Source of the DNA: Anaerolineae bacterium
GTDB taxonomy: Bacteria > Chloroflexota > Anaerolineae > Aggregatilineales > Phototrophicaceae
Reading direction: 5' to 3'
Assembly (NCBI GenBank): GCA_022822305.1
Contig: JAJEBY010000016.1
Location: forward strand, 806,001 to 870,000
Length of the DNA stretch: 64,000 bases
Shown piece by piece: positions 1 through 64,000 of the stretch; position 1 is the stretch's first letter, and every line of letters starts with the position of its first letter. A model generated the notes under the pieces. That model ran no database searches. It was given only the letters and a program-made list of their open reading frames with translations, and was not told where the DNA came from. A program made the position numbers and the translations under genes.

Positions 1-41
1 ACACCCGCGTGCAGATTGCGGATCTCCAATGTCGCTACCAT
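1..41 (-). CDS. SufC-like Fe-S assembly ATPase, N-terminal fragment
   Basis: Only the first 14 codons are in the window, read on the minus strand from an ATG at 41. They give MVATLEIRNLHAGV, which closely resembles the start of SufC, the ABC-type ATPase of the SUF iron-sulfur assembly complex (typically MATLEIRNLHV...). A purine-rich GAGGAG lies 11-16 nt upstream, rather far, and an in-frame GTG at 50 is an alternative start. The good promoter at 115-143 and the divergent DUF59 gene, a SufT-type partner, fit a suf operon running leftwards out of the window. The call rests on a very short peptide plus context. Any other ABC ATPase with this N-terminus cannot be excluded. Confidence 0.5.
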   Translation of the reverse strand, partial: MVATLEIRNLHAG

Positions 42-60
42 TAGCGCCACATCTCCTCTC

Positions 61-97
61 CACAAAATTTAATTGTGGTTAATCATGCGATTTAACC
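61..97. promoter_or_regulatory. Two abutting inverted repeats in the putative suf leader
   Basis: Two perfect inverted repeats share one base: CACAA-N7-TTGTG at 61-77 and GGTTAA-N9-TTAACC at 77-97. They lie about 10-45 nt downstream of the start predicted from the promoter at 115-143 and just before the SufC-like start. This is a position where a repressor could block transcription. Fe-S responsive repressors of the Rrf2 or SufR type often control suf operons, but neither repeat matches a known site exactly, so the binding protein is unknown. Confidence 0.4.
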
Positions 98-114
98 GAG
101 TCGAACTTATGGGC

Positions 115-143
115 AGTATATCAGCGCCAATCTGTGCTGTCAA
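115..143 (-). promoter_or_regulatory. Sigma-70 promoter of the putative suf operon
   Basis: Read on the minus strand, TTGACA (138-143) and TATACT (115-120) are separated by exactly 17 bp. The predicted start is near 108, about 65 nt before the SufC-like ATG. It is one of the best consensus promoters in the window. Confidence 0.75.
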
Positions 144-261
144 TACACATGTCTACACGCATGGGCGGCGCTATTCGTGAGTGTCTGCCTCGGCAACTGT
201 ACTGGAAAAACTTCGGGGTGTATCGATAGAATTTCATCAGAAATGGCTAGTTCTACGCTGA

Positions 262-290
262 TTGACAGCCAAGCCTCGCTATACTATGCT
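262..290 (+). promoter_or_regulatory. Sigma-70 promoter of the DUF59 gene
   Basis: TTGACA (262-267), a 17-bp spacer and TATGCT (285-290). The predicted start near 297 leaves a leader of about 120 nt before the DUF59 start at 418. That leader holds a possible 18-codon ORF (313-369) preceded by GGAG. Confidence 0.55.
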
Positions 291-417
291 AAGCCTGTTT
301 CAATGGAGATTCATGCAAGGGAATTTGATCAATCCGCTGACCGTTGAATCTCCAATTGCCCGAAATTGATTGGGGCAGACCAGGGAAGGTCAGAATATCG
401 ACAAAAGGGTGCGCAAT

Positions 418-723
418 ATGGAAGACACGATTGACAAGGAAGCCGGATTGTACGAGGCCTTGCGCAGCGTGATCGATCCGGAAATCGGCATGAATATCAT
501 CGAGTTAGGTTTGGTGCGCGGCGTCGACATTGAAGAAGAAAGCGCTCACGTCAACATGATCATGACGACGCCATTTTGCCCTTACGCGCCGCAGTTGTTG
601 GAGCAGACGCGCAGGACCACTCAGGACTTCCTGGGCGTGCCGACCACGATCGAGATGGGCATGGAGATGTGGGATCCGAGCATGATGGAAGAGGGCGCCG
701 CCAGCGACTGGGGTCTATTCTAG
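418..723 (+). CDS. MIP18/DUF59 family metal-sulfur cluster assembly factor (SufT-like)
   Basis: This 101-residue protein matches the DUF59/MIP18 family, small cytosolic factors that help place Fe-S clusters into target proteins (SufT, PaaD, eukaryotic MIP18). Visible signatures are the DPEIGMNIIELGLV segment near residues 19-32 and TTPFCPYA near residues 48-55, which holds the conserved Cys. I chose the ATG at 418. The ORF track starts at a TTG at 370, but family members begin close to this Met and a purine stretch AAAAGGG precedes it. The divergent SufC-like gene at the left edge supports a role in SUF assembly. The C-terminal tail is acidic and Met-rich and short. Confidence 0.85.
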   Translation: MEDTIDKEAGLYEALRSVIDPEIGMNIIELGLVRGVDIEEESAHVNMIMTTPFCPYAPQLLEQTRRTTQDFLGVPTTIEMGMEMWDPSMMEEGAASDWGLF

Positions 724-808
724 CCGCGGTTGTTTCGCTCCCCCGATTGCGTCCCAAGCGCTAGCCAAGCATGAGCCGGGCGACAAGCTCCAATTCATAG
801 GGCAGGAA

Positions 809-2962
809 TTAGGGCCGATTGCGCTGGATCCACTGCAGCGGATCAATGTAGTGCGAGATAAGTTCATTGTAGTTGAGCTTGGGCCAGTTGCCTGGTCGCT
901 GCTCAAACATGGATGTGGGACTTAGGTCGAAGTGCAAATGAGGCACAAAGCGACCAAAGGCGTCGCTCACCTCGCATATGCGCTGACCTCGTGTTACCCG
1001 GTCCCCAACGCTGACGCGCATATTCTGCACGTGCGCGTATCGGCTGTAGATGATTTGCCCGGCCGGGATATACAAGGGATCGTGCCTGATCACAACCAAG
1101 TTACCCCAGACGCCTAATCTGGCAGCAAATGTGACGACGCCGCTGGCGACAGAATAAACGGCCATGCCCTTGTCCGCGAAGGGTCGACCGAAGTTCAAGT
1201 CGGCGCCGGTGTGATAGGCTTCGCTGGGTGTGCCGGTGAAGTACAACTTGGCGAAGGGAGTGGCATCACGCCAGCCGGGCGGCCAGACCTCTGAGCCGCG
1301 ACGTTGTTCGCTAGTGCCGACGGGCGAATCGTAGCCGTCCGCCACGTTGACGCCACCGATGACGCTGGGACGGCTTCCGTTTCCGCCGGGTGGCTGGCTC
1401 GGTTCATTTGCCGGACCCGCCGGCGAGTATCCGGGCGGCGTGGTGACGATGCGGCGAAAGCGCACGGCATCAAAAGCGATTTGCTTATCCGCCTCGCCGG
1501 TAACATCGTTGAGAAAAACGCGTCCGGCATTCTCCATCGTGCGATCGAGATCGAAAATGCCCAGCGATACCCAGGTATTGCGGTTGATGCTCTGGTTAAT
1601 GTCTAGCACGACTTCGGTGGTGGTGCCGACGATGCCGTGTACCTTGTAACGTGCGCGGGTTGAAGTTGCCTTTTGATTGGGAATGAAAGCGGCAATCTCG
1701 TATAGCCCCGACTGGGGCAAGTCTTTGCGCCACTCGGCCCAAACCTTGCTGGTGCGCAGTTCCGTATTCGTGTACAGATAGTCCCAGCCCCAGGTATTGG
1801 TACGCACGTTGAATTCCGGTTTGCCGGTATATGTTCCGCTCCGGAATCCCTCACCGGCAGGCTTAATCACCACCTCGTCGGTGAAATTCTCGATATTGCC
1901 AAGCGGCGCGTCCGCGGGAGAATCGGTCAGCTCGATACGCGTGTTGACGGCCGTCCATTGCGAGATGACGCCGTAGCGCCACCAACTGATGCCCTTGGCG
2001 CCATGTTTTTGAGTCGCCAGGGTATGCGCTTCGACCTGGTCCTGTACAACAGCGTCGCCCTGCAGCACGGGTATGATCGGCTTGCCATATCCTGCCCATA
2101 CATCATATGTAGACTGCAACGCCCCTTCGGGCGTGTTGCGGAAGGTACGCCAATAGGTCTGCGGGTGCACGCTATCGACAAAAGGACTCCACTGATCGGG
2201 GAAAATCGTGTGTTTGTGATAGGGGCGCGGATCGACGCTGATGCCAATGTGATAACGCGTTCCGAGACCTCTGCGCAACTTCAGCATGAAGGGCCGGACG
2301 GCGCTCTCTCCACCTTGCCAATAGTGGGCGTAGGGCTCGATATCGAGGATCAGCGATTGCACGCCCGGTCGACTGCAAGCTTCTATTATGATGGCGGTTT
2401 CGCCTTCGATATCGAGTCCATGAGGCACGCACCAGGCATGAAAATCCAGGCCGGCGTTTTGGCAGGCGGTCACCCATTGATCGATGCTGCTGGCGCCGGT
2501 TACCGCCATATCGGTGTTGTCAAAATCGCCCATCCAGCGGGCGCCGTCAGAAATCTTGACAAAGATCTGTTCGACGTTGCCAGCGCGGCTATTGATATTG
2601 GTCAGCAGCTGGGCCCTGGTATTCTCGGCGATGCCGCTGCCTTTCCAATGCCATAGCGCGACCTTGCCGTCGTAGGGTGTTGGTGGATGTGGCGATGGCG
2701 CCGCGCCGATCGCGGGGATGAACTCGATATACCCCGTGTATACCCAGCCGCGCACGCCGGCTTTTTCGATCCAGACCCAGTTGGTGGGTGTCTTGGTACT
2801 CGGATAATAGACCACCAGAGCGTTGTCCAGGAGGTCGCCGACGTCTTGATAACTAATGCCGGGACCGCGGCGGATGTTGCTGAATGCGGCGCTCGTGTTG
2901 GCTATGGCGACAACCGGACTGCCAGGCTGATCCGGCTTGGGTACGGAAGCGGAACTACTCAT
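809..2962 (-). CDS. Multi-domain peptidase: SH3-like, barrel-like domain, golvesin-like and M23 domains
   Basis: A 717-residue protein with a mosaic layout. Residues about 20-85 look like a bacterial SH3 domain (NIRRGPGISYQDVG, then WVYTGYIEF). Residues about 100-345 resemble a TIM-barrel glycoside-hydrolase-like domain with strand-end acidic motifs such as LILDIEPYAH. Residues about 360-510 look like a golvesin/xanthan-lyase-type beta domain. Residues about 590-700 form an M23 (LytM) metallopeptidase domain with both zinc motifs, HTGADLN and HLHFD. M23 enzymes cut peptidoglycan cross-links. GCAGGAGC stands 6-7 nt before the ATG, so the start is secure, yet no Sec or Tat signal peptide or membrane segment is present. 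It is monocistronic as far as visible. The 282 bp upstream (2963-3244) show no other gene. The barrel's substrate is unknown. Confidence 0.8.
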   Translation of the reverse strand: MSSSASVPKPDQPGSPVVAIANTSAAFSNIRRGPGISYQDVGDLLDNALVVYYPSTKTPTNWVWIEKAGVRGWVYTGYIEFIPAIGAAPSPHPPTPYDGKVALWHWKGSGIAENTRAQLLTNINSRAGNVEQIFVKISDGARWMGDFDNTDMAVTGASSIDQWVTACQNAGLDFHAWCVPHGLDIEGETAIIIEACSRPGVQSLILDIEPYAHYWQGGESAVRPFMLKLRRGLGTRYHIGISVDPRPYHKHTIFPDQWSPFVDSVHPQTYWRTFRNTPEGALQSTYDVWAGYGKPIIPVLQGDAVVQDQVEAHTLATQKHGAKGISWWRYGVISQWTAVNTRIELTDSPADAPLGNIENFTDEVVIKPAGEGFRSGTYTGKPEFNVRTNTWGWDYLYTNTELRTSKVWAEWRKDLPQSGLYEIAAFIPNQKATSTRARYKVHGIVGTTTEVVLDINQSINRNTWVSLGIFDLDRTMENAGRVFLNDVTGEADKQIAFDAVRFRRIVTTPPGYSPAGPANEPSQPPGGNGSRPSVIGGVNVADGYDSPVGTSEQRRGSEVWPPGWRDATPFAKLYFTGTPSEAYHTGADLNFGRPFADKGMAVYSVASGVVTFAARLGVWGNLVVIRHDPLYIPAGQIIYSRYAHVQNMRVSVGDRVTRGQRICEVSDAFGRFVPHLHFDLSPTSMFEQRPGNWPKLNYNELISHYIDPLQWIQRNRP

Positions 2963-3244
2963 GAATTGCTCCTGCCAGCGTTGCTGCGGTTCAATGCTGC
3001 GAGCAGATGATTGACGCGGAACGCGCTGCGCATCCTACAACCTGCTCGCAAAGCCAGACTATCACGATTTTGCAAATGGGAGGCGCAAATTTAGACGCGA
3101 ACCTGGATGTGTGTATGGCGCCCGCGTACCATTGACGAGCCACGAACATTTGGCGCGACTTTTGGGTATCGCAATTTGTCTGGACGAAGCCGACTTTGCG
3201 TCTAAGCGCAGATTGAATCAGCGCGATCCACCGTTACCCGAGCG

Positions 3245-4348
3245 CTAAACTACAAAGTTTCCGTCCTTGTAGAAGAGCTCGCCGTCGACCCTGATCTCGG
3301 AGTCCACACGCATATCGCAGATCATATCCCAATGCACAGCGCTGACGTTCTGGCTGCCCGTTTCCGGATAACCCATGCCGATCGCCATATGCACGGTTCC
3401 GCCAATCTTCTCGTCATAGAGAATGCTGCCGGTAAATTTGTCGATGCCAAAGTTGGTACCGATGGCGAACTCCCCGATATAACGCGCGCCTTCGTCCGTG
3501 TTTAGCTGCGCATGCAGCAAGTCTTCGTTTTGTTCGGCGGAGGCGTCGACTACTTTGCCCGCTTCAAACTTGAGCTCGATTCCGCTGACGGCGCGACCGC
3601 TGACGATGGCGGGATAGGAAAAGCGCACCCAACCGTTGACGCTGTCTTCGACCGGGCCAGTGTAGATCTCGCCACTGGGCATGTTGCGGGTACCGTCGGC
3701 ATTCAGAAAATGTCGACCGACAACACTGAGCTCGAGATCTATGTGTGGACCGGAGAGCTTGATATTCTCTTTGCCCGCGAGGTAGTCCACTTTCTCTTGT
3801 TGCACGGCGCTGAGTTTACGCCACTCGGCAGCGGGATCCTCGCGATCACAGAAGCAGGCGCCATAGACGAAGTCTTCATACTCTTCGAAGCTCATTTTGG
3901 CTTCCTGGGCCGATGCCTGCGAGGGATATAGAGTGCCGACCCAGCGGAAATCATTGGTCGCGGAGCGCCGCAAGCGAGTCTGGAGAATGGGCGCCTGGGC
4001 GGCGCGATATTGCTGCAAACGCGCGGCATCAATAGATGTCATTGACCGCGTGTTGGTTTGCGCCGTGGCACGAATATAGACATCCGCCTCGTCGACGTAT
4101 CGCTGCATGAGCGGGTCTATCCAAGCAATCTGCTCGTCGCTGGCGTGGCGCAAGAGATAACGATGCATGTAGTCGTCGTCGACTAGCAGGCTCGGGTGCG
4201 CGCCGGCATCAATCACAGCCTCGTAAATGTCGCGCAGAATTGGCAAGGCGTCGACGTTGCCGAGAATGCCCACCCACTCGCCCGGCTGCACGTTTGTGGA
4301 ATAGCCGACTAGCAGCCCGGCGAGACGTTTGCGTCTGATATCACTCAT
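3245..4348 (-). CDS. M29 family (thermophilic-type) aminopeptidase
   Basis: At 367 residues this is the usual size of M29 metallo-aminopeptidases (AmpS/aminopeptidase T), cytosolic enzymes that remove N-terminal residues from peptides. The metal-ligand motifs are in the expected order: MPSGEIYTGP, the Glu in IGEFAIGTN, the His in GTVHMAIGMG, and VHWDMICD with His and Asp. It starts 26 bp after tpx ends on the same strand and probably shares its transcript from the promoter at 4945-4972. A peptide-recycling role is the family's usual one; pairing with a peroxidase may be incidental. Confidence 0.9.
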   Translation of the reverse strand: MSDIRRKRLAGLLVGYSTNVQPGEWVGILGNVDALPILRDIYEAVIDAGAHPSLLVDDDYMHRYLLRHASDEQIAWIDPLMQRYVDEADVYIRATAQTNTRSMTSIDAARLQQYRAAQAPILQTRLRRSATNDFRWVGTLYPSQASAQEAKMSFEEYEDFVYGACFCDREDPAAEWRKLSAVQQEKVDYLAGKENIKLSGPHIDLELSVVGRHFLNADGTRNMPSGEIYTGPVEDSVNGWVRFSYPAIVSGRAVSGIELKFEAGKVVDASAEQNEDLLHAQLNTDEGARYIGEFAIGTNFGIDKFTGSILYDEKIGGTVHMAIGMGYPETGSQNVSAVHWDMICDMRVDSEIRVDGELFYKDGNFVV

Positions 4349-4374
4349 AATCTGGCCTTCTCTCCCAGGCTGAC

Positions 4375-4887
4375 CTAGTTTTCGGCCAACTCGCGAGCCA
4401 CGGCAAGCGCGGCGTCGTAATCGACTTCGTTACCGATAATGGGCACGTATTCGGCATGCTTGACAACATTTTCGCCATCGAGAACAAACACGGCGCGTTG
4501 ACAAATGCGCCAGTCCGTATCGTGCACGCCGTAGTCGTCGGCAAATTTCATGTCGCGGTGGGTCGACAAAGTTTCCGTGTTGTCGATGCCTTCGCTGCCA
4601 CAGAATCGTCCCAGCGCGAAGGGCATATCGGCGCTGACCGTGAGCACTACAGCATTTTGCAGCGACGCGGCTTCCTGGTTGAAGCGCCTGGTTTGCGCGG
4701 AACAAACGCCGGTATCGATCGACGGGATGACGCTAATCACCTTGACTTGATTGCCATAATCCGCCAGGGACTTTGCGCTTAAGTCGTTCGCGATCAGACC
4801 AAAATCGGGGGCCGCTGATCCAACGCTCAACATATCGTGCTGTACATGATGCTCGTTTTCGCCGACCATCAAGCCTTTGCGTGCCAT
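4375..4887 (-). CDS. tpx: Thiol peroxidase (Tpx, atypical 2-Cys peroxiredoxin)
   Basis: This 170-residue peroxiredoxin reduces hydroperoxides using thioredoxin as electron donor. The peroxidatic Cys sits in PSIDTGVCSAQTRRF and the resolving Cys in ALGRFCGSEGID, the classic Tpx pair. The ORF track begins 25 codons earlier, at 4962. I use the ATG at 4887 because AGAGGAGT stands just before it, because Tpx proteins begin here, and because the longer version would start inside the promoter elements. Transcription from the promoter at 4945-4972 would cover tpx and the aminopeptidase. The DM13 redox-type gene is divergent. Confidence 0.93.
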   Translation of the reverse strand: MARKGLMVGENEHHVQHDMLSVGSAAPDFGLIANDLSAKSLADYGNQVKVISVIPSIDTGVCSAQTRRFNQEAASLQNAVVLTVSADMPFALGRFCGSEGIDNTETLSTHRDMKFADDYGVHDTDWRICQRAVFVLDGENVVKHAEYVPIIGNEVDYDAALAVARELAEN

Positions 4888-4944
4888 GTGATTACTCCTC
4901 TTTTCCTCTAATGGGATGTTACGAGAATCTCGGTTATCATGAGA

Positions 4945-4972
4945 ATTATAAGGGCAGAGCAATCTGTATCAA
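4945..4972 (-). promoter_or_regulatory. Sigma-70 promoter of tpx
   Basis: On the minus strand TTGATA (4967-4972) and a perfect TATAAT (4945-4950) are 16 bp apart. The start near 4938 gives a leader of about 50 nt to the tpx ATG at 4887, and it rules out the longer tpx ORF. Confidence 0.7.
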
Positions 4973-5022
4973 GGTAGTAACAAGGCAGCGAACTCGTTCA
5001 GCCGCAAATTGGGGGATAACAG

Positions 5023-5658
5023 ATGAACCGTAATCGAATCGTCATCGGGGTTTTGGCGATTGCAATCGTGATCGTCGGATTGGTAGTCTTCGAGCCTTGG
5101 ACATACTTCATCGTCAACGAAGTCGATGAGGCTTTTCCCGGTTTGTCCGCTGCGCAGCGCGACGCCGTGCGTGATATGCCCGAGGAAGAAAAGGACGCGC
5201 TCGTGGCAATGGCCAAGGACAATGCGGCAATGGCGGAACAGGTCGCTCTAGCGCAAACCGGCGCGGATGAGGTTGTGCCGCAAGATAAGCAGGCGATGCC
5301 GCCGGATATGCCGGATGAGCCACAAGTTGTCGCCAGCGGTTCGTTCATCGACATCGATCCGATTCACGGCGCGGTAGGCACAGCGACCATCTATCAGTTG
5401 CCGGATGGCAGCCACGTTCTGCGTTTTGAGGACTTCCGCTCCAAGAATGGTCCTGATCTGCACGTATATCTCTCAACGGAGACGCCGACGAGCACATTCG
5501 CCGGGTTGGGCCCGGATGAAGTTCACCTGGGCGCGCTCAAGGGCAATGTCGGCAATCAGAACTACGAGATTCCTGCCGATGTTGACGTGAGTCTTTACAA
5601 GAGCGCCGTCATCTATTGCCGACCATTCCACGTTGTCTTCAGTTCCGCGGCGTTCTGA
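5023..5658 (+). CDS. Membrane-anchored DM13 domain protein
   Basis: A 211-residue protein with one N-terminal membrane segment (IVIGVLAIAIVIVGLVVF, residues 6-23) and few basic residues before it, so the rest is probably outside the membrane. Residues about 105-211 form a DM13 domain: GAVGTATIYQLPDGSHVLRF, NGPDLHVYLS, and a late YCRPFHVVFSSA motif with the conserved Cys. DM13 is proposed to act in electron transfer or redox at the cell surface, but its reaction is unproven. The middle (residues 35-100) is acidic, Ala/Met-rich and probably a flexible linker. GGGGGAT precedes the ATG. It is divergent from tpx and ends 28 bp from the convergent amidohydrolase gene. Confidence 0.85.
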   Translation: MNRNRIVIGVLAIAIVIVGLVVFEPWTYFIVNEVDEAFPGLSAAQRDAVRDMPEEEKDALVAMAKDNAAMAEQVALAQTGADEVVPQDKQAMPPDMPDEPQVVASGSFIDIDPIHGAVGTATIYQLPDGSHVLRFEDFRSKNGPDLHVYLSTETPTSTFAGLGPDEVHLGALKGNVGNQNYEIPADVDVSLYKSAVIYCRPFHVVFSSAAF

Positions 5659-5686
5659 TTTGGTTTGGCGGCGCGGCTGGCTGCGG

Positions 5687-7288
5687 TCAGCCAAAGTCGC
5701 GATAACGCCACTCGCCGTCGACCATCGTGCCCAATACGTTGATTGCCGCCAGCTCGTCGGCGGGAATCGCGTGGACATCTTGATCCAGCACAATTAGGTC
5801 TGCCAGGTAGCCTTCGGCAAGTTTGCCCAGGCGATCTTCCATGCCCGCCGCATAGGCGGGTCCCTGGGTGAAGCCGAGCAATGATTCTTGCAGGCTTAGC
5901 CGCGCTTCCGGATGCCATCCGCCGGCCGGCAAGCCATCCCGCTGCCGGGTGACTGCCGCGTGAATGCCAAACCAGGGATTGAGGGGTTCCACTGGCGCAT
6001 CCGATCCAAATGCGATTCGGGCGCCCTGATCCAGCTGAATGCGCGGATTGTAGGCGTATGCGGTGCGATCGCCCCAATAGCGGTCGGCTGTTACCCGGTC
6101 GGACATGGCGTGGATGGGCTGCATGGACGCGATGACATCCAGCTGCGCAAGACGGCCAATATCCTGCGGATGGATGATCTGCACATGCTCGATGCGATGT
6201 CGACGGCTTGAGCGCGGTTCGTGGCGCGCCGCTTCTTCAGCGCGAACGCTCTCCAGAACATCCAGTACATCGTGTACAGCTTTGTCGCCGATGGCGTGAA
6301 CGCTGGTGGGCAATCCAAAGCTGCTCGCGCGGCTGGCATATTCGATCATCTCTTCTTTGTCCACGAGGGTCATGCCATAGTTGTCGGGTTCACCGGCGTA
6401 GGCTTCAAACATGAGCGCGGTCTTCGGACCAAGCGCGCCATCGGCGAACAGTTTCAAGGCGCCAATGCGTATCCAGTCATCGCCGAAACCGGTACGTATG
6501 CCCGAGTCAATTGCGGCATCCAGCCACCTCTGATTAATCTGTTTCAAAACACGCAGCTTCAGGTCACCGCGTTCACGCAAGATTTGCAGCGCGGCCAGGC
6601 ACGAGGGCTCGTCAAAGTCGTGGATCATAGTGAGGCCACACTTCAAAGCCAGCTCTTGCGCCGCAGTCATCATATCCGCCAGTTGTTCGCCGGACGGGTT
6701 TGGCATCGTGTCACGCACCAGATCGCTGGCGGTCTCTAACAGAATGCCGGTGGCTTCTCCGCTGGCGTCGCGCGCGATCTGTCCGCCTTCCGGATCGCTG
6801 GTCGACCCCGTTATGCCGGCCAACTGCAAGGCGCGCGAATTGACCCAACTCGCGTGACCGCTCTTGGCTTTGAGGATGACTGGATTATCAGGCGCCACTT
6901 GATCGAGATCCGATTTTGTCGGGAATGCGCGATCTTCCCATAGATCCTGCGCCCAGCCGTGGCCGGATATCCACTCGCCCGCGGCAGTCGTGTCTGCGCG
7001 CTGCTTGACGCGCTCAAGCGCGATCGCCTTGCTCGGCACTTCAAAGACGTCAACCGCGCTCAGCGATCTGGCTTGCGATTCCCAGTGCAGGTGGGCATCG
7101 GTCAACCCGGGCAGGATTGTTTTGCCGCCAAGATTGACCTCAGCGGTGTTTGCTGATGCGAGGCCGCGAATATTCGCATCCGAGCCGAGCGCTACTATGC
7201 GTCCATAACTGATGGCCAGCGCACTAACTTGCGGATGCGGCTCATCCAAAGTGTAGATTGAGCCATTGAACAATATAGTTTGAATCAT
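5687..7288 (-). CDS. Amidohydrolase family protein (YtcJ-like)
   Basis: This 533-residue protein belongs to the amidohydrolase superfamily, Amidohydro_3/YtcJ branch: metal-dependent hydrolases of C-N or C-O bonds with unknown natural substrates. It has the N-terminal beta-sandwich and entry GKTILPGLTDAHLHWE with the HxH metal motif, an ALKLFADGALG core strand, the HRIEHVQ His motif, the late IAFGSDAPVEPLNPW Asp motif, and the closing ADLIVLD strand typical of the C-terminal sandwich. No signal peptide is present, so it is probably cytosolic. GAGG precedes the ATG. It starts 14 bp after the PfkB kinase gene ends, so the two are probably cotranscribed. A shared catabolic or nucleoside-type substrate is possible but not shown. 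Confidence 0.88.
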   Translation of the reverse strand: MIQTILFNGSIYTLDEPHPQVSALAISYGRIVALGSDANIRGLASANTAEVNLGGKTILPGLTDAHLHWESQARSLSAVDVFEVPSKAIALERVKQRADTTAAGEWISGHGWAQDLWEDRAFPTKSDLDQVAPDNPVILKAKSGHASWVNSRALQLAGITGSTSDPEGGQIARDASGEATGILLETASDLVRDTMPNPSGEQLADMMTAAQELALKCGLTMIHDFDEPSCLAALQILRERGDLKLRVLKQINQRWLDAAIDSGIRTGFGDDWIRIGALKLFADGALGPKTALMFEAYAGEPDNYGMTLVDKEEMIEYASRASSFGLPTSVHAIGDKAVHDVLDVLESVRAEEAARHEPRSSRRHRIEHVQIIHPQDIGRLAQLDVIASMQPIHAMSDRVTADRYWGDRTAYAYNPRIQLDQGARIAFGSDAPVEPLNPWFGIHAAVTRQRDGLPAGGWHPEARLSLQESLLGFTQGPAYAAGMEDRLGKLAEGYLADLIVLDQDVHAIPADELAAINVLGTMVDGEWRYRDFG

Positions 7289-7302
7289 GTTCGTTTTCCT
7301 CT

Positions 7303-8139
7303 TTAGGCGCTTAGTTCGCGTTCAATTTCGGACAGCGTTGGCGCGCTCTCGACCCCGCTGCGCGTGACCGAATAGGCAGCCAATCGACCGGCAATCGGCA
7401 CGGCTCTGCGAAAATCATAATCGACCAGCGGCAGGAGCCCCAGCAGGCTAGCCGCGAAGACATCGCCGGCGCCGGTGAGATCAGTTGCCGCGACATCAAT
7501 GCTGTCATATTGCCAAGATTCGGCGCCGCGATAGTAGGCGCCGCCGTGGCGCCCGTTAGTGACTATCAGATGATTGCCGAATTGTCGAATCTCGTCGGTC
7601 AGTTGCGGATACTCGCGAATGTCTTCTTCGCTATAGACAATGATGTCGATGAGCCGAAGGGCGTCTTGATCAAACCAGCGCCGAAACTTAACCAAGCCAG
7701 CGTCGTCCCAGCGCCGCATCATACCCTGCAAGGTCAGCATGATCGTAGCGTCTTTGAATCGCTGCCCCATCTCCAATGGATCTAACTCAAAAGCCAGCGG
7801 GCCAAGATGCGCCAAAGGCGCGCTCATCCAGCCGGACGGGAAATAGTCGGCCGACAAGTATTTTGCAGTGGAACGCACAAATTGCTGGCGACCACTTTCG
7901 CTGTAGACATTTTCATAGGTTAGGGACGAATGCGCCGGCAGCAGGATCAGCTCGCCAAATGGAAGCAAGTCCCCGATCAGCGATTCATCATAAGCTGCGC
8001 TGGTCAGAATACCGACTTTGTGGCCCAGCGCGGCGTAAGTTGGCGCTGCATACGATACGGTTCCGCCGAGCATCTTCGCGCCGGGCGCCAGATCAACCGT
8101 CAAGTGACCCGCGACAAATACATCTATTGTAGAGTTCAA
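7303..8139 (-). CDS. PfkB (ribokinase-like) family sugar or nucleoside kinase
   Basis: A 278-residue PfkB kinase. The N-terminus STIDVFVAGHLTVDLAPG is the usual first strand. GGTVSYAAPTYAALG matches the substrate-binding region, and TDLTGAGDVFAASLLG carries the catalytic Asp and anion hole of PfkB motif 2. These enzymes phosphorylate sugars or nucleosides with ATP; the substrate is not visible. The ORF track starts at an ATG at 8178, but that codon lies inside the terminator hairpin of the jag operon. I therefore take the TTG at 8139, which fits the family's N-terminus and has AGGTG about 7 nt upstream. A dedicated promoter is not evident. The amidohydrolase follows 14 bp downstream. Confidence 0.85.
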   Translation of the reverse strand: MNSTIDVFVAGHLTVDLAPGAKMLGGTVSYAAPTYAALGHKVGILTSAAYDESLIGDLLPFGELILLPAHSSLTYENVYSESGRQQFVRSTAKYLSADYFPSGWMSAPLAHLGPLAFELDPLEMGQRFKDATIMLTLQGMMRRWDDAGLVKFRRWFDQDALRLIDIIVYSEEDIREYPQLTDEIRQFGNHLIVTNGRHGGAYYRGAESWQYDSIDVAATDLTGAGDVFAASLLGLLPLVDYDFRRAVPIAGRLAAYSVTRSGVESAPTLSEIERELSA

Positions 8140-8163
8140 TTGTCCGCACCTGGATAGTGAACA

Positions 8164-8188
8164 GAAAAAGGACGCCATATCAGCGTCC
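8164..8188 (-). terminator. Rho-independent terminator of the rpmH-jag operon
   Basis: On the minus strand a perfect GGACGC / GCGTCC stem with a 7-nt loop is followed by TTTTTC. It lies 31 nt after the jag stop codon and before the PfkB gene, so it closes the rpmH-rnpA-yidD-lipoprotein-yidC-jag transcript. Confidence 0.8.
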
Positions 8189-8218
8189 CTATCATAGCGA
8201 ATATCCCTAACCGAAACT

Positions 8219-8959
8219 CTACCTGGGCACGATTGTGACTTTGCGCCCCCTGCCCTCGCCGATGCTACGTGTGGTTACATCCTCGCGTCCACGCAGCGTC
8301 AAATGCACGATTCGGCGCTCGTTGGCATGCATGGGTTCAAGCGTGATCGTACGTCCCTGCTGCACGGCCTGCTTCGCCATGCGATTTGCCAGTCCGCGCA
8401 GGCGATTGGAGCGGCCGGTTTTGTAGCCGCCGGCGTCGACGATGATGTTGGCGCGCCGCTGCAATCGTCGGCTGCAGATCAGACGCACGATATATTGCAG
8501 CGACGACAGCGTTTCGCCTCGTCTGCCAATCAGTTTGTTGACGCCATTGCCAGTGATATTGAGCATCCAATGCGGGTCTTCGCCATCGACCTGGTCATCG
8601 GTCAAGTGAACGCGAATTCGGCCATCAATCTGCATTTTCTCGAGCAATTCTTCCAGTACCTGTTTGCCGACCTGCGCGTCTTCGTCGAGTTCGTCTTCAG
8701 GAACATCTTTGAGGTTATCGTCGGAAAGGCTGCCCTGATCCATATCATGGTCGTTGTCCGACATGTCGGGATCGGGCGTTCTGCGCTTGCCAATAAGCAC
8801 CATGCGCACGCGCGCTTCTCTGGCGCCGAAGCCAAAGAGACCGGTATTCGGCTCTTCCAAGACCTCAACCATGACATCACCGGGCGATGCTTTAAGCTCG
8901 GCGAGACCTTTCTTGATGGCCGCATCAACTGAATTGGCGGTAACTTCAATCATTTCCAT
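8219..8959 (-). CDS. jag: Jag/KhpB RNA-binding protein (Jag_N, KH and R3H domains)
   Basis: The 246-residue protein has the three family domains in order. Jag_N is at about 1-52 (GLAELKASPGDVMVEVLEE, then GLFGFGAREARVR). An acidic linker covers about 60-100. A KH domain follows at about 110-175 with a GRRGETLSSLQYI GXXG-type loop, and an R3H domain at about 185-246 with NERRIVHLTLRG, where Arg and His define R3H. Jag/KhpB binds RNA and influences cell elongation and division in Gram-positives, usually encoded next to yidC as here. It is the last gene of the operon, 26 bp after yidC, with AAGGGA before the ATG. Confidence 0.93.
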   Translation of the reverse strand: MEMIEVTANSVDAAIKKGLAELKASPGDVMVEVLEEPNTGLFGFGAREARVRMVLIGKRRTPDPDMSDNDHDMDQGSLSDDNLKDVPEDELDEDAQVGKQVLEELLEKMQIDGRIRVHLTDDQVDGEDPHWMLNITGNGVNKLIGRRGETLSSLQYIVRLICSRRLQRRANIIVDAGGYKTGRSNRLRGLANRMAKQAVQQGRTITLEPMHANERRIVHLTLRGREDVTTRSIGEGRGRKVTIVPR

Positions 8960-8985
8960 AGTAACGTCCCTTGCAGCGCCGCGCG

Positions 8986-9906
8986 CTATCGCGAAGATGA
9001 CTTCTTGCGCGGTTTCTTCTTCTTGGTGCGGCGCGGTTTTTTCACCGGTTCTTCTTCGTCTTCAAACTCGACGTCCACAATCACATCATCTTGTTTCTTC
9101 TTGCCGAAAAGCCTGTCCAATACCTGGCGACCCTGCGGGCTGTACTGCACGATGCCGATCAGATTTGACGTGACAAAATAGATCGACAGCCCAACGGAAA
9201 ACGATAGCGAAAACGCGCCGAACATAATCGGCATAATCGTGGTCATGCTCTTGGTCATGGCTTGCGCCTGACCGCCCACATTGCCGCCATCGTCATCGTC
9301 GTCATCATCGTCATTCTTGGAACTGGTTTGCTTGGACATCGACATGCTGAATTTGGATTGCGCCCAGGTTGTGATAAGCACCAAGAGCGGCAGGGCCAAC
9401 GCGTAGGGCGGGTTGTCGGTTGGCGCCTTGGTTAGATCCATTTCCGGCAATAGCTGTACCAGCTGTGGAATCGGCGTCCAGAATCGTTGCAGCGGTATAA
9501 GGGCGTCCAGGCCGGGAATGAGCAGGCGTTCTGACAGATCTACCAGCTGAAACGGAGTCGCTGCCAAGGCGAAGAAGATCGCCTGATAGAGGCCAATGAG
9601 AATGGGAAACTGAACGACCAATGGCAGGCAGCCGCCGACCGGGTTGACTTTGTTTTCACGGTACAGCTTCATCTGCGCTTGCGAGAGCTTTTCTTTGTCG
9701 TTCTTATATTTCTCTTGCAGCTTTTTCAGTTGGGGCTGAACCTGCTGCATCTTGCGCTGAGATTCTTGTTGTTTGGCCAGCAAGGGATAAGTGAGAAGTC
9801 GAATGATTACGGTCAGCACAACGATCGCCAGAACGATATCCTGGTTCAGCAAAGCATACAACCAGGTCAACATCGTCACAAACGGGTTGAGAATTATGTC
9901 CCACAT
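8986..9906 (-). CDS. yidC: YidC/Oxa1 membrane protein insertase
   Basis: A 306-residue YidC without the large periplasmic domain of proteobacteria, so of the Gram-positive/Chloroflexi length class. It inserts and folds inner-membrane proteins, alone or with SecYEG. TM1 (about 22-42) holds the conserved Arg in VIIRLLTYPL. The cytoplasmic coiled hairpin follows (about 48-85, SQRKMQQVQPQLKKLQEKY), then the GGCLPLVVQFPILIGLY segment, and further TMs near 160-185 and 218-250. The loop before the last TM pair carries a run of eight Asp, and the C-terminus is a strongly basic tail (KKKKPRKKSSSR) as in ribosome-binding YidC forms. GGGAG precedes the ATG. Confidence 0.95.
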   Translation of the reverse strand: MWDIILNPFVTMLTWLYALLNQDIVLAIVVLTVIIRLLTYPLLAKQQESQRKMQQVQPQLKKLQEKYKNDKEKLSQAQMKLYRENKVNPVGGCLPLVVQFPILIGLYQAIFFALAATPFQLVDLSERLLIPGLDALIPLQRFWTPIPQLVQLLPEMDLTKAPTDNPPYALALPLLVLITTWAQSKFSMSMSKQTSSKNDDDDDDDDGGNVGGQAQAMTKSMTTIMPIMFGAFSLSFSVGLSIYFVTSNLIGIVQYSPQGRQVLDRLFGKKKQDDVIVDVEFEDEEEPVKKPRRTKKKKPRKKSSSR

Positions 9907-9929
9907 GCGTTCAAGCTCCCGTCGACGGC

Positions 9930-11078
9930 TTAACGCCGATGAATCCAGGTCTGACGACCATCGACCCCAAACGCGATCAACAACTTGCCGGTATCGACGG
10001 AACTGACAATCAGCAAGGGCTCGTCAATATCCAGAGTTTCGCTGGGCTCCAACAGCAGCAAATCACCCAGCAATTCCGGCGCCCCCTCGATTTCGCGCGC
10101 GTTGATCAATTCGCCGTCGCGACTATCGAGCCAATAGACTTTGCCATCGCGAGCGGAGACCATGACGCGCTGTTCAAAATAAACTGGCCCGGCGCGGATG
10201 CCGCGCTCCGCCACTTGCACAGACCAAAGTTCCGCGAGATTGTTGTGACTGTCCAAGGCATGCACATAGCCGCTGAGATCAGCCAAATATACGACGCCGG
10301 TCTCATCTATGGCTGGCGCACCCCACACCCAGTTTTGAGTGTCATAAGTGTTTAGTATCACGCCGTCCAGCGAGATTTCGAAGAAGGCTCGGTTGAAGCT
10401 GCCTACATAAAGGCGGTCGTTGGCCAAGAGCGGCGTTGAAGCCACACTCCCGCCCAGGTCAACCTCCCAGATAAAGGCGCCAGAGTGCCGATCAATCGTG
10501 TACAAGGAGTGATTGACTGACGGAATGACAAGCATATCGCCAACGAGCAGCGGCTGCGCCCAAACGCCTGCGCTGGTGGGAAAAGTCCAGATCTCGCTGT
10601 AGTCCTGCTTTGAAATCGCGCTGACGCCGCCATTGAGCAGCGGAACGTAGATAATGTCGTCCGCCTCCAGCAGATTCGCAACGATCTGATCTTTGACCGG
10701 GTAGGCGCGGGATATCGTAGCGCCGATCGAATTCACTTTGAGCAGGTTGCCGTTGTAGTCGGCGATGAGCAGCGATTCTTCGTCGAGTCTGACAGGAACG
10801 CCATAAAACTGGGCGTTTTCATGCGCTGCGCCCGAAAATACCCAATTGCGCGGATTGTTTTCGCTATCGCGTATGGGCTGTCCCGAGCTGGGATCAATCA
10901 AGCGCGTCGCGACGCCATTGGAGGGATTGAGAATGGCGACCTGGTCATTGTACGCCAATGAAATGTGCTGCAGACCATTAAGCTCGATCAGTCCAATTGA
11001 CGGCCAACTGACACCCATGCGCGTGCCCACACATGATGAAAGCGTGGCCGCTAGCATGAATAGAAGGACGAACCTCAT
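9930..11078 (-). CDS. PQQ-like beta-propeller lipoprotein in the yidC operon
   Basis: A 382-residue protein. I start it at the ATG at 11078, because the track's longer version runs into yidD. From there it has a short hydrophobic signal and lipobox (MRFVLLFMLAATLSSC, Cys 16), so it is probably a lipid-anchored exported protein. The rest is built of repeated beta-propeller blades of the PQQ/BamB type (for example SASTPLLANDRLYVGSFNRA and GAPAIDETGVVYLADLSG), roughly seven. BamB-like proteins assist outer-membrane assembly in diderms; what one does here is unknown. It sits between yidD (24 bp upstream) and yidC (23 bp downstream), inside an operon devoted to membrane protein insertion. Confidence 0.8.
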   Translation of the reverse strand: MRFVLLFMLAATLSSCVGTRMGVSWPSIGLIELNGLQHISLAYNDQVAILNPSNGVATRLIDPSSGQPIRDSENNPRNWVFSGAAHENAQFYGVPVRLDEESLLIADYNGNLLKVNSIGATISRAYPVKDQIVANLLEADDIIYVPLLNGGVSAISKQDYSEIWTFPTSAGVWAQPLLVGDMLVIPSVNHSLYTIDRHSGAFIWEVDLGGSVASTPLLANDRLYVGSFNRAFFEISLDGVILNTYDTQNWVWGAPAIDETGVVYLADLSGYVHALDSHNNLAELWSVQVAERGIRAGPVYFEQRVMVSARDGKVYWLDSRDGELINAREIEGAPELLGDLLLLEPSETLDIDEPLLIVSSVDTGKLLIAFGVDGRQTWIHRR

Positions 11079-11101
11079 CTGCCGACTGGCAATTGTCGCT
11101 A

Positions 11102-11350
11102 TCAAAGGTCGCTCCTTGGCGGCACCGGATCGAATCCACCCGGATTCAAGGGATGACAACGAAATATCCTCTTCAATCCCATCCACGTTCCTTTGAACGG
11201 ACCATAGGTCTCAATCGCCTGATACGCGTAGATAGAACAGGTCGGCGTAAAACGACAGGCGTTCGGCAGCAAGGGCGATAATACCTTTTTGTATACTCGG
11301 ATTGAAGCCAAGAGAATCCGGCTAAGCACTTCGGACCCCATCCAGGACAC
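11102..11350 (-). CDS. yidD: YidD membrane protein insertion efficiency factor
   Basis: This 82-residue protein matches YidD: IRVYKKVLSPLLPNACRFTPTCSIYAYQAIETYG contains the conserved Cys pair and PTCS motif, and LKRIFRCHPLNPGGFDPVP is the family's end signature. YidD is a small membrane-associated protein that aids YidC-dependent insertion. The gene overlaps the 3' end of rnpA by up to 29 bp; an ATG at 11341 is an alternative start that still overlaps. Order and overlap are those of the widespread rpmH-rnpA-yidD-yidC operon. Confidence 0.93.
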   Translation of the reverse strand: MSWMGSEVLSRILLASIRVYKKVLSPLLPNACRFTPTCSIYAYQAIETYGPFKGTWMGLKRIFRCHPLNPGGFDPVPPRSDL

Positions 11351-11672
11351 GGGCCTCTATCAGCAGTTCAGTTAGTATACGGCGCGATGCTTCGAAAGGT
11401 TGCCCGATCAGCCGCGGACGACCGATGACCACAATGTCGAAGCCTTGACGCGCATACCTGTGCAATCGAGTCAATAGCGCTCTCAAGCGACGCTTAATTC
11501 GATTGCGCGCCACGGCGCCGCCCAGCGCTTTGCTGACGATAAATCCGTAGCGATTATGGCTACACGAGTTGGAGCGCACCGCAACCGAAAGCGCCGGATG
11601 ACGATACAGCTGGCCTTCTTGTCTCACGCGGGTAAAATCAGCGTCGCTACGAAGCCTCAAGGCGCGTTTCAT
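11322..11672 (-). CDS. rnpA: Ribonuclease P protein component
   Basis: A 116-residue basic protein with the RNase P protein signature ARNRIKRRLRALL (the RNR motif) and the flanking YGFIVSKALGGAV strand. It binds RNase P RNA and helps process the 5' ends of tRNAs. The track's start is a TTG at 11675, directly followed by an ATG at 11672; I use the ATG. Only three bases separate it from the rpmH stop, so the two are probably translationally coupled. Its 3' end overlaps yidD. Confidence 0.94.
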   Translation of the reverse strand: MKRALRLRSDADFTRVRQEGQLYRHPALSVAVRSNSCSHNRYGFIVSKALGGAVARNRIKRRLRALLTRLHRYARQGFDIVVIGRPRLIGQPFEASRRILTELLIEARVLDGVRSA

Positions 11673-11675
11673 CAA

Positions 11676-11855
11676 TTATCCGGCGTTCCAATTGACTTTC
11701 TTGACGTGGACTGGCGTCACAGCGAGTAGATGCCGGCCCCGCCGGCGCCTCGCTTTGAGAACGCGCCGCCCGTTGCTGGTGCTCATGCGCTTGCGGAATC
11801 CATGCACGCGTTTGCGGCGACGCACCTTGGGCTGCCAGGTTCGTTTGGTAGACAT
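11676..11855 (-). CDS. rpmH: 50S ribosomal protein L34
   Basis: This gene is missing from the ORF track because it is short. On the minus strand the ATG at 11855 opens 59 codons ending in TAA at 11676. The product has the L34 pattern: [20 protein letters not shown], then the R-M-S-T-S-N-G-R block and [12 protein letters not shown]. The usual length is 44-47, and the extra residues are a C-terminal tail ([13 protein letters not shown]). rnpA follows after three bases. It is the first gene of the operon read from the promoter at 11899-11927. Confidence 0.93.
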
Positions 11856-11898
11856 CGTTTGCGCCTTCGATTCTTAATCGTTCAAACCACAAGCGGTG

Positions 11899-11927
11899 AG
11901 TATAGTAGAGCATGAGATTCCGGTCAA
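11899..11927 (-). promoter_or_regulatory. Sigma-70 promoter of the rpmH operon
   Basis: On the minus strand TTGACC (11922-11927), a 17-bp spacer and TATACT (11899-11904). The predicted start is near 11892, about 37 nt before rpmH. I looked for DnaA boxes (TTATCCACA) in 11856-12165, where an origin often lies, and saw none. Confidence 0.8.
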
Positions 11928-12064
11928 CCGTTGCTTCCCAAAACATTCGCGATGCAGCGCTTTCACTTGCCTTTAAATGCGACCTGGCTGGATTGCCTTT
12001 GAGCCGGCAAGTTTGTTGGCTGGCTGCATGCCGCAGTTTCATTGAAGATTCCACCAAGTTGCGC

Positions 12065-12094
12065 TTGACGAATAGCGCTCAATTACAGTAGGAT
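12065..12094 (+). promoter_or_regulatory. Probable promoter of the three-gene unknown operon
   Basis: TTGACG (12065-12070), an 18-bp spacer and TAGGAT (12089-12094). The predicted start near 12101 lies just after the GTG at 12100 used in the ORF track, which favours the ATG at 12166 as the real start. It is back to back with the rpmH promoter. Confidence 0.5.
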
Positions 12095-12165
12095 TTCTGG
12101 TGCATGCCTTTCAAAGAAGTGATTTCAGTTCCGTCACCATCAATCGTGCTGTCGATCGGAGGACT

Positions 12166-13749
12166 ATGACCCTGCTACCTGCGCAACACTGGGCTTACAG
12201 TTTCTCCATCGATGCCAACGAAATCGACAATATTACAAACCTCCTCCTAGATAAAGAAACACCACTATCCAGCGCGGAACTCGCCACAGAGATCATTCGG
12301 CGGCGCGAACTGGATTTGCAGCATCAGCTCGAGCGACAATACAAGGGTACCAAGCTATATCGGCCGTCCGGGCGATTTGAGGTTGGAGATCGTCTGACTT
12401 TCTCTACGATGGACTTTCGCACGGCGACTGTGGTCGACCTGCGCAACGGCAGAGGCAACGGGGAGTGCGGCTTCAAGGTCGCCACTGTGGAGTTCGATGG
12501 GCACAACGCATCTCACGCAAACGCACAACGTCAATTTGCGACGGCGTACGATGGCGCCCATCCCCTCAACGAATTGGAGGCCTCTGATCATCCGCGTTCC
12601 GCTGTCCGCGATTACGCTTTGGAAGACATCCTCAAAGATCCGAACGTGACAATCATTGAGCAGGTGAACGAGGCTCTCGAAAAGAATCCGGATTTGGTAC
12701 GCCTTGCTGGATCCTGGTTTGTTCGCGAGCTGATGCTGGATGTCGATATCGGCCACTTGCATCTGGCCGAAGCTGTACTAGACATGAACGACGGCGGCCC
12801 GGTATCGCCAAACGATATATTGCGGGAGATTGGTGGCTTGGGCGATGCGCCTGTACCGTTGCAAGTCTTTTCGTTAAATCATGCCATGAATCAGGACGAC
12901 AGGTTTGACGAGGTCGGGCCGGCTGGTCAAGTGTTGTGGCATTTGCGACGCCTGTTGCCGCGTATGGTACGGCAGGTACCCAAAATACTCCAATACCTGC
13001 CCGAGCCCTACGACCGCAGCTTGCTGGACCCGGAGATGCTGCAACTGGAATACGATTTGGACGATGAGCATTCGCCTATTGAGTCAACGCCGCCCGAGGA
13101 CGAAATCAGCTTGACTCTGATATTTCCTCACCGCCGCGTGGGCACTTTGCCGATCAATTCCGAGACGCGTTATCTATTCCCCGACGCCAAGACATCGCGC
13201 ATCGCCATCACGATGGTTGACGCCTTGGACAAAGAAGAATATCCCTGCTGGGTTGTTCACGAATTTCGTTATGTTTTCGGGCTTTCCGCCTTGTATCAGA
13301 AGCATCATCTTCCGGTAGGCGCTTACGTCTATCTTAACCGCACTGACGATCCCAGCCGATTTGAAATCGAGTTTGACAATTATCGTCCGCGAACCGAATG
13401 GATTCCGCTCGTCGAACGCACGGACAATGATCAGCTTCGTTTTCACAGCGCCAAACGCGCGATCGGCGCCGATTTCGACGACATGATCATTGTCGGTGTC
13501 CATAACCTGGTGGAAGTCGACAAGCTGGGCAGAGAGATGCAGAATCGCAAGGTGCCCATTGCGCATTTGCTGCGCAACCTGGTGATGGAGTTGAGTAAGC
13601 ACAATCCGCAGAAAACAGTTCACGGAAAGGTGCTCTACAGCAACTTGAATATCTTGCGGCGCTGCCCTCCTGGTCCGGTTTTCGCCACCTTGCTCTCGCA
13701 TCCGGACTTCGAATATGTCGGCGGGAACTATTGGAAGCTCAGTGACTGA
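12166..13749 (+). CDS. Unrecognised 527-residue protein with possible C-terminal winged helix
   Basis: I do not recognise this protein. Taking the ATG at 12166 (GGAGG lies 3 nt before it; the track uses a GTG at 12100) gives 527 residues, soluble and acidic in the middle. Residues about 70-130 (FEVGDRLTFSTMDFRTATVVDLRNG) look like a small beta-barrel of SH3/KOW type. The last 60 residues (IAHLLRNLVMELSKHN ... FEYVGGNYWKLSD) end like HARE-HTH-type winged helices, in which a final Trp-Lys-Leu strand is common. There is no catalytic motif, signal peptide or TM. It is followed after 15 bp by a second unknown gene and then a third. The cluster may be a DNA- or RNA-associated system, but no function is assigned. 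Confidence 0.75.
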   Translation: MTLLPAQHWAYSFSIDANEIDNITNLLLDKETPLSSAELATEIIRRRELDLQHQLERQYKGTKLYRPSGRFEVGDRLTFSTMDFRTATVVDLRNGRGNGECGFKVATVEFDGHNASHANAQRQFATAYDGAHPLNELEASDHPRSAVRDYALEDILKDPNVTIIEQVNEALEKNPDLVRLAGSWFVRELMLDVDIGHLHLAEAVLDMNDGGPVSPNDILREIGGLGDAPVPLQVFSLNHAMNQDDRFDEVGPAGQVLWHLRRLLPRMVRQVPKILQYLPEPYDRSLLDPEMLQLEYDLDDEHSPIESTPPEDEISLTLIFPHRRVGTLPINSETRYLFPDAKTSRIAITMVDALDKEEYPCWVVHEFRYVFGLSALYQKHHLPVGAYVYLNRTDDPSRFEIEFDNYRPRTEWIPLVERTDNDQLRFHSAKRAIGADFDDMIIVGVHNLVEVDKLGREMQNRKVPIAHLLRNLVMELSKHNPQKTVHGKVLYSNLNILRRCPPGPVFATLLSHPDFEYVGGNYWKLSD

Positions 13750-13764
13750 CCGAAAGGAACTGGG

Positions 13765-14205
13765 ATGTCGCTTTACTACCTGATAAAACCAAGCGTAGAA
13801 ACCAAATTCTATATCGACTATGAATGGTGGGATAGCAGCCGCGACGATTTGCATGTATACCTGCTCACGCATTTGACCAACGAGCAGCGATCACGACTGG
13901 ACAATTGCGATCTGCATGAGGTGTTCGACTATATCGATCCGGTGACGGGAGAAGTCTTTCAGCTGGACCAACTGGACGTAGCGCTTAGAGAATCTTCCGG
14001 TCGAGACGACTTTATCACCGAACACATAGGCCTGATCGACAGCGTGTTTCGCGCCCTGTTGGTGAATGGCAACCGGCCATTGAATGCCTTGGAATTGTCC
14101 AAGATTACCGCGCGCGCTCCGGAAACGATCCTCAAAACTATCGGCGGCATGCGCGTATATCGTGGAATACGTCCGTATCACTTGAGCAGCGGCGCCAAGG
14201 CTTAA
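13765..14205 (+). CDS. Unrecognised 146-residue protein, second gene of the cluster
   Basis: No family is recognised. The protein is soluble and acidic, with aromatic-rich N-terminal strands (MSLYYLIKPSVETKFYIDYEWW) and a C-terminal third (VNGNRPLNALELSKITARAPETILKTIGG, then YRGIRPYHL) that reads like a winged helix: helix, turn, recognition helix and a terminal beta hairpin. This echoes the end of the preceding protein. AAAGGA lies upstream of the ATG. The gene starts 15 bp after the first gene and ends 3 bp before the third, so the three are surely cotranscribed and probably work together. Confidence 0.8.
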   Translation: MSLYYLIKPSVETKFYIDYEWWDSSRDDLHVYLLTHLTNEQRSRLDNCDLHEVFDYIDPVTGEVFQLDQLDVALRESSGRDDFITEHIGLIDSVFRALLVNGNRPLNALELSKITARAPETILKTIGGMRVYRGIRPYHLSSGAKA

Positions 14206-14208
14206 CAT

Positions 14209-14631
14209 ATGGCGCGCATCATCAACACCAACAGTCCGGGTAAACGCCGCAACGCGCACATGCGAACGATTGCTGAACTGCTTCGACTGCTCAGCCAACA
14301 GCGTGATGTCAGCGCGACCACCAAAGACATGGTCGCCTCCATCGTGCTCAACCTGCGCGCCATTTCCGGGACGGTGGAAGAATCCGTCGTGGCCTGGGAA
14401 AAGCGCGGATACTGGAAGAAGGCCGACGACTTTCAGCAGAAGTGGTGGTGGTGCGAGCTGATGGCGCCGTCAATCGAAGCGCTGATACGCGAAGAAGATT
14501 GGGATCAACTCCCCGCCGCGCTCGCGAAGCTCTTCCCGCATTGCGCTGACATAAATGTGAGCAAGATGACGCGCAAACCGGATGCCTGGCTCGGCAGCTA
14601 TGCAAAGTTGATGAACGAAAAAGTCGATTGA
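14209..14631 (+). CDS. Unrecognised 140-residue helical protein, third gene of the cluster
   Basis: A mainly helical, soluble protein with no family I can name. The N-terminus is basic (ARIINTNSPGKRRNAHMR). The centre contains AWEKRGYWKKADDFQQKWWWCELMAP, unusually rich in Trp (five within about 25 residues), followed by a helical repeat-like segment with a PHCAD motif. Only three bases separate it from the gene before. No enzyme motif, TM or signal is visible. It may be a structural or adaptor partner of the two winged-helix-like proteins, which is inference from context only. Confidence 0.8.
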   Translation: MARIINTNSPGKRRNAHMRTIAELLRLLSQQRDVSATTKDMVASIVLNLRAISGTVEESVVAWEKRGYWKKADDFQQKWWWCELMAPSIEALIREEDWDQLPAALAKLFPHCADINVSKMTRKPDAWLGSYAKLMNEKVD

Positions 14632-14756
14632 AGCCGGTAGCTTGCGATATCGTCCCCTCCGCCGTTGCGCATCCAGGACCGATCAAGCATCTTGATTCCG
14701 ATACACGGCGGCCGCCGGCGCAATATGGCGCTATCAACGCCGGTTTATGGGCAATC

Positions 14757-14785
14757 TATACAGCGCCTTGTATACTCTGTATAAT
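14757..14785 (+). promoter_or_regulatory. Promoter of the small membrane protein and first PucR gene
   Basis: TATACA (14757-14762), a 17-bp spacer and a perfect TATAAT (14780-14785). The spacer contains CCTTGTATA (14766-14774), identical to the first nine bases of the palindrome upstream of gltB, so the promoter may itself be a target of the same regulator. Predicted start near 14792, about 45 nt before the GTG at 14837. Confidence 0.55.
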
Positions 14786-14836
14786 GTTTCCAACGAACTT
14801 TCTCCGTTTCTGCCCAAGCGACCTCACTAATCGACC

Positions 14837-15187
14837 GTGGAAGAAGAAGCGATTGAGAGCGGCAAATCGATTGCCGAATTGCGAATCGAGCGCCTGACCT
14901 GGTTTGGCTTGGTAGCGGCGCTCATTGTCGATGGAATTCTGCCGGCCTGGCTGTCACTGCACAACGCCTTACTGCCATTCGTCGCCGGTGTCGTCCTAAT
15001 CGTGTCCGGAGTCTATCAATACCGCCAGCAATGGCGCGTCAACTTCTCGACCTGGGTGGCCGGAACTTTGATGCTGGTGATGTCAGCTTTTGGCATTTTG
15101 GAGCGACCGGATCTGGATATGTCATTTGTCGTCATCGTTCTCGTCGCCGTTGTCATCGCGATCGGCATCTTCACCGGCGAGACGTGA
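14837..15187 (+). CDS. Small integral membrane protein of unknown function
   Basis: A 116-residue protein starting with GTG. After a short acidic N-terminus it has four predicted membrane segments (about 22-40, 43-60, 70-88 and 92-112), with a YRQQWR loop between the second and third. No family motif is recognised. The first PucR regulator begins 34 bp downstream, so both are probably cotranscribed from the promoter at 14757-14785. A sensory or transport-helper role beside the regulator is conceivable but unsupported. Confidence 0.7.
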   Translation: MEEEAIESGKSIAELRIERLTWFGLVAALIVDGILPAWLSLHNALLPFVAGVVLIVSGVYQYRQQWRVNFSTWVAGTLMLVMSAFGILERPDLDMSFVVIVLVAVVIAIGIFTGET

Positions 15188-15221
15188 GCGGCGATCAAAT
15201 CTCTATTTGGGATATCACTCG

Positions 15222-16871
15222 ATGTTGAATCGAACCAGGACGCAAGACATTTCAGTTGAAGAAATCCGAAAACTGGCGCTGCCCTTGAGTACGCACATTG
15301 TATCTGGCGAGGGTTTGCTGGATCGGTCCGTGACCTGGACCACCGTCATTCATCCGGAAGACGATATCAGCTCCAAGGTCATTCAGAAGCGCGAGCTGAT
15401 ATTGATCGCGCCAGTCAATAATCCGCCTAAAGCCCACGGAGATACCGAAATCATACAATGGTGCGCGGAGCGAGACGTATCCGCTGTCGTCTTTTGTTCG
15501 CCGGTCAGCCCGGCTGGATTGGCCGAAGCCAAGGCGTGCAGCCTGCCGGTTCTCAGCTTGAAACGAGATACGCGAATCCGGGAAGTCGAGCGCACCATCA
15601 TTAGTTTGCTGGTAAATCGCAAGGGGCAAGTCGAGCGCCGAGGCACGCAAATCTATCGCCAGCTGACGCAGATTTCGTCGCGCAACGAAGGCATGGACGA
15701 GCTAATCGCTTCGATGGCTCGCCTAACCAAGAAGGCGGTCATCGTACATGACAAGCGGCTCCATCCGCTGTCCCACAAGATCCAGCCGGAAATCGCCGGT
15801 ATCTGGGACGATATCGAGTACTTTCTCAAGAAGCAGGATAATTTACCCGTCGAGCTGCACGATAGACACCGAGTAGTGGAGGTCGATCCTCCGGTCCTGA
15901 TGCAGTCGTTGCCCATAGCGGGATTGGCGCGGCTGGTGGCGCCAATCATCACCAATAATGTGGGACGCGGATATCTGTCGATCATTGGGCGGGATAGCGA
16001 CCTTGACGAAATTGACCAGTTGGTCTGTGAGCACGGCGCGGCGGCCTGCGCGCTGGAAATGGCGAAGCAGAAAGCGGTCAACGAAACGGAAAAACGGTTG
16101 CGCGGCACATTTCTTGATCGACTGCTGCTCGGCGATGTCAGCCAACAAGAGGCCATTCGCCAAGGGGAACGCTTCGGCCACGATATGACACAGACTCATG
16201 TGGCCTTTGTGCTGTCGTGGCGCGGAGACAATCGACATTCGCTGCGCCGGTTAGAGACCATCGTCAACACCATAATCTCTGGCCGTCAGACATCTGCGCT
16301 GGTTTGGACTCGTGAAAACGAGGGCGAAGTAGTGGTCTTCCACGCGACAGACCAGGCAGACCCTATCGATCACAGTATGGAGCTATCCAACGCCTTCAGC
16401 GGCGAGGTCAAGCGACGATTCCCACAGTCTCGCGTGGCTATTGGCTTGGGACAAGTCGCGCGAGATATCAATGGTTGGCGCAGCAGCTATCGGGATGCTG
16501 TGCAGGCAATGGAGCTGGCGGAGAGGCTTCAGACTGATTTGCCGCTCTTCATCGGCGACCTTGGCGTATACCAGCTGATTCTCAGCCTGACGGACAAGGA
16601 CAAACTCAGCGACTTCTGCGAAGACAGCCTGGGCCCGCTAATGGACTACGACATGCGCCAAAACGCCGATTTGATCAAGACCCTGGAGGCGTTCTTCAAT
16701 TGTCACGGAAATCTATCGCAGACGGCGGAGACCCTTATTGTTCATCGAAACACACTGCTGTATCGAATGAACCGCATAAACGAGATCGCAGGCATTGACC
16801 TGAATCGACCGGAAACCCGCCTCGCGATGCACCTGGCCCTCACCATTCGCCGTCTGTTGGCGCTAAGTTAG
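15222..16871 (+). CDS. PucR family transcriptional regulator (first copy)
   Basis: A 549-residue regulator. I start it at the ATG at 15222; the track's ORF runs 44 codons back into the preceding gene's shadow. The layout is that of PucR/CdaR-type proteins. There is an N-terminal PucR-like sensor (about 1-130, with SGEGLLDRSVTWTTVIHPEDD), a central GAF-like region (about 160-290), a GGDEF-like helper domain (about 320-440), and a C-terminal HTH_30 domain with CHGNLSQTAETLIVHRNTLLYRM, the strongly conserved HRNTL recognition helix. PucR proteins usually activate nitrogen or purine catabolic genes. It lies directly upstream of gltB on the same strand, with a conserved palindrome in between, so gltB is its likeliest target. 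Confidence 0.9.
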   Translation: MLNRTRTQDISVEEIRKLALPLSTHIVSGEGLLDRSVTWTTVIHPEDDISSKVIQKRELILIAPVNNPPKAHGDTEIIQWCAERDVSAVVFCSPVSPAGLAEAKACSLPVLSLKRDTRIREVERTIISLLVNRKGQVERRGTQIYRQLTQISSRNEGMDELIASMARLTKKAVIVHDKRLHPLSHKIQPEIAGIWDDIEYFLKKQDNLPVELHDRHRVVEVDPPVLMQSLPIAGLARLVAPIITNNVGRGYLSIIGRDSDLDEIDQLVCEHGAAACALEMAKQKAVNETEKRLRGTFLDRLLLGDVSQQEAIRQGERFGHDMTQTHVAFVLSWRGDNRHSLRRLETIVNTIISGRQTSALVWTRENEGEVVVFHATDQADPIDHSMELSNAFSGEVKRRFPQSRVAIGLGQVARDINGWRSSYRDAVQAMELAERLQTDLPLFIGDLGVYQLILSLTDKDKLSDFCEDSLGPLMDYDMRQNADLIKTLEAFFNCHGNLSQTAETLIVHRNTLLYRMNRINEIAGIDLNRPETRLAMHLALTIRRLLALS

Positions 16872-16974
16872 ATGGTCGCCTGCATTAGTGACTGCATTAT
16901 TTCATGTAGCGGATGGACCGGCGCAAGTGCCGCCGCAGGAGACCGTGAGCATCAAACTGAGTGAATATCGAGTG

Positions 16975-16995
16975 CCTTGTATAAGTTGCACAAGG
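16975..16995. promoter_or_regulatory. Candidate operator palindrome upstream of gltB
   Basis: A 21-bp near-palindrome with arms CCTTGTATAA and TTGCACAAGG around a central G. It matches an ideal CCTTGTGCAA-S-TTGCACAAGG palindrome at 19 of 21 positions, and its outer arms (CCTTGT-N9-ACAAGG) are perfect. Its centre is about 78 bp upstream of the start predicted from the TATAAT at 17051, a usual place for an activator. A close relative lies at the same distance before argC (44467-44487). Confidence 0.6.
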
Positions 16996-17050
16996 GCATG
17001 GATGATATATCCATTGCTTTTGGGCAATAGAGCGAGATGAGACATGAGAC

Positions 17051-17074
17051 TATAATAAAGAGGCTGCGCTCTTT
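17051..17074 (+). promoter_or_regulatory. Probable activator-dependent gltB promoter (-10 only) and inverted repeat
   Basis: A perfect TATAAT at 17051-17056 has no recognisable -35 at 16-18 bp, as expected of an activator-dependent promoter. It is followed at once by an inverted repeat, AAAGAG-N6-CTCTTT (17057-17074), around the predicted start. The rest of the 303-bp gap between the first pucR and gltB shows nothing else beyond the palindrome at 16975-16995. The leader to the gltB ATG would be about 110 nt. Confidence 0.45.
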
Positions 17075-17174
17075 GCGAACAGATATCGCATGGTTGGTAA
17101 GGCAATCGAAGGTTTCGTGCAGCCTCGAAAACGGTAAACTTGACAGTAGCGCATTCCTTAAGACCAGGGGATTC

Positions 17175-20100
17175 ATGATGCGACATGAAAATCATCTGAG
17201 CCACGAAGATACTTTCGCCGATCTCCATCCACTGGACAAGGACCATCGCGACGCCTGCGCGCTCATTTGCTCCGTGCGTAAAGGCGGACAAGCGACGCAT
17301 GGCAATGTCAAGCGCACGATAGAAGCGCTGACACGCATGGGCCATCGAACCGGATACATCAACGGTGAAGGCGATGGCGTCGGCGTCTTGACAGATATTC
17401 CGCGTCAGCTGTGGACAAAATGGCTGGCGGAAGCGGGATTGCGCGCATCCTTGGCCACCGATCGCAATTTCTGGGTCGCGCATGTGATGGTGCCGGCGGA
17501 CGATCGCGCGCGCGCTCAGAACATCATTGACCAGATCTGCCGACAGATCAGCGAAGTTGGTTTGCATATTCTCATTGATCGCGGCGGCCGCGTTTATCGG
17601 CAAGTATTGGGACCAAATGCCGAAAAGAACGAACCGGTATTTTGGCAGATCGCCGGCATCAACGGTCAGGTGCCGTCAGACAAGCTGGAAGCGACGCTCT
17701 TTGATTTGCAGGTTCAACTCGAGAGCGAATTGGGTGTGCACTTCCCGTCATTTTCATCACATAGCGTTGTGTACAAGGTGCAGGGCACAATCGAAATTTT
17801 GCGGCGCTACTATCCGGAGTTGCGCGACCCCGATTACGCCTCCGCCATCACCATGGGGCACGCGCGCTATAGCACCAACACCAACCCGATCTTTGAACGC
17901 GCGCAGCCTTTCTGCCTGATTGGCCATAATGGCGAGTTCAATACCATTTCCCGATTCCGCCTGGAATCCGAGATGCTCAAGATTCCCATGGTGGAAAACG
18001 GCTCGGATTCGCAGGATGTCGACAGGACGATTTACGCCCTTTGCATGCATTATGGTCTGGATTTGATCGAGGCGATGGAACACGTATTTCCGCCCTTCGA
18101 GCATGACCTCGTTCAGCACGCGCCGGAAATCCACGATATGTATGCGGAGATGCGTCAGGCTTTCGGGCCATTCGCACAAGGACCCGCGGCCGTGGCTTCG
18201 CGTTTCGGCAATCTTGCTGTATTCAGCGTCGATGCGCTAGGGCTGCGTCCGCTCTGGTTCGGCGAAACGGAAAAAGAATACTTCGTGTCGTCTGAGCGCG
18301 GCGTTTACCCGCTGGATTCAATGTCCGTCAGCCCCAAGCCAATGGCGCCGGGCGAGAAGATTGCCCTCGAGATAATCAACGGTCATTCGATCAAGGTTTA
18401 CGATTATCCGGCGATTCAGCAATACGTTTACAACAAGTATCGCGAGCGCAATCCCCTAAGCCCGACTGGGGGCAATATCTGGGTGTCCGGAAATGAGCAG
18501 GTGATTTCTCCGCCGCCGGGGAGTTATCCATTGCCACCCACCGAAGACGACGGCCGTCAACTGCAGGCCGAGAGCGCGCCCGTGGCCGTCTTGCAGAAAG
18601 CGCCCGAGCCTCGCAAAACGGCGACCAAGCTGCCGTGGTCGGATTCCCCAATCAAGGTGAATGCGGCTGTGATGGCTGGATTCGGCTGGGAACGCTACCA
18701 CGTGGAGATCGTCAATTCGCTCTCCGAAAACGGCAAGGAACCGATCGGCAGTCTTGGCTGGGACGGTCCTTTGGCGGCGCTAAGCAATCAACGGGTCAAT
18801 TTGGCGGATTACTTCAAGGAAACCATCGCGGTTGTCACTAATCCGTCGATTGATCGCGAGCGCGAACAAGCGCAGTTTTCGTCGCAAGCATTGATTGGCA
18901 CTCGACCGGAAATCGCCGTCGGCCGCGACGACAGCGGTACGTTGATTCGTCTGGAAGTCCCGCTGCTGCTGGAAGCCGTTCCAGGATTTGAAGACATCGA
19001 GGTGATTCGCAATATCGCCGCCAAATACGGCACGTTGATGATTGATGATCTGGCCGAGGTGTTTGCGGACAAAGTCAGTTTCATGTCAATGGGCTTTACC
19101 AGCGACACCACGATCGACCAGGCGCTGGAAGACTTGCAACGCCGCGCGGTAGAAGACGTTCTGGCCGGCACACAGTGCATCATCCTTGACGACAACAAAG
19201 TAGCGATGGGTGAAGAATTGTTCATCGATCCGCTATTGGCCGTTGCCGCGGTGGACAAGGCCTTGCGACAAGCGGATCATACGCCGAATCTTCGTCGTCG
19301 CGTGGGATTGATTGTGCGCTCTGGCGCCTTGCGCGATCTGCATGACCTGGCCTTGTGCATCAGCTTGGGCGCAAACGCGATTCTGCCCTATGCTATGTAC
19401 GCGGTAGGTCTGGGTCTGGCGCCGCGCGGCGGCAAAACCGTGCTCACCGACGAGCTGGTGAATACGGGTCTGGGCAATACCTTGAGAGCGATTCACGGTG
19501 GATTGCAGAAGATCACCTCGACGATTGGCTGCCATGAATTGCGCGGATACGGACACAGTTTTGGCTCGATCGGCTTGTCCAAGAATATCGCCGGTTTGCT
19601 GGGGACGCCGAATTACTTCGGTTCGACCGGTCGCGGTCTGACCTGGACGACGTTGCAAAATGACGCCGAAGAACGCGCGCAAGAATTCCGAGGCGAGGTT
19701 CGCGCGCGCTTGAAGAATCCGGAACGGTTCTATCCCAAGATGTGGAAGAAGGCAGAAGCCGTCGCTCACGGTGAGTTGGAATTCGATGAATACACCGAAA
19801 CCTTGCTCAATCTCGAGAACAAGATGCCGGTTTCAATTCGACATATCCTGGGACTCAAGGAATCGCCGACGCCGGTAAGCTCGGACTCGGTCGATATTAG
19901 CATAAAGGGTTACGACCTGCCCGTGCTGATCAGCGCCATGTCATTTGGATCGCAGGGCGAGTTGGCCTATCGCTCATATGCTGAAGCTGCGCATCGGCTG
20001 AACATCATCTGTATGAATGGCGAAGGCGGTGAAATCCACGACCTGCTGGGGAAGAACCCGAGGAATCGTGGCCAGCAAGTCGCCTCCGGGCGTTTTGGCG

Positions 20101-21881
20101 TTAACATCGGGTTCCTCAACGGCGCCGATTATATCGAAATCAAGATCGGCCAAGGCGCGAAACCGGGGGAAGGCGGGCACCTGCCTGGATATAAAGTCAC
20201 CGAACAGATCGCGGCAGTCCGGAGTACGACACCGGGAATCGGTTTGATATCGCCGAGCAACAATCACGATCTGTATTCGATTGAAGATCTGGCGCAGTTG
20301 ATTGACGAATTGAAGACCGCCAATCCGCACGCCAAAGTTTCGGTGAAGCTGCCGGTTGTGCCGGGGATCGGCATCATCGCCGTTGGCGTCGCCAAAGCCG
20401 GTGCCGACATCATCACCATCACTGGCTACACCGGCAGCACTGGCGCGGCGCGCGCGCACGCCCTGCGCCATGTGGGGCTGCCCGCCGAAATCGGCGTTTG
20501 GCTGGCGCATCGTCATCTCATCGACAGTGGATTGCGAGATGATGTCGAAATCTGGGTGGACGGCGGCATGAAGAGCGGACGCGATGTCATCAAGATGGTT
20601 TGCCTCGGCGCCAATCGCGCAGGATTCGCCACCATGGCGATGGTAGCGGTCGGCTGCACGATTTGCCGCGGCTGTCACGATGGCACCTGCCATGTTGGCA
20701 TCACCACGCACGTCAAGACCAGGGAAGAAGCCGAAAAACGCGATTTCAAGGCCTTCCGTCCATTTGAGGAACGCGGATCCGCCGACTACATCGTCCACAT
20801 GTTTGACGCTTTGGGCGACGATATTCGCAAGTGGTTGGCGAAGATGGGGATCAGCAATCTCCAGGATATTGTTGGGCGGGCCGATCTGTTGTATCAGCAA
20901 TCGCATCAGGATCGCATTGATTTGAAACACTTGTTGCGCCCGGTGCCGTGCGTTCAGAAGAATAGAGCACAACCCGGCGGACGACGGGTCACGCGTCCGC
21001 GCAATACCGTCAGCAAGCAAATCACGGATATCGTCACCGAATATGTCAGCAGAGGCGAATTTGAACTCACCTACGATGACGAGCAGGTGATGGCGATGGA
21101 TCGCGCTTTGGGCACCCATCTTGCCGGCGCGATCAAGCGCAATGCCGTGCCCCAAGGCGATCGAATCCGTGGCGTCAACCTGAGTTTCAGCAATTCGGCG
21201 ATACCCGGAAATGGTTTGGCGGCATTCCTTGACGATCCGGTTAATGTGTTGGTCGAAGGCGGCGCCCAGGATGGCGTGGGCAAATGCGCTGTCAGCGGAA
21301 AGATCTCCATATTGAAGGGACTGAATCACAACGGTCGTCGGCTTGACGGTTCCGTGGGCAAGAGCTTTGCCTATGGCGCGCAAGGGGGCATGTTCATCGT
21401 GCAGGGGAACGCCGATACCCGCGCCTGCATCCGTATGAGCGGCGCGGATGTTGTCTTCGGCGGTGAAGTCACCGAACCGTTGCAGGATAGCTTGGGCGGA
21501 ATCGGCGCGCGAGCCAACCTCAAGGGTTACGCATTCGAATACATGACATCGGGACGCGCGCTGGTGCTGGGAGATCCGGGCCCCTGGATGTGCGCGGGCA
21601 TGACCGGAGGCGTGGTATACCAGCGCATACAGCCAGAGATGGGTCTTACCATCGACGCGATCCGAAAGCGCGTCGCTGCCGGTTCAGTTGTGAAGATACA
21701 GCCGCTTGACGACGAAGGTCAAAATGATATACGCGAGTTGCTCAACACCTACATTCGCACGCTGGAGGAAAACCATCAGTCCCAAGCCGCGGAACCGCTC
21801 TACGCGCTGCTAAAGCGACCGGCCGAACACTTTATCAAGATCTCGCCGCCAGACGCGCACAGAATTGTCAACGAGAGTTAG
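17175..21881 (+). CDS. gltB: Glutamate synthase large subunit (GltB)
   Basis: A 1568-residue GltB. It takes ammonia from glutamine and adds it to 2-oxoglutarate, making two glutamates. The ATG at 17175, with AGGGG upstream, leaves the Cys of HRDACALICSV (about residue 29) as the class II amidotransferase nucleophile after processing. In order come the glutaminase domain (about 29-400, with HNGEFNTI), a central domain (about 480-800), the FMN/2-oxoglutarate barrel (about 850-1240, with EGGEIHDLLGKNPRNRG and PGEGGHLPGYKV), the 3Fe-4S Cys cluster (CTICRGCHDGTCHVG), and a C-terminal GXGXG beta helix. No GltD is adjacent, so the electron donor may be ferredoxin or a distant GltD. It is flanked by two PucR regulators. 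Confidence 0.95.
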   Translation: MMRHENHLSHEDTFADLHPLDKDHRDACALICSVRKGGQATHGNVKRTIEALTRMGHRTGYINGEGDGVGVLTDIPRQLWTKWLAEAGLRASLATDRNFWVAHVMVPADDRARAQNIIDQICRQISEVGLHILIDRGGRVYRQVLGPNAEKNEPVFWQIAGINGQVPSDKLEATLFDLQVQLESELGVHFPSFSSHSVVYKVQGTIEILRRYYPELRDPDYASAITMGHARYSTNTNPIFERAQPFCLIGHNGEFNTISRFRLESEMLKIPMVENGSDSQDVDRTIYALCMHYGLDLIEAMEHVFPPFEHDLVQHAPEIHDMYAEMRQAFGPFAQGPAAVASRFGNLAVFSVDALGLRPLWFGETEKEYFVSSERGVYPLDSMSVSPKPMAPGEKIALEIINGHSIKVYDYPAIQQYVYNKYRERNPLSPTGGNIWVSGNEQVISPPPGSYPLPPTEDDGRQLQAESAPVAVLQKAPEPRKTATKLPWSDSPIKVNAAVMAGFGWERYHVEIVNSLSENGKEPIGSLGWDGPLAALSNQRVNLADYFKETIAVVTNPSIDREREQAQFSSQALIGTRPEIAVGRDDSGTLIRLEVPLLLEAVPGFEDIEVIRNIAAKYGTLMIDDLAEVFADKVSFMSMGFTSDTTIDQALEDLQRRAVEDVLAGTQCIILDDNKVAMGEELFIDPLLAVAAVDKALRQADHTPNLRRRVGLIVRSGALRDLHDLALCISLGANAILPYAMYAVGLGLAPRGGKTVLTDELVNTGLGNTLRAIHGGLQKITSTIGCHELRGYGHSFGSIGLSKNIAGLLGTPNYFGSTGRGLTWTTLQNDAEERAQEFRGEVRARLKNPERFYPKMWKKAEAVAHGELEFDEYTETLLNLENKMPVSIRHILGLKESPTPVSSDSVDISIKGYDLPVLISAMSFGSQGELAYRSYAEAAHRLNIICMNGEGGEIHDLLGKNPRNRGQQVASGRFGVNIGFLNGADYIEIKIGQGAKPGEGGHLPGYKVTEQIAAVRSTTPGIGLISPSNNHDLYSIEDLAQLIDELKTANPHAKVSVKLPVVPGIGIIAVGVAKAGADIITITGYTGSTGAARAHALRHVGLPAEIGVWLAHRHLIDSGLRDDVEIWVDGGMKSGRDVIKMVCLGANRAGFATMAMVAVGCTICRGCHDGTCHVGITTHVKTREEAEKRDFKAFRPFEERGSADYIVHMFDALGDDIRKWLAKMGISNLQDIVGRADLLYQQSHQDRIDLKHLLRPVPCVQKNRAQPGGRRVTRPRNTVSKQITDIVTEYVSRGEFELTYDDEQVMAMDRALGTHLAGAIKRNAVPQGDRIRGVNLSFSNSAIPGNGLAAFLDDPVNVLVEGGAQDGVGKCAVSGKISILKGLNHNGRRLDGSVGKSFAYGAQGGMFIVQGNADTRACIRMSGADVVFGGEVTEPLQDSLGGIGARANLKGYAFEYMTSGRALVLGDPGPWMCAGMTGGVVYQRIQPEMGLTIDAIRKRVAAGSVVKIQPLDDEGQNDIRELLNTYIRTLEENHQSQAAEPLYALLKRPAEHFIKISPPDAHRIVNES

Positions 21882-21909
21882 TTGCTGGACTGACGCAGAA
21901 GACGACACA

Positions 21910-23565
21910 TCATACGGTCGCGGCCTCGCTGGGGATGGTCGCGAGCACCCGCTGCGTCTTTAGGGCCAGGTGCAGAATCAGTCGATTATCAGCGTCGTCG
22001 AGATCAAGCTCAGTCAGCTCGGCGATACGATCGAGCCGGTATACAAGCGTATTGCGGTGCACGTCCAGCTGCTGCGCGGCCTTCGCCAGATTGCCATTCG
22101 CCTCGAAGAATCCGTTTAGCGTACGCACCAAATCGCTTTGCTTGCGAATATCGTGTTCCACCAGCGGACCTAAGGCATCGACATAAAACTGATGCAGTTT
22201 GTCCAGATTGCGTTCCTTCAAAGCCAACAGCAGTTGAAAGAGTTTCAAGTCACCGTAATAGGTTGTGCTATTCCGGTCACTGAGTTCGTAGGCGATTCCC
22301 ACGGCGTCCTTGGCCTCGCGATAGGCTTCTCGCAGAGAGGACAAACCTGTCGCCGGTCGACTTATGCCAGCGGCAACCAGGCCATCGGGCGATCGCGCGG
22401 CCAACTGATCGCGCAAACCTTCCACAATCGAACGCGTCCGCGCCAGAGCGGAGGCGTCATCCGGATCAAGCGGGTACAAGGCGACAACAACATCGACGTA
22501 CTGGCCTATCGCTCCATTAAGCTGCCGCCGCGACATATCGTCGCGAACGAGTGAAATGAGCGATTCCAGTGGCAAGGTTTGTCCGGTCTCGTTCACTGCC
22601 CGAAACAAGGAAACGACATACTTGTCACTTCCTTCAAAACCCGCTTGCTGCGCCCTTGTCCGCAGCAAGTCCTCGTCCGCGGGCGTACCGCTAAGCCACA
22701 TTTGAATCCAATCGCCGCGCGCCTGCTCGACTGCCGAGGCAATGGCGCGATTCTTCGCCATTTCCATGGCGCAGACGTCCGCGCCATAAGCGAGCACCAA
22801 GCGATCGAATTCGTCCAATTCTGCTTGCCGCTCGACCAGCGACAGAAAGCCGGCGATGCGTTTTTCGACCTTGAGAACGGTGGTGTATCCCAGCGGACTC
22901 TTCGCAATCACGCCCTGCGGCATGGGCTGCTGCTGCGCTAGCCATTCCTGGAAGTCCGCGTAATGAACAGTCCGCAGCAGATTACGACCGTTATGATTTC
23001 GGCGGCTAATCTGAGCGTATGCTTGCGCCATCATTTCGCCCGCTTCATCATGGACCACGATCGTTTTGCCGGTGGCGCGCGCGATGACTTGCAGCATGCT
23101 GCTCAGATCTCTATTTTCCGCCGCCAAACGCGTAAGCTGCCTTTGGATCTCCATTGCTCGCTCGGTCAAGCGCGCGGATTGATTGAGGAGCAGAGCATTC
23201 ACCGCGCGTTCGACGGTCGTAAGGCTGGTATCGATTGGAACGGAAACCACCACCGTACCGCATTCGAGAGCGGCGTCCTTGGCCTGCTGGCTGATTTCGC
23301 CGGTGGCCAGCACGGCATTGACGCCGATATCCGCTAGCAATCGAATGACATCCGCCAAACGCAATCGACTGTCAAAGCTGCGCAGCACATCCATCGACAC
23401 CAGCGCAAGCTCGCCGCCATAGATATCGGGCAGCGCCGGCGGCTGCGCCCGGATAGTAACCGACCAGTTGATTTGAGATTCGGGATCTCCGGCTACGACA
23501 GTAGCGCCTAAAGGAAGAGAATAACGCAGCAGCGATTGAATAGAAGCAGTAATCTTATCTGACAT
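21910..23565 (-). CDS. PucR family transcriptional regulator (second copy)
   Basis: A 551-residue paralogue of the regulator at 15222. The ATG at 23565, with AGGA 7 nt upstream, is preferred to the track's start, whose extra 41 residues form an AT-rich hydrophobic run that no family member has. Domains: PucR-type N-terminal sensor (about 1-130, NWSVTIRAQPPALPDIYGGELALVS), GAF-like middle, GGDEF-like helper (about 320-440), and C-terminal HTH_30 with NGNLAKAAQQLDVHRNTLVYRLDRI. It converges on gltB with 28 bp between stops, so gltB is bracketed by two such regulators. One may sense a different effector or repress. Its promoter lies in an AT-rich stretch (23566-23690); a TTGTGA-16-TATCTT pair there is only a weak candidate. 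Confidence 0.9.
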   Translation of the reverse strand: MSDKITASIQSLLRYSLPLGATVVAGDPESQINWSVTIRAQPPALPDIYGGELALVSMDVLRSFDSRLRLADVIRLLADIGVNAVLATGEISQQAKDAALECGTVVVSVPIDTSLTTVERAVNALLLNQSARLTERAMEIQRQLTRLAAENRDLSSMLQVIARATGKTIVVHDEAGEMMAQAYAQISRRNHNGRNLLRTVHYADFQEWLAQQQPMPQGVIAKSPLGYTTVLKVEKRIAGFLSLVERQAELDEFDRLVLAYGADVCAMEMAKNRAIASAVEQARGDWIQMWLSGTPADEDLLRTRAQQAGFEGSDKYVVSLFRAVNETGQTLPLESLISLVRDDMSRRQLNGAIGQYVDVVVALYPLDPDDASALARTRSIVEGLRDQLAARSPDGLVAAGISRPATGLSSLREAYREAKDAVGIAYELSDRNSTTYYGDLKLFQLLLALKERNLDKLHQFYVDALGPLVEHDIRKQSDLVRTLNGFFEANGNLAKAAQQLDVHRNTLVYRLDRIAELTELDLDDADNRLILHLALKTQRVLATIPSEAATV

Positions 23566-23695
23566 GTACAATGTCCTGGATATTCGAACGCATAAGAACA
23601 AGCCGAGTAAGGAGAATATTAGCAGAAACGACGAATTCAAGATAAGAAATTGTATGTTACTCACAAAATGATAGCAAATTATAAGCAAAAATATA

Positions 23696-23722
23696 GGGCG
23701 AACGAGTGCAACTCATTCGCCC
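23696..23722 (-). terminator. Rho-independent terminator of ileS
   Basis: On the minus strand a stem of 11 pairs with one mismatch (GGGCGAATGAGT against ACTCGTTCGCCC, 3-nt loop) is followed by TATATTTTTG. It lies 30 nt after the ileS stop and before the second pucR gene. Confidence 0.8.
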
Positions 23723-23751
23723 ACAGGCTAGCTTTAGTCATTTCTACCAAA

Positions 23752-26700
23752 CTATGTCGCTCGCCTAACCCCGACACTAATCGTTTCGCCGCGGATATCG
23801 ATGTCGTTGCTCACGAAATCGTCAGTGATTATGTCGAAGCGCAGATCGTCCGCGAGAGTTTCCCGGCTGATATAGCCGCCGAACAATTGCATCACGGCGT
23901 CAACGGCGTCTGACGCATCGCAATATACAATCTCGATCCGGTCATCCAGATTGAAATCGGCGACTTTGCGCAGGTTTTGAATCCGGCGCACGAGTTCACG
24001 AGCCAGCCCCTCTTCTAGCAAATCGGATGACAGGCTGGTATCCAGTACGACCATATAGCCGCCGTCTTCAATCGCGCCGGCGGGAGTCTCGACCGAGACC
24101 TTGACTTCGCATTCTTCGTTGAGGATCTCAAAGGCCTTGCCATTCAATTCGAGCGCAATATTTTCGCCCGCCAGCAGCTGCTCGGCAAATGGGCGAACGA
24201 AGTCTTGTTCGCCATCGCGCAACGCCGCTTGAATGGCTTTGAAATCTCTCCCGAATTTGCGGCCCAGGAATCGCGGCAGCGGATTCAATGCGTAAACCGT
24301 GGTGGCCGAGAGCTTGTCCGCTTCGTCCGCGCCCATGACATCCAATGACTTCAGGTTGAGCTCGGACAAGATTAAGGGCTTGTACCGCTCGAGAATCGCT
24401 GATTCCGCGATATCCCGGAGCGCAAACTGAGCGCCGGCCAAGGGCTGCCGGACACCGATCTGCGCAGCATTGCGGGCCGCCAAACCAAGCCTGACCAATC
24501 GCTGCACCAGCGCCATTTCTTCGGTCAGCGCGTCATCCAGGAGCGCAGCATCGCAAGCCGGCCATGACGACAGGTGAACGCTCTCGGCGTTAGCGCTGTC
24601 TTGTTCGGCGACTAGATTGCGATAGATTTCTTCGCTCAAGAAGGGCATGGCCGGCGCGAGCAACTGCGCGAGGGTCGTCAGCACTTCATAGAGCGTCGCG
24701 TAGGCAGCCTGTTTGCTGTCATCAATGTCGCTTTTCCAGAAGCGCTCGCGGCTCAACCGCACGTACCAATTGCTAAGGCGCTCGACAAAGTCCTCGATCG
24801 GTCGCGTGGCGTTGGTCGCATCGTAGTTCTCGTAGGCCTCGGTGACCGTTCCGACTAGTTTGTGCAGTTCCGCCAAGAGCCAGCGATCCAGCAACTCCCG
24901 TTCCTCGGGCGGAGGCGCCGTTTGCGCCGGCGACCAGTCATCGATGTTGGCGTAGGTGACGAAGAAGCTGTAGGTATTCCACAACGTCGACCAGAACTTC
25001 TTGATAACGTCATTGACCAAGTCTTGCGAAAAGCGCCGCGGCTCACCCGGCGGGCCCGATGTATACGCCTGCCAGCGAAAGGCGTCGGCGCCGGAAAGTT
25101 CCAGGACATCCCAGGGATCGATCACGTTGCCTTTGCTGGTCGACATTTTCTGGCCGTTTTCGTCCAACATATGCCCAAGAGAGATCACATTCTTGAAGGC
25201 GACAGTCTCAAACAACATGGCCGCGATGGCGTGCAAGCTGTAAAACCAGCCGCGCGTCTGGTCGACGGCTTCGCAAATGTAATCGGCAGGATGCTGCTCC
25301 TCCAGCAAATCTCGGTTTTTCTGCGGAAAAGCCCATTGCGCTACTTGCATGGCGCCGCTATCGAACCAGACATCGATCACCTCTGGCACGCGCCGCATGA
25401 CGCCGCCCTTGCCGCTGGGGTTTTCGAATGTGACGTCATCCACATAGGGCCGGTGCAAATCCAACTCGCTCAAGTCGTCGCCCGCAAGTTCGCTAAGCTC
25501 GTCGATGCTGCCGACGCAGATCATGTCTCCAGTGTCTTCGTCAACCCAGACCGGCAGCGGCGTCCCCCAATAGCGTTCCCGACCCAAAGACCACTCTTTC
25601 AGGTCTTCGAGCCAGTTGCCGAAGCGCCCGTCTTTCAGATGATCCGGCACCCAGTTGATGGTCTGATTCAGATCGATCATCTGCTGCTTGTACTCGAGGG
25701 TGTTGATGAACCAGGTCTCGCGCGCAAAATACATCAGCGGCGCATCGTCGCGCCAGTTATGCGGATACGAGTGTTCGTAGCGCTCGTGACGATACATCAG
25801 GCCGCGCTCGGTCAAATCGCTGATGATCTCGTCGTCAGCATCTTTGAACCACAAGCCGCGAAAGTTCGTGCAGGCGTCGACAAAGCAGCCGCTCTCGTCC
25901 ACGGTGATCAGCACGGGCAGGTCATGTTTTCGCCCAGTCTCGAGATCATCGACGCCATAGGCGGGCGCCGTGTGCACAATACCGGTGCCGTCCGCCGTGC
26001 TGACGTAATCCGCCGGCACCACATAGGCGTAGTCTTGCTCGACCGGCAAAAAGGCATAAAGCGGGAGGTAGCGCCATCCCAGCAAATCCGCGCCTTTCAG
26101 CCGCGCAACGATCTTGTAATCAATATCCTGGTTCAGCACCTCATCCATCAGGTCCGCCGCCAGAATCAGCTGTTCTACGCCTTCGCCGTCAGCCGTTGGA
26201 CCTTCGACTTGCACGTAGTCCACGTCTTCGCCGACGGCCAGCGCCGCATTGGCTGGCAGCGTCCAAGGCGTTGTCGTCCACGCCAGCAGATAGACGCCCG
26301 GTTTGTCTTTCACGGGAAAGCGCACATACACGCTGGGATCGACAATGGTTTTGTATCCCAGCGACACCTCGTGGCTGCTGAGCGGCGTTCCCGATGTCGG
26401 GCTGTAGGGAACCACTTTGTAGCCGCGGTAGAGCAGCCCTTTGTCCCAAAATTGTTTCAGGATCCACCAGACGCTTTCGATGTACTCATTGGAAAAAGTG
26501 ACGTAAGCATCATCGAGGTTCACCCAGAAGGCGATGCGATCGGTGAACTTCTCCCATTCGGTGATGTGACGAAACACGGTCGAACGGCACTTCTCGTTGA
26601 ATTCGGCGACGCCGTAGGCTTCGATCTGACTCTTGTCGTCGAATCCAAGTTCCTTTTCGACTGCGATTTCAACAGGCAACCCATGCGTATCCCATCCGCC

Positions 26701-26955
26701 CCGGCGCAGGCAATAATAGCCATTCATCACCTTGTAGCGCGGGAACATATCTTTGAAGGCGCGGGCAAGCACATGATGGCTGGCTGGCTTGCCATTGGCC
26801 GTAGGCGGACCTTCATAAAACACGTAGCGCGGGGCATCTTCACGGCCCTCGGTCGTGCGTTCAAATATGCGATTGAAGCGCCAGAAATCGAGCTGCCTCA
26901 TTTCCAGCCGATTGATGACGTCGCTATTGACTTTCGAATTCACTGCTCTAAACAT
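23752..26955 (-). CDS. ileS: Isoleucyl-tRNA synthetase (type 2, eukaryote-like)
   Basis: A 1067-residue class I synthetase that charges tRNA-Ile. The length and the motif GPPTANGKPASHHVLARAFKD put it in the IleRS2 group, in which HIGH usually reads PGIHH; here it is PASHH. The second signature is KMSTSKGN. The CP1 editing domain lies at about 180-390 (WTTTPWTLPANAALAV), the WFDSGAMQVAQW tRNA/zinc region near 540, and the anticodon-binding and C-terminal domains after about 690. IleRS2 forms are typically less sensitive to mupirocin, which is family knowledge and not shown here. It is the last gene on this minus-strand stretch, preceded by a 237-bp structured leader and followed by a terminator. 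Confidence 0.96.
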   Translation of the reverse strand: MFRAVNSKVNSDVINRLEMRQLDFWRFNRIFERTTEGREDAPRYVFYEGPPTANGKPASHHVLARAFKDMFPRYKVMNGYYCLRRGGWDTHGLPVEIAVEKELGFDDKSQIEAYGVAEFNEKCRSTVFRHITEWEKFTDRIAFWVNLDDAYVTFSNEYIESVWWILKQFWDKGLLYRGYKVVPYSPTSGTPLSSHEVSLGYKTIVDPSVYVRFPVKDKPGVYLLAWTTTPWTLPANAALAVGEDVDYVQVEGPTADGEGVEQLILAADLMDEVLNQDIDYKIVARLKGADLLGWRYLPLYAFLPVEQDYAYVVPADYVSTADGTGIVHTAPAYGVDDLETGRKHDLPVLITVDESGCFVDACTNFRGLWFKDADDEIISDLTERGLMYRHERYEHSYPHNWRDDAPLMYFARETWFINTLEYKQQMIDLNQTINWVPDHLKDGRFGNWLEDLKEWSLGRERYWGTPLPVWVDEDTGDMICVGSIDELSELAGDDLSELDLHRPYVDDVTFENPSGKGGVMRRVPEVIDVWFDSGAMQVAQWAFPQKNRDLLEEQHPADYICEAVDQTRGWFYSLHAIAAMLFETVAFKNVISLGHMLDENGQKMSTSKGNVIDPWDVLELSGADAFRWQAYTSGPPGEPRRFSQDLVNDVIKKFWSTLWNTYSFFVTYANIDDWSPAQTAPPPEERELLDRWLLAELHKLVGTVTEAYENYDATNATRPIEDFVERLSNWYVRLSRERFWKSDIDDSKQAAYATLYEVLTTLAQLLAPAMPFLSEEIYRNLVAEQDSANAESVHLSSWPACDAALLDDALTEEMALVQRLVRLGLAARNAAQIGVRQPLAGAQFALRDIAESAILERYKPLILSELNLKSLDVMGADEADKLSATTVYALNPLPRFLGRKFGRDFKAIQAALRDGEQDFVRPFAEQLLAGENIALELNGKAFEILNEECEVKVSVETPAGAIEDGGYMVVLDTSLSSDLLEEGLARELVRRIQNLRKVADFNLDDRIEIVYCDASDAVDAVMQLFGGYISRETLADDLRFDIITDDFVSNDIDIRGETISVGVRRAT

Positions 26956-27192
26956 GCGGTCTCATCTCTCCCAGTTATTGATACGAATCGGCAAAGCCTT
27001 GAATCGGAGCATTCCGCTCCATATTCGCATCAACATGGCAATGACCCGCGGTGCGTGCAGCTTGCGCGGCGACACCACGTATCCACCTCCTCAACAGCTA
27101 GGAAATCCGGAGAAATTATGGCGTATGTCAACCTATTGCGAAAGGGTTAAATGGAGCGCAGGCGGTGGCCGCGTATCGCGAAACCTGCGAAT
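26956..27192 (-). promoter_or_regulatory. Structured leader region of ileS
   Basis: Read on the minus strand, the 237 bp before ileS fold well by eye. The last 75 nt contain a 9-bp outer helix (GATGCGAAT with ATTCGTATC, one G-U) enclosing GGAGC-GGAAT-GCTCC and GGC-TTT-GCC hairpins, a three-way junction ending just before the SD region. Further up, CCGCG and CGCGG arms pair around a nonamer GCACCGCGG that resembles part of a T-box core. The UGG bases that would bind the tRNA end are not there, so a T-box is not claimed. A CATAAT at about 27116 could be a -10, but the promoter is unclear. Confidence 0.35.
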
Positions 27193-27999
27193 CTAAGCGC
27201 TTGGGACTCGCGGCTGCATCCGCACTACAAGCTCGCCGAGTTTCCTGCCGTAGGGCGTCCCGGCGTATTTCGCCGCTTCGTCTTGCCAGAGTGACAAATG
27301 GCGCGCAAGTTCCGGCGCTGGAGGAGGATCGCACAGTCCCGCCATAGATTGGCAAATCTTGGCCAGCGCGACTTTCTCAGGTTCATCGGATTGTCCCGCG
27401 CAGAATCGGGAAAAGTGCTCCATTGCCAAACCCGGCTCGCCATTCATGAATCGTGCCAGCCCGATGTCGAAATGCGCTAGCGCCGGCGCGCCGCTTGCCA
27501 GCGCTTGCTCCAATTCGTCTGCTGCCGCGCCGAACCTCCCAGCCACGAGATACAGCTTGCCGGCGGCGTAGAGCGCGTAGTGATAATCAGGTTTCAGTTG
27601 CAGCGCGCGCTGCAGCGTCCGCTGACTCAGCTCGAGCTCGCCCAGATGTCGATACGTATTGCCGAGCAGCACAAGCGCGTCGACGGATGCCCGGCCGGAT
27701 TCGGGGATTTGCTCCAGGATTCTGCGAGCGGAAACATAGTCCGCTGCTACAAAATGCCGCTGCGCCTGATGGTAGGGCGAGATCGCCCGGCGATTGCCCC
27801 AGAAGAAGATCAGCTGCACAGTCAGCAGCAAGCCAAAGGCGCCAAAACGGGCGGGCAGCAGAAGATCCCTAGGGCCATCAATTCCCAGCCAGAACAACAG
27901 CAGCAGCAAGGTTATGGCGATTCCCAAGGAGAGTTTGGAAGCTGGATCCCAGGCGTGGAATCGCTGACGCCAATCGCGAAAGAAGTAGCGAAAAATCAT
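27193..27999 (-). CDS. Membrane-anchored TPR protein (third of three)
   Basis: A 268-residue protein with two N-terminal membrane segments (about 24-42 and 52-70), then TPR-type helical pairs from about 75 to 215 (ALVLLGNTYRHLGELELSQRTLQRALQLKPD is the clearest). TPR domains bind proteins and have no enzymatic role. The start overlaps the upstream TPR gene by 4 bp (ATGA), implying translational coupling. The three TPR genes share the same plan of two TMs followed by TPRs and are probably duplicates. They may form a membrane scaffold; partners are unknown. Confidence 0.8.
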   Translation of the reverse strand: MIFRYFFRDWRQRFHAWDPASKLSLGIAITLLLLLFWLGIDGPRDLLLPARFGAFGLLLTVQLIFFWGNRRAISPYHQAQRHFVAADYVSARRILEQIPESGRASVDALVLLGNTYRHLGELELSQRTLQRALQLKPDYHYALYAAGKLYLVAGRFGAAADELEQALASGAPALAHFDIGLARFMNGEPGLAMEHFSRFCAGQSDEPEKVALAKICQSMAGLCDPPPAPELARHLSLWQDEAAKYAGTPYGRKLGELVVRMQPRVPSA

Positions 28000-28883
28000 T
28001 TCTGAAGTTGCGTCTTCATTTCGCTTTCGGCGATGGCTTGCTCGATTTGCTCGATTTCATAGTTCAGCAGGCTGCCGTAAGCGGTACCCTCCAGTGCCCT
28101 GAGGGTCGATTTCCAGGCATCCAGTCCGTGACTGGTGGTGATCATGCGCTCGGTAGCGGCGGCCGCCTGCTCTCGCTCGCCAGTCTTTGAAAAGTGCCGC
28201 GACAGATAATAGTTCACGCGCACGCTGTACATGGATGGCATGGAGTAAAGCGCCGCGTGTTTGAAGGATTCGATAGCCGAAGCATGTTCACCCGCCAGCT
28301 GCTGTACAAATCCGAGTTCCGCCCAAATGATTGGCTGGTCCGGCGAGATTTGAGCGGCGGTTTGCAAGGCGATGGCCGCTTCGCCGTAGCTCGCCTGCAT
28401 TCGATAGCCATTGGCCAAGGTCATATAAGCGCCGGCGTTGCCTGGGAACATCTGCACCGCGCGATCGGCCGTTTCTTGGGCTTTCGCCAACTGGCCGTTG
28501 TAGGCGTAGGCGCTGGTCAACAGCATGAGCAAATCCGGCGTGATCTTGCCGCCAGCCAGCACACGCTCCATCAATTGGATCGCTTGAGGAAATTGCAGCT
28601 TTTGCATCAACCGATAGGCTTCTCCATAGCCGGCGCCATATTGACGCGATTGGCGAGCCAACAAGATGCCGACCAGGAGGAAACCCAGCAGGATCATTGA
28701 TGCCGAAAGGCATAAGCCTGCCAGCGACAGTTGCGCGACTGGCGACAAATAGGGATCAAGCGGCTGGGTCATCCCGTCCGCGAATTCGATGACCACGCCC
28801 AGAACAAAAACGACCAAACCCAGCGCGGCCAAACCCACCGAAATGAATACCGCGATCCAGGCGATCAAGCGGCGCAGCGACAT
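27996..28883 (-). CDS. Membrane-anchored TPR protein (second of three)
   Basis: A 295-residue relative of its two neighbours. Two N-terminal membrane segments (about 10-32 and 50-75) are followed by TPR repeats from about 90 to 270 (for example ITPDLLMLLTSAYAYNGQLAKAQETADRAVQMFP). Its ATG overlaps the stop of the upstream gene by one base, and its stop overlaps the downstream start by four. The C-terminus is acidic and helical (YEIEQIEQAIAESE). No signal for export of the TPR part is evident. Given the two TMs, the repeats are probably cytosolic. Confidence 0.8.
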   Translation of the reverse strand: MSLRRLIAWIAVFISVGLAALGLVVFVLGVVIEFADGMTQPLDPYLSPVAQLSLAGLCLSASMILLGFLLVGILLARQSRQYGAGYGEAYRLMQKLQFPQAIQLMERVLAGGKITPDLLMLLTSAYAYNGQLAKAQETADRAVQMFPGNAGAYMTLANGYRMQASYGEAAIALQTAAQISPDQPIIWAELGFVQQLAGEHASAIESFKHAALYSMPSMYSVRVNYYLSRHFSKTGEREQAAAATERMITTSHGLDAWKSTLRALEGTAYGSLLNYEIEQIEQAIAESEMKTQLQK

Positions 28884-29884
28884 CAGAGCGCCTCCGCCAT
28901 CAATGCGGAAAGCTGTTTCTCGCCGCCTAACAAGGCGCGGGCGAGTTCGATATCATCTTGCAGCACTTCACGCAGGGCCGCCGCCTCGTCCGCGCGCATG
29001 ATCACCTGCCACTCTTCCAGTCCAGCTTTCTCCCGCTTGATGGCCTCAAGCGCTTCCTGCGCTTTGATCTCGTCACCCAGTCTCGCGTTGGCGCGGAGCA
29101 GATACAACTGCACCAGCAATCGGTGACGAGAATCTGGTATCTTCGACTCCAAGGCAGACTGCAGGTGCCGCACCGCGTTTGCGCTGTCTCCCAGGCGATC
29201 TTCAATCATGCCAAGGTTGTAGGCGGCCACCCACTCGTCCGGAGCCAATTCGTAAGCCTTTTGCGCCGCCTCAAGCGCTTGCTCAAAGTTGCGGGCCTGC
29301 AACTCGACTTCCGCCAATCCATTATATGCCACTGCCTGTTGATCGTCCAATTCGATCATGCGGCGGTAATCGCGCCGGGCCAAATGCAAGTTGCCGGCCA
29401 GGCGATGCAGCTCGGCGCGAAAGCGATAATGCTCGGCAAGGTCCGGCTGTTGCTTGATCTGGGCATTCATCTCGCTGATGGCGTTTGCATGATCTCCCTT
29501 GCGCATGGCTTTGATCGCGCGTCGGTAGTGCCTGGACGCGCCGCCACTATTGAAGACAAAGATGCCGGCTACGATCCAGCCGATGCCGGCGCCGACGAAC
29601 AATCCAGTCAAATGCGGAAACACTAGCGATGCGATGAATATTGCAAGGACGGCGGGCACAATTATCGCCAGCCAACGCAATCGTTCTTCGCGCGGCAATC
29701 GCCCAAGAATCAGGTACGCCGCGCCGACAATGAAGACAAGCAGCAAGATCGTCTGCGCGGTGGTTGCCCAAGCCTGATCCGCGATGAAGCCCAATGCCAA
29801 ACTGGCCAGACCCGTGATTCCCAACAAAGCCAAGAATGCCTTGAAGCGTCGAGGACCCAAGAATATCTGAAAGCGCCCGATCAT
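28883..29884 (-). CDS. Membrane-anchored TPR protein (first of three)
   Basis: A 333-residue protein with about four hydrophobic segments in the first 120 residues (near 15-33, 38-57, 70-88 and 92-110), then TPR repeats from about 120 to 310 (LAEHYRFRAELHRLAGNLHLARRDYRRMIELDD is typical). It opens the run of three TPR genes, 39 bp after the unknown protein gene at 29924. It has more TM segments than its two paralogues, so it may be the anchor of a complex. No enzymatic motif is seen. Confidence 0.8.
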   Translation of the reverse strand: MIGRFQIFLGPRRFKAFLALLGITGLASLALGFIADQAWATTAQTILLLVFIVGAAYLILGRLPREERLRWLAIIVPAVLAIFIASLVFPHLTGLFVGAGIGWIVAGIFVFNSGGASRHYRRAIKAMRKGDHANAISEMNAQIKQQPDLAEHYRFRAELHRLAGNLHLARRDYRRMIELDDQQAVAYNGLAEVELQARNFEQALEAAQKAYELAPDEWVAAYNLGMIEDRLGDSANAVRHLQSALESKIPDSRHRLLVQLYLLRANARLGDEIKAQEALEAIKREKAGLEEWQVIMRADEAAALREVLQDDIELARALLGGEKQLSALMAEAL

Positions 29885-29923
29885 GAAGCCGTCTCGCCAG
29901 TCTGAGCTTGAAAAAATGCTAGT

Positions 29924-30628
29924 TTAGTTACGATGCGCATAATCTCTGATTGACACAATAAATTCATCTCGTTTATACGAATTGACGCGTTTGACCACAA
30001 TGTTGTTTTGGTCCACCCAATAAGACACGGCTTTATCGTGATAGCGATAGCGTCTGGCCCTCAGCGCCTTCCCGCCTAATGAGATACACTCTTCGCCCAA
30101 GGATTCTACCGGCGATATGATCTCGCGCGTTACCCCGGGGAACAGCTGCGCGTGCTCGAACATGGGCACAAAGACCTTAACCGGCGATTCAAAATACCTT
30201 GCCAGCGCCCCGAGAACGCTCCCGCGCAAGGCCAATAGGGGGATGTCGACCAAGCCGTCCGTGGCGAATTCGCGCTCAAGATATCGACGATCCCCGCCAT
30301 TCATCGCGTATCCGACTTGCAGCGTGTCCTCTTCAATCTGATACGTGGCGGCAAGCGTCTTGATTCCGCCGGGGGAATCGCGACTCTCATAGCGGATGTC
30401 AATTCGCATCAACTGATCGTCGGCGCCCAGCAGCGCCTCGGCCAATATCGACTTGCCTTCTTCCGCCCAGGCGTCCAGATCGATACGGACAAACCGGCTC
30501 TGGTCGCCAAGTTCGTGGATGGTCCACGATTCACGCTTTTGCAGCGTTTCGCCATTCTTGAGAAAACTGTAGCGGCCGCTGGCCAGGAATCTTTCGTGCG
30601 CTTGCACGACATGCAAGTAGCGCATCAA
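29924..30628 (-). CDS. Unrecognised 234-residue protein
   Basis: No family is recognised. It is soluble and mostly beta by its pattern, with phrases such as RYSFLKNGETLQKRESWTIHEL and IRYESRDSPGGIKTLAATYQIEEDTLQVGY that resemble lipocalin-like or DUF3108-like antiparallel barrels, but this is only a visual resemblance. There is no signal peptide, TM or Cys-rich motif. Its ATG overlaps the stop of the alaX gene by 4 bp, and the TPR genes follow. The coupling suggests a steady ratio with AlaX, though nothing points to a shared function. Confidence 0.7.
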   Translation of the reverse strand: MMRYLHVVQAHERFLASGRYSFLKNGETLQKRESWTIHELGDQSRFVRIDLDAWAEEGKSILAEALLGADDQLMRIDIRYESRDSPGGIKTLAATYQIEEDTLQVGYAMNGGDRRYLEREFATDGLVDIPLLALRGSVLGALARYFESPVKVFVPMFEHAQLFPGVTREIISPVESLGEECISLGGKALRARRYRYHDKAVSYWVDQNNIVVKRVNSYKRDEFIVSIRDYAHRN

Positions 30629-31332
30629 TCACCGATTTCCACATATAGACGTTTGTTGATCCCGCCCTTGCTCTTGTATTTGCTGATGCGGATTGAGCCC
30701 ACCTCGCGTGTATTGGCCACGTGAGTGCCACCATCGGCCTGTAAATCCAAGCCAACAATTTCGACAGTGCGCACTTCGGTGATGCCTTCGGGCAAGAGGT
30801 TTATCTTGGTCCGAATGAGATCGGGGATTTGAAATGCCACGTCGCGCGGCACGATCGCTATCTTGACATCACGAGCGGCGTCGACTTCCTGATTGATTTT
30901 CTTTTCGATCTCAACGACCACTTCCGGCGCCAACCTCTCGAACTCGAAATCCATGCGACCCGAAAGAATATCCATGTTGCCGCCGGTCACGCTGGCCTGA
31001 TAGTCCCGCCAAATGACGCCGCAAAGCACATGCATCGCGGTGTGCGTTCGCATGATCTTGTAACGCCGCTCCCAGTCAATTTCCCCGGCAACACGACTGC
31101 CAAGCGCCGGCAAGTCGCCGTCAATGATATGCCAGTCGCCGCGCGCGACTTTCTTGATTTGATACGCATTGCCGTCCGAGCGGAGTATGCCGGTATCGCA
31201 CAGCTGGCCGCCACCACCGGGATAGAAGGCCGTGCAATCCAACTGAATGCCGTTCTTTTCGTGATCGAGCGCAGTCACCTCCGCAGTGAATTCTCGCAGA
31301 TAACTATCCCGCAGATACAGCTTAGCCGTCAT
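30625..31332 (-). CDS. Alanyl-tRNA editing protein AlaX (medium form)
   Basis: A 235-residue stand-alone homologue of the AlaRS editing domain. It hydrolyses Ser (or Gly) wrongly attached to tRNA-Ala. The N-terminal beta domain holds TAFYPGGGGQLCDTG, typical of AlaX-M. The zinc/catalytic pair is in MRTHTAMHVLCG (HxxxH). The second metal motif reads DLQADGGTHVANTREVG, with Asp where many members have Cys of CGGTH. The C-terminal SIRISKYKSKGGINKRLY closes the domain. It overlaps its neighbours on both sides by 4 bp, in a run of acetyltransferases, unknown and TPR genes leading to ileS. Confidence 0.9.
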   Translation of the reverse strand: MTAKLYLRDSYLREFTAEVTALDHEKNGIQLDCTAFYPGGGGQLCDTGILRSDGNAYQIKKVARGDWHIIDGDLPALGSRVAGEIDWERRYKIMRTHTAMHVLCGVIWRDYQASVTGGNMDILSGRMDFEFERLAPEVVVEIEKKINQEVDAARDVKIAIVPRDVAFQIPDLIRTKINLLPEGITEVRTVEIVGLDLQADGGTHVANTREVGSIRISKYKSKGGINKRLYVEIGD

Positions 31333-31811
31333 CGGTCTTCTCCCGCCAGCTCCGCGCGCATGCGCAGCATTGTGGTCGTCGCGCCGAATGAACGCCAGAA
31401 CGCAATCGCCTCGGCATTGTTCGCGCTAACATGCCATTCGAAGTGTCTCACGTCTTGTGATCGAAACCAGATCATCATGCGTTCAATCAGCTTTCGCCCC
31501 CAGCCATGCCGACGATAATTTGATGAGACAAAAATATCGGCAAGCAGACCGCTGCGAAACGGTTCGAATACGTCAGTGGTAATGTCGGCAATCATTGCCA
31601 AGGCGTAGGCAATAATCTGGCGATCGATTTCCGCCACAAGCACATGCGTCAATGGATCTGCCAGCCACTGTTCAATTCGTCCCGCGTACATTTTTGCGCC
31701 CGCTGGATTGGGCCGGAACATTTGCGGATCAAAGGCCCGATGGTATTGCACCATTTCCAGCCACAGCTCGCCGATTGAGTCACAGTCTTCAAAGCCGGCC
31801 AATCGAATCAT
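31329..31811 (-). CDS. GNAT family N-acetyltransferase
   Basis: A 160-residue GNAT enzyme that transfers an acetyl group from acetyl-CoA to an unidentified substrate. The acetyl-CoA motif is in FVSSNYRRHGWGRKLIERMM (R-x-x-G-x-G/A type), followed by the HVSANNAEAIAFWRSFGA motif common in this family. The ATG at 31811 is preferred over the track start because it forms a 4-bp ATGA overlap with the upstream gene and begins the domain directly (MIRLAGFEDCDSIGELW). Confidence 0.88.
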   Translation of the reverse strand: MIRLAGFEDCDSIGELWLEMVQYHRAFDPQMFRPNPAGAKMYAGRIEQWLADPLTHVLVAEIDRQIIAYALAMIADITTDVFEPFRSGLLADIFVSSNYRRHGWGRKLIERMMIWFRSQDVRHFEWHVSANNAEAIAFWRSFGATTTMLRMRAELAGEDR

Positions 31812-32275
31812 ACATTTAACCAGTGCTGGACGAATCGATGCCGCCCGCCTTGAGCGCGCCAAAAGGCCGTCTCCACGGGATAATGCGCGGGCACGTCTAC
31901 CGTCAAGACATGGATTTCTCTTGAGCGCAGCCAGTCTCGCGCTCGCTTCAATAGGGCGCTGCCCAAACCCGAATGAGACTGGTGCAAATCGAGCGCCATA
32001 TCCTGCACGCTTCCTACCCGATTTGGATCTTGACCCGGGATTCCCGCAACCACGGATACCGTCAAATATCCCGCAAATGCCGTATCTGCAAATGCCACAA
32101 GGAACGCGGTCTGCTCATCAATGAGCCAAGTCCTTGCGCGGGCTAACCAAACTGCGCGGCTGTCCGGCGCCGGTCGGCAATGGCGATCTGTCAGTTGGAG
32201 CATAGCCAGCCGATCTTGCCAAAGCGACGCCGCTTGCGGGAGATCCTCTTCGACTGCCTGGCGAACAACGATCAT
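31808..32275 (-). CDS. GNAT family N-acetyltransferase
   Basis: A 155-residue GNAT domain beginning at the ATG at 32275 (MIVVRQAVEEDLPQAASLW). The track's ORF is 138 codons longer, but that part lies opposite the promoter and start of the plus-strand TPR gene and shows no domain. Motif A is QSHSGLGSALLKRARDWL and the late strand VDVPAHYPVETAFWRAQGG. It opens the minus-strand run of coupled genes (GNAT, GNAT, AlaX, unknown, TPR trio). An ATG at 32311 is another possible start. Confidence 0.82.
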   Translation of the reverse strand: MIVVRQAVEEDLPQAASLWQDRLAMLQLTDRHCRPAPDSRAVWLARARTWLIDEQTAFLVAFADTAFAGYLTVSVVAGIPGQDPNRVGSVQDMALDLHQSHSGLGSALLKRARDWLRSREIHVLTVDVPAHYPVETAFWRAQGGRHRFVQHWLNV

Positions 32276-32482
32276 TTGAGATTCATACGCCCAAATCACG
32301 AGTAGCATATCATCGGCAAAATCCACAGACAAGCCAAGATGCGGCATCAGGGGCGCTCGGTGCTGAACGGCTTGAACATGGCAATTGTAGCGAACTGCAA
32401 AAAATGCAGTAGAATATTGGATACGCTGCCTATTGATCGCGGCGCGAGCCGATTGCGGCTTTCGTCGAAGAAAGGAAATCCC

Positions 32483-32827
32483 ATGTCCACGGAAGCATCG
32501 GACCAACGCATAGGAAAGGCATGGCGCATGCACCGGGAGGGAAACAATCCCGGCGCCATCGACATGTTTCAGCAGGCCATCCAATCCGACCCAGAGAGTA
32601 TCGACGCGCTTTACGGACTTGGTCTTGCACTGAAGGCCGCCGGCGACGTAAGCGCTGCCAAGGATGCCTTTAGTTCGGCGCTGGAGCACTTGCAGGAATC
32701 AAGCGCTGCGGAAGCCGCGGCGCTCTCCCAGGAACATCATAGCGAGACCAATCTCGGCGACCGCTATATTATGTTAAACAGGATGTTGAGTCAGCGAATT
32801 GAAGAGCTCGGCGGCGCCAGCTCCTGA
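32483..32827 (+). CDS. Small tetratricopeptide protein
   Basis: A 114-residue protein from the ATG at 32483, with AAAGGA upstream. It consists of about two TPR units (IGKAWRMHREGNNPGAIDMFQQAIQSDPES and ALYGLGLALKAAGDVSAAKDAFSSALEHL) and a C-terminal helix (LGDRYIMLNRMLSQRIEEL). It has no TM or signal peptide. The upstream region holds a perfect inverted repeat ACTGCA-N5-TGCAGT (32394-32410) next to a TAGAAT-type -10, which could be regulatory. rsmD follows 137 bp downstream on the same strand. Confidence 0.8.
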   Translation: MSTEASDQRIGKAWRMHREGNNPGAIDMFQQAIQSDPESIDALYGLGLALKAAGDVSAAKDAFSSALEHLQESSAAEAAALSQEHHSETNLGDRYIMLNRMLSQRIEELGGASS

Positions 32828-32964
32828 ACCACGTCGTCGGCATTCGGAAGCGATCAATCCGCGAGCGAAAGCGAAACCCCGTCGCGCAGACGTTATGCAT
32901 GGCGGCAGAACGCGCTCGTGCCTCCGCCCGTCTCTCGCAGCGCCAACATGATCGAAAGTCACTG

Positions 32965-33528
32965 ATGTCTTTGCGCGTCATTGGGGGCAGCGCTCGCGGC
33001 GCCAAGCTCAAAGCCGTACCGGGCGATAGCACTCGGCCGATCATGGACCGGGTCAAAGAAGCCCTATTCAACATTATTGGTCAAGACATCTATCAGGCTT
33101 GTTTCCTCGATCTTTATGCCGGGACCGGCAGCGTCGGCATTGAAGCGCTCAGCCGCGGCGCCGAACACGTCTGGTTTGTTGATACGAGTCGCGCTGCCAT
33201 AAAGACTGTTCGCGACAATCTTGGCCGGACGAATCTCGACGAAAGCGCAACGGTTCTGCAGCGCAATGCGCTCGAAATTCTGCGGCGTCCGCCACAGCAG
33301 GCTTTCAGGTTCATCTTCGTGGCGCCGCCACAGTATCAGGAATTGTGGTGGGAAACGTTACGCGCGTTAGATAACAACGCAGATTGGCATGCGACCGGCT
33401 GTGAGGTGATCGTGCAGGTAGACCCGCGTGAATATGACAGCGAGCGGCAGTTGCGGCATTTGACCCTGACGGACCAGCGCAGATACGGCAATACCCTGCT
33501 GCTATTTTACGCATTCGAGCATCAGTGA
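32965..33528 (+). CDS. rsmD: 16S rRNA (guanine-N2)-methyltransferase RsmD
   Basis: A 187-residue protein with the RsmD start LRVIGGSARGAKLKAVPG...TRPIMDRVKEALFNII and SAM-binding motif I DLYAGTGSVGIEALSRGA. RsmD methylates the equivalent of G966 in 16S rRNA. The catalytic motif IV, usually (D/N)PPY, reads VAPPQYQ here, so the first acidic or amide residue is Ala and an extra residue separates the prolines from Tyr. The ATG at 32965 starts the domain; the track's upstream extension lies in the spacer. coaD, a common partner, is not beside it. Confidence 0.88.
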   Translation: MSLRVIGGSARGAKLKAVPGDSTRPIMDRVKEALFNIIGQDIYQACFLDLYAGTGSVGIEALSRGAEHVWFVDTSRAAIKTVRDNLGRTNLDESATVLQRNALEILRRPPQQAFRFIFVAPPQYQELWWETLRALDNNADWHATGCEVIVQVDPREYDSERQLRHLTLTDQRRYGNTLLLFYAFEHQ

Positions 33529-33561
33529 GCGAATGCGGATGTCGATTGGCAAGCGCGGCAA

Positions 33562-35040
33562 CTAGGTCATTGTGTCGTAGACTTGCGCGACGAACGCGCG
33601 CGCCTCCGCCTCGGTAGTTACCGTGTCGGTCGCCTGCTCCTCCCGCAACGCCGTCAGCAGTTGTCCGATGATAGGTCCGCGATTGATGTTCAGCTGGGCC
33701 ATGATGTCATCGCCGTTCAAAAGCAGTTCGGGATAAACGAGGCTATTGCGGAAACTGAACCAGGCGTCCAGCAAGATGGTCGTGTTTTCTACGAAACGCA
33801 GCCACCTGCGCTGATTCAGCTCAATGCCATGCTCGCTCAGGTAGACGGCTGCACTGAGCAAGGCGGTATCGATGCCGGATTCGCCAAGCTGAAACCAGAA
33901 GCGATGCCGCTCCAAGGCTGACCACTCGACCCTGTCATCGACGCGGTGAGCATTGTCGACCATCGCGAACAAAAGTTTCTCTTCCTCGTGGCTAAGGCGC
34001 AGCTGCCGTGCGACCACCACCACGATCGACTCAGAGCCTTCCCGGCGATCGTGGCTCGCGTTGCCATGGCCAAATTGATGCAATAGCGCCCCAAGAATCA
34101 TCAATTCACCGCGCCGCCGGCCATTGCCGTAGATTCGGGTGATGTGTTGCTGCAACTGCGGACGAAATCTATCCAATTGCATGATCAGTGTGCCAAAGTC
34201 GAAGGCGGCGGCTGTGTTGTCGCTTCGCTTCCCGCTGATGGCCGTCAGTAATGTGCTCATGCGCTCAACGGCCTGCATGCCGCTATCGGAGGCAATGCGA
34301 CTCGATTCTTGAGAAACCGGCGCTCTGGAAATCGAGCCTAGCCCGGGCACAACGGTATTGAGCAAGTCAAGATGTTTCAATACGCGCAACGCTCGAGCCG
34401 AGTCTTCGAGCGCCAGCAGCTTGAAGAATTCGTCGCGCAATCGCTCTGGCGATGTCGAGCGCATGCCTGGGCCGTGACTGCGAATCTGAGTCAAGGCGTC
34501 CGGATGAATCTTCAGTCCTAACTGCGCGCTTTGTCTGATCGCCCGCAAGGCGCGGAGCGGATCGGAAGCGATGGCGTCGCCCGAGCATAGACGGAGTACT
34601 TTGTCGCGCAGATCAGCGGCGCCTCCCAATGGGTCCAGCAGAAGGGCTAAATCACCGCGCACGTCAACCGCCATGGCATTAAAGGTGAAATCGCGATCGC
34701 GCAGATCGTCCTCCAGCGTCGCGCCGCGAAAGCGGGCGAAATCCACCAGAATTGTCTTGGAGTCGCGTTCCACAAAAACTCGCGCTACGCCGCGTTCCCG
34801 ATCCATTATGTACAAGTCAGCGTTCAGCCAGTCCGCCGATTGTCGCGCGATTTTCAGCGCATCGCCGTCTACCGCGATATCCACATCGGTAGTTTCAACG
34901 CGAAGGTAGGCGTCACGCACAGAGCCGCCGACAAGATATAGCGGGAGCTTCGGCGCCCTGCTTCGATACAACTCCTGCAGTTCGCGCACAAATGCCGGCC
35001 AGACCAGCAGCGGCGGAGCGTTATTCATCAAGGAGGGCAT
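33562..35040 (-). CDS. CCA tRNA nucleotidyltransferase/poly(A) polymerase family protein
   Basis: A 492-residue class II nucleotidyltransferase. The head domain has LYLVGGSVRDAYL, the metal-binding DVDIAVDGDA (D-x-D) and RDRDFTFNAMAVD, and the neck follows with DPLRALRAIRQSAQLGLKI. The C-terminal half (about 300-450) has an HD-like helical region (LLHQFGHGN). These enzymes add or repair the CCA end of tRNAs; an A-adding or poly(A) polymerase role cannot be separated by eye. The track start overlaps hpt by 20 bp; an ATG at 35028 gives an 8-bp ATGAATAA overlap and is equally likely. It is the last gene of the arg-car operon. Confidence 0.88.
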   Translation of the reverse strand: MPSLMNNAPPLLVWPAFVRELQELYRSRAPKLPLYLVGGSVRDAYLRVETTDVDIAVDGDALKIARQSADWLNADLYIMDRERGVARVFVERDSKTILVDFARFRGATLEDDLRDRDFTFNAMAVDVRGDLALLLDPLGGAADLRDKVLRLCSGDAIASDPLRALRAIRQSAQLGLKIHPDALTQIRSHGPGMRSTSPERLRDEFFKLLALEDSARALRVLKHLDLLNTVVPGLGSISRAPVSQESSRIASDSGMQAVERMSTLLTAISGKRSDNTAAAFDFGTLIMQLDRFRPQLQQHITRIYGNGRRRGELMILGALLHQFGHGNASHDRREGSESIVVVVARQLRLSHEEEKLLFAMVDNAHRVDDRVEWSALERHRFWFQLGESGIDTALLSAAVYLSEHGIELNQRRWLRFVENTTILLDAWFSFRNSLVYPELLLNGDDIMAQLNINRGPIIGQLLTALREEQATDTVTTEAEARAFVAQVYDTMT

Positions 35041-35584
35041 CCGGTCTCACGACGCCGACAAAGGGCAGATTGCGAAACCGCTCGTCCAGATCGAGTCCGT
35101 AACCGAAGACGAATTTGTTCTCGATATCGAAGCCGATGTAATCCACCTCTAATTCGATTTCCCGGCGAGACTGCTTGTTCAACAGCGCGCACAATTTCAA
35201 GCTGGCCGGCTCGCGATTGCGCAGCGTCTTGAGCACAAAGCCCAGCGTATGGCCGCTGTCAATGATATCCTCAACTACCAGTACGTGTTTCCCGCGAACA
35301 TCCGTCTGCAGATCCATATCGATGCGAACCGATCCCGAACTATGACGCGCGCCGACGCCGTAACTGCTCGCCGCCATGAAATCGATCATGTGCGGCACGT
35401 CCAGATGGCGAGACAGATCCGTCAAGAACATCACCCCGCCCTTCAATATGCAAAGCAGCAGCAAGTCAGGGCAGTCAGCGTAGTCTTCGCTGAGCTGTTT
35501 GCCGAGTTCAGCGATACGCGCCTGGAGCCGGTCTTCGTCGATCAGAATCTCGTCAAGATAGTGCTCGTAGGTCTGGACCTTCAC
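35021..35584 (-). CDS. hpt: Hypoxanthine phosphoribosyltransferase
   Basis: A 187-residue purine-salvage enzyme that joins hypoxanthine or guanine to PRPP. The PRPP motif is VLVVEDIIDSGHTL, the loop I motif LLCILKGGVMFLTDL, and the Ser-Tyr flap MAASSYG. The C-terminal VDYIGFDIENKFVFGYGLDLDERFRNLPFVG matches the base-binding end. It starts with GTG, 15 bp after carB, with AAAGGG upstream, and is translationally coupled to the CCA-type gene. Its presence links purine salvage to carbamoyl phosphate synthesis in one transcript. Confidence 0.93.
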   Translation of the reverse strand: MKVQTYEHYLDEILIDEDRLQARIAELGKQLSEDYADCPDLLLLCILKGGVMFLTDLSRHLDVPHMIDFMAASSYGVGARHSSGSVRIDMDLQTDVRGKHVLVVEDIIDSGHTLGFVLKTLRNREPASLKLCALLNKQSRREIELEVDYIGFDIENKFVFGYGLDLDERFRNLPFVGVVRPDALLDE

Positions 35585-35599
35585 CGGCGCACCCTTTCA

Positions 35600-38500
35600 C
35601 TATGTCGCGGATTGGCCGATGGCCGCGTAATGCGACTGCAAACTGCGAACCGCAAGCGGTTGTTCTCGCAAGCGACGGATACCCTGCACGCAAGCCGCCG
35701 CAGCGCTCATCGTGGTGATAATCGGTATGCTCAAGGCGTAGGCGCTGCTGCGGATCTCGACGCCATCGCTATGAGCCTGGCTTCCCAAAGGCGTATTGAT
35801 GATCAGATTAATTCGGCCCTCTCGCATCAGATCGATAATGCTTGGCACGCCTTGAGACAGCTTCTTTACCCGTTGATTCCGGATTCCCAAGCCATCCAGC
35901 CAGTCGGACGTGCCATCGGTAGCGACGAAGTCGAAACCGAAGCGGCTCAGGTCACGGGCGATCTTGCCGGCCGCGGCTTTATCAAAATCATTGACGCTGA
36001 TGAATACCGTGCCGCTGCTGGGGAGGGACGTGCCGGCGGCAATCTGTGACTTGACGAAGGCGTGCCCGAAGTTTGAGGCATGGCCCATGACTTCGCCCGT
36101 AGAACGCATTTCCGGTCCCAAGCGCGTATCAACGCCCGGGAACTTCTGAAACGGGAAGACAGCTTCTTTGATGAAGAATCGTTCAATCAGCGGTTCGGCA
36201 AGGAAACCGATATCTCGTAGCGTTTGGCCGGCGGCAATCCGAGCGCCATAGCTCGCCAGCGGATGACCGGTCGCCTTGCTGATGAATGGCACGGTGCGGC
36301 TCGCCCTCGGATTCACCTCAAGTACAAATACTTCATCGTCCTTGATGGCGAATTGAATGTTGAACAAGCCCTTGATTTGCATTGCCCTGCCGATTCTCCG
36401 CGTGTAGTCCCGAATAATATCGAGATGAAAGTAGCTGATTCTGTAGGGCGGCACCACGCTTGCGGAATCGCCGCTGTGCACGCCGGCCTGTTCGATATGC
36501 TGCATGATACCGCCGACGGTCACGTCTTCGCCATCAGCCAAGGCATCTACATCGACTTCATATGCATCATCGAGAAACTGATCAATCAAGACCGGATGCT
36601 CGCCCCAGACAACATGGTCATCCAGCCATTCCAAGAGCTGCGCCTCATCAAAGACGATGGCCATGCCTCGCCCACCGAGTACGTAACTGGGACGCACCAG
36701 CACCGGGTACCCAATCAGCTTTGCCGCCGATGACGCCTCGCTCCGCTCCAGGATGGTGGCGCCGACAGGCTGGGCAATCTTGAGCTCGCGCATCAAGTTG
36801 TTGAAGCGCTCTCGGTCTTCGGCCAGATCAATGGTATCGACTGAGGTGCCCCAAATCGGGGCGCCAAGCGCCTCCAGCTCGCGAGCGATGTTCAATGGCG
36901 TTTGACCGCCAAACTGAACGAGAATACCTTCGGGCGCCTCGCGGTCGACGATGTTCATCACATCTTCGGCGGTTAGCGGCTCAAAATATAAGCGATCGGC
37001 GGTGTCATAATCGGTGCTGACAGTCTCGGGATTGCAATTGACCATGATCGTCTCAAATCCCATTTTCTTGAGCGCGAAACAAGCATGGACACAACAGTAA
37101 TCGAACTCAACGCCTTGGCCGATACGATTCGGTCCGCCGCCTAAGATCATCACTTTGCGATTGTCAGTCGGTTTGGATTCGTCGCCCGTCTCGTAGGTCG
37201 AATACAGATAAGGCGTATGCGCTTCAAATTCTGCGGCGCAGGTATCCACTCGATAGAAGTGCGCGGTGACGCCCAACGACTTTCGATGCAGTCTGACGGT
37301 CCTTTCGTCTTGGCGCACAAGCTTGGCGACATAAGCGTCGCTGAATCCAAACCGCTTGAGTTTCAGCCAATCGGACTTGTCGAGGTCATCGATACACAAG
37401 TCTTTGTCCACCACGGAACGATGGATGGTCATTAGGCCCTGCATCTGTTGCACAAACCAGGGATCGAAGTGCGTGCGCTTGACGATCTCTTCGGGCGAGA
37501 CGCCGTCGCCGATGAGCGACGCCACTTGAAAGAGCCGCTGCGCCGTAGGCACGGTCAAGACTTCCGGTGACAGTGTGTCGGTGGTTTGGCTGCCAAAACC
37601 GTCAATGCCGATGTCGAGCGATCGGACAGCCTTTTGCAGCGCTTCGGGGAAGGTGCGGCCGATTCCCATGACTTCGCCAACAGCCTTCATTTGCGGACCC
37701 AAAACGGGATCTGCGCCCGCGAACTTCTTGAAGTCCCAGCGCGGTATCTTGACGACGACGTAATCGAGCGACGGTTCGAAGCTCGCAGGCGTTTGGCGCG
37801 TAATGTCGTTCGGAATTTCATCCAAGGTGTAGCCGACCGCGAGCAGCGCGGCAATCTTGGCTATGGGAAATCCGGTGGCCTTGCTGGCCAACGCCGAGGA
37901 GCGCGATACGCGCGGATTCATCTCGATCACGTAGACGTCGCCATCGTCAGGATTAATGGCGTATTGCACGTTGGCGCCGCCGGTGGTGATACCGACCCGA
38001 TCGAAGATTTGACGGGACATGTTGCGCAGCCGCTGCATTTCCTTGTCGGTGAGTGTCTGCGCCGGCGCGATGGTAATGCTGTCGCCGGTGTGCACGCCCA
38101 TGGGATCGAGATTCTCGATGGAACAGACGACGACAAAGTTGCCAGCCGCATCGCGCATCAATTCCAGCTCGTATTCTTTCCAGCCCAGCAAACTCCGGTC
38201 AACCAGCACCTGCCCTACCGGGCTCTGGTGAATGCCATTTGCCGCCACTTCGCGCAATTCTTCCGCGTCATAGGCGACGCCTCCGCCCGCCCCTCCTAAG
38301 GTGAACGAGGGGCGAATGAGGATGGGGTAACCTATCTCGTCCGCGAATCTGAGCGCATCGTCGACTTTATCTACGACTTTGCTATCCGGCACATGCAAGC
38401 CGATCTCGCGCATGGTGTCATTGAATAGCTGTCGGTCTTCCGCCAGCAGAATGCTGGTCAGCGTGGCGCCGATCAACTCAACGCCGTGGCGCGCCAGGGC

Positions 38501-38818
38501 GCCCGATTCCTGCAATTGCACGGCGAGGTTTAGCGCGGTCTGGCCGCCGACTGTGGGCAAGACGGCATCTGGTTTTTCTTCCTCAATGATTTTTTCGCAA
38601 ATCTCGTGTGTCAAGGGCTCGATATAGGTAGCATCGGCGAATTCAGGGTCTGTCATGATGGTGGCCGGATTCGAATTCACCAGCACGACCCGGAAACCCT
38701 GCTGTTTCAAGGCTTTACAGGCTTGCACGCCGCTGTAGTCGAACTCACAAGCTTGACCGATGACTATTGGACCTGACCCAATAATCATGATCGTTTCGAT
38801 GTCTGTGCGCTTCGGCAT
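35600..38818 (-). CDS. carB: Carbamoyl phosphate synthase large subunit
   Basis: A 1072-residue CarB of normal length, with two ATP-grasp halves: [17 protein letters not shown] near residue 13 and [17 protein letters not shown] near 560 are the paired N-terminal signatures. It makes carbamoyl phosphate from bicarbonate, two ATP and ammonia passed from CarA, feeding both arginine and pyrimidine synthesis. The last 130 residues are the MGS-like allosteric domain. It begins 45 bp after carA and runs into hpt after 15 bp. Confidence 0.97.
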
Positions 38819-38863
38819 ATCAGGATTTCCAGCCGCTTAGGTACGTGCCCGACGAAATCATAT

Positions 38864-39985
<1,122 letters not shown>

Positions 39986-39999
39986 CGGTGTCCTCGATC

Positions 40000-41229
40000 T
40001 TAAGAGCGATAATCGCCGTTGATACTGATGTAATCGTGACTGATATCGCAGGTCCAGATGATGGCTCTGCCGTCTCCCATACCACAATCCAGCGTGAAGC
40101 TGATCGAAGGCGCGGCCATGATCGCCGCCGCATCATCTTCCAGATAATCGGTGGGTGTGCCGCTGCGGAAGATCAAAAGACCGGGCTCAGATTCCGAAAC
40201 TGATTCTCCGGATTCTACCCAGAGCGATGATCGATCGGGATCAAAAGGCGCGTTTGCGCGTCCGGCGGCGGCCACAATTCGTCCCCAATTGGCGTCGCTG
40301 CCATAGAATGCGGACTTGGTCAGGACCGACGCGCCAATCGTTTGACCGATGCGTTCGGCTGCCGCTTCGGATTCGGCGTTGGTGATGTTTAAGGTGACGA
40401 ACTTGGTGACGCCTTCTCCATCTCGCACCACGGCCTGCGCCAAATGCTGCGCGAGCATATCCAAGGCCCGTTGAATCTGCGATAAGCCATGATCATCTGC
40501 GATATCGACGCCGCTCGCGCCGTTGCTCAGCAAGAAGACCGTATCATTTGTGCTGGTATCGCCGTCGACGACGATTCGATTATAGCTATGCCGCGTGGCT
40601 GCGTTGAGCGCCCGCTGAACATCCGGCTGCGCCAGCTTGGCATCGGTCACGATGACGCTCAGCATGGTCGCCATATTGGGCGCGATCATGCCCGCGCCTT
40701 TGACCACGCCGGCAAGCGTATAGGTCCCCTGCGTCGACTCCACCGTGACTGAAGCCAACTTCGGACGCGTGTCGGTAGTCATCATAGCGGCCGCCGCCTC
40801 GCGCCAATGATTGCCGAGCGCGTCACCGGCTAATTCAGCGCCGCGCCGTATCTTGTCCATGGGCAGGTGCGTGCCGATGACACCAGTCGACATGACCAGT
40901 ACTTGCTCCGGCGCCACGCCGAGCCGCGCTGCCACATTATCCGCCATCGCGCGCGCATTGGTCAATCCTTCCGCGCCGGTACAAGCGTTGGCGCTGATTG
41001 TGTTAATGGCCACGGCACGGATGCGCTGCGCGTCTCGCTGCAGGCGCTCCATGCCCAATAACACCGGCGCCGCTTTGACCATGTTGCGCGTGAACACGCC
41101 GGCCGTCGCGCAGTCGCTTTCGCTGGCGATCAAGGCGAAATCCAGCGCGCCGTCTTTCTTCAGTCCAGCGTGAACGCCGGCGGCTTGGAAACCCTCTACG
41201 GATGCGACATTAGGATTCAGCTTGATCAT
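40000..41229 (-). CDS. argJ: Glutamate N-acetyltransferase/amino-acid acetyltransferase ArgJ
   Basis: A 409-residue ArgJ, the enzyme that moves the acetyl group from N-acetylornithine to glutamate and so recycles it. The self-cleavage and active-site motif is KGAGMIAPNMATMLS, with Thr of ATML as the nucleophile; GVFTRNMVKAAPV and SANACTGAEG are other signatures. The true start is the ATG at 41229, 6 nt after GGAGG; the track's first residue is a TTG one codon earlier. It overlaps the end of argD by 20 bp. Having ArgJ implies the cyclic acetyl pathway, so a separate ArgE is not needed. Confidence 0.96.
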   Translation of the reverse strand: MIKLNPNVASVEGFQAAGVHAGLKKDGALDFALIASESDCATAGVFTRNMVKAAPVLLGMERLQRDAQRIRAVAINTISANACTGAEGLTNARAMADNVAARLGVAPEQVLVMSTGVIGTHLPMDKIRRGAELAGDALGNHWREAAAAMMTTDTRPKLASVTVESTQGTYTLAGVVKGAGMIAPNMATMLSVIVTDAKLAQPDVQRALNAATRHSYNRIVVDGDTSTNDTVFLLSNGASGVDIADDHGLSQIQRALDMLAQHLAQAVVRDGEGVTKFVTLNITNAESEAAAERIGQTIGASVLTKSAFYGSDANWGRIVAAAGRANAPFDPDRSSLWVESGESVSESEPGLLIFRSGTPTDYLEDDAAAIMAAPSISFTLDCGMGDGRAIIWTCDISHDYISINGDYRS

Positions 41230-42418
41230 CAATGCCCTCCAGGATGGAAGTCAGTTTCTCGACCAACTCGTCGACATGCTTCTTTTCGATGATCAGCGGC
41301 GGGATAAATCTAATCACGTTGCTTCCGGAACTTGCCAGCAGCAATCCATGCTCATAACCTTGGTTCACGATGCCTGCCGGCGGTATGTCCAGTTCGATGC
41401 CGGCGATCAAACCACGACCCCGCACATCGGTGATGTGAGGACTATTGATCTCGGACAAGCGCTCCAGCAGATAGTCGCCAACTTCTTTGACATGCTCCAT
41501 GAAGCCGTCGCTGATGACGCGATTGATCACCACTTCCGCGGCGCGCATGACGACGGCGCCGCCCGAAAATGTGGAACCGTGATCGCCCGGGCTCATGGCG
41601 CTGCCGACTTCCTCGTTCGTCAAAACTGCGCCAACGGGCAGACCGCCAGCCAGCGGCTTCGCCAGGGTCATGATATCCGGCGTCACACCGCTGAACGAAT
41701 ATGCCCAAAGCTCTCCGGTGCGGCCCATGCCGCACTGAATTTCATCGAAGATCAAAGCCGCTTGATGTTGATCGCAGAGCTGCCGCAAGGCCTGCAAAAA
41801 CTCCGCCGTCGCGATATTGATGCCGCCTTCACCCTGAATTGGCTCGACGATGACAGCCACCGTTTCGTCGTCGATGATCTCCGAGGCGCTTTCGATACTG
41901 TTGAATTCTCCAACGACCGCGCCGGGCACCATCGGTCTGAAGGGGATTTGGTACTTTTCCTTCGGCGTGATGGCCAGCGCTCCCATCGTCCGGCCGTGGA
42001 AGGCATCGCTGAAACTCACCACCTTGGTCTTGTGAGTCAACTCTTTGTTGTAGGCCAGCTTGCGGGCGAATTTCAACGCGCCTTCATTGGCTTCGGCGCC
42101 GCTATTGCAGAAGTAGACTTTCTCCGCGAACGAAATGCTGCAGAGCAGTTCAGCTAACTCGGCCAGCGCTTGCGTATGGTAAAGACCGCTGACATGGATC
42201 AATCCCGTGTCCATTTGCTGACCGACTGCCGCGTTCAGCTCTTGATCGCCATAGCCCAGGGCATTGACCGCAATTCCAGCGACCCAATCGGTATACGCCC
42301 GGCCCTCGGTATCGTAGAGCGTTACGCCTTCGCCGCGCGCGAGCACGAAATCCGGGCGAGCCGCCACCGGCACACTATAGTTTCGGTCTTTTTCAATTGC
42401 ATCAGCTTGAATCGTCAT
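41210..42418 (-). CDS. argD: Acetylornithine aminotransferase
   Basis: A 402-residue class III, PLP-dependent aminotransferase that turns N-acetylglutamate semialdehyde into N-acetylornithine. The signature LIFDEIQCGMGRTGELWAYSFSGVTPDIMTLAKPLAGGLPVG contains the PLP-contacting Asp and the Schiff-base Lys; VYFCNSGAEANEGALKFAR is the phosphate-binding part. AGAGGG precedes the ATG. It lies 29 bp after argB and overlaps argJ. Confidence 0.95.
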   Translation of the reverse strand: MTIQADAIEKDRNYSVPVAARPDFVLARGEGVTLYDTEGRAYTDWVAGIAVNALGYGDQELNAAVGQQMDTGLIHVSGLYHTQALAELAELLCSISFAEKVYFCNSGAEANEGALKFARKLAYNKELTHKTKVVSFSDAFHGRTMGALAITPKEKYQIPFRPMVPGAVVGEFNSIESASEIIDDETVAVIVEPIQGEGGINIATAEFLQALRQLCDQHQAALIFDEIQCGMGRTGELWAYSFSGVTPDIMTLAKPLAGGLPVGAVLTNEEVGSAMSPGDHGSTFSGGAVVMRAAEVVINRVISDGFMEHVKEVGDYLLERLSEINSPHITDVRGRGLIAGIELDIPPAGIVNQGYEHGLLLASSGSNVIRFIPPLIIEKKHVDELVEKLTSILEGIDDQAES

Positions 42419-42447
42419 CTTTTCCCTCTGCTTTCAACATTTGCGCC

Positions 42448-43197
42448 CTAATGAATGAATGTGGTGCCGCCATCGCTTGCCCAGCCCTTAAGGTCCGTGA
42501 TGGTTACTCGCGGTACGCCCGCCAATAGCACTTCTAACGCCGATTCGACCTTTGGGATCATGCCGCCATGAATCACGCCGCTCGCAATCAGATGCCTCGC
42601 GTCCAACGCGGTCAACAGCTCGACCGGCTTGTCATCGACCAAAACACCGGCAACGTTTGAAATGAAAACGACATTGTCGGCTTCAATCGCCGTTGCCAAC
42701 GCGCCAGCCACAGGATCGGCATTGAGGTTGAAATTGCTGCATCGGCCCAGGCTGACTGGAGCGACTACCGGCGTAATATCAAGGTCAAGGACTGCCGTCA
42801 ATACTTCCGGACGCACCGATTCTACCGCGCCTGTGAAACACATATCGACATCGGGATGCTGCAACTTTCGCGCGCGCACCAAGCCTCGATCGACGCCGGA
42901 AAGCCCTTGCGCGTCCACACCAGCTTGCACGAGCTGCCGCACTACGCGTTTGTTCACGCTTCCGCACAAGACCATCTCTACCAATGCCAAAGACTCGGCA
43001 TCCGTTACACGAAGTCCGTCCACATAACGCGGCTCGATATGCAGCTTTTCTTGCAGTCGAGAAATCTCTTTGCCGCCACCATGGACGATCACAATCCGCT
43101 CGTCACGATCGGCGACCACGCGCGCAAATCGCCCTAACAACTCTGCGTCATCCAGATAGTGACCGGATATTTTAACAACTGAGATTGGCGCAGCCAC
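42448..43197 (-). CDS. argB: Acetylglutamate kinase
   Basis: A 249-residue amino-acid kinase that phosphorylates N-acetylglutamate, the second arginine step. Visible are VVKISGHYL at the start, the nucleotide-binding IVIVHGGGKEISRL, FNLNADPVAGALATAI and the closing GVIHGGMIPKVESALEVLLAGV. The length is short among ArgB proteins and lacks the long N-terminal helix of arginine-inhibited forms, which suggests weak or no feedback inhibition (inference). It starts with GTG, whose G is the last base of the argC stop TAG. Confidence 0.93.
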   Translation of the reverse strand: MAAPISVVKISGHYLDDAELLGRFARVVADRDERIVIVHGGGKEISRLQEKLHIEPRYVDGLRVTDAESLALVEMVLCGSVNKRVVRQLVQAGVDAQGLSGVDRGLVRARKLQHPDVDMCFTGAVESVRPEVLTAVLDLDITPVVAPVSLGRCSNFNLNADPVAGALATAIEADNVVFISNVAGVLVDDKPVELLTALDARHLIASGVIHGGMIPKVESALEVLLAGVPRVTITDLKGWASDGGTTFIH

Positions 43198-44198
43198 TAG
43201 ATCAAACCCAGCGTTTCCTCTATACCGAACATCAGATTCATATTTTGCAGCGCCTGGCTCGACGCGCCCTTGCGCAGGTTATCCGTTACGCTGGTGACAT
43301 GAACGTATCGCTCCAAGATCGGCGTGACGCTAATGACACATTTGTTGGTTTTTACGGCGTGCTTGAGACTGGCCTGCTCGCTCAATGGCAGGACATCGAC
43401 CAATGGCTCATTATCGTACACTTCGCTGTAGACGTCATGTACCTGATCACTGCTAACGTTGTCATCCAATGTGAGATAAATGCTCGACATAAGCCCACGA
43501 TCCACGGGCAGAAGATGGGGACAAAATATAACCGGACCGACGCGGTCATCGATTTTGCGCAACTCCTGTTCCATCTCTCCAATATGTCGGTGCGAGCGCC
43601 CAACCTTGTACGGCAAAAGGTTGCCATAAACCTCGGCGAAATGTGTGGTGATAGAAGGTTTGCGCCCAGCGCCGGTGACACCTGATTTCGCGTCAACGAC
43701 AATTGGAACGTCCGGCTTGATCACGCGCTGCCGCAGCAACGGGAACAATCCAAGCAGCGTCGTTGTGGGATAGCAGCCCGGCGTCGCCACCGCATCAGCA
43801 TGCGCGATCTCTGCGCGATTGATTTCCGGAAGTCCATACGGCGCTGCCAACAGTTCTGGATGCGGATGCGCGCTGTCATAATCGGCGCTGTAGGCTTCGG
43901 CGCTATCGAGCCTCAGATCAGCCGACAAGTCAACCACCTTGATCCCGGCATCGAGCCCGCGCTTGGCCACCCGCGCCGAAGCCGTATGCGGCAGCGCGAG
44001 AAATATGACGTCTACGTTGGCCAGCGACGCCTTATCGGGCGCCACAAATCGCAGCGACGTCCCGGGTACAGGTTGTCCTTCATAAGCGCTCGATGTCGCG
44101 AAAACCAATTCTACGCCGGGGTGGCCGCTCAGCAACTCGACGAGGTCGAGACCCGCGTAGCCCGACCCGCCGAAGATTCCGGCACGAATCACCGCCAT
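43197..44198 (-). CDS. argC: N-acetyl-gamma-glutamyl-phosphate reductase
   Basis: A 333-residue dehydrogenase that reduces N-acetylglutamyl phosphate with NADPH. The Rossmann motif GIFGGSGYAGLDLVELLSGHP opens the protein. The catalytic Cys is in VATPGCYPTTTLLGLFPLL, and the SGVTGAGRKP loop and HRHIGEMEQEL His motif follow. I use the ATG at 44198, which AGGAGG precedes at 6 nt; the track adds seven codons. It is the first gene of the argCBDJ-carAB-hpt-cca operon, preceded by an attenuator-like terminator and a promoter. Confidence 0.96.
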   Translation of the reverse strand: MAVIRAGIFGGSGYAGLDLVELLSGHPGVELVFATSSAYEGQPVPGTSLRFVAPDKASLANVDVIFLALPHTASARVAKRGLDAGIKVVDLSADLRLDSAEAYSADYDSAHPHPELLAAPYGLPEINRAEIAHADAVATPGCYPTTTLLGLFPLLRQRVIKPDVPIVVDAKSGVTGAGRKPSITTHFAEVYGNLLPYKVGRSHRHIGEMEQELRKIDDRVGPVIFCPHLLPVDRGLMSSIYLTLDDNVSSDQVHDVYSEVYDNEPLVDVLPLSEQASLKHAVKTNKCVISVTPILERYVHVTSVTDNLRKGASSQALQNMNLMFGIEETLGLI

Positions 44199-44213
44199 CA
44201 ATACCCTCCTTAC

Positions 44214-44250
44214 AAACAAAAAACCCTGACCATTTTCTTGAGATCAGGGT
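44214..44250 (-). terminator. Attenuator-like terminator hairpin in the argC leader
   Basis: On the minus strand ACCCTGA and TCAGGGT form a 7-bp stem with a 14-nt loop, followed by TTTTTT-GTTTG and then directly by the argC AGGAGG. No gene lies upstream on this strand, only the argC promoter, so this hairpin sits inside the argC leader and should stop or reduce transcription of the whole operon under some condition. A leader segment TTCAGCGTG could pair with part of its 5' arm as an antiterminator. Confidence 0.75.
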
Positions 44251-44402
44251 GTAAACGACGGTTTTGCGGAAAATGTATCATTCCAAAGCGAAACAGACCA
44301 CGCTGAACTCGTTTTGCGGATGAGCTGGCCTACGCCTGCACTGCACAACCTGCGCTGTAGTCAGTTTCAAAGTCACGCTTCCTCACTGCGGATACTTGGT
44401 GA

Positions 44403-44432
44403 ATTCTAAATGAAAAGCATCAATCCCGTCAA
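44403..44432 (-). promoter_or_regulatory. Sigma-70 promoter of the argC operon
   Basis: On the minus strand TTGACG (44427-44432), an 18-bp spacer and TAGAAT (44403-44408). The predicted start near 44396 gives a leader of about 200 nt that includes the terminator hairpin. The leader also holds a 10-bp direct repeat TCCGCAAAAC (44261-44270 and 44311-44320), exactly 50 bp apart. Confidence 0.6.
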
Positions 44433-44466
44433 GAAATGGGCGCAACCTTATGCACTTTTCCGTTTT

Positions 44467-44487
44467 CCTTGTGCAAGTTGCACCATG
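44467..44487. promoter_or_regulatory. Candidate operator palindrome upstream of argC
   Basis: A near-palindrome with left arm CCTTGTGCAA, central G and right arm TTGCACCATG. The core GTGCAA-G-TTGCAC is perfect. It matches the same ideal palindrome as the gltB site at 19 of 21 positions and sits about 81 bp upstream of the predicted argC start, against about 78 bp for gltB. In the 841-bp argC-sigA gap, this site, the two promoters, the argC attenuator and the sigA leader are all I can identify. Confidence 0.6.
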
Positions 44488-44695
44488 TCCGGTAGAGTTT
44501 TCACGGCCCATGTATTCTGTCCGCTATTGGCGCCTCCGCGCTTGTCGGTCAATGGCCAAGCCATGATGCTGACTTGTCCAAGCTTTCCCGATTGTGAATG
44601 TCCGATTTCCGACCGCAATCGAGGTGAGCACGGACCCATCCAGTCGTAAATGGTAGGCGCCGGACATTCTCGATAAATAATGCGGTAGCAAAAAC

Positions 44696-44724
44696 TTGAC
44701 AACTAATCAAATTGGCGTTAAATT
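44696..44724 (+). promoter_or_regulatory. Sigma-70 promoter of sigA
   Basis: A perfect TTGACA (44696-44701), a 17-bp spacer and TAAATT (44719-44724). The predicted start near 44731 gives an unusually long leader of about 310 nt before the sigA GTG. Confidence 0.7.
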
Positions 44725-44730
44725 GCTATA

Positions 44731-45039
44731 TTGGCATTAGGGAGGCGCACCCGGAAGGTGTGCGTCTGACTTTATGTGGGTTAGTTTGGGTACTAACGCA
44801 GTGGTGAGAGAAATCTCATTCTCACCGTGTAATAGCAATCGTGAAGCCGGCAACCAAAGGATTCAAGTGTGCAAGTGACCGGCAAGAACCTCGAATGCTG
44901 ATGTATCATTATAGTAGAGAAGGACGCTGCGTCAGATTTCGTTCGCGACCGGCTGGCATGACGTCAAAATATTTCCTTGTTGCGTGATCTGTTATTTTGG
45001 TCGGTGCGATCAAAACACGGTAAGTAGAAAGGCGTTTCC
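44731..45039 (+). promoter_or_regulatory. Long structured 5' leader of sigA
   Basis: About 309 nt between the predicted start and sigA with no ORF of note. In its first 150 nt I see consecutive hairpins: GCGCACC-CGGAA-GGTGTGC (44745-44763), GTTAGT-N6-ACTAAC (44780-44797) and GGTGAGA-N10-TCTCACC (44803-44826). A longer-range GCCGG/CCGGC pair follows (44846-44850 with 44879-44883). No known riboswitch core is recognised. It could be a regulatory leader or overlap a small RNA. Confidence 0.4.
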
Positions 45040-46326
45040 GTGGTTGCAGTTTTGGAAAATGTTACGAATTTGACACAGCGCGAAGAAATTCGGAAGCAGC
45101 TCGTCGAACGAGCGAATAAGCAGGGCTTTGTCACCTACAACGACATCCTGGAGCTATTGCCCGATGTCGAAGGCGATGTGGCGCTGCTCGATGACCTGAT
45201 GGACAGCTTGCTGGAAGCAGGCATTGATGTTGTACCGTCCACCAGCAAGACTTCGGAAACGGAGACCAAGGAAAGCAAGCCGGACCAAGCGCCCCTGGCC
45301 GCCGAAAGCGACGAGGACGACGCTGAAGAGCGTGATGCGCTCCTGGCGGTGCTAAAGAAGGATCTGACCACTGATGCCGGCTACCAGGCTGCGCTCGATA
45401 CGGACGATGTTGTCGGGCTGTATCTGAAAGAGGCTGGCCGTGTTCCCTTGCTGACCGCGCAAGAGGAAGTGATGTTGGCGAAACGCATGGAAGCCGCGGT
45501 ATTCGCGAGCGCGCATTTGGAAGACGCCTTGGATGGTCGAGCCGATGAATTGACCTGGAGCGAAGAGCAAGAACTGCGCGGCGTAGTGATGGACGGCGAA
45601 AAGGCGCAGGAGCACCTCATTCGCGCTAACGCCCGCTTGGTGATCAGCGTCGCCAAGAAATACATCGGACGCGGCGTGCCCTTCCTTGATCTGATTCAAG
45701 AAGGAAATATCGGCTTGATTCGGGCGACCAACAAGTTCGAATACCAGCGCGGTCATAAATTCAGCACCTACGCCACCTGGTGGATTCGTCAAGCCGTAAG
45801 TCGCGCCGTCGCCGACCAGGGACGAACGATCCGTGTCCCGGTCCACATGGGCGATCAGCTCAATCGGATGCGCCGCGTGCAGTTGCAGCTCCTGCAGGAG
45901 CTGGGGCGGGAGCCCAAGATTGATGAGTTGGCGCGCGGCATGGAAACCACGTCGGATAAGGTGGAGAATCTGCTGGAGATTTCGCGGCGTCCGGTCAGCC
46001 TGGAAACGCCGATCGATGACGATGGGGATTCTACCTTTGGCGATTTCGTTGAAGATGTCAACAGTCCCGCGCCTTCTGATGAAGTAGCTACGCACCTCTT
46101 GCACGTGCAGCTGCAGCAGGCCCTGGACAAGCTGCCACCCAGAGAAGCGCAAATTCTGCGGCTTCGTTACGGTCTGGCCGATGGACGCGTGTATACGCTG
46201 GAAGAAGTGGGCCAGACAATCGGCGTCACGCGCGAACGTGTGCGCCAGTTGGAAGCGCAAGCGCTCAATCGTCTGCGCCAGTCGTCCGCGCATGTGATTC
46301 TGAAGGATTACCTCTACGAGGTATAG
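45040..46326 (+). CDS. sigA: Primary RNA polymerase sigma factor (RpoD/SigA)
   Basis: A 428-residue group 1 sigma-70 factor. Region 1.1 is at about 8-65 ([29 protein letters not shown]), an acidic linker at about 70-110, region 1.2 has [21 protein letters not shown], and region 2 holds [28 protein letters not shown] and [16 protein letters not shown] for -10 recognition and melting. Region 3 follows, and region 4 ends with [28 protein letters not shown], which reads the -35. The start is GTG with only AAAGG upstream, so translation may be weak or controlled through the long leader. It matches the TTGACA/TATAAT promoters seen throughout. Confidence 0.96.
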
Positions 46327-46366
46327 CAGCGTCTGCGCTATCTCCGAAAATGCCGTATACTACTGC

Positions 46367-46406
46367 ATGACCCCGATTCGATACGTTGATAGGGGTCATT
46401 GTTTTG
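46367..46406 (+). terminator. Rho-independent terminator of sigA
   Basis: A perfect 8-bp stem ATGACCCC / GGGGTCAT with a 17-nt loop, followed by TGTTTTG, lies 40 nt after the sigA stop. It separates sigA from the GNAT gene. Confidence 0.75.
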
Positions 46407-46462
46407 TGGCGGAATTGACGCCCGGAGCGCTGGGTTCGGCAATAGTTGGAGTATGCGCATAA

Positions 46463-47026
46463 ATGGTTCATCCGGCATTCGATCCTTCTCAAATCGTGAT
46501 CCGTGACGGTATGCAGGCCGATATACCTTATTGTATGGCGCTCCAAAGCGAATACGTAACGGAGCACGTTTGGCAAATGACCGTGCGGGAAGAGGCAGGT
46601 GATACTCATATCAGCTGTCGCCGTCAACGACTGCCGCGGCCGCTGGAAGCGAGACATGAAACACATCCCCGCCATTTGGAATTGGCGATTTATCATCGCC
46701 ATTGCTTCGTTGTTGTGCAGGAGAGCGCCACAAACAGATTATTGGGATTTGTCTCGATGCGCGTGGACGAGACTTGTCAGATTGCATATCTCCAAGATCT
46801 TGTCGTCGACATGCCCTTCCGCCGTCGAAGCCTCGGCTCGCGCATGGTAAATGTGGCGCGGCTCTGGGCGCAAGAACACCAATTGCGACAGATCATGTTT
46901 GAAATTGCCACCGTTAACTACCCGTGCATCCAGTTTGCGCAGTCCATGGGATTCGCGTTTTGCGGCTTTAACGACCGCCATTTTGCCAGCCGTGAGATCG
47001 CGGTCTTCTTCAGCGTTTCTGTCTAG
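46463..47026 (+). CDS. GNAT family N-acetyltransferase
   Basis: A 187-residue acetyltransferase. The acetyl-CoA region is DLVVDMPFRRRSLGSRMVNVARLWAQ, with the R-x-x-G-S loop, after a beta strand TNRLLGFVSMRVDE. The end FEIATVNYPCIQFAQSMGFAFCGFNDRHF is the usual fourth strand and helix. The substrate is unknown. The N-terminal 90 residues are basic and less typical. It starts just after the sigA terminator. Confidence 0.85.
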   Translation: MVHPAFDPSQIVIRDGMQADIPYCMALQSEYVTEHVWQMTVREEAGDTHISCRRQRLPRPLEARHETHPRHLELAIYHRHCFVVVQESATNRLLGFVSMRVDETCQIAYLQDLVVDMPFRRRSLGSRMVNVARLWAQEHQLRQIMFEIATVNYPCIQFAQSMGFAFCGFNDRHFASREIAVFFSVSV

Positions 47027-47092
47027 CAAACATCCGCATTTCAGAATCTTGATAAACTTGATGTTGAATGTATTTTCCATTGGGGACAGATC

Positions 47093-49018
47093 TTGGACCT
47101 GGCGACGACAGCATTGCTCACTGTAAACGAGACGCTGACGGCATCCAACGCGATCATCGCCGTTTCGTTGTTGTTATTCAACCTGACGCGCAATCTTAAC
47201 AACCGCGTCGCCAAGACGTCGGCGGTTGTGCTGGCCTGTGTCACGGTGGCCTACGTCGCCGACGCCTTTATCTCGCTCGGTCCGGATAGCGTCACTCACC
47301 AGACTGCCGCGCGATTGCAGTGGATAGGCATCGCATTTATTCCCGCGGCCATGTATCACCTTTCCGACTCTCTGCTGGCAACAACAGGCCTGCCGTCGCG
47401 CGGACGCCGCAAGCGGGCGATCCGAATCCTCTATCTGGTCGGCGCCGGATTCCTGTTGACGGCTGCGTTCGGCGATGCGCTCTTCCAATTCGTGATTCAT
47501 GACAGCCAGGTTAGCAGTCAAGCCGGTTCTGTGTTCGCGGTGTATCTCGCTTACTTCGTGATTGCCAATGGATTCGCTTTCTACAATGTACAGAGAGCCC
47601 GCCGGCGTTGCTTAACCGACAGCACCGAACGTCGCATGCGTTATCTACAAATTGCGATTCTTACGCCCGCGCTCGGAATCTTCCCCTATTCAGTATTGCT
47701 CAATCCGGGCGACGAATTCTCTGTATTTGGGCTGTTGGTCATTAACACGGCCAACGTCATCATCATATTGATGCTGTTTTTCTTGTCATATCCGCTCTAC
47801 TTTTTTGGCTCGGATATCCCGGACCGTTTGGTCAAAAAGCAGTTGCTGGACTTTCTGCTGCGCGGTCCCGCCACTGGGCTGATTGCGCTGGGGGTGGTGA
47901 ATTTTACGGCGCAAGCGACGCGGATACTGGGGCTGCCGGGCGAAGCGTTCACACCACCGGCGGTGGTCGCCGCAGTCTTGCTTTGGCAATGGTTTGTTTC
48001 GCTTGTGCTTCCCTATCTTGAACTCTTCTTCATCTATCGCGACGAAGACGACGCGCAGATCACCAAATTGCAGTCGCTTAGCGAACGCGTGCTAACCCAA
48101 GGCGATTTAACGCAGCTCATTGCCGCCACTACAGCATCGATCTGTGACCATTTGCGCATCGATACGGCGTTTCTTGTGCGACTGGAAAACGGCGGATGTG
48201 AATTCCTCTGCAGTATCGGCTCAATCAAATTCACGGAAGAAGATCTTGCCGATGATGACGGATTCGCCGCGGCAATCGCGAATCTGACTTCCAATGGAAT
48301 CAACCGCGGACTCGCTAGCTGGAACGAATTCACCGTCATCCCACTGTTGAGCAAACCAGGGGCGGCAGCCGAATCATCCGCCGCTATTACAGCGGCACTG
48401 GGCCTGCTAAGGCCTGGCGAGCAATTGCACGAGGAATTGCAGTCCCCGGACAGCATCGCGCGAATGTATCTGGATCGGATTGAGACTAGCCTCGAAGACA
48501 TGACGCTGCAAGTCGAAATATACGGTTTGTTGGAGGGTTTGCTGCCTCAATTCCAGATGACGCGATCGCGCGCCGGGCAATTGGAATATCGGCAAATGCG
48601 GGTGAGCGATTATCGATTTAGCGCCCTGCCCGATCGCAACGAAGTGTTCGAACAAGTGCGCGCCGCGCTTCGGCATTATTGGGGCGGCTCTGGCATCACG
48701 CAAAGCAACCTGATTAATTTGAGGGTCGTTCAGAGCCGCATGATTCGCGATCAAGACACCGCCATTAACGCCTTGCGCAAGGTCTTGGAGGACTGCATCG
48801 CCACCTTGAAGCCAGAAGGCGACAGAAAACTGGCCAGTCCCGAATGGACGCTGTACAACATTTTACAGTTGCGCTTTCTCGAACGGAGAAAGGTGAGAGA
48901 TGTCGCGCGCCGCCTTAGCATGAGCGAAGCCGACCTGTATCGGAAGCAGCGCGTCGCCATACTTGCCGTTACCGATCTCATCTTGCAACGCGAAAGTGAC
49001 GACCGCTTTTCGAGCTAA
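47093..49018 (+). CDS. Membrane sensor with 7TM-like region, GAF-like domain and C-terminal HTH
   Basis: A 641-residue protein starting at a TTG with GGGGA upstream. Residues about 15-310 hold eight or nine membrane segments, resembling the N-terminal 7TM region of some histidine kinases (LQWIGIAFIPAAMYHLSDSLL, later GEAFTPPAVVAAVLLWQWF). Residues about 320-440 look like a GAF domain (LTQLIAATTASICDHLRIDTAFLVRLENGG). There is no kinase H-box or ATPase. The C-terminus (about 580-635, LQLRFLERRKVRDVARRLSMSEADLYRKQRVAI) reads as a helix-turn-helix similar to sigma region 4, so this may be a membrane-bound one-component regulator. Targets and signal are unknown. ftsK follows 159 bp downstream on the same strand. 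Confidence 0.75.
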   Translation: MDLATTALLTVNETLTASNAIIAVSLLLFNLTRNLNNRVAKTSAVVLACVTVAYVADAFISLGPDSVTHQTAARLQWIGIAFIPAAMYHLSDSLLATTGLPSRGRRKRAIRILYLVGAGFLLTAAFGDALFQFVIHDSQVSSQAGSVFAVYLAYFVIANGFAFYNVQRARRRCLTDSTERRMRYLQIAILTPALGIFPYSVLLNPGDEFSVFGLLVINTANVIIILMLFFLSYPLYFFGSDIPDRLVKKQLLDFLLRGPATGLIALGVVNFTAQATRILGLPGEAFTPPAVVAAVLLWQWFVSLVLPYLELFFIYRDEDDAQITKLQSLSERVLTQGDLTQLIAATTASICDHLRIDTAFLVRLENGGCEFLCSIGSIKFTEEDLADDDGFAAAIANLTSNGINRGLASWNEFTVIPLLSKPGAAAESSAAITAALGLLRPGEQLHEELQSPDSIARMYLDRIETSLEDMTLQVEIYGLLEGLLPQFQMTRSRAGQLEYRQMRVSDYRFSALPDRNEVFEQVRAALRHYWGGSGITQSNLINLRVVQSRMIRDQDTAINALRKVLEDCIATLKPEGDRKLASPEWTLYNILQLRFLERRKVRDVARRLSMSEADLYRKQRVAILAVTDLILQRESDDRFSS

Positions 49019-49176
49019 CGGCTTTAGGCGCCCACCGGCGATCTCGTCCCGACCGCTTTGCAATTGCCTTCCCGCGCCCTCGGATTTCGATGGCGTATTA
49101 CTCGCCGAATTGCGCTGCGAGAATCGCCATTTGTGCTAGTCTAAATGGCAATGTTCAACTGAGGCAATCCGGCGCC

Positions 49177-51729
49177 ATGTTGCAGCATCCAAACGAAACT
49201 GAAATCAGCGAGCCAGTTGACGAGCAATTGAGCGACGTGATCCCGGCACGGGCGGAAGACGTCATCAAGCCGCTCGATTCAGATGCGCAGGAATTCGACT
49301 TTTGGGAAGACCTGAAAGACAGCTTGCCGCCGTGGCTCGACGAAGTAATCGGCTTTGCCTTATTTGTCTTCGGCATACTTTCATTCATCTCGCTCTACTT
49401 TCCCTCCGAGGCTATGGTGGCGGTGGCTTGGTCGGATATTCTGATCAACCTGTTTGGCGACGGCAGCGTGTTTGTGGCCGGCGCCCTGTTCGCATTTGGC
49501 GTGCTGCTGTGGTTGCCGAAAATCGGCATTCGCCTGCGCTTTACGGCTACGGGATTACTGGCGCTGGAAATCGCCTTCCTGTCGGCGCTGGCTATCCTGC
49601 ATTTGAGCAACAGTGATATAGAATTGCGCGCCCTGGCGCGCGCCGGTCAAGGCGGCGGATTGGTCGGATGGGGTTTGAGCTATCCCTTCTATCTTGTCAT
49701 CGGTCGGCAGGCGGCGTTGGCGCTGTTCATGTCGATAACTGCGGTGGCAACGATAGTGGTCGTTGGACTGAAACGACGACATATTGTGGGCGCGCTAGAA
49801 AGCGCCAATCGCTCCCTGCAGGCGTATAGCAGGCAGGCAATACAGCCGAGGCAGGAACTCGCTGAGAAACAGACGTTGCGACTGTATACGCAGCTGGCGT
49901 CTTCAACCGCATATCGTACGCGGATCATGCGTATTCGCCCCCATCCTGAGAACATTCCGGACGAGATCCGTCAAAGGCGTCAGGTACATGACAAATCCAA
50001 GGTGCAGCCTGTTCAGGCGCCGAGCGCGTCTGGCGCGCAAGCGCAAGAGGAAATGGTAGCGCCAAAGATTGCCGAAGCTTCAGAAACAGCGACGGACCCG
50101 ATTCATGGCTCGCCAGTTGATGCAACTGAGACATCGTCGGTTAACGGGCACAGCAAAAGCGAACCCACGCTTCCGGACGCTACGGCGAAGCGTGAGACGA
50201 TCCCGCATGATCATCCGCAGCCTGGCGATGCCCTTGGATTGCCGACAACGGATCTCTTGAAGGCAACAGAACTCTTGATGCCGGAAGAAGAAGAAATCAG
50301 CCACAATGTGGCGCTAATTGAGAACACGCTGCTGGAATTCGATATCGAGATCAATGTGGTAGACGTGCAAGTGGGGCCAACCGTGACGCGTTATGCCCTC
50401 CAACCGCACAAGGCAGACGGCAGCGAACGCATCCGCATGAGCAAAATCGCATCGTATTCGCGTGATTTGTCGTTGGCGCTCGCGGCCAAACGACTGCGCA
50501 TGGAGACTCCCGTGCCGGGGACCAATTACATGGGTATCGAAGTGCCCAACAAGCGTCCCGGCATTGTGTCGCTGCGAAATGTCATGGAAAGCTCCGCATA
50601 CATGGAGCAACGCGAACGGTCGGAATCCCCGCTGCTGATTCCATTGGGCCGCGACGTCGCGGGAAAACCGGTAGCGTTTGACTTGGCGCAAATGCCGCAC
50701 TTGCTCATCGCGGGCACAACCGGCTCGGGAAAATCCGTTTGCATGGCTGCCCTTGCGTCGTCTCTGCTCATGCAATGCGCGCCCAGTCGCCTGCGCATCA
50801 TCATGTTGGATCCCAAAATGGTCGAGCTTACGCGCTTCAAAGGGATACCGCATCTCTTGGGACCGGTCGAAACAGACCACCAGCGTATCATCGGCGTCTT
50901 GCGCTGGTGCACGCGCGAAATGGATCGACGATACAAACTGCTGGAGAATCAATCCGTACGCCACATAGACGCCTACAACACGCGGCAGTTGGCGAATGGC
51001 GTCGTTGGAAAGACCCTGCCCTACCTGGTGATTATGATCGACGAAATCGGCGATTTGATGACGAGCAATCCTGAGGAGACTGAAACTTCAATCGCGCGTT
51101 TGGCGCAGATGGCGCGCGCCGTCGGCATGCATCTGGTAGTGGCCACGCAAAGACCGAGCGTTGATGTGATAACCGGGCTCATCAAAGCGAATTTTCCGTC
51201 ACGCATCGCCTTTTCAGTCGCCTCGGGCACCGATTCCCGCGTGATTCTCGACAAGACCGGCGCAGAGCACCTGCTGGGTAAGGGAGACATGCTCTTCCTC
51301 GGCGCGGAAGCCGCCGGGCCTGTGCGCGTTCAAGGCTGCTACGTGACCGAGGATGAAGTGCGCGCGGTGGTACAGCATTGGCAGGCATGGCAGAAAGCCC
51401 AGATTGACGCGGGTCTGCGCGCGCCAAAGCGCTCCGCCCCGTGGGAACTCGGGCTGGAGCGACGCAAGCTAGTCGCTGATACCGATCCGATGTTGGAAGA
51501 CGTCATTGCGCTTGTGGCGAACTCGCAGGAGATATCGGCCTCGCTGATCCAGCGAAAACTGGGACTGGGCTATCCGCGCGCGGCCCGCATCATGGATTTG
51601 CTGGAAGATCTGGGGGTAGTCGGCGAAGTTGTGCCGGGCGGTCGCTCTCGACGGATCATTATTCCGCAGGGCGAAGACCCCTTCAACTACATCATGGAGC
51701 GCCACAAGAAGAGCCAACTCGAGTCTTGA
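49177..51729 (+). CDS. ftsK: DNA translocase FtsK/SpoIIIE
   Basis: An 850-residue translocase that pumps DNA during chromosome segregation at division. After an acidic N-terminus there are four or five TM segments (about 50-215), a Pro/Glu-rich linker (about 230-370), the alpha/beta translocase domains with Walker A LIAGTTGSGKSVCMAAL and Walker B LPYLVIMIDEIGDLM, and a gamma winged helix at the end (NSQEISASLIQRKLGLGYPRAARIMDLLEDLG). I take the ATG at 49177 (MLQHPNETEISEPVDEQLSD). The track's 29 extra codons are rich in Cys and Asn and not family-like, but no strong SD precedes either start. Confidence 0.94.
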   Translation: MLQHPNETEISEPVDEQLSDVIPARAEDVIKPLDSDAQEFDFWEDLKDSLPPWLDEVIGFALFVFGILSFISLYFPSEAMVAVAWSDILINLFGDGSVFVAGALFAFGVLLWLPKIGIRLRFTATGLLALEIAFLSALAILHLSNSDIELRALARAGQGGGLVGWGLSYPFYLVIGRQAALALFMSITAVATIVVVGLKRRHIVGALESANRSLQAYSRQAIQPRQELAEKQTLRLYTQLASSTAYRTRIMRIRPHPENIPDEIRQRRQVHDKSKVQPVQAPSASGAQAQEEMVAPKIAEASETATDPIHGSPVDATETSSVNGHSKSEPTLPDATAKRETIPHDHPQPGDALGLPTTDLLKATELLMPEEEEISHNVALIENTLLEFDIEINVVDVQVGPTVTRYALQPHKADGSERIRMSKIASYSRDLSLALAAKRLRMETPVPGTNYMGIEVPNKRPGIVSLRNVMESSAYMEQRERSESPLLIPLGRDVAGKPVAFDLAQMPHLLIAGTTGSGKSVCMAALASSLLMQCAPSRLRIIMLDPKMVELTRFKGIPHLLGPVETDHQRIIGVLRWCTREMDRRYKLLENQSVRHIDAYNTRQLANGVVGKTLPYLVIMIDEIGDLMTSNPEETETSIARLAQMARAVGMHLVVATQRPSVDVITGLIKANFPSRIAFSVASGTDSRVILDKTGAEHLLGKGDMLFLGAEAAGPVRVQGCYVTEDEVRAVVQHWQAWQKAQIDAGLRAPKRSAPWELGLERRKLVADTDPMLEDVIALVANSQEISASLIQRKLGLGYPRAARIMDLLEDLGVVGEVVPGGRSRRIIIPQGEDPFNYIMERHKKSQLES

Positions 51730-51811
51730 GCCTGTAGGAATTCCCGGGAGTCGACGTTGTTGGCGCGCCCATAAGGCTTGTCCGATGAGTCATCACGCTT
51801 GCGCGCGAGTC

Positions 51812-51879
51812 CACCTCACCCCCCGGCCCCCACTCCGAAGCATCAGAGAAGGGGAGCTAGCGTCACTGAGTCTCGCTAG
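51812..51879. repeat. C-rich intergenic repeat-like element with inverted repeat
   Basis: The 304 bp between ftsK and the SRAP gene hold no gene. Within it, CCTCACCCCCCGGCCCC followed by ACTCC, then GAGAAGGGGAG, looks like a decayed copy of the C-rich dyad element scattered between genes in many Chloroflexota genomes. Next to it is a perfect inverted repeat CTAGCG-N11-CGCTAG (51857-51879), which could act as a hairpin between the convergent genes. With only one copy in the window, repeat status is inferred from memory of such elements. Confidence 0.4.
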
Positions 51880-52033
51880 TATTGACCAATCATGAACGCT
51901 ACAAGTCGTCAGAAATCCCAAGATTCTTCAATGCGAAAGAAGCATCCCCATTGATTTGACGGGAATGCGGGGGTAGACCAAAGCCGGGCGCGTATTTGCT
52001 AGTTTTCGGGCAAGCGCCACAGCGGCCGATTGT

Positions 52034-52723
52034 TCACATGAGCTGCTGTTGATTGGGGGAGGCGACGGGAAAGATGACGGTGGGGTTATCGTTGATCGGT
52101 TTGTTGACTTGCGTTGAGACCTCAAAGTATCGCAGCTTGTCCGAATCGCATCCGACAGCCATCGGTTTCCATTCCTCTGGCTTCAGTTCATCCGGCGACA
52201 GCCAGAGCTTGTAGTCCTCCGGCTCGATCATGACCGTCATACGATGATGAATGGGGCTGATCGCGTCGTTGGCTTCCCTTGTCAAGATCGCGCAGGTGCT
52301 CAGCCAGGATCCGTCCGGTTTTTTCCAATTCTCCCAGAGACCGGCAAAGGCGAAGACCTCTCGATCTGTTCGCTTAATGTACATCGGCACTTTCTTGCCA
52401 TCGCGCTTCGTCCACTCATAATAGCCATCGGCGGGAATCAAGCAGCGTCGACGCTTGAATGCAGTGCGAAACGAGGGCTTCTCGGCAACCGTCTCTGAGC
52501 GCGCGTTGATCATTCGGTTGCCGATTGCCGGATCTTTGGCCCAAGACGGCACCAATCCCCATTTCACGAAGGTCAGCGCCGTTGGATCCCTATTTGTGAT
52601 GACTGGCACCATTTGCGATGGAGCGATATTGTAGCGCGGCTGTTCCCAGCCTGAGACATCATCCAGGTCAAATGCCAACTGAATGGATTCAGCATCGGCA
52701 GTCAGCGTGTAGCGACCGCACAT
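52034..52723 (-). CDS. SRAP domain protein (HMCES/YedK family)
   Basis: A 229-residue SRAP protein. Family members bind abasic sites in single-stranded DNA and form a protective thiazolidine crosslink through Cys 2. The start MCGRYTLTADA exposes that Cys after Met removal. The Asn in INARSE, the Glu in PADGYYEWTK and the His in SPIHHRMTVM are the conserved active-site set. It is the third gene of a small minus-strand operon with two membrane proteins, 4 bp after the 88-residue one. Cytosolic. Confidence 0.94.
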   Translation of the reverse strand: MCGRYTLTADAESIQLAFDLDDVSGWEQPRYNIAPSQMVPVITNRDPTALTFVKWGLVPSWAKDPAIGNRMINARSETVAEKPSFRTAFKRRRCLIPADGYYEWTKRDGKKVPMYIKRTDREVFAFAGLWENWKKPDGSWLSTCAILTREANDAISPIHHRMTVMIEPEDYKLWLSPDELKPEEWKPMAVGCDSDKLRYFEVSTQVNKPINDNPTVIFPVASPNQQQLM

Positions 52724-52727
52724 AGCT

Positions 52728-52994
52728 CTACTTCTTGCCGGGCTTTTTTGGTTTGCCCAATTCAGCCACCTGTCGTATCACGCCAAGAACGGCCAGCAGA
52801 ACCGCCAGGAGCTGCCCGGTAGAGATCGAGCGCGCAGCGCCGGTATCGCCATCGTCATGTTCTTCCGCGGCTCGGGAATACAGATAGCTGGCGATCAAAC
52901 CGCAAATGGCGCCCAATCCGATGCCCAGCATCAGATTGCGCGACCGCTGCTCTGATGGGCTTTGTGAGTTTGCAACAGAATCGGACTCGGTCAT
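52728..52994 (-). CDS. Small membrane protein of unknown function
   Basis: An 88-residue protein with two hydrophobic segments (about 21-38, LMLGIGLGAICGLIASYLY, and 58-74) joined by an acidic loop (AAEEHDDGDTG) and ending in a basic tail (KPKKPGKK). The first segment has the glycine-spaced look of YtxH-like proteins, but I do not assign it to that family. It overlaps the upstream gene by 4 bp (ATGA) and precedes the SRAP gene by 4 bp. Confidence 0.7.
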   Translation of the reverse strand: MTESDSVANSQSPSEQRSRNLMLGIGLGAICGLIASYLYSRAAEEHDDGDTGAARSISTGQLLAVLLAVLGVIRQVAELGKPKKPGKK

Positions 52995-53455
52995 CCCAGA
53001 TCCTCGTCGTGCGTTTCATCCGCTAGTGTATCAAATGTACGCAGCAATTGTCGAATCGGCGCAAAAGCGACCGCCGCTTCCAAGACACGCTCGTCGATGC
53101 GACCCAGCCATTTGTCGGCGCTGCCTTCCAAAGCCGCTGTCCAGGCTTCGAGCCGGCGCAATGGCGAAGCGGTCGCCCGCTGCCAGCGGCTCATCAGCGC
53201 GACAAGGACCATGGACAAGATAACCAGCGGGAAGAGACAGACCGCCGCCGGACAGAGCACGAGCAAGGTCAACACCGAGTTGGAGAGCACCGATACTTGC
53301 ACCGGCGATTGCAATGACAGGGCGAAGCCGAGATAAGCGAAACCGATACCCAATACCAATACAAACGGAAACAGGGCAATTCGGCGGAAGCGCCCTCTCG
53401 TAGCGCGGTCCAATTGCGCGCCTTGCTGCTCACGCAGTCGCTCGTCGGCATTCAT
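52991..53455 (-). CDS. Two-TM membrane protein of unknown function
   Basis: A 154-residue protein, taking the ATG at 53455; the track's 34 extra codons run through a palindromic regulatory region. It has a basic N-terminal segment (QLDRATRGRFRR), two membrane segments (about 30-50 and 60-90), and a C-terminal amphipathic helical part (RRLEAWTAALEGSADKWLGRIDERVLEAAVAFAPIRQLLRTFD). No family is recognised. It is the first gene of the operon that ends with the SRAP protein. Confidence 0.7.
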   Translation of the reverse strand: MNADERLREQQGAQLDRATRGRFRRIALFPFVLVLGIGFAYLGFALSLQSPVQVSVLSNSVLTLLVLCPAAVCLFPLVILSMVLVALMSRWQRATASPLRRLEAWTAALEGSADKWLGRIDERVLEAAVAFAPIRQLLRTFDTLADETHDEDLG

Positions 53456-53493
53456 AATGGCGGTGCATTCACCTTCTCGGATTTGCGCTCGTT

Positions 53494-53517
53494 GCGTACA
53501 ATATTCTACCTGTACGC
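53494..53517. promoter_or_regulatory. Palindrome between divergent SRAP operon and DUF2344 gene
   Basis: A perfect inverted repeat GCGTACA-N10-TGTACGC. Its spacer holds TAGAAT on the minus strand, a good -10 for the SRAP operon, and the left arm includes TACAAT on the plus strand. A protein bound here would cover both -10 elements. No known operator is recognised; -35 elements are poor on both sides. Confidence 0.4.
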
Positions 53518-53548
53518 GGACGGCTAATCCATAAGAATACCGAAAGCA

Positions 53549-54211
53549 ATGACTCACGTCTCTCCAGTTGTACAGCGCTTGCGCATCACTTTTGGAAAAT
53601 CAGGGCCGCTGAAATACACCAGCAACCTCGATATGGCCAAGATATGGGAACGGGTTTTGCGCCGCGCCGGGCTGCCTATCCTGTATACGCGTGGATTCAA
53701 TACCCGCCCGCGGATTCAGCTGGCGATGCCGCTGCCCCTGGGCATCACCAGCGAATGCGAGATTCTGGATATCGCTCTGCGCGAATCAATCGAGATCGAC
53801 GCGGCAATGCTGACCGCTAGTCTGCTGCGTGTCGCGCCGCACGGCCTTTCGATTCACGCTATTGACGATGTGGACTTGCGCGAAGGTACGGTACAATCGC
53901 GCATCATCAGCGCCGAGTATCGCATTCATTTTGTTGATCCGCTTGAAGCGGGCGTCTTGCAAGAGCGCATCGCCGACATTCTCCTGCGCAAAACCATAGT
54001 GGTAGAAAAAGTCCGGAAACGCAAGCGCAGCGTGATGGACCTGCGACCGCTTATCATCGGGCTGCGCATCGACGAGACGGGCGACTTGATCGCGCATTTA
54101 TCCGTCGGCGAGCGCGGGAACATGCGTCCCGATCAGCTCATTGAGGCAATGGGGCTGGCGGACTATCATCATCACGCGCATCGATTCAAGCTGCACTTGC
54201 TGCCGAAATAA
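53549..54211 (+). CDS. TIGR03936/DUF2344 radical-SAM-associated protein
   Basis: A 220-residue protein of the DUF2344 family (TIGR03936). VQRLRITFGKSGPLKYTSNLDMAKIWERVLRRAGLPILYTRGFNTRPRIQLAMPLPLG is its hallmark N-terminal half. Members almost always accompany or fuse to the TIGR03960 radical SAM protein and are thought to act in RNA modification, though the reaction is not established. Its partner lies 2.3 kb downstream at 56464 on the same strand, with psuG and an opposite-strand gene between. Cytosolic. Confidence 0.92.
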   Translation: MTHVSPVVQRLRITFGKSGPLKYTSNLDMAKIWERVLRRAGLPILYTRGFNTRPRIQLAMPLPLGITSECEILDIALRESIEIDAAMLTASLLRVAPHGLSIHAIDDVDLREGTVQSRIISAEYRIHFVDPLEAGVLQERIADILLRKTIVVEKVRKRKRSVMDLRPLIIGLRIDETGDLIAHLSVGERGNMRPDQLIEAMGLADYHHHAHRFKLHLLPK

Positions 54212-54260
54212 GGCGTTTTGCAGATCTTGCGACCGTCTCTAAATGCCGCTGGGCGCTCTA

Positions 54261-54269
54261 TGCTAGAAT
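54261..54269 (+). promoter_or_regulatory. Extended -10 promoter of psuG
   Basis: TGC followed by TAGAAT forms an extended -10 (TG-n-TAGAAT) with no recognisable -35. The predicted start near 54276 leaves only 10-22 nt before the candidate psuG start codons. Confidence 0.45.
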
Positions 54270-54285
54270 TGCGCTTTCAAGCTGA

Positions 54286-55209
54286 GTGGAAATGCCAATG
54301 CACAAACATCTCAATGTCAATCCGGAAGTCAAGCGGGCGCTGGACGACAGACGGCCTGTCGTCGCTCTGGAATCGACTTTGATTACACACGGTCTGCCGT
54401 ATCCAACCAATATAGACATTGCGCTGCAAATGGAGTCCGCGGTCCGAGAATCAGGAGCGGTTCCGGCGACGATGGCCGTGCTCGACGGCGCCGTCACTGT
54501 GGGTATGACAGAAGATCAGATTCGAGATTTGGCGGAGCGACCGGCCGGGACGGTGCGAAAATGCAGCCGGCGCGATCTGCCTATCGCTATCGCCAATCGG
54601 GAATATGGCGCCACTACCGTGGCCGCTACCATGATTGTTGCGAATATGGTCGGGATAAACGTGTTTGCAACGGGAGGCATCGGCGGCGTGCATCGAGGAC
54701 AGCCTCACGATGTCTCGGCCGATCTCATCGAGTTGGGACGAACGCCTGTCGCCGTCGTGTGCTCTGGGCCGAAGTCTATTCTTGATTTGGCGCTGACCTT
54801 GGAGGTGTTGGAAACACAAGGCGTGCCGGTTCTAGGATTCCGTACCGATGTCTTGCCCTCCTTCTATTCGAGCCACACCGATCTGCAACTTGATCAGCGA
54901 ATTGACTCCACCGTTGAAGCGGCCCGCATCATCGCCGCAGCAAGGTCAATCGGCGCGCAGCACGGGGTTCTAATCAACGCGCCCGTGCCAGAGGAACATG
55001 CGCTCGACATTGGGATTGCCGAAGCAGCTATCGAACAAGCCACTGCTGAAGCGGAAGAGGCAGGCATATCCGGCAAAGATATCACGCCCTTTGTGTTGGA
55101 GCGCGTGAGCAAACTGACGGACGGCAAGTCGCGGGTGGCCAACACTGCCCTGTTGATCAACAATGCGCGCATTGCCGGCAAAATAGCCGCGGATTTATGC
55201 CAACTTTGA
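54286..55209 (+). CDS. psuG: Pseudouridine-5'-phosphate glycosidase
   Basis: A 307-residue PsuG. It cleaves (reversibly) pseudouridine 5'-phosphate to uracil and ribose 5-phosphate, recycling RNA-derived pseudouridine. ALESTLITHGLPYPTN is the characteristic start, with the catalytic Lys in TVRKCSRRDLP, GATTVAATMIVANMVGINVFATGGIGGVHRG, and VCSGPKSILDL. The end has NTALLINNARIAGKIA. The GTG at 54286 and ATGs at 54292 and 54298 are all possible; none has a strong SD. A pseudouridine kinase (psuK) is not adjacent; the PfkB protein at 7303 could be one but is far away. Confidence 0.94.
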   Translation: MEMPMHKHLNVNPEVKRALDDRRPVVALESTLITHGLPYPTNIDIALQMESAVRESGAVPATMAVLDGAVTVGMTEDQIRDLAERPAGTVRKCSRRDLPIAIANREYGATTVAATMIVANMVGINVFATGGIGGVHRGQPHDVSADLIELGRTPVAVVCSGPKSILDLALTLEVLETQGVPVLGFRTDVLPSFYSSHTDLQLDQRIDSTVEAARIIAAARSIGAQHGVLINAPVPEEHALDIGIAEAAIEQATAEAEEAGISGKDITPFVLERVSKLTDGKSRVANTALLINNARIAGKIAADLCQL

Positions 55210-55309
55210 CCTGGACATCGGTTCGAGTCCTCAAATGCAAGGTCGAAGCTAAACCGACGCTTAGCGTTCCCGAAGACAAGCTAACAATTCATATCGCCTG
55301 ATGAAGCGC

Positions 55310-55338
55310 GTTTGTCTTGCGTCCGCGCGCAGACAAAC
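55310..55338. terminator. Strong hairpin between convergent psuG and a minus-strand gene
   Basis: A perfect 7-bp stem GTTTGTC / GACAAAC whose 15-nt interior can pair further (TGCG with CGCA). It lies about 100 bp after psuG and touches the stop codon of the convergent gene. A U-tract is lacking on both strands, so it may slow polymerase or stabilise mRNA ends more than act as a classical terminator. Confidence 0.3.
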
Positions 55339-56429
55339 TATTGCGCAGGTATGATCTGCCAGATTTCCAAGCCTCTGTCACAGCCGATGATGAGACTCGC
55401 GCCATCCCCGCTAAGACTTACCTTGTCGGGGATTCGTCCGCATTCGCGATAAGGCCCGAGATCAAGTCGCTGACCGCTGAAGGCAACCCAAGCGTAGACG
55501 TGCGGTTTGAAGTCGACATTGACCATTATGATTGCGGACGCATCGTGGGTTAGCAGCAGGTACTGAGCATATTTACCCCCTAGGTCAGCAACGACGCGGT
55601 TTTCACCCGAAGACAAATCGAGCAGATTCAAGCGCTCTGACCTCGGATCAATCCAGGCGAACTGATTGCCGTTCAGCGAGCCGGCTACGGCAGGACCATC
55701 AACGAGCGCGTACTGGTCCTTTGCAAATGCCCCACTTGAATTCACTAATCTGTACACAGTCAAGTTGCCGTCGCTCAACGACGATAAAATCACATGGGGG
55801 AACGGCACTCTGCCGACGCGTACGGCCGGGGCGTTGCTCTCCAAAGTCGGCATAGCGACCCGGCTATCAAACGTCAGCATCTCCCCATCGGATGACATCT
55901 GATAGCGCAGAAAGACCGGCTCGCCTTCAGAATCAATAGCTTCGACTATGATTTCGTTTCGCTCGCTATCGCCAAATAGCGCGAGGTATTCATTCGCCTG
56001 GCCCAGCTGATGCCGATTGATGTAGGCGTGCCGCTCATGACGGAACAGAACCACCGGTATATCGCCAAGGTACATGGCGTCCAAAACTGCGATGACATCA
56101 TCAGGCGACGTTTCCATAAAGTGAATCTCGCGAACGGCTTCCGGGTCCCAGACGCGATAGACTCGCATATCTCGGTCGAGAATCACGAACTCGCTCGCGC
56201 TTTTGTCAGTCGCGAACCAACCAACTTCGAATTCGCCGTCCAGGTCGGCGTAGTCGATTTGCCGCGCCGGACCGAGCCGACTTATGTTTTGAGCGGAAAT
56301 CACGGGCGCCTTGTCCTGCGCGACGATCGACAAGGTCGAGCACATCAGGAGCAATATGGGCAGCGCCAGCGTGAGCGCCGTCGTCGCTATACAGGAGATT
56401 TGGCTTGCGATATAATCTTGCATATGCAT
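55338..56429 (-). CDS. Exported beta-propeller-like protein of unknown function
   Basis: A 363-residue protein from the ATG at 56429. A Sec-type signal is visible (ATTALTLALPILLLMCSTLSIVAQD, about 17-40), with cleavage likely after VAQ or a nearby Ala. The mature part is acidic and made of repeated beta segments with WD40/propeller-like phrasing (FAWIDPRSERLNLLDLSSGENRVVADLGG, KVSLSGDGASLIIGCDRGLEIWQI), without the conserved residues of a known family. It lies on the opposite strand between psuG and the radical SAM gene. Its first codons overlap the promoter of the latter, so expression of the two may interfere. Confidence 0.7.
   Translation of the reverse strand: MHMQDYIASQISCIATTALTLALPILLLMCSTLSIVAQDKAPVISAQNISRLGPARQIDYADLDGEFEVGWFATDKSASEFVILDRDMRVYRVWDPEAVREIHFMETSPDDVIAVLDAMYLGDIPVVLFRHERHAYINRHQLGQANEYLALFGDSERNEIIVEAIDSEGEPVFLRYQMSSDGEMLTFDSRVAMPTLESNAPAVRVGRVPFPHVILSSLSDGNLTVYRLVNSSGAFAKDQYALVDGPAVAGSLNGNQFAWIDPRSERLNLLDLSSGENRVVADLGGKYAQYLLLTHDASAIIMVNVDFKPHVYAWVAFSGQRLDLGPYRECGRIPDKVSLSGDGASLIIGCDRGLEIWQIIPAQ
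56388..56416 (+). promoter_or_regulatory. Promoter of the TIGR03960 radical SAM gene
   Basis: TATACA (56388-56393), a 17-bp spacer and a perfect TATAAT (56411-56416); start near 56423. The same TATACA-17-TATAAT arrangement occurs at 14757-14785. Confidence 0.55.
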
Positions 56430-56463
56430 TTTGAGACGCACGCTATCCACGGGAGCATGAGCA

Positions 56464-58386
56464 ATGTCGCTTCAGTCCATTGAGGCTAGATTGGAACGTT
56501 GCCTCCTACAAGTGGAAAAACCCGGGCGCTATGTCGGCGGCGAGTACAACAGCGTCGTCAAGGATTGGGACAGCATCGACATCAAAGTCGCCCTGGCCTT
56601 CCCGGACATTTACGATTTGGGCATGTCCAATTTGGGCATAATGAATCTCTACAACCAAATCAACCTGCAGAACAATATGCTGGCGGAGCGCGTGTTTTCG
56701 CCCTGGCTTGATATGGAAAGCATCATGCGCCAGCAGGATATTCCGCTGTATGCTCTGGAAAGCAAGCGGCCGGTCAGCGAATTTGACTTGCTCGGCATCA
56801 GTCTGCCCTACGAGCAACTCTATACAAACGCCTTAAACTTGATTGATTTGGCCGGAATGCCCATACTCAGCCGCGATCGCGACGAACGCTATCCCTTGGT
56901 CATCGCGGGCGGGCACGCCTGCTTTAATCCCGAGCCGATGGCAGATTTCATTGATGCTTTTGTCATTGGCGAAGGTGAGGAGATCATTGTCGAAATCGCC
57001 GCCAAGATCGGGGAAACGCGCGGCCTTCCCCGGCATGAGCAGTTGCGAGAAATCGCCAAGATTCAAGGCATGTACGTGCCGCAATTCTACGATGTTGAAT
57101 ATCACGACGACGGCACTGTGCGTTCGATCACGCCGAACGAGCCAAATCTGCCCGAGCGCATTCTTAAGCGGATTGTGATTACCCTGCCCCAGCCCTTCAC
57201 CAAGTTTATAGTGCCCAACATCGATACTGTGCATAATCGCGCGCCAATCGAGATCATGCGCGGCTGTACGCGCGGCTGCCGCTTTTGTCACGCCGGCATG
57301 GTCACGCGACCGGTCAGAGAACGTCCCGTCGACGAGATTATGGCGGCGATTGACGAAATCGTTCAGTACACCGGTTTTGAAGAGATCAGCCTGCTCAGTT
57401 TGTCTTCGTCCGATTATGTTTGGGTCGAAGAATTGGCCGAAGCGGTCAACGAAGCGTATGGCGATGCCGGCTTGAGCCTGAGCTTGCCCAGCTTGCGCAT
57501 TGAAAGCGCCAGCGCTGACTTGCTCGAAAAAATCGGCGGGACGCGACGCAGCGGCTTCACCTTCGCGCCGGAAGCGGCCACCGAAAAAATGCGCGACCTG
57601 ATCAACAAATATGTGCCCGATGATCAAGTCATTCAAACCGCCAAAGAGGTATATTCGCGCGGCTGGCGAACGATCAAATTTTATTTCATGATCGGCCACC
57701 CTGAAGAAACCCTGGATGATGTGCAAGCGATCATTGATCTTTGCATGAGGACATTGCGCGAGGGCACCAAAATCCTGGGCAAGAAGGCGACCTTGAACGT
57801 GGGCGTCAGCACTTTCATCCCCAAGCCGCACACGCCTTTCCAGTGGGTGCCGCAGGACACGCGCGAGCAAGTTGAAGAAAAGCAGGCGTTGCTGAAGCGA
57901 CAGATGCGGCGCGGCGGCATGCACTTGCGCTGGAACGATATTGACGGCTCGGAATTCGAAGGCTGGCTCAGTCGCGGCGATCGACGATTGGGCCGCGTGA
58001 TACGCCGCGCTTGGGAATCGGGCTGCAAGTTTGATGCCTGGCAAGATCAGCACAAACACGGCGCGTGGCTGCAGGCCTTCGACGATTGCAACCTCATTCC
58101 GGATTTCTACAATTATCGCGAGCGCGATCTCGATGAAGTCTTCCCTTGGGAGCACATTGATGTCGGCATACACAAGAAGTTTCTCAAACAAGACTATCGG
58201 ATGAGCATACGGCGGGAAACGCGCGTCGACTGCCGAGACAAATGCTTCGCCTGCGGCATACTGCCCAAGTTCGCCAAAGAGCGATCGACGACTGAAGACA
58301 TGGCTTGGGAGTGCCCGCCCGTCACACCGATAAGCGAACGTCGAAAAGCGAAGCCGATTGCGATTCCGCTCAGTTCCATCGGCTAA
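56464..58386 (+). CDS. TIGR03960 family radical SAM protein with B12-binding-like domain
   Basis: A 640-residue protein. Residues about 30-200 form a cobalamin-binding-like Rossmann domain (DIKVALAFPDIYDLGMSNLGIMNLYNQIN). The radical SAM core at about 255-470 carries the 4Fe-4S motif in EIMRGCTRGCRFCHAG (CxxxCxxC). The C-terminal region adds conserved Cys (VDCRDKCFACGI, near 595-605) that could bind a second metal. This is the partner of the DUF2344 protein at 53549. An RNA-modifying role is suspected for the pair but the reaction is unproven. GGGAG lies 8 nt before the ATG. The alpha/beta hydrolase starts 6 bp after its stop. Confidence 0.93.
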   Translation: MSLQSIEARLERCLLQVEKPGRYVGGEYNSVVKDWDSIDIKVALAFPDIYDLGMSNLGIMNLYNQINLQNNMLAERVFSPWLDMESIMRQQDIPLYALESKRPVSEFDLLGISLPYEQLYTNALNLIDLAGMPILSRDRDERYPLVIAGGHACFNPEPMADFIDAFVIGEGEEIIVEIAAKIGETRGLPRHEQLREIAKIQGMYVPQFYDVEYHDDGTVRSITPNEPNLPERILKRIVITLPQPFTKFIVPNIDTVHNRAPIEIMRGCTRGCRFCHAGMVTRPVRERPVDEIMAAIDEIVQYTGFEEISLLSLSSSDYVWVEELAEAVNEAYGDAGLSLSLPSLRIESASADLLEKIGGTRRSGFTFAPEAATEKMRDLINKYVPDDQVIQTAKEVYSRGWRTIKFYFMIGHPEETLDDVQAIIDLCMRTLREGTKILGKKATLNVGVSTFIPKPHTPFQWVPQDTREQVEEKQALLKRQMRRGGMHLRWNDIDGSEFEGWLSRGDRRLGRVIRRAWESGCKFDAWQDQHKHGAWLQAFDDCNLIPDFYNYRERDLDEVFPWEHIDVGIHKKFLKQDYRMSIRRETRVDCRDKCFACGILPKFAKERSTTEDMAWECPPVTPISERRKAKPIAIPLSSIG

Positions 58387-58392
58387 GACTAC

Positions 58393-59190
58393 GTGGATCA
58401 AAGCGACAGAATCTCAATAAATGGCATCGATATACATCAAGCGGTGATCGGCGCCGGCCAGCCCGTCTTGATGGTCCACGGCTGGGGCGCGGATATCGGA
58501 TTGCTACAGCCATTGGCGCGACAACTGGCCGCATTAAACTATCGGATCTACATGTTTGACTTGCCAGGATTCGGCGAAAGCGCGCCGCCTCCCGAGCCGT
58601 TTTCGATCTTCGATTACGCCGACTTTTGCCGTGCATTCCTTAACTATCACGATTTGGACGCTGTGCGCTACTTCGGGCATTCCCTGGGCGGACGCCTCGG
58701 CTTGATACTGGCTTCAGATCACGCCCAGCGCATTCTCAGCATGGTCCTCTCCAACAGCGCCGGCATTCGCGCTTCGCTGCCCGCGTCGGCGCGCTTGAGG
58801 CAAGAGATATACAAAATGGCGCGTAGCGGCCTGCTGAATCTGGGCGCGACGCAAACCGCTGAGCGACTGCGGCAACGCTACAGTCGACGATACGCTTCCG
58901 CCGATTATCGAGCTGCCGCGCCGGTGATGCGCCAGACGCTTGTCAAGGTTGTCAATCAAGACCTGCTGCATAAGGCGCGGCAGGTCGCCGTTCCGACTGT
59001 TCTGGTTTGGGGAGACAAAGACGAAGATACGCCGCTTTGGATGGGGGAGAAGCTCGAACAAACGATACCCGACGCGGCGCTCATCGTGTTTGAAGGCGCC
59101 GGACACTACGCTTATCTCGACTTTCCGCAAAAGACGGCATCGATAATGCATGCGCTTTTCAATGCTGAAAATGCCGACGCTGAAGCATAG
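58393..59190 (+). CDS. Alpha/beta hydrolase
   Basis: A 265-residue alpha/beta-fold hydrolase. The oxyanion strand is VLMVHGWGA, the nucleophile elbow GHSLGGRLG (Ser near 100), the acid probably Asp in VWGDKDEDTP, and the His in GAGHYAYLD. No signal peptide is present, so it is probably cytosolic. The substrate is unknown; esters or lactones are typical. It starts with GTG, 6 bp after the radical SAM gene, and ends 69 bp before the Mur ligase gene. Confidence 0.9.
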   Translation: MDQSDRISINGIDIHQAVIGAGQPVLMVHGWGADIGLLQPLARQLAALNYRIYMFDLPGFGESAPPPEPFSIFDYADFCRAFLNYHDLDAVRYFGHSLGGRLGLILASDHAQRILSMVLSNSAGIRASLPASARLRQEIYKMARSGLLNLGATQTAERLRQRYSRRYASADYRAAAPVMRQTLVKVVNQDLLHKARQVAVPTVLVWGDKDEDTPLWMGEKLEQTIPDAALIVFEGAGHYAYLDFPQKTASIMHALFNAENADAEA

Positions 59191-59259
59191 ACATCCGAAA
59201 ACACTGCCGTCATCCGCGCATCTGCCTATAATTCATTCGCAAGAGCAAAGGATATTTGC

Positions 59260-60903
59260 GTGCGGGATAGTCTGCTGGCGGGGATAGCCATAGCCTGGTT
59301 GTTGGGAACGTGGTTGCGCGTCTATCGACAGGCGCGCTATTACCAAATTGAAGAGTACATGAGCCGCCGTTACCTGGCCTGGGTGAGACGAAATCCCAGC
59401 GAATGGCTGCCGCGCCGTCCGCTGCTGGCATGGTTCGCCGGCGTGGCGCTGGTCATACTTCTGCAATCAATTGACGGCGGCTTGACGGTAGCAATTGCCA
59501 TATTGTCAACGCTTCTGGCCTGCTATCCGCCTAAAGCGCGCGAAATCAAGAAGCCACTTGTTCGCACCGGACGAATGAAACGAATACTCGTCGCAGCTGC
59601 GGCCGTCAGTACCGTTGCGATGCTGTTCGCGATAGTCTTCTCCTCCTCCGCTCTTGACGCTCGTGACGCCATCGCCGAGATATTGACGCTCAGCACATTG
59701 GGCATGCTACTGTTTCTGCTGGCGCCGCTATGGTTGACGTTGGGAAACCTGCTGCTGCAGCCTTATGAAGCGTTCATGCGCCGGTTATTCTTGAAACGGG
59801 CGCGCGACGTGCTGTCTCAAGTGCGGCCCAAGATTATCGGCATAACGGGCAGTTACGGGAAGACCACCACCAAAGTCTTCTTGCGCGACCTGCTCAATCT
59901 GCGCTATCGCAGCTACGCCACGCCCAAAAGCTACAACACCTTGATGGGCATTTCGCTGGCGATCAATAGCGATCTGGCAGACGACTTCCGCACCGAATAC
60001 TTGATAAGCGAAATGGGCGCCTATGTGCCCGGCGAGATCGAGCGCATATGCGAATTGACTCCACCCGATATCGCTATCGTGACCGAAATAGGACCGCAGC
60101 ACCTCGAGCGCTTCGGAACACTCGAAAACACCAAACGCGCCAAATATGAAATTGTTAGAAACTTGCGGCCAGATGGCGTCGCCGTTTTCAATTGGGACAA
60201 CCAGTACATTCGCGAAATGGTCGCCGCCGGCTACCCCGAGACCTGCCTGACGGTCAGCCGCAATTTGGATATCGACACTGCGCAACAGGAAGACGTTACC
60301 TGGATCGCGAGCGAACTGACAGAAGACCTTGCCGGCCTCCGCTTTGTCGCGACTCATGTTCCCAGCGGCGAACAAGCGAATATCAGCACAGCGATTTCCG
60401 GCGAACACAATGTCACCAACTTGCTCTTGTGCATCGCCGTGGCCTATCACGAGGGCATCCCACTGCGCGATATCGCGCTGAGAATCGGCAGCTTGCAGCC
60501 CGCCGAGAGTCGTCTTGTCCGCCAAGTCACTGCGGCCGGCATCACCATTATCAACGACGCCTACAGCGCCAACCCAGTGGGCATCACTAGCGCGCTTAAG
60601 GTGCTCGGCATGCACGTTGACGGCAAACGATTGCTAATTACGCCGGGCATGATCGAGCTGGGCGAGTTGCAGGATCAAGAGAATTACAAGCTGGGGCTGC
60701 TGGCTGCCGCGCACGCGACCGATGTCATTTTGATCGGACGCGAGCAGACCAAGTCAATACATCAGGCGCTTCACTCAGAACGCTTTGACATGAGTCGAGT
60801 GACAGTAGCTGAAACGCTGGCGGAAGCTGTCATCTGGTATCAACAGCACCTGGTCGCGGGCGACGCGGTACTCTTCCTCAACGACCTGCCAGATACGTAT
60901 TAG
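59260..60903 (+). CDS. Membrane-anchored Mur ligase (MurF-like)
   Basis: A 547-residue protein starting with GTG. The first 180 residues are not the usual MurF N-terminal domain; they contain about five membrane segments (near 4-18, 50-68, 70-86, 108-128 and 142-165). Then come a Mur ligase central domain with P-loop GITGSYGKTTTKVFLRDLL and SEMGAYVPGEIERICELTPPDIAIVTEIG, and a C-terminal domain with INDAYSANPVG, the MurF signature (binding D-Ala-D-Ala). It would join a dipeptide or similar to a UDP-MurNAc peptide, or to another acceptor. A TATAAT at 59227-59232 may be its -10. A D-Ala-D-Ala ligase follows, supporting the MurF reading. Confidence 0.85.
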   Translation: MRDSLLAGIAIAWLLGTWLRVYRQARYYQIEEYMSRRYLAWVRRNPSEWLPRRPLLAWFAGVALVILLQSIDGGLTVAIAILSTLLACYPPKAREIKKPLVRTGRMKRILVAAAAVSTVAMLFAIVFSSSALDARDAIAEILTLSTLGMLLFLLAPLWLTLGNLLLQPYEAFMRRLFLKRARDVLSQVRPKIIGITGSYGKTTTKVFLRDLLNLRYRSYATPKSYNTLMGISLAINSDLADDFRTEYLISEMGAYVPGEIERICELTPPDIAIVTEIGPQHLERFGTLENTKRAKYEIVRNLRPDGVAVFNWDNQYIREMVAAGYPETCLTVSRNLDIDTAQQEDVTWIASELTEDLAGLRFVATHVPSGEQANISTAISGEHNVTNLLLCIAVAYHEGIPLRDIALRIGSLQPAESRLVRQVTAAGITIINDAYSANPVGITSALKVLGMHVDGKRLLITPGMIELGELQDQENYKLGLLAAAHATDVILIGREQTKSIHQALHSERFDMSRVTVAETLAEAVIWYQQHLVAGDAVLFLNDLPDTY

Positions 60904-60932
60904 GCGAGTCAATCCAGCGCCATGAACACTCA

Positions 60933-60961
60933 TTGACATGCCAAATCTTTGTCTGCATAGT
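60933..60961 (+). promoter_or_regulatory. Probable promoter of the ddl-type gene
   Basis: TTGACA (60933-60938), a 17-bp spacer and CATAGT (60956-60961); start near 60968, about 30 nt before the ATG at 60997. Confidence 0.5.
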
Positions 60962-60996
60962 AATGTGCCAAGTTTCGCAAATGCAGGATAGCGACT

Positions 60997-62187
60997 ATGA
61001 GCAATCGCCGCCGAACCGTCGTAGCAGTAGCTTTCGGGGGACGCAGCGTCGAACACGATGTATCGATCGTGACCGGCCACCAGATCATGCGTGCGTTTCC
61101 CAATGATCGTTACGAAGTAGTCCCCATATATATTTCCCGCGAGGGCAAGTGGTTCACAGGCGCGCCACTGCAGGAGCTTGACGCGTTTGCGGATGAAAAC
61201 ACACTGGCGCGCGATGGCGTCGTACCCTGTGTTTTGTCGCCGGATACGCGCCATCACGGGCTGATTCTGAATCCCTTGGCCGGTCGCTTTCAAATGAGCC
61301 AGATCAAGCGCTTGGATGTCGTATTCCCCGCGCTGCACGGCTCCCACGGTGAAGATGGCAGCTTGCAAGGCTTGTTGGAGCTTGCCGACGTGCCTTACGT
61401 GGGAGTCGCGACCCTCGGCTCGGCGCTGACCAACGACAAGATCATGACCAAGCAAGTGCTTCGCCAGGCCGGCATACCGGTTCTGGAAGATTGCGGCTTC
61501 TCGCGTGAAAGCTGGCTGAACGATCCAGATGCCATATTGGAAGAAATTCGCGAGCGATTCGGCTTTCCGCTTTTCATTAAACCGGCGACGCTCGGTTCCA
61601 GCATTGGCATCGGGCGAGCGGATTCGGAATCGATGTTGCAGTCGAGTATCGATATCGCCGCCAACTTTGATCGTCGAATCCTGGTGGAGCCGGCGGTCGT
61701 CAACGGAATCGAAATCAATTGCGCGGTCCTTGGCATCGGCGCTTCCTACCAAGCATCAACTTTGGAGCAGCCGGTATCCTGGGATGCATTTCTCTCATAC
61801 GAGGACAAGTACCTCCGTGGTGAAGAAGGCATGAAGAGCGCGGAGCGGCTGATTCCGGCGCCGATCGACGAAGCGCTGGCGCGACGCATCCAGCAATTCA
61901 GCATCGATGCGTTTCGGGCCGTGGACGGTCGCGGCATCGCTCGCTTAGACTTCCTGGTACGACCGGATTCTGACGAGATTTATCTCAACGAAATCAACAC
62001 CATGCCCGGTTCGCTGGCGTTTTATCTGTGGCGAGAAGACGGCATGTCCGCTGCCCAGCTCGTCGAGCAACTGGTGCAATACGCGCGCGACGCCCACGCT
62101 GAAAAGCGCCGCAACATCTACGACTATAGGACAAATTTGGTCGCTGTAGCCAGCCAGCGCGGAATCAAAGGCAGCAAGCGAAAATAG
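60997..62187 (+). CDS. ddl: D-alanine--D-alanine ligase family protein
   Basis: A 396-residue ATP-grasp ligase of the Ddl type, making the D-Ala-D-Ala dipeptide for peptidoglycan. VVAVAFGGRSVEHDVSIVTGHQIM is the N-terminal signature. PALHGSHGEDGSLQGLLELADVPYVG, FPLFIKPATLGSSIGIGRA and the metal-binding end IYLNEINTMPGSLAFYLW complete the active site. AGGA lies 8 nt before the ATG. The order with the Mur ligase upstream suggests the two act in sequence. Whether the product is D-Ala-D-Ala or D-Ala-D-lactate is not decided by eye. Confidence 0.93.
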   Translation: MSNRRRTVVAVAFGGRSVEHDVSIVTGHQIMRAFPNDRYEVVPIYISREGKWFTGAPLQELDAFADENTLARDGVVPCVLSPDTRHHGLILNPLAGRFQMSQIKRLDVVFPALHGSHGEDGSLQGLLELADVPYVGVATLGSALTNDKIMTKQVLRQAGIPVLEDCGFSRESWLNDPDAILEEIRERFGFPLFIKPATLGSSIGIGRADSESMLQSSIDIAANFDRRILVEPAVVNGIEINCAVLGIGASYQASTLEQPVSWDAFLSYEDKYLRGEEGMKSAERLIPAPIDEALARRIQQFSIDAFRAVDGRGIARLDFLVRPDSDEIYLNEINTMPGSLAFYLWREDGMSAAQLVEQLVQYARDAHAEKRRNIYDYRTNLVAVASQRGIKGSKRK

Positions 62188-62320
62188 CCGCTTTGAGACC
62201 GGCGGACTGCGGCGGCTCATTTTGAATCCGCCAGCCTGCCCCCGCGCTTGGCATCAATAGGGCATGACCATGCGCATGCGCGCGCGACCGTCGGCATCGT
62301 TACTGGCGGCTCGTTTCGGC

Positions 62321-62348
62321 TTGTCGGACACTCGCGGTATGTTATGAT
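62321..62348 (+). promoter_or_regulatory. Possible promoter of the GT2 gene
   Basis: TTGTCG (62321-62326), a 16-bp spacer and TATGAT (62343-62348), about 40 nt before the GTG at 62388. The rest of the 200-bp gap after ddl shows nothing. Confidence 0.35.
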
Positions 62349-62387
62349 TACGACGTCTGGATCTGCGAGCGTATTGACCAGGTCATT

Positions 62388-64000
62388 GTGCCATACACAT
62401 CAAACGACAGGCGACCGCCACGCCCGGCGGATGTTGGGCGCTCAATTTGGGGCGGGGCGCCGCTGCTGCCTATCCCGGAACGAATTCTGGACGGAATTCC
62501 CGGTTTCATTGCCTGGCTCGTGCTGCTGTTATCGATCGCGAGCGCCGTCGCGTTTCCCCAGACTTTGATGTTGGCCGCCGCTTTTGTCGCGCTTTACTCG
62601 GCACTGCGTTTTCTGTTTGCCGGGATGGCAAACGGCATGGGCATTCGCAAGATCAGGCATTGGGAATCGATCGACTGGTATCAGAAGTACCTCCACGACA
62701 ATCATCTGGCAGGCGTAGACTGGCGCGACGTGCATCATTTGGTCATCATTCCCAATTACAATGAATCCACAGAAATCCTCATTCGCACGCTGGAGCAGTT
62801 GAGCGTCCAACGTGACGCCCAAACGCAGATGTCGGTCATCCTGGCGATGGAAGAAGTCGAATCCAATAGCGCAAGCAAGGGACAGATGCTGCAGCGCCGC
62901 TTCGCCAAACACTTCGCCAATTTCTACTATACGGTTCACCCGCGGGGCTTAATCGGTGAAATGCAATGCAAATCCGCCAACCTGGCTTGGGCGGTCAATT
63001 GGTATTTCGAACGTGTCGTGAGAAGGCGCGACCTGGATATAGACAATATAGTCGTCACCACCATGGATGCCGATACGCGCTGGCACGACAATCATTTTGC
63101 CGCGCTAACCTATCATTTTGCCATCAGCAAAGATCGACACCGGACCTTCTGGCAGGCGCCGATCCGCTATCACGGCAATATCTGGCAGGTTAATCCACTG
63201 ATGCGCATCATCAACACCTACGCCACGGCCTTTGAGATGGCATATCTGGCCGCGCCTTGGTGGATGGCCATGCCCATGTCTTCTTATTCGCTTAGCTTGA
63301 CCTTGCTCGAACAAAGCGGCAACTGGGATACCGATGTGATTGCGGATGAATGGCACATGTTAATCAAGGCGTATTTCGCCACCGATGGCAAGGTGTCGCT
63401 GCAGCATATCTTTTTGCCCTTCCTGGCTGATTCGACCACGGGCGCGAACATCTTTCAATCCATACGGAATCGCTATACCCAGACCCTGCGTCACGCCTGG
63501 GGCAGCAAAGAAGTCGGCTATATGCTGGCTAAATTGATTGAAAACCCGCATGTCGTTTCCTTTAACTCGCTAAAGCTGCTTTTGCGCATCGCTCACGATA
63601 TTTTGCTCGCCGGGGCTGGCTGGGTCATCTTGACGGTTGGTTCGCAACTGCCGGTGATGTTTCATCCAGAAATCGCGCCAATCAAGATAGAACAGCTGAT
63701 CGCGCACTCGGACAAGCTTGGATACTTCGTCGACGGGATGACCAACAGCCATCCGGCCTGGAGCCTGCTGGCAATCTCCGGCTTGACCATGATTGTTCTA
63801 GTCATAGTCTTTCAGATTCAGGATTATAATATCCGGCCGCCGCGTCAGACGCCGTACACCTTCGGCGAGAGCCTGCAGGAGCTGCTCAGCATCCCCTTCA
63901 TGGTAATCTTGACCCTGTTTGTGGTCGCGCTCCCGACCTTGGTGGCGCAGACGCGATTGCTGCTGGGAATCCCGCTGCAGTTCATCGTCACCGATAAATC
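62388..64000 (+). CDS. GT2-like membrane glycosyltransferase, cut by the window end
   Basis: The reading frame is open from before the GTG at 62388 to the window end (at least 537 codons) and is missing from the ORF track because no stop is reached. The protein has two TM segments near 37-75, then a family 2 glycosyltransferase-like domain. VIIPNYNES is the nucleotide-sugar strand, TTMDADTRWHDNHF holds the D-x-D metal motif, and TDVIADEWHMLIKAYF resembles the catalytic Asp region. At least three further TM segments follow near 407-427, 463-480 and 502-527. This layout fits processive or lipid-linked glycan synthases. The exact start is uncertain. It continues the envelope cluster after ddl. 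Confidence 0.8.
   Translation, partial: MPYTSNDRRPPRPADVGRSIWGGAPLLPIPERILDGIPGFIAWLVLLLSIASAVAFPQTLMLAAAFVALYSALRFLFAGMANGMGIRKIRHWESIDWYQKYLHDNHLAGVDWRDVHHLVIIPNYNESTEILIRTLEQLSVQRDAQTQMSVILAMEEVESNSASKGQMLQRRFAKHFANFYYTVHPRGLIGEMQCKSANLAWAVNWYFERVVRRRDLDIDNIVVTTMDADTRWHDNHFAALTYHFAISKDRHRTFWQAPIRYHGNIWQVNPLMRIINTYATAFEMAYLAAPWWMAMPMSSYSLSLTLLEQSGNWDTDVIADEWHMLIKAYFATDGKVSLQHIFLPFLADSTTGANIFQSIRNRYTQTLRHAWGSKEVGYMLAKLIENPHVVSFNSLKLLLRIAHDILLAGAGWVILTVGSQLPVMFHPEIAPIKIEQLIAHSDKLGYFVDGMTNSHPAWSLLAISGLTMIVLVIVFQIQDYNIRPPRQTPYTFGESLQELLSIPFMVILTLFVVALPTLVAQTRLLLGIPLQFIVTDK

Follow-up and report, generated by a model that had tools for sequence, protein, structure and literature searches.

A predicted arginine attenuator with an arginine-codon leader peptide upstream of argC in Anaerolineae and related Chloroflexota

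Introduction

What decides whether an arginine biosynthesis operon is read past its leader in a member of the Anaerolineae? The question is raised by a locus in the window (the whole stretch of 64,000 nucleotides that was analysed), where argC, argB, argD, argJ, carA, carB, hpt, and a cca-type gene are closely spaced and all point in one direction (Table 1). A leader of 198 nt (44199-44396, minus strand) lies between the promoter and argC. The initial annotation had described an attenuator-like leader free of genes and without an evident long leader peptide, had put no name to the sensor, and had named conservation of the leader in related argC genes as a test. We compared the leader with those of other Chloroflexota metagenome assemblies, and the comparison points to arginine codons in a short leader peptide as the probable sensor.

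No full-length carB other than that of the operon was found in the genome, and arginine supply should therefore also bear on the carbamoyl phosphate available for pyrimidines unless there is an internal promoter. On the same contig but outside the window, at a distance of about 34 kb, we found a distant second ArgC homologue (36% identical; G000:C16:884399-885400). This homologue occurs genus-wide and is possibly a LysY-type or alternative-pathway enzyme.

Table 1. Features of the leader and operon, in order of transcription (positions in the window).
Feature	Positions	Strand	Evidence
Conserved element GTGCAACTTGCACAAGGAAAACGGAAAAGTGCATAA 5' of the promoter; candidate operator	44448..44483	-	sequence conservation
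Sigma-70 type promoter, TTGACG (44432-44427) / TAGAAT (44408-44403), 18-nt spacer	44403..44432	-	
Leader peptide ORF (M)KLTTAQVVQCRRRPAHPQNEFSVVCFALE, then stop; 30 codons, TTG start at 44370	44278..44370	-	same layout in 29 relatives and order-wide
Arg codons AGG CGT AGG (Arg-Arg-Arg); putative sensor, predicted ribosome stall site	44329..44337	-	
Antiterminator segment GAGUUCAGCGUG, within the leader ORF	44299..44310	-	complementarity and covariation
Intrinsic terminator ACCCTGATC-N10-GGTCAGGGT plus six T	44218..44250	-	fold, -13.5 kcal/mol
Shine-Dalgarno (SD) sequence of argC, AAGGAGGG	44204..44211	-	
argC	43197..44198	-	TIGR01850, 340.6 bits
argB	42448..43197	-	TIGR00761, 197.9 bits
argD	41210..42418	-	TIGR00707, 461 bits
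argJ, start codon uncertain	40000..41232	-	NF003802, 454.9 bits
carA, likely ATG at 39985	38864..39985	-	TIGR01368, 472 bits; match from residue 37 of a longer ORF
carB	35600..38818	-	NF003671, 1587.7 bits
hpt	35021..35584	-	TIGR01203, 202 bits
cca-type tRNA nucleotidyltransferase	33562..35040	-	NF009814, 109.9 bits, under the curated cut-off

Elements of the leader in the window

The leader described as having no gene is largely occupied by an ORF. Preceded by an SD-like GAGG (44384-44381) and closed by a stop codon at 44280-44278, the ORF of the window holds just three consecutive Arg codons and uses TTG as its start. The antiterminator starts 18 nt past the last of these Arg codons and lies inside the ORF, in frame, where it is read as Glu-Phe-Ser-Val.

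The leader ends in a terminator hairpin, ACCCTGATCTCAAGAAAATGGTCAGGGTTTTTT (44250-44218), with a U tract, directly 5' of the argC SD sequence. A hairpin with six U had been annotated at this place; the hairpin and the six T were borne out, but the stem has 9 bp, including one G.U, rather than 7. Our terminator scanner passed over it owing to its 10-nt loop, and direct folding found it. The segment TTCAGCGTG, previously proposed to pair with the 5' arm, does so and could be extended to a full antiterminator, GAGTTCAGCGTG (44310-44299), whose partner, at -13.1 kcal/mol, is CACCCTGATCTC, comprising the terminator's 5' arm and the beginning of the loop. Among the relatives, 16 conserved both the terminator and the 5' half of its loop, the latter because the antiterminator pairs with the arm and the loop start alike. 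The 10-bp repeat TCCGCAAAAC, which the initial annotation had also pointed out, does occur twice, 50 bp apart (44320-44311 and 44270-44261), but it was present in none of the 29 relatives and has no visible role.

Folding of the whole window leader favoured the terminator over the antiterminator, and the mechanism therefore requires that folding be kinetic and co-transcriptional. In stability the fold was not unusual (z of -0.77 against shuffles), and a single-sequence fold no stabler than shuffles makes structure alone uninformative. No separate conserved pause hairpin of the 1:2 type was identified in the leaders.

The previously annotated promoter at 44403-44432 stands; TTGAC was found at the matching distance in nearly all same-genus loci and the promoter position is conserved in the genus. 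The element 5' of it follows the pattern GTGCA-N3-TGCACAA-N14-TGCATAA. Nearly all same-genus leaders carry TGCACA-N15-TGC[ACT]TA 43 nt before TTGAC (counted from TGCACA to TTGAC), and the element is also found in several other genera of the same family. TGCACA-N15-TGCMTAR had only two matches genome-wide. The element is a candidate operator for a regulator other than ArgR.

Conservation among same-genus leaders

The same-genus set comprised 30 distinct argC leaders, namely the window and 29 relatives. A short leader ORF between the promoter and the first structural gene was present in the window and throughout the 30 loci, and all 30 shared the same order of parts: an Arg run, an in-frame antiterminator, and a stop codon. 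For this comparison the reading frame was set by the antiterminator; in two loci (L030 and L042) the automatically chosen start remains too far downstream. The encoded peptides differ (for example MSQALSAILEVRRRRLTRFEFSVAFLCC, MTRRRRRLKTRMEIGADVPGC, and MSKVKVEAQEIRRRSRATDEFSAGPLCW), and between the parts of the leader the sequence varies freely. The antiterminator core stands exactly 19 nt from the stop codon in 29 of the 30 loci and 22 nt from it in the window; this strict spacing is kept although the encoded residues vary.

We counted helix pairs with both strands anchored by sequence and not by pairing. Seven of the eight positions of the antiterminator helix were paired in at least 29 of the 30 genomes, and position 4 is a U.U mismatch in 22 loci. 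Two compensatory changes were found: G-C to A-U at position 1 in L040 and A-U to G-C at position 7 in L042, the latter position being G.U in four relatives. Single-locus antiterminator duplexes in the genus were mostly not significant against shuffles, a within-locus test of weak power here, and the case thus rests on comparison. At least four Arg within six residues were encoded in 21 of the 30 loci (1.7 expected), with the other nine falling short. Three Arg in six residues often arise by chance (expected in 10.9 of 30 loci). The proposal of an attenuator-like leader of the arg operon in the initial annotation gains strong support from the 30 conserved leaders in which terminator and antiterminator covary.

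Conservation across the order, class, and phylum

A further 60 loci were taken from the order, 54 of them with a strong terminator. An Arg-dense ORF (at least four Arg in six residues) ending near the terminator was found in 52 of these 54; shuffles preserving dinucleotides would lead one to expect 3.8. The residue next in frequency reached such density in 7 of the 54. The antiterminator and terminator change together between families. In f1 the peptide PRRRSRRPxxxEVxxGFLR accompanies GAGGTC and GACCTC as the complementary segments, in f3 PRRPRRRPAPxxxGPA accompanies GGTCCGG and CCGGACC, and in f8 SPRRERRSRPxQMRFETRFCVG accompanies GAGGTTCG and CGAACCTC. Over 97 loci the duplex of antiterminator and terminator had a mean of -18.5 kcal/mol in its native form and -13.7 kcal/mol with terminator halves swapped between families. 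Because related loci are not independent, this figure is less safe than the result by family, in which 13 of 15 families went in the expected direction.

Arg codon usage in the leaders (CGT 179, CGC 158, AGG 42, CGA 10, CGG 7, AGA 2) shows that the codons move freely among synonymous spellings, while the Arg residues, the frame, the antiterminator, and the position of the stop persist; what selection preserves would thus be the translation of Arg codons. At the median locus, 9 nt separate the end of the Arg run from the start of the antiterminator. The stop codon lies a median of 30 nt from the terminator (about 28 nt in the window), a gap that leaves the terminator free to form beside a ribosome at the stop.

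Beyond the order, the design recurred in certain other families of the class and in f34, with MKKQMLTNLFSPALRLRRPRTNEVRWACAVCAA followed by CCCCCCGAACCTC. We take f34 to be Herpetosiphon; one of its genomes is presumably Herpetosiphon aurantiacus DSM 785. Three controls with Anaerolineae names (L051, L052, and L079) also had the Arg leader and terminator. The design was absent from f24 (Chloroflexus-like), f19 (Dehalococcoides-like), and most other members of the phylum examined, and was not seen at argC in the Proteobacteria and Clostridia controls. Arg-rich matches with terminators at argC in controls from other phyla were rejected, since most of them come from the C-terminal end of a preceding gene whose product finishes in RRRKQFSKR and which we read as that of ribosomal protein S9. 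The comparison yields about 90 leaders with covarying antiterminator and terminator.

Within the pathway, argG of f4 and f6 (L257, L258, and L282) has its own Arg-rich leader ORF and terminator (SVSRLRRRIRRLHIGLAENFGVC; NVRARRTRRNRSGPVRRCAAR), so that the mechanism appears to be used at least twice. Among the loci examined, argF had no such leader and the argG leader was confined to these two families.

Proposed mechanism and alternative explanations

These observations make it very probable that transcription of the argCBDJ-carAB-hpt-cca operon is attenuated in its leader by the ribosome, in response to arginine specifically. Translation of the leader peptide would begin in the wake of RNA polymerase. 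If arginyl-tRNA runs short, the ribosome would stall at the Arg codons (44337-44329) and leave GAGUUCAGCGUG free to pair with CACCCUGAUCUC, which spans the 5' arm and the first part of the loop of the terminator, and transcription would continue into the operon. With ample arginine, the ribosome would pass over the antiterminator to the stop codon, covering the antiterminator in passing; the terminator could then form downstream of it, and transcription would end before argC. The ORF, the Arg run, the complementarity and covariation of antiterminator and terminator, the fixed spacing, the terminator, and the promoter come from the comparison of leaders. For stalling, coupling, and the direction of the response we infer from established attenuators, following the model in PMC1183508, and an effect on the whole operon would be expected.

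Masking of the antiterminator may be partial in the genus. There its core lies 20-27 nt ahead of the stop codon, which would place it immediately 5' of a ribosome that has come to rest on that codon. In f1 about 9 nt separate the end of the extended helix from the stop codon, and in f3 the helix overlaps the stop. In the genus, masking may be a matter of timing, or it may rely on sequestration of the antiterminator by a segment further upstream.

Some of the same features would suit other kinds of control. An Arg-rich leader peptide ahead of arg and carAB genes could be an arrest peptide that, while still nascent, captures free arginine or ornithine inside the ribosomal tunnel, as in SpeFL or the fungal arginine attenuator peptide, with the metabolite rather than tRNA charging in control, and a fixed distance from antiterminator to stop could suit arrest near the stop codon. 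Outside the Arg run, however, the peptide is not conserved between families (compare MTRRRRGINREMEIGADLPDC with PRRPRRRPAPVTTGPA), and only the run and the pairing segment persist. The Glu-Phe-Ser residues are themselves accounted for by pairing, the change of Glu to Lys in L040 being matched by a change in the terminator, and we consider an arrest peptide improbable. A metabolite riboswitch or an RNA-binding protein, and not translation, might instead choose between terminator and antiterminator, since alternative pairing alone fits any class of attenuator and the window fold holds other helices. This is less probable still: the window has no Rfam match, its leader is no more stable than shuffles, the sequence between the parts varies freely, and what is conserved across the order is Arg codons, reading frame, and stop position.

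We give hardly any credence to the reading of the hairpin as a plain or constitutive terminator that merely lowers expression, with the ORF a coincidence. The hairpin is strong, and GC-rich DNA has many short ORFs with Arg codons (three Arg in six residues appeared in about a third of shuffles), but the order-wide excess of dense ORFs concerns Arg only, the antiterminator covaries, and its distance to the stop is nearly invariant. Just as slight is the chance that a T-box riboswitch or repression by ArgR is the main control; the sequence already refutes it. These genomes do contain T-boxes, three of them in the genome of the window (other families of the order, G037-G052, have 3 to 9 per genome, against 1 to 3 in the genus of the window). 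In the window itself, however, neither the T-box RF00230 nor any other Rfam family matched at gathering score, in keeping with the initial annotation, which had seen no T-box. The C-terminal domain of ArgR (PF02863) was found in 0 of 61 genomes, and control genomes gave matches; the N-terminal domain (PF01316) had no match in the genome of the window. The arginine-codon attenuator thus remains our preferred reading, and the sensor is most likely the leader peptide, in a layout conserved across the order and beyond; the initial annotation is not supported where it saw no long leader peptide.

More tentatively, and at less than even chances, such Chloroflexota may have a two-tier control of arginine without ArgR, in which the first attenuator with Arg codons described for arginine biosynthesis is joined by a dedicated regulator at TGCACAA-N14-TGCATAA, and the carB of the operon ties carbamoyl phosphate to the ribosome's reading of arginine.

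Comparison with known systems

Attenuation across an order of the Chloroflexota and beyond, in place of ArgR, would account for how arginine is controlled in a large group that lacks genetics, and it gives a clean prediction that may be testable in the cultured relative Herpetosiphon, if our identification of it holds. Since Rfam does not see leaders of this kind, the set of about 90 is also of use in annotation.

For Trp, His, Thr, Phe, and the branched-chain amino acids, attenuation of biosynthetic operons by the ribosome is textbook knowledge. As in the trp, his, leu, thr, ilv, and phe leaders of Proteobacteria, a short ORF rich in the codon of the product is followed here by an antiterminator that competes with an intrinsic terminator, and the SD sequence of the first gene lies 3' of the terminator. 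The leaders described here differ from these in their amino acid (arginine) and phylum (Chloroflexota), in the position of the antiterminator inside the leader ORF, and in that no separate 1:2 pause hairpin was found. The fungal arginine attenuator peptide is likewise an Arg-related leader peptide, encoded by a uORF ahead of a carbamoyl-phosphate synthase gene, but it is eukaryotic, acts through arginine-induced arrest by the nascent chain, and involves no transcription terminator. T-box riboswitches (RF00230) also control amino acid genes by antitermination; unlike the present leaders, they bind uncharged tRNA directly.

The leader ORF of speF in Salmonella and E. coli (orf34/SpeFL; PMC6386406) resembles ours in having Arg codons in a row, where low arginine makes ribosomes pause. 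It serves polyamine synthesis, however, and acts via Rho, accessibility of the RBS, and RNase G, with no arginine biosynthesis operon and no intrinsic terminator switch. By their own statement, the authors of a 2010 survey (PMC2965389) knew of no leader peptide system demonstrated outside Proteobacteria and Actinobacteria before their Firmicutes cases. Systems for trp, ilv, leu, cys, and his have been reported in other phyla (PMC1262725, PMC9413887, and PMC2965389). The actinobacterial trp, ilvB, and leuS attenuators (PMC1262725) and the Firmicutes his leaders (PMC9413887) were predicted by the same comparative logic as ours, for other amino acids and other phyla, and the available parts of these papers describe no arginine attenuator. 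Our search of the open-access literature returned neither an arginine attenuator at an operon for arginine biosynthesis nor one in Chloroflexota. Provisionally, then, the mechanism is one long known from these systems, and its specificity for arginine, its phylum, and its replacement of ArgR look new.
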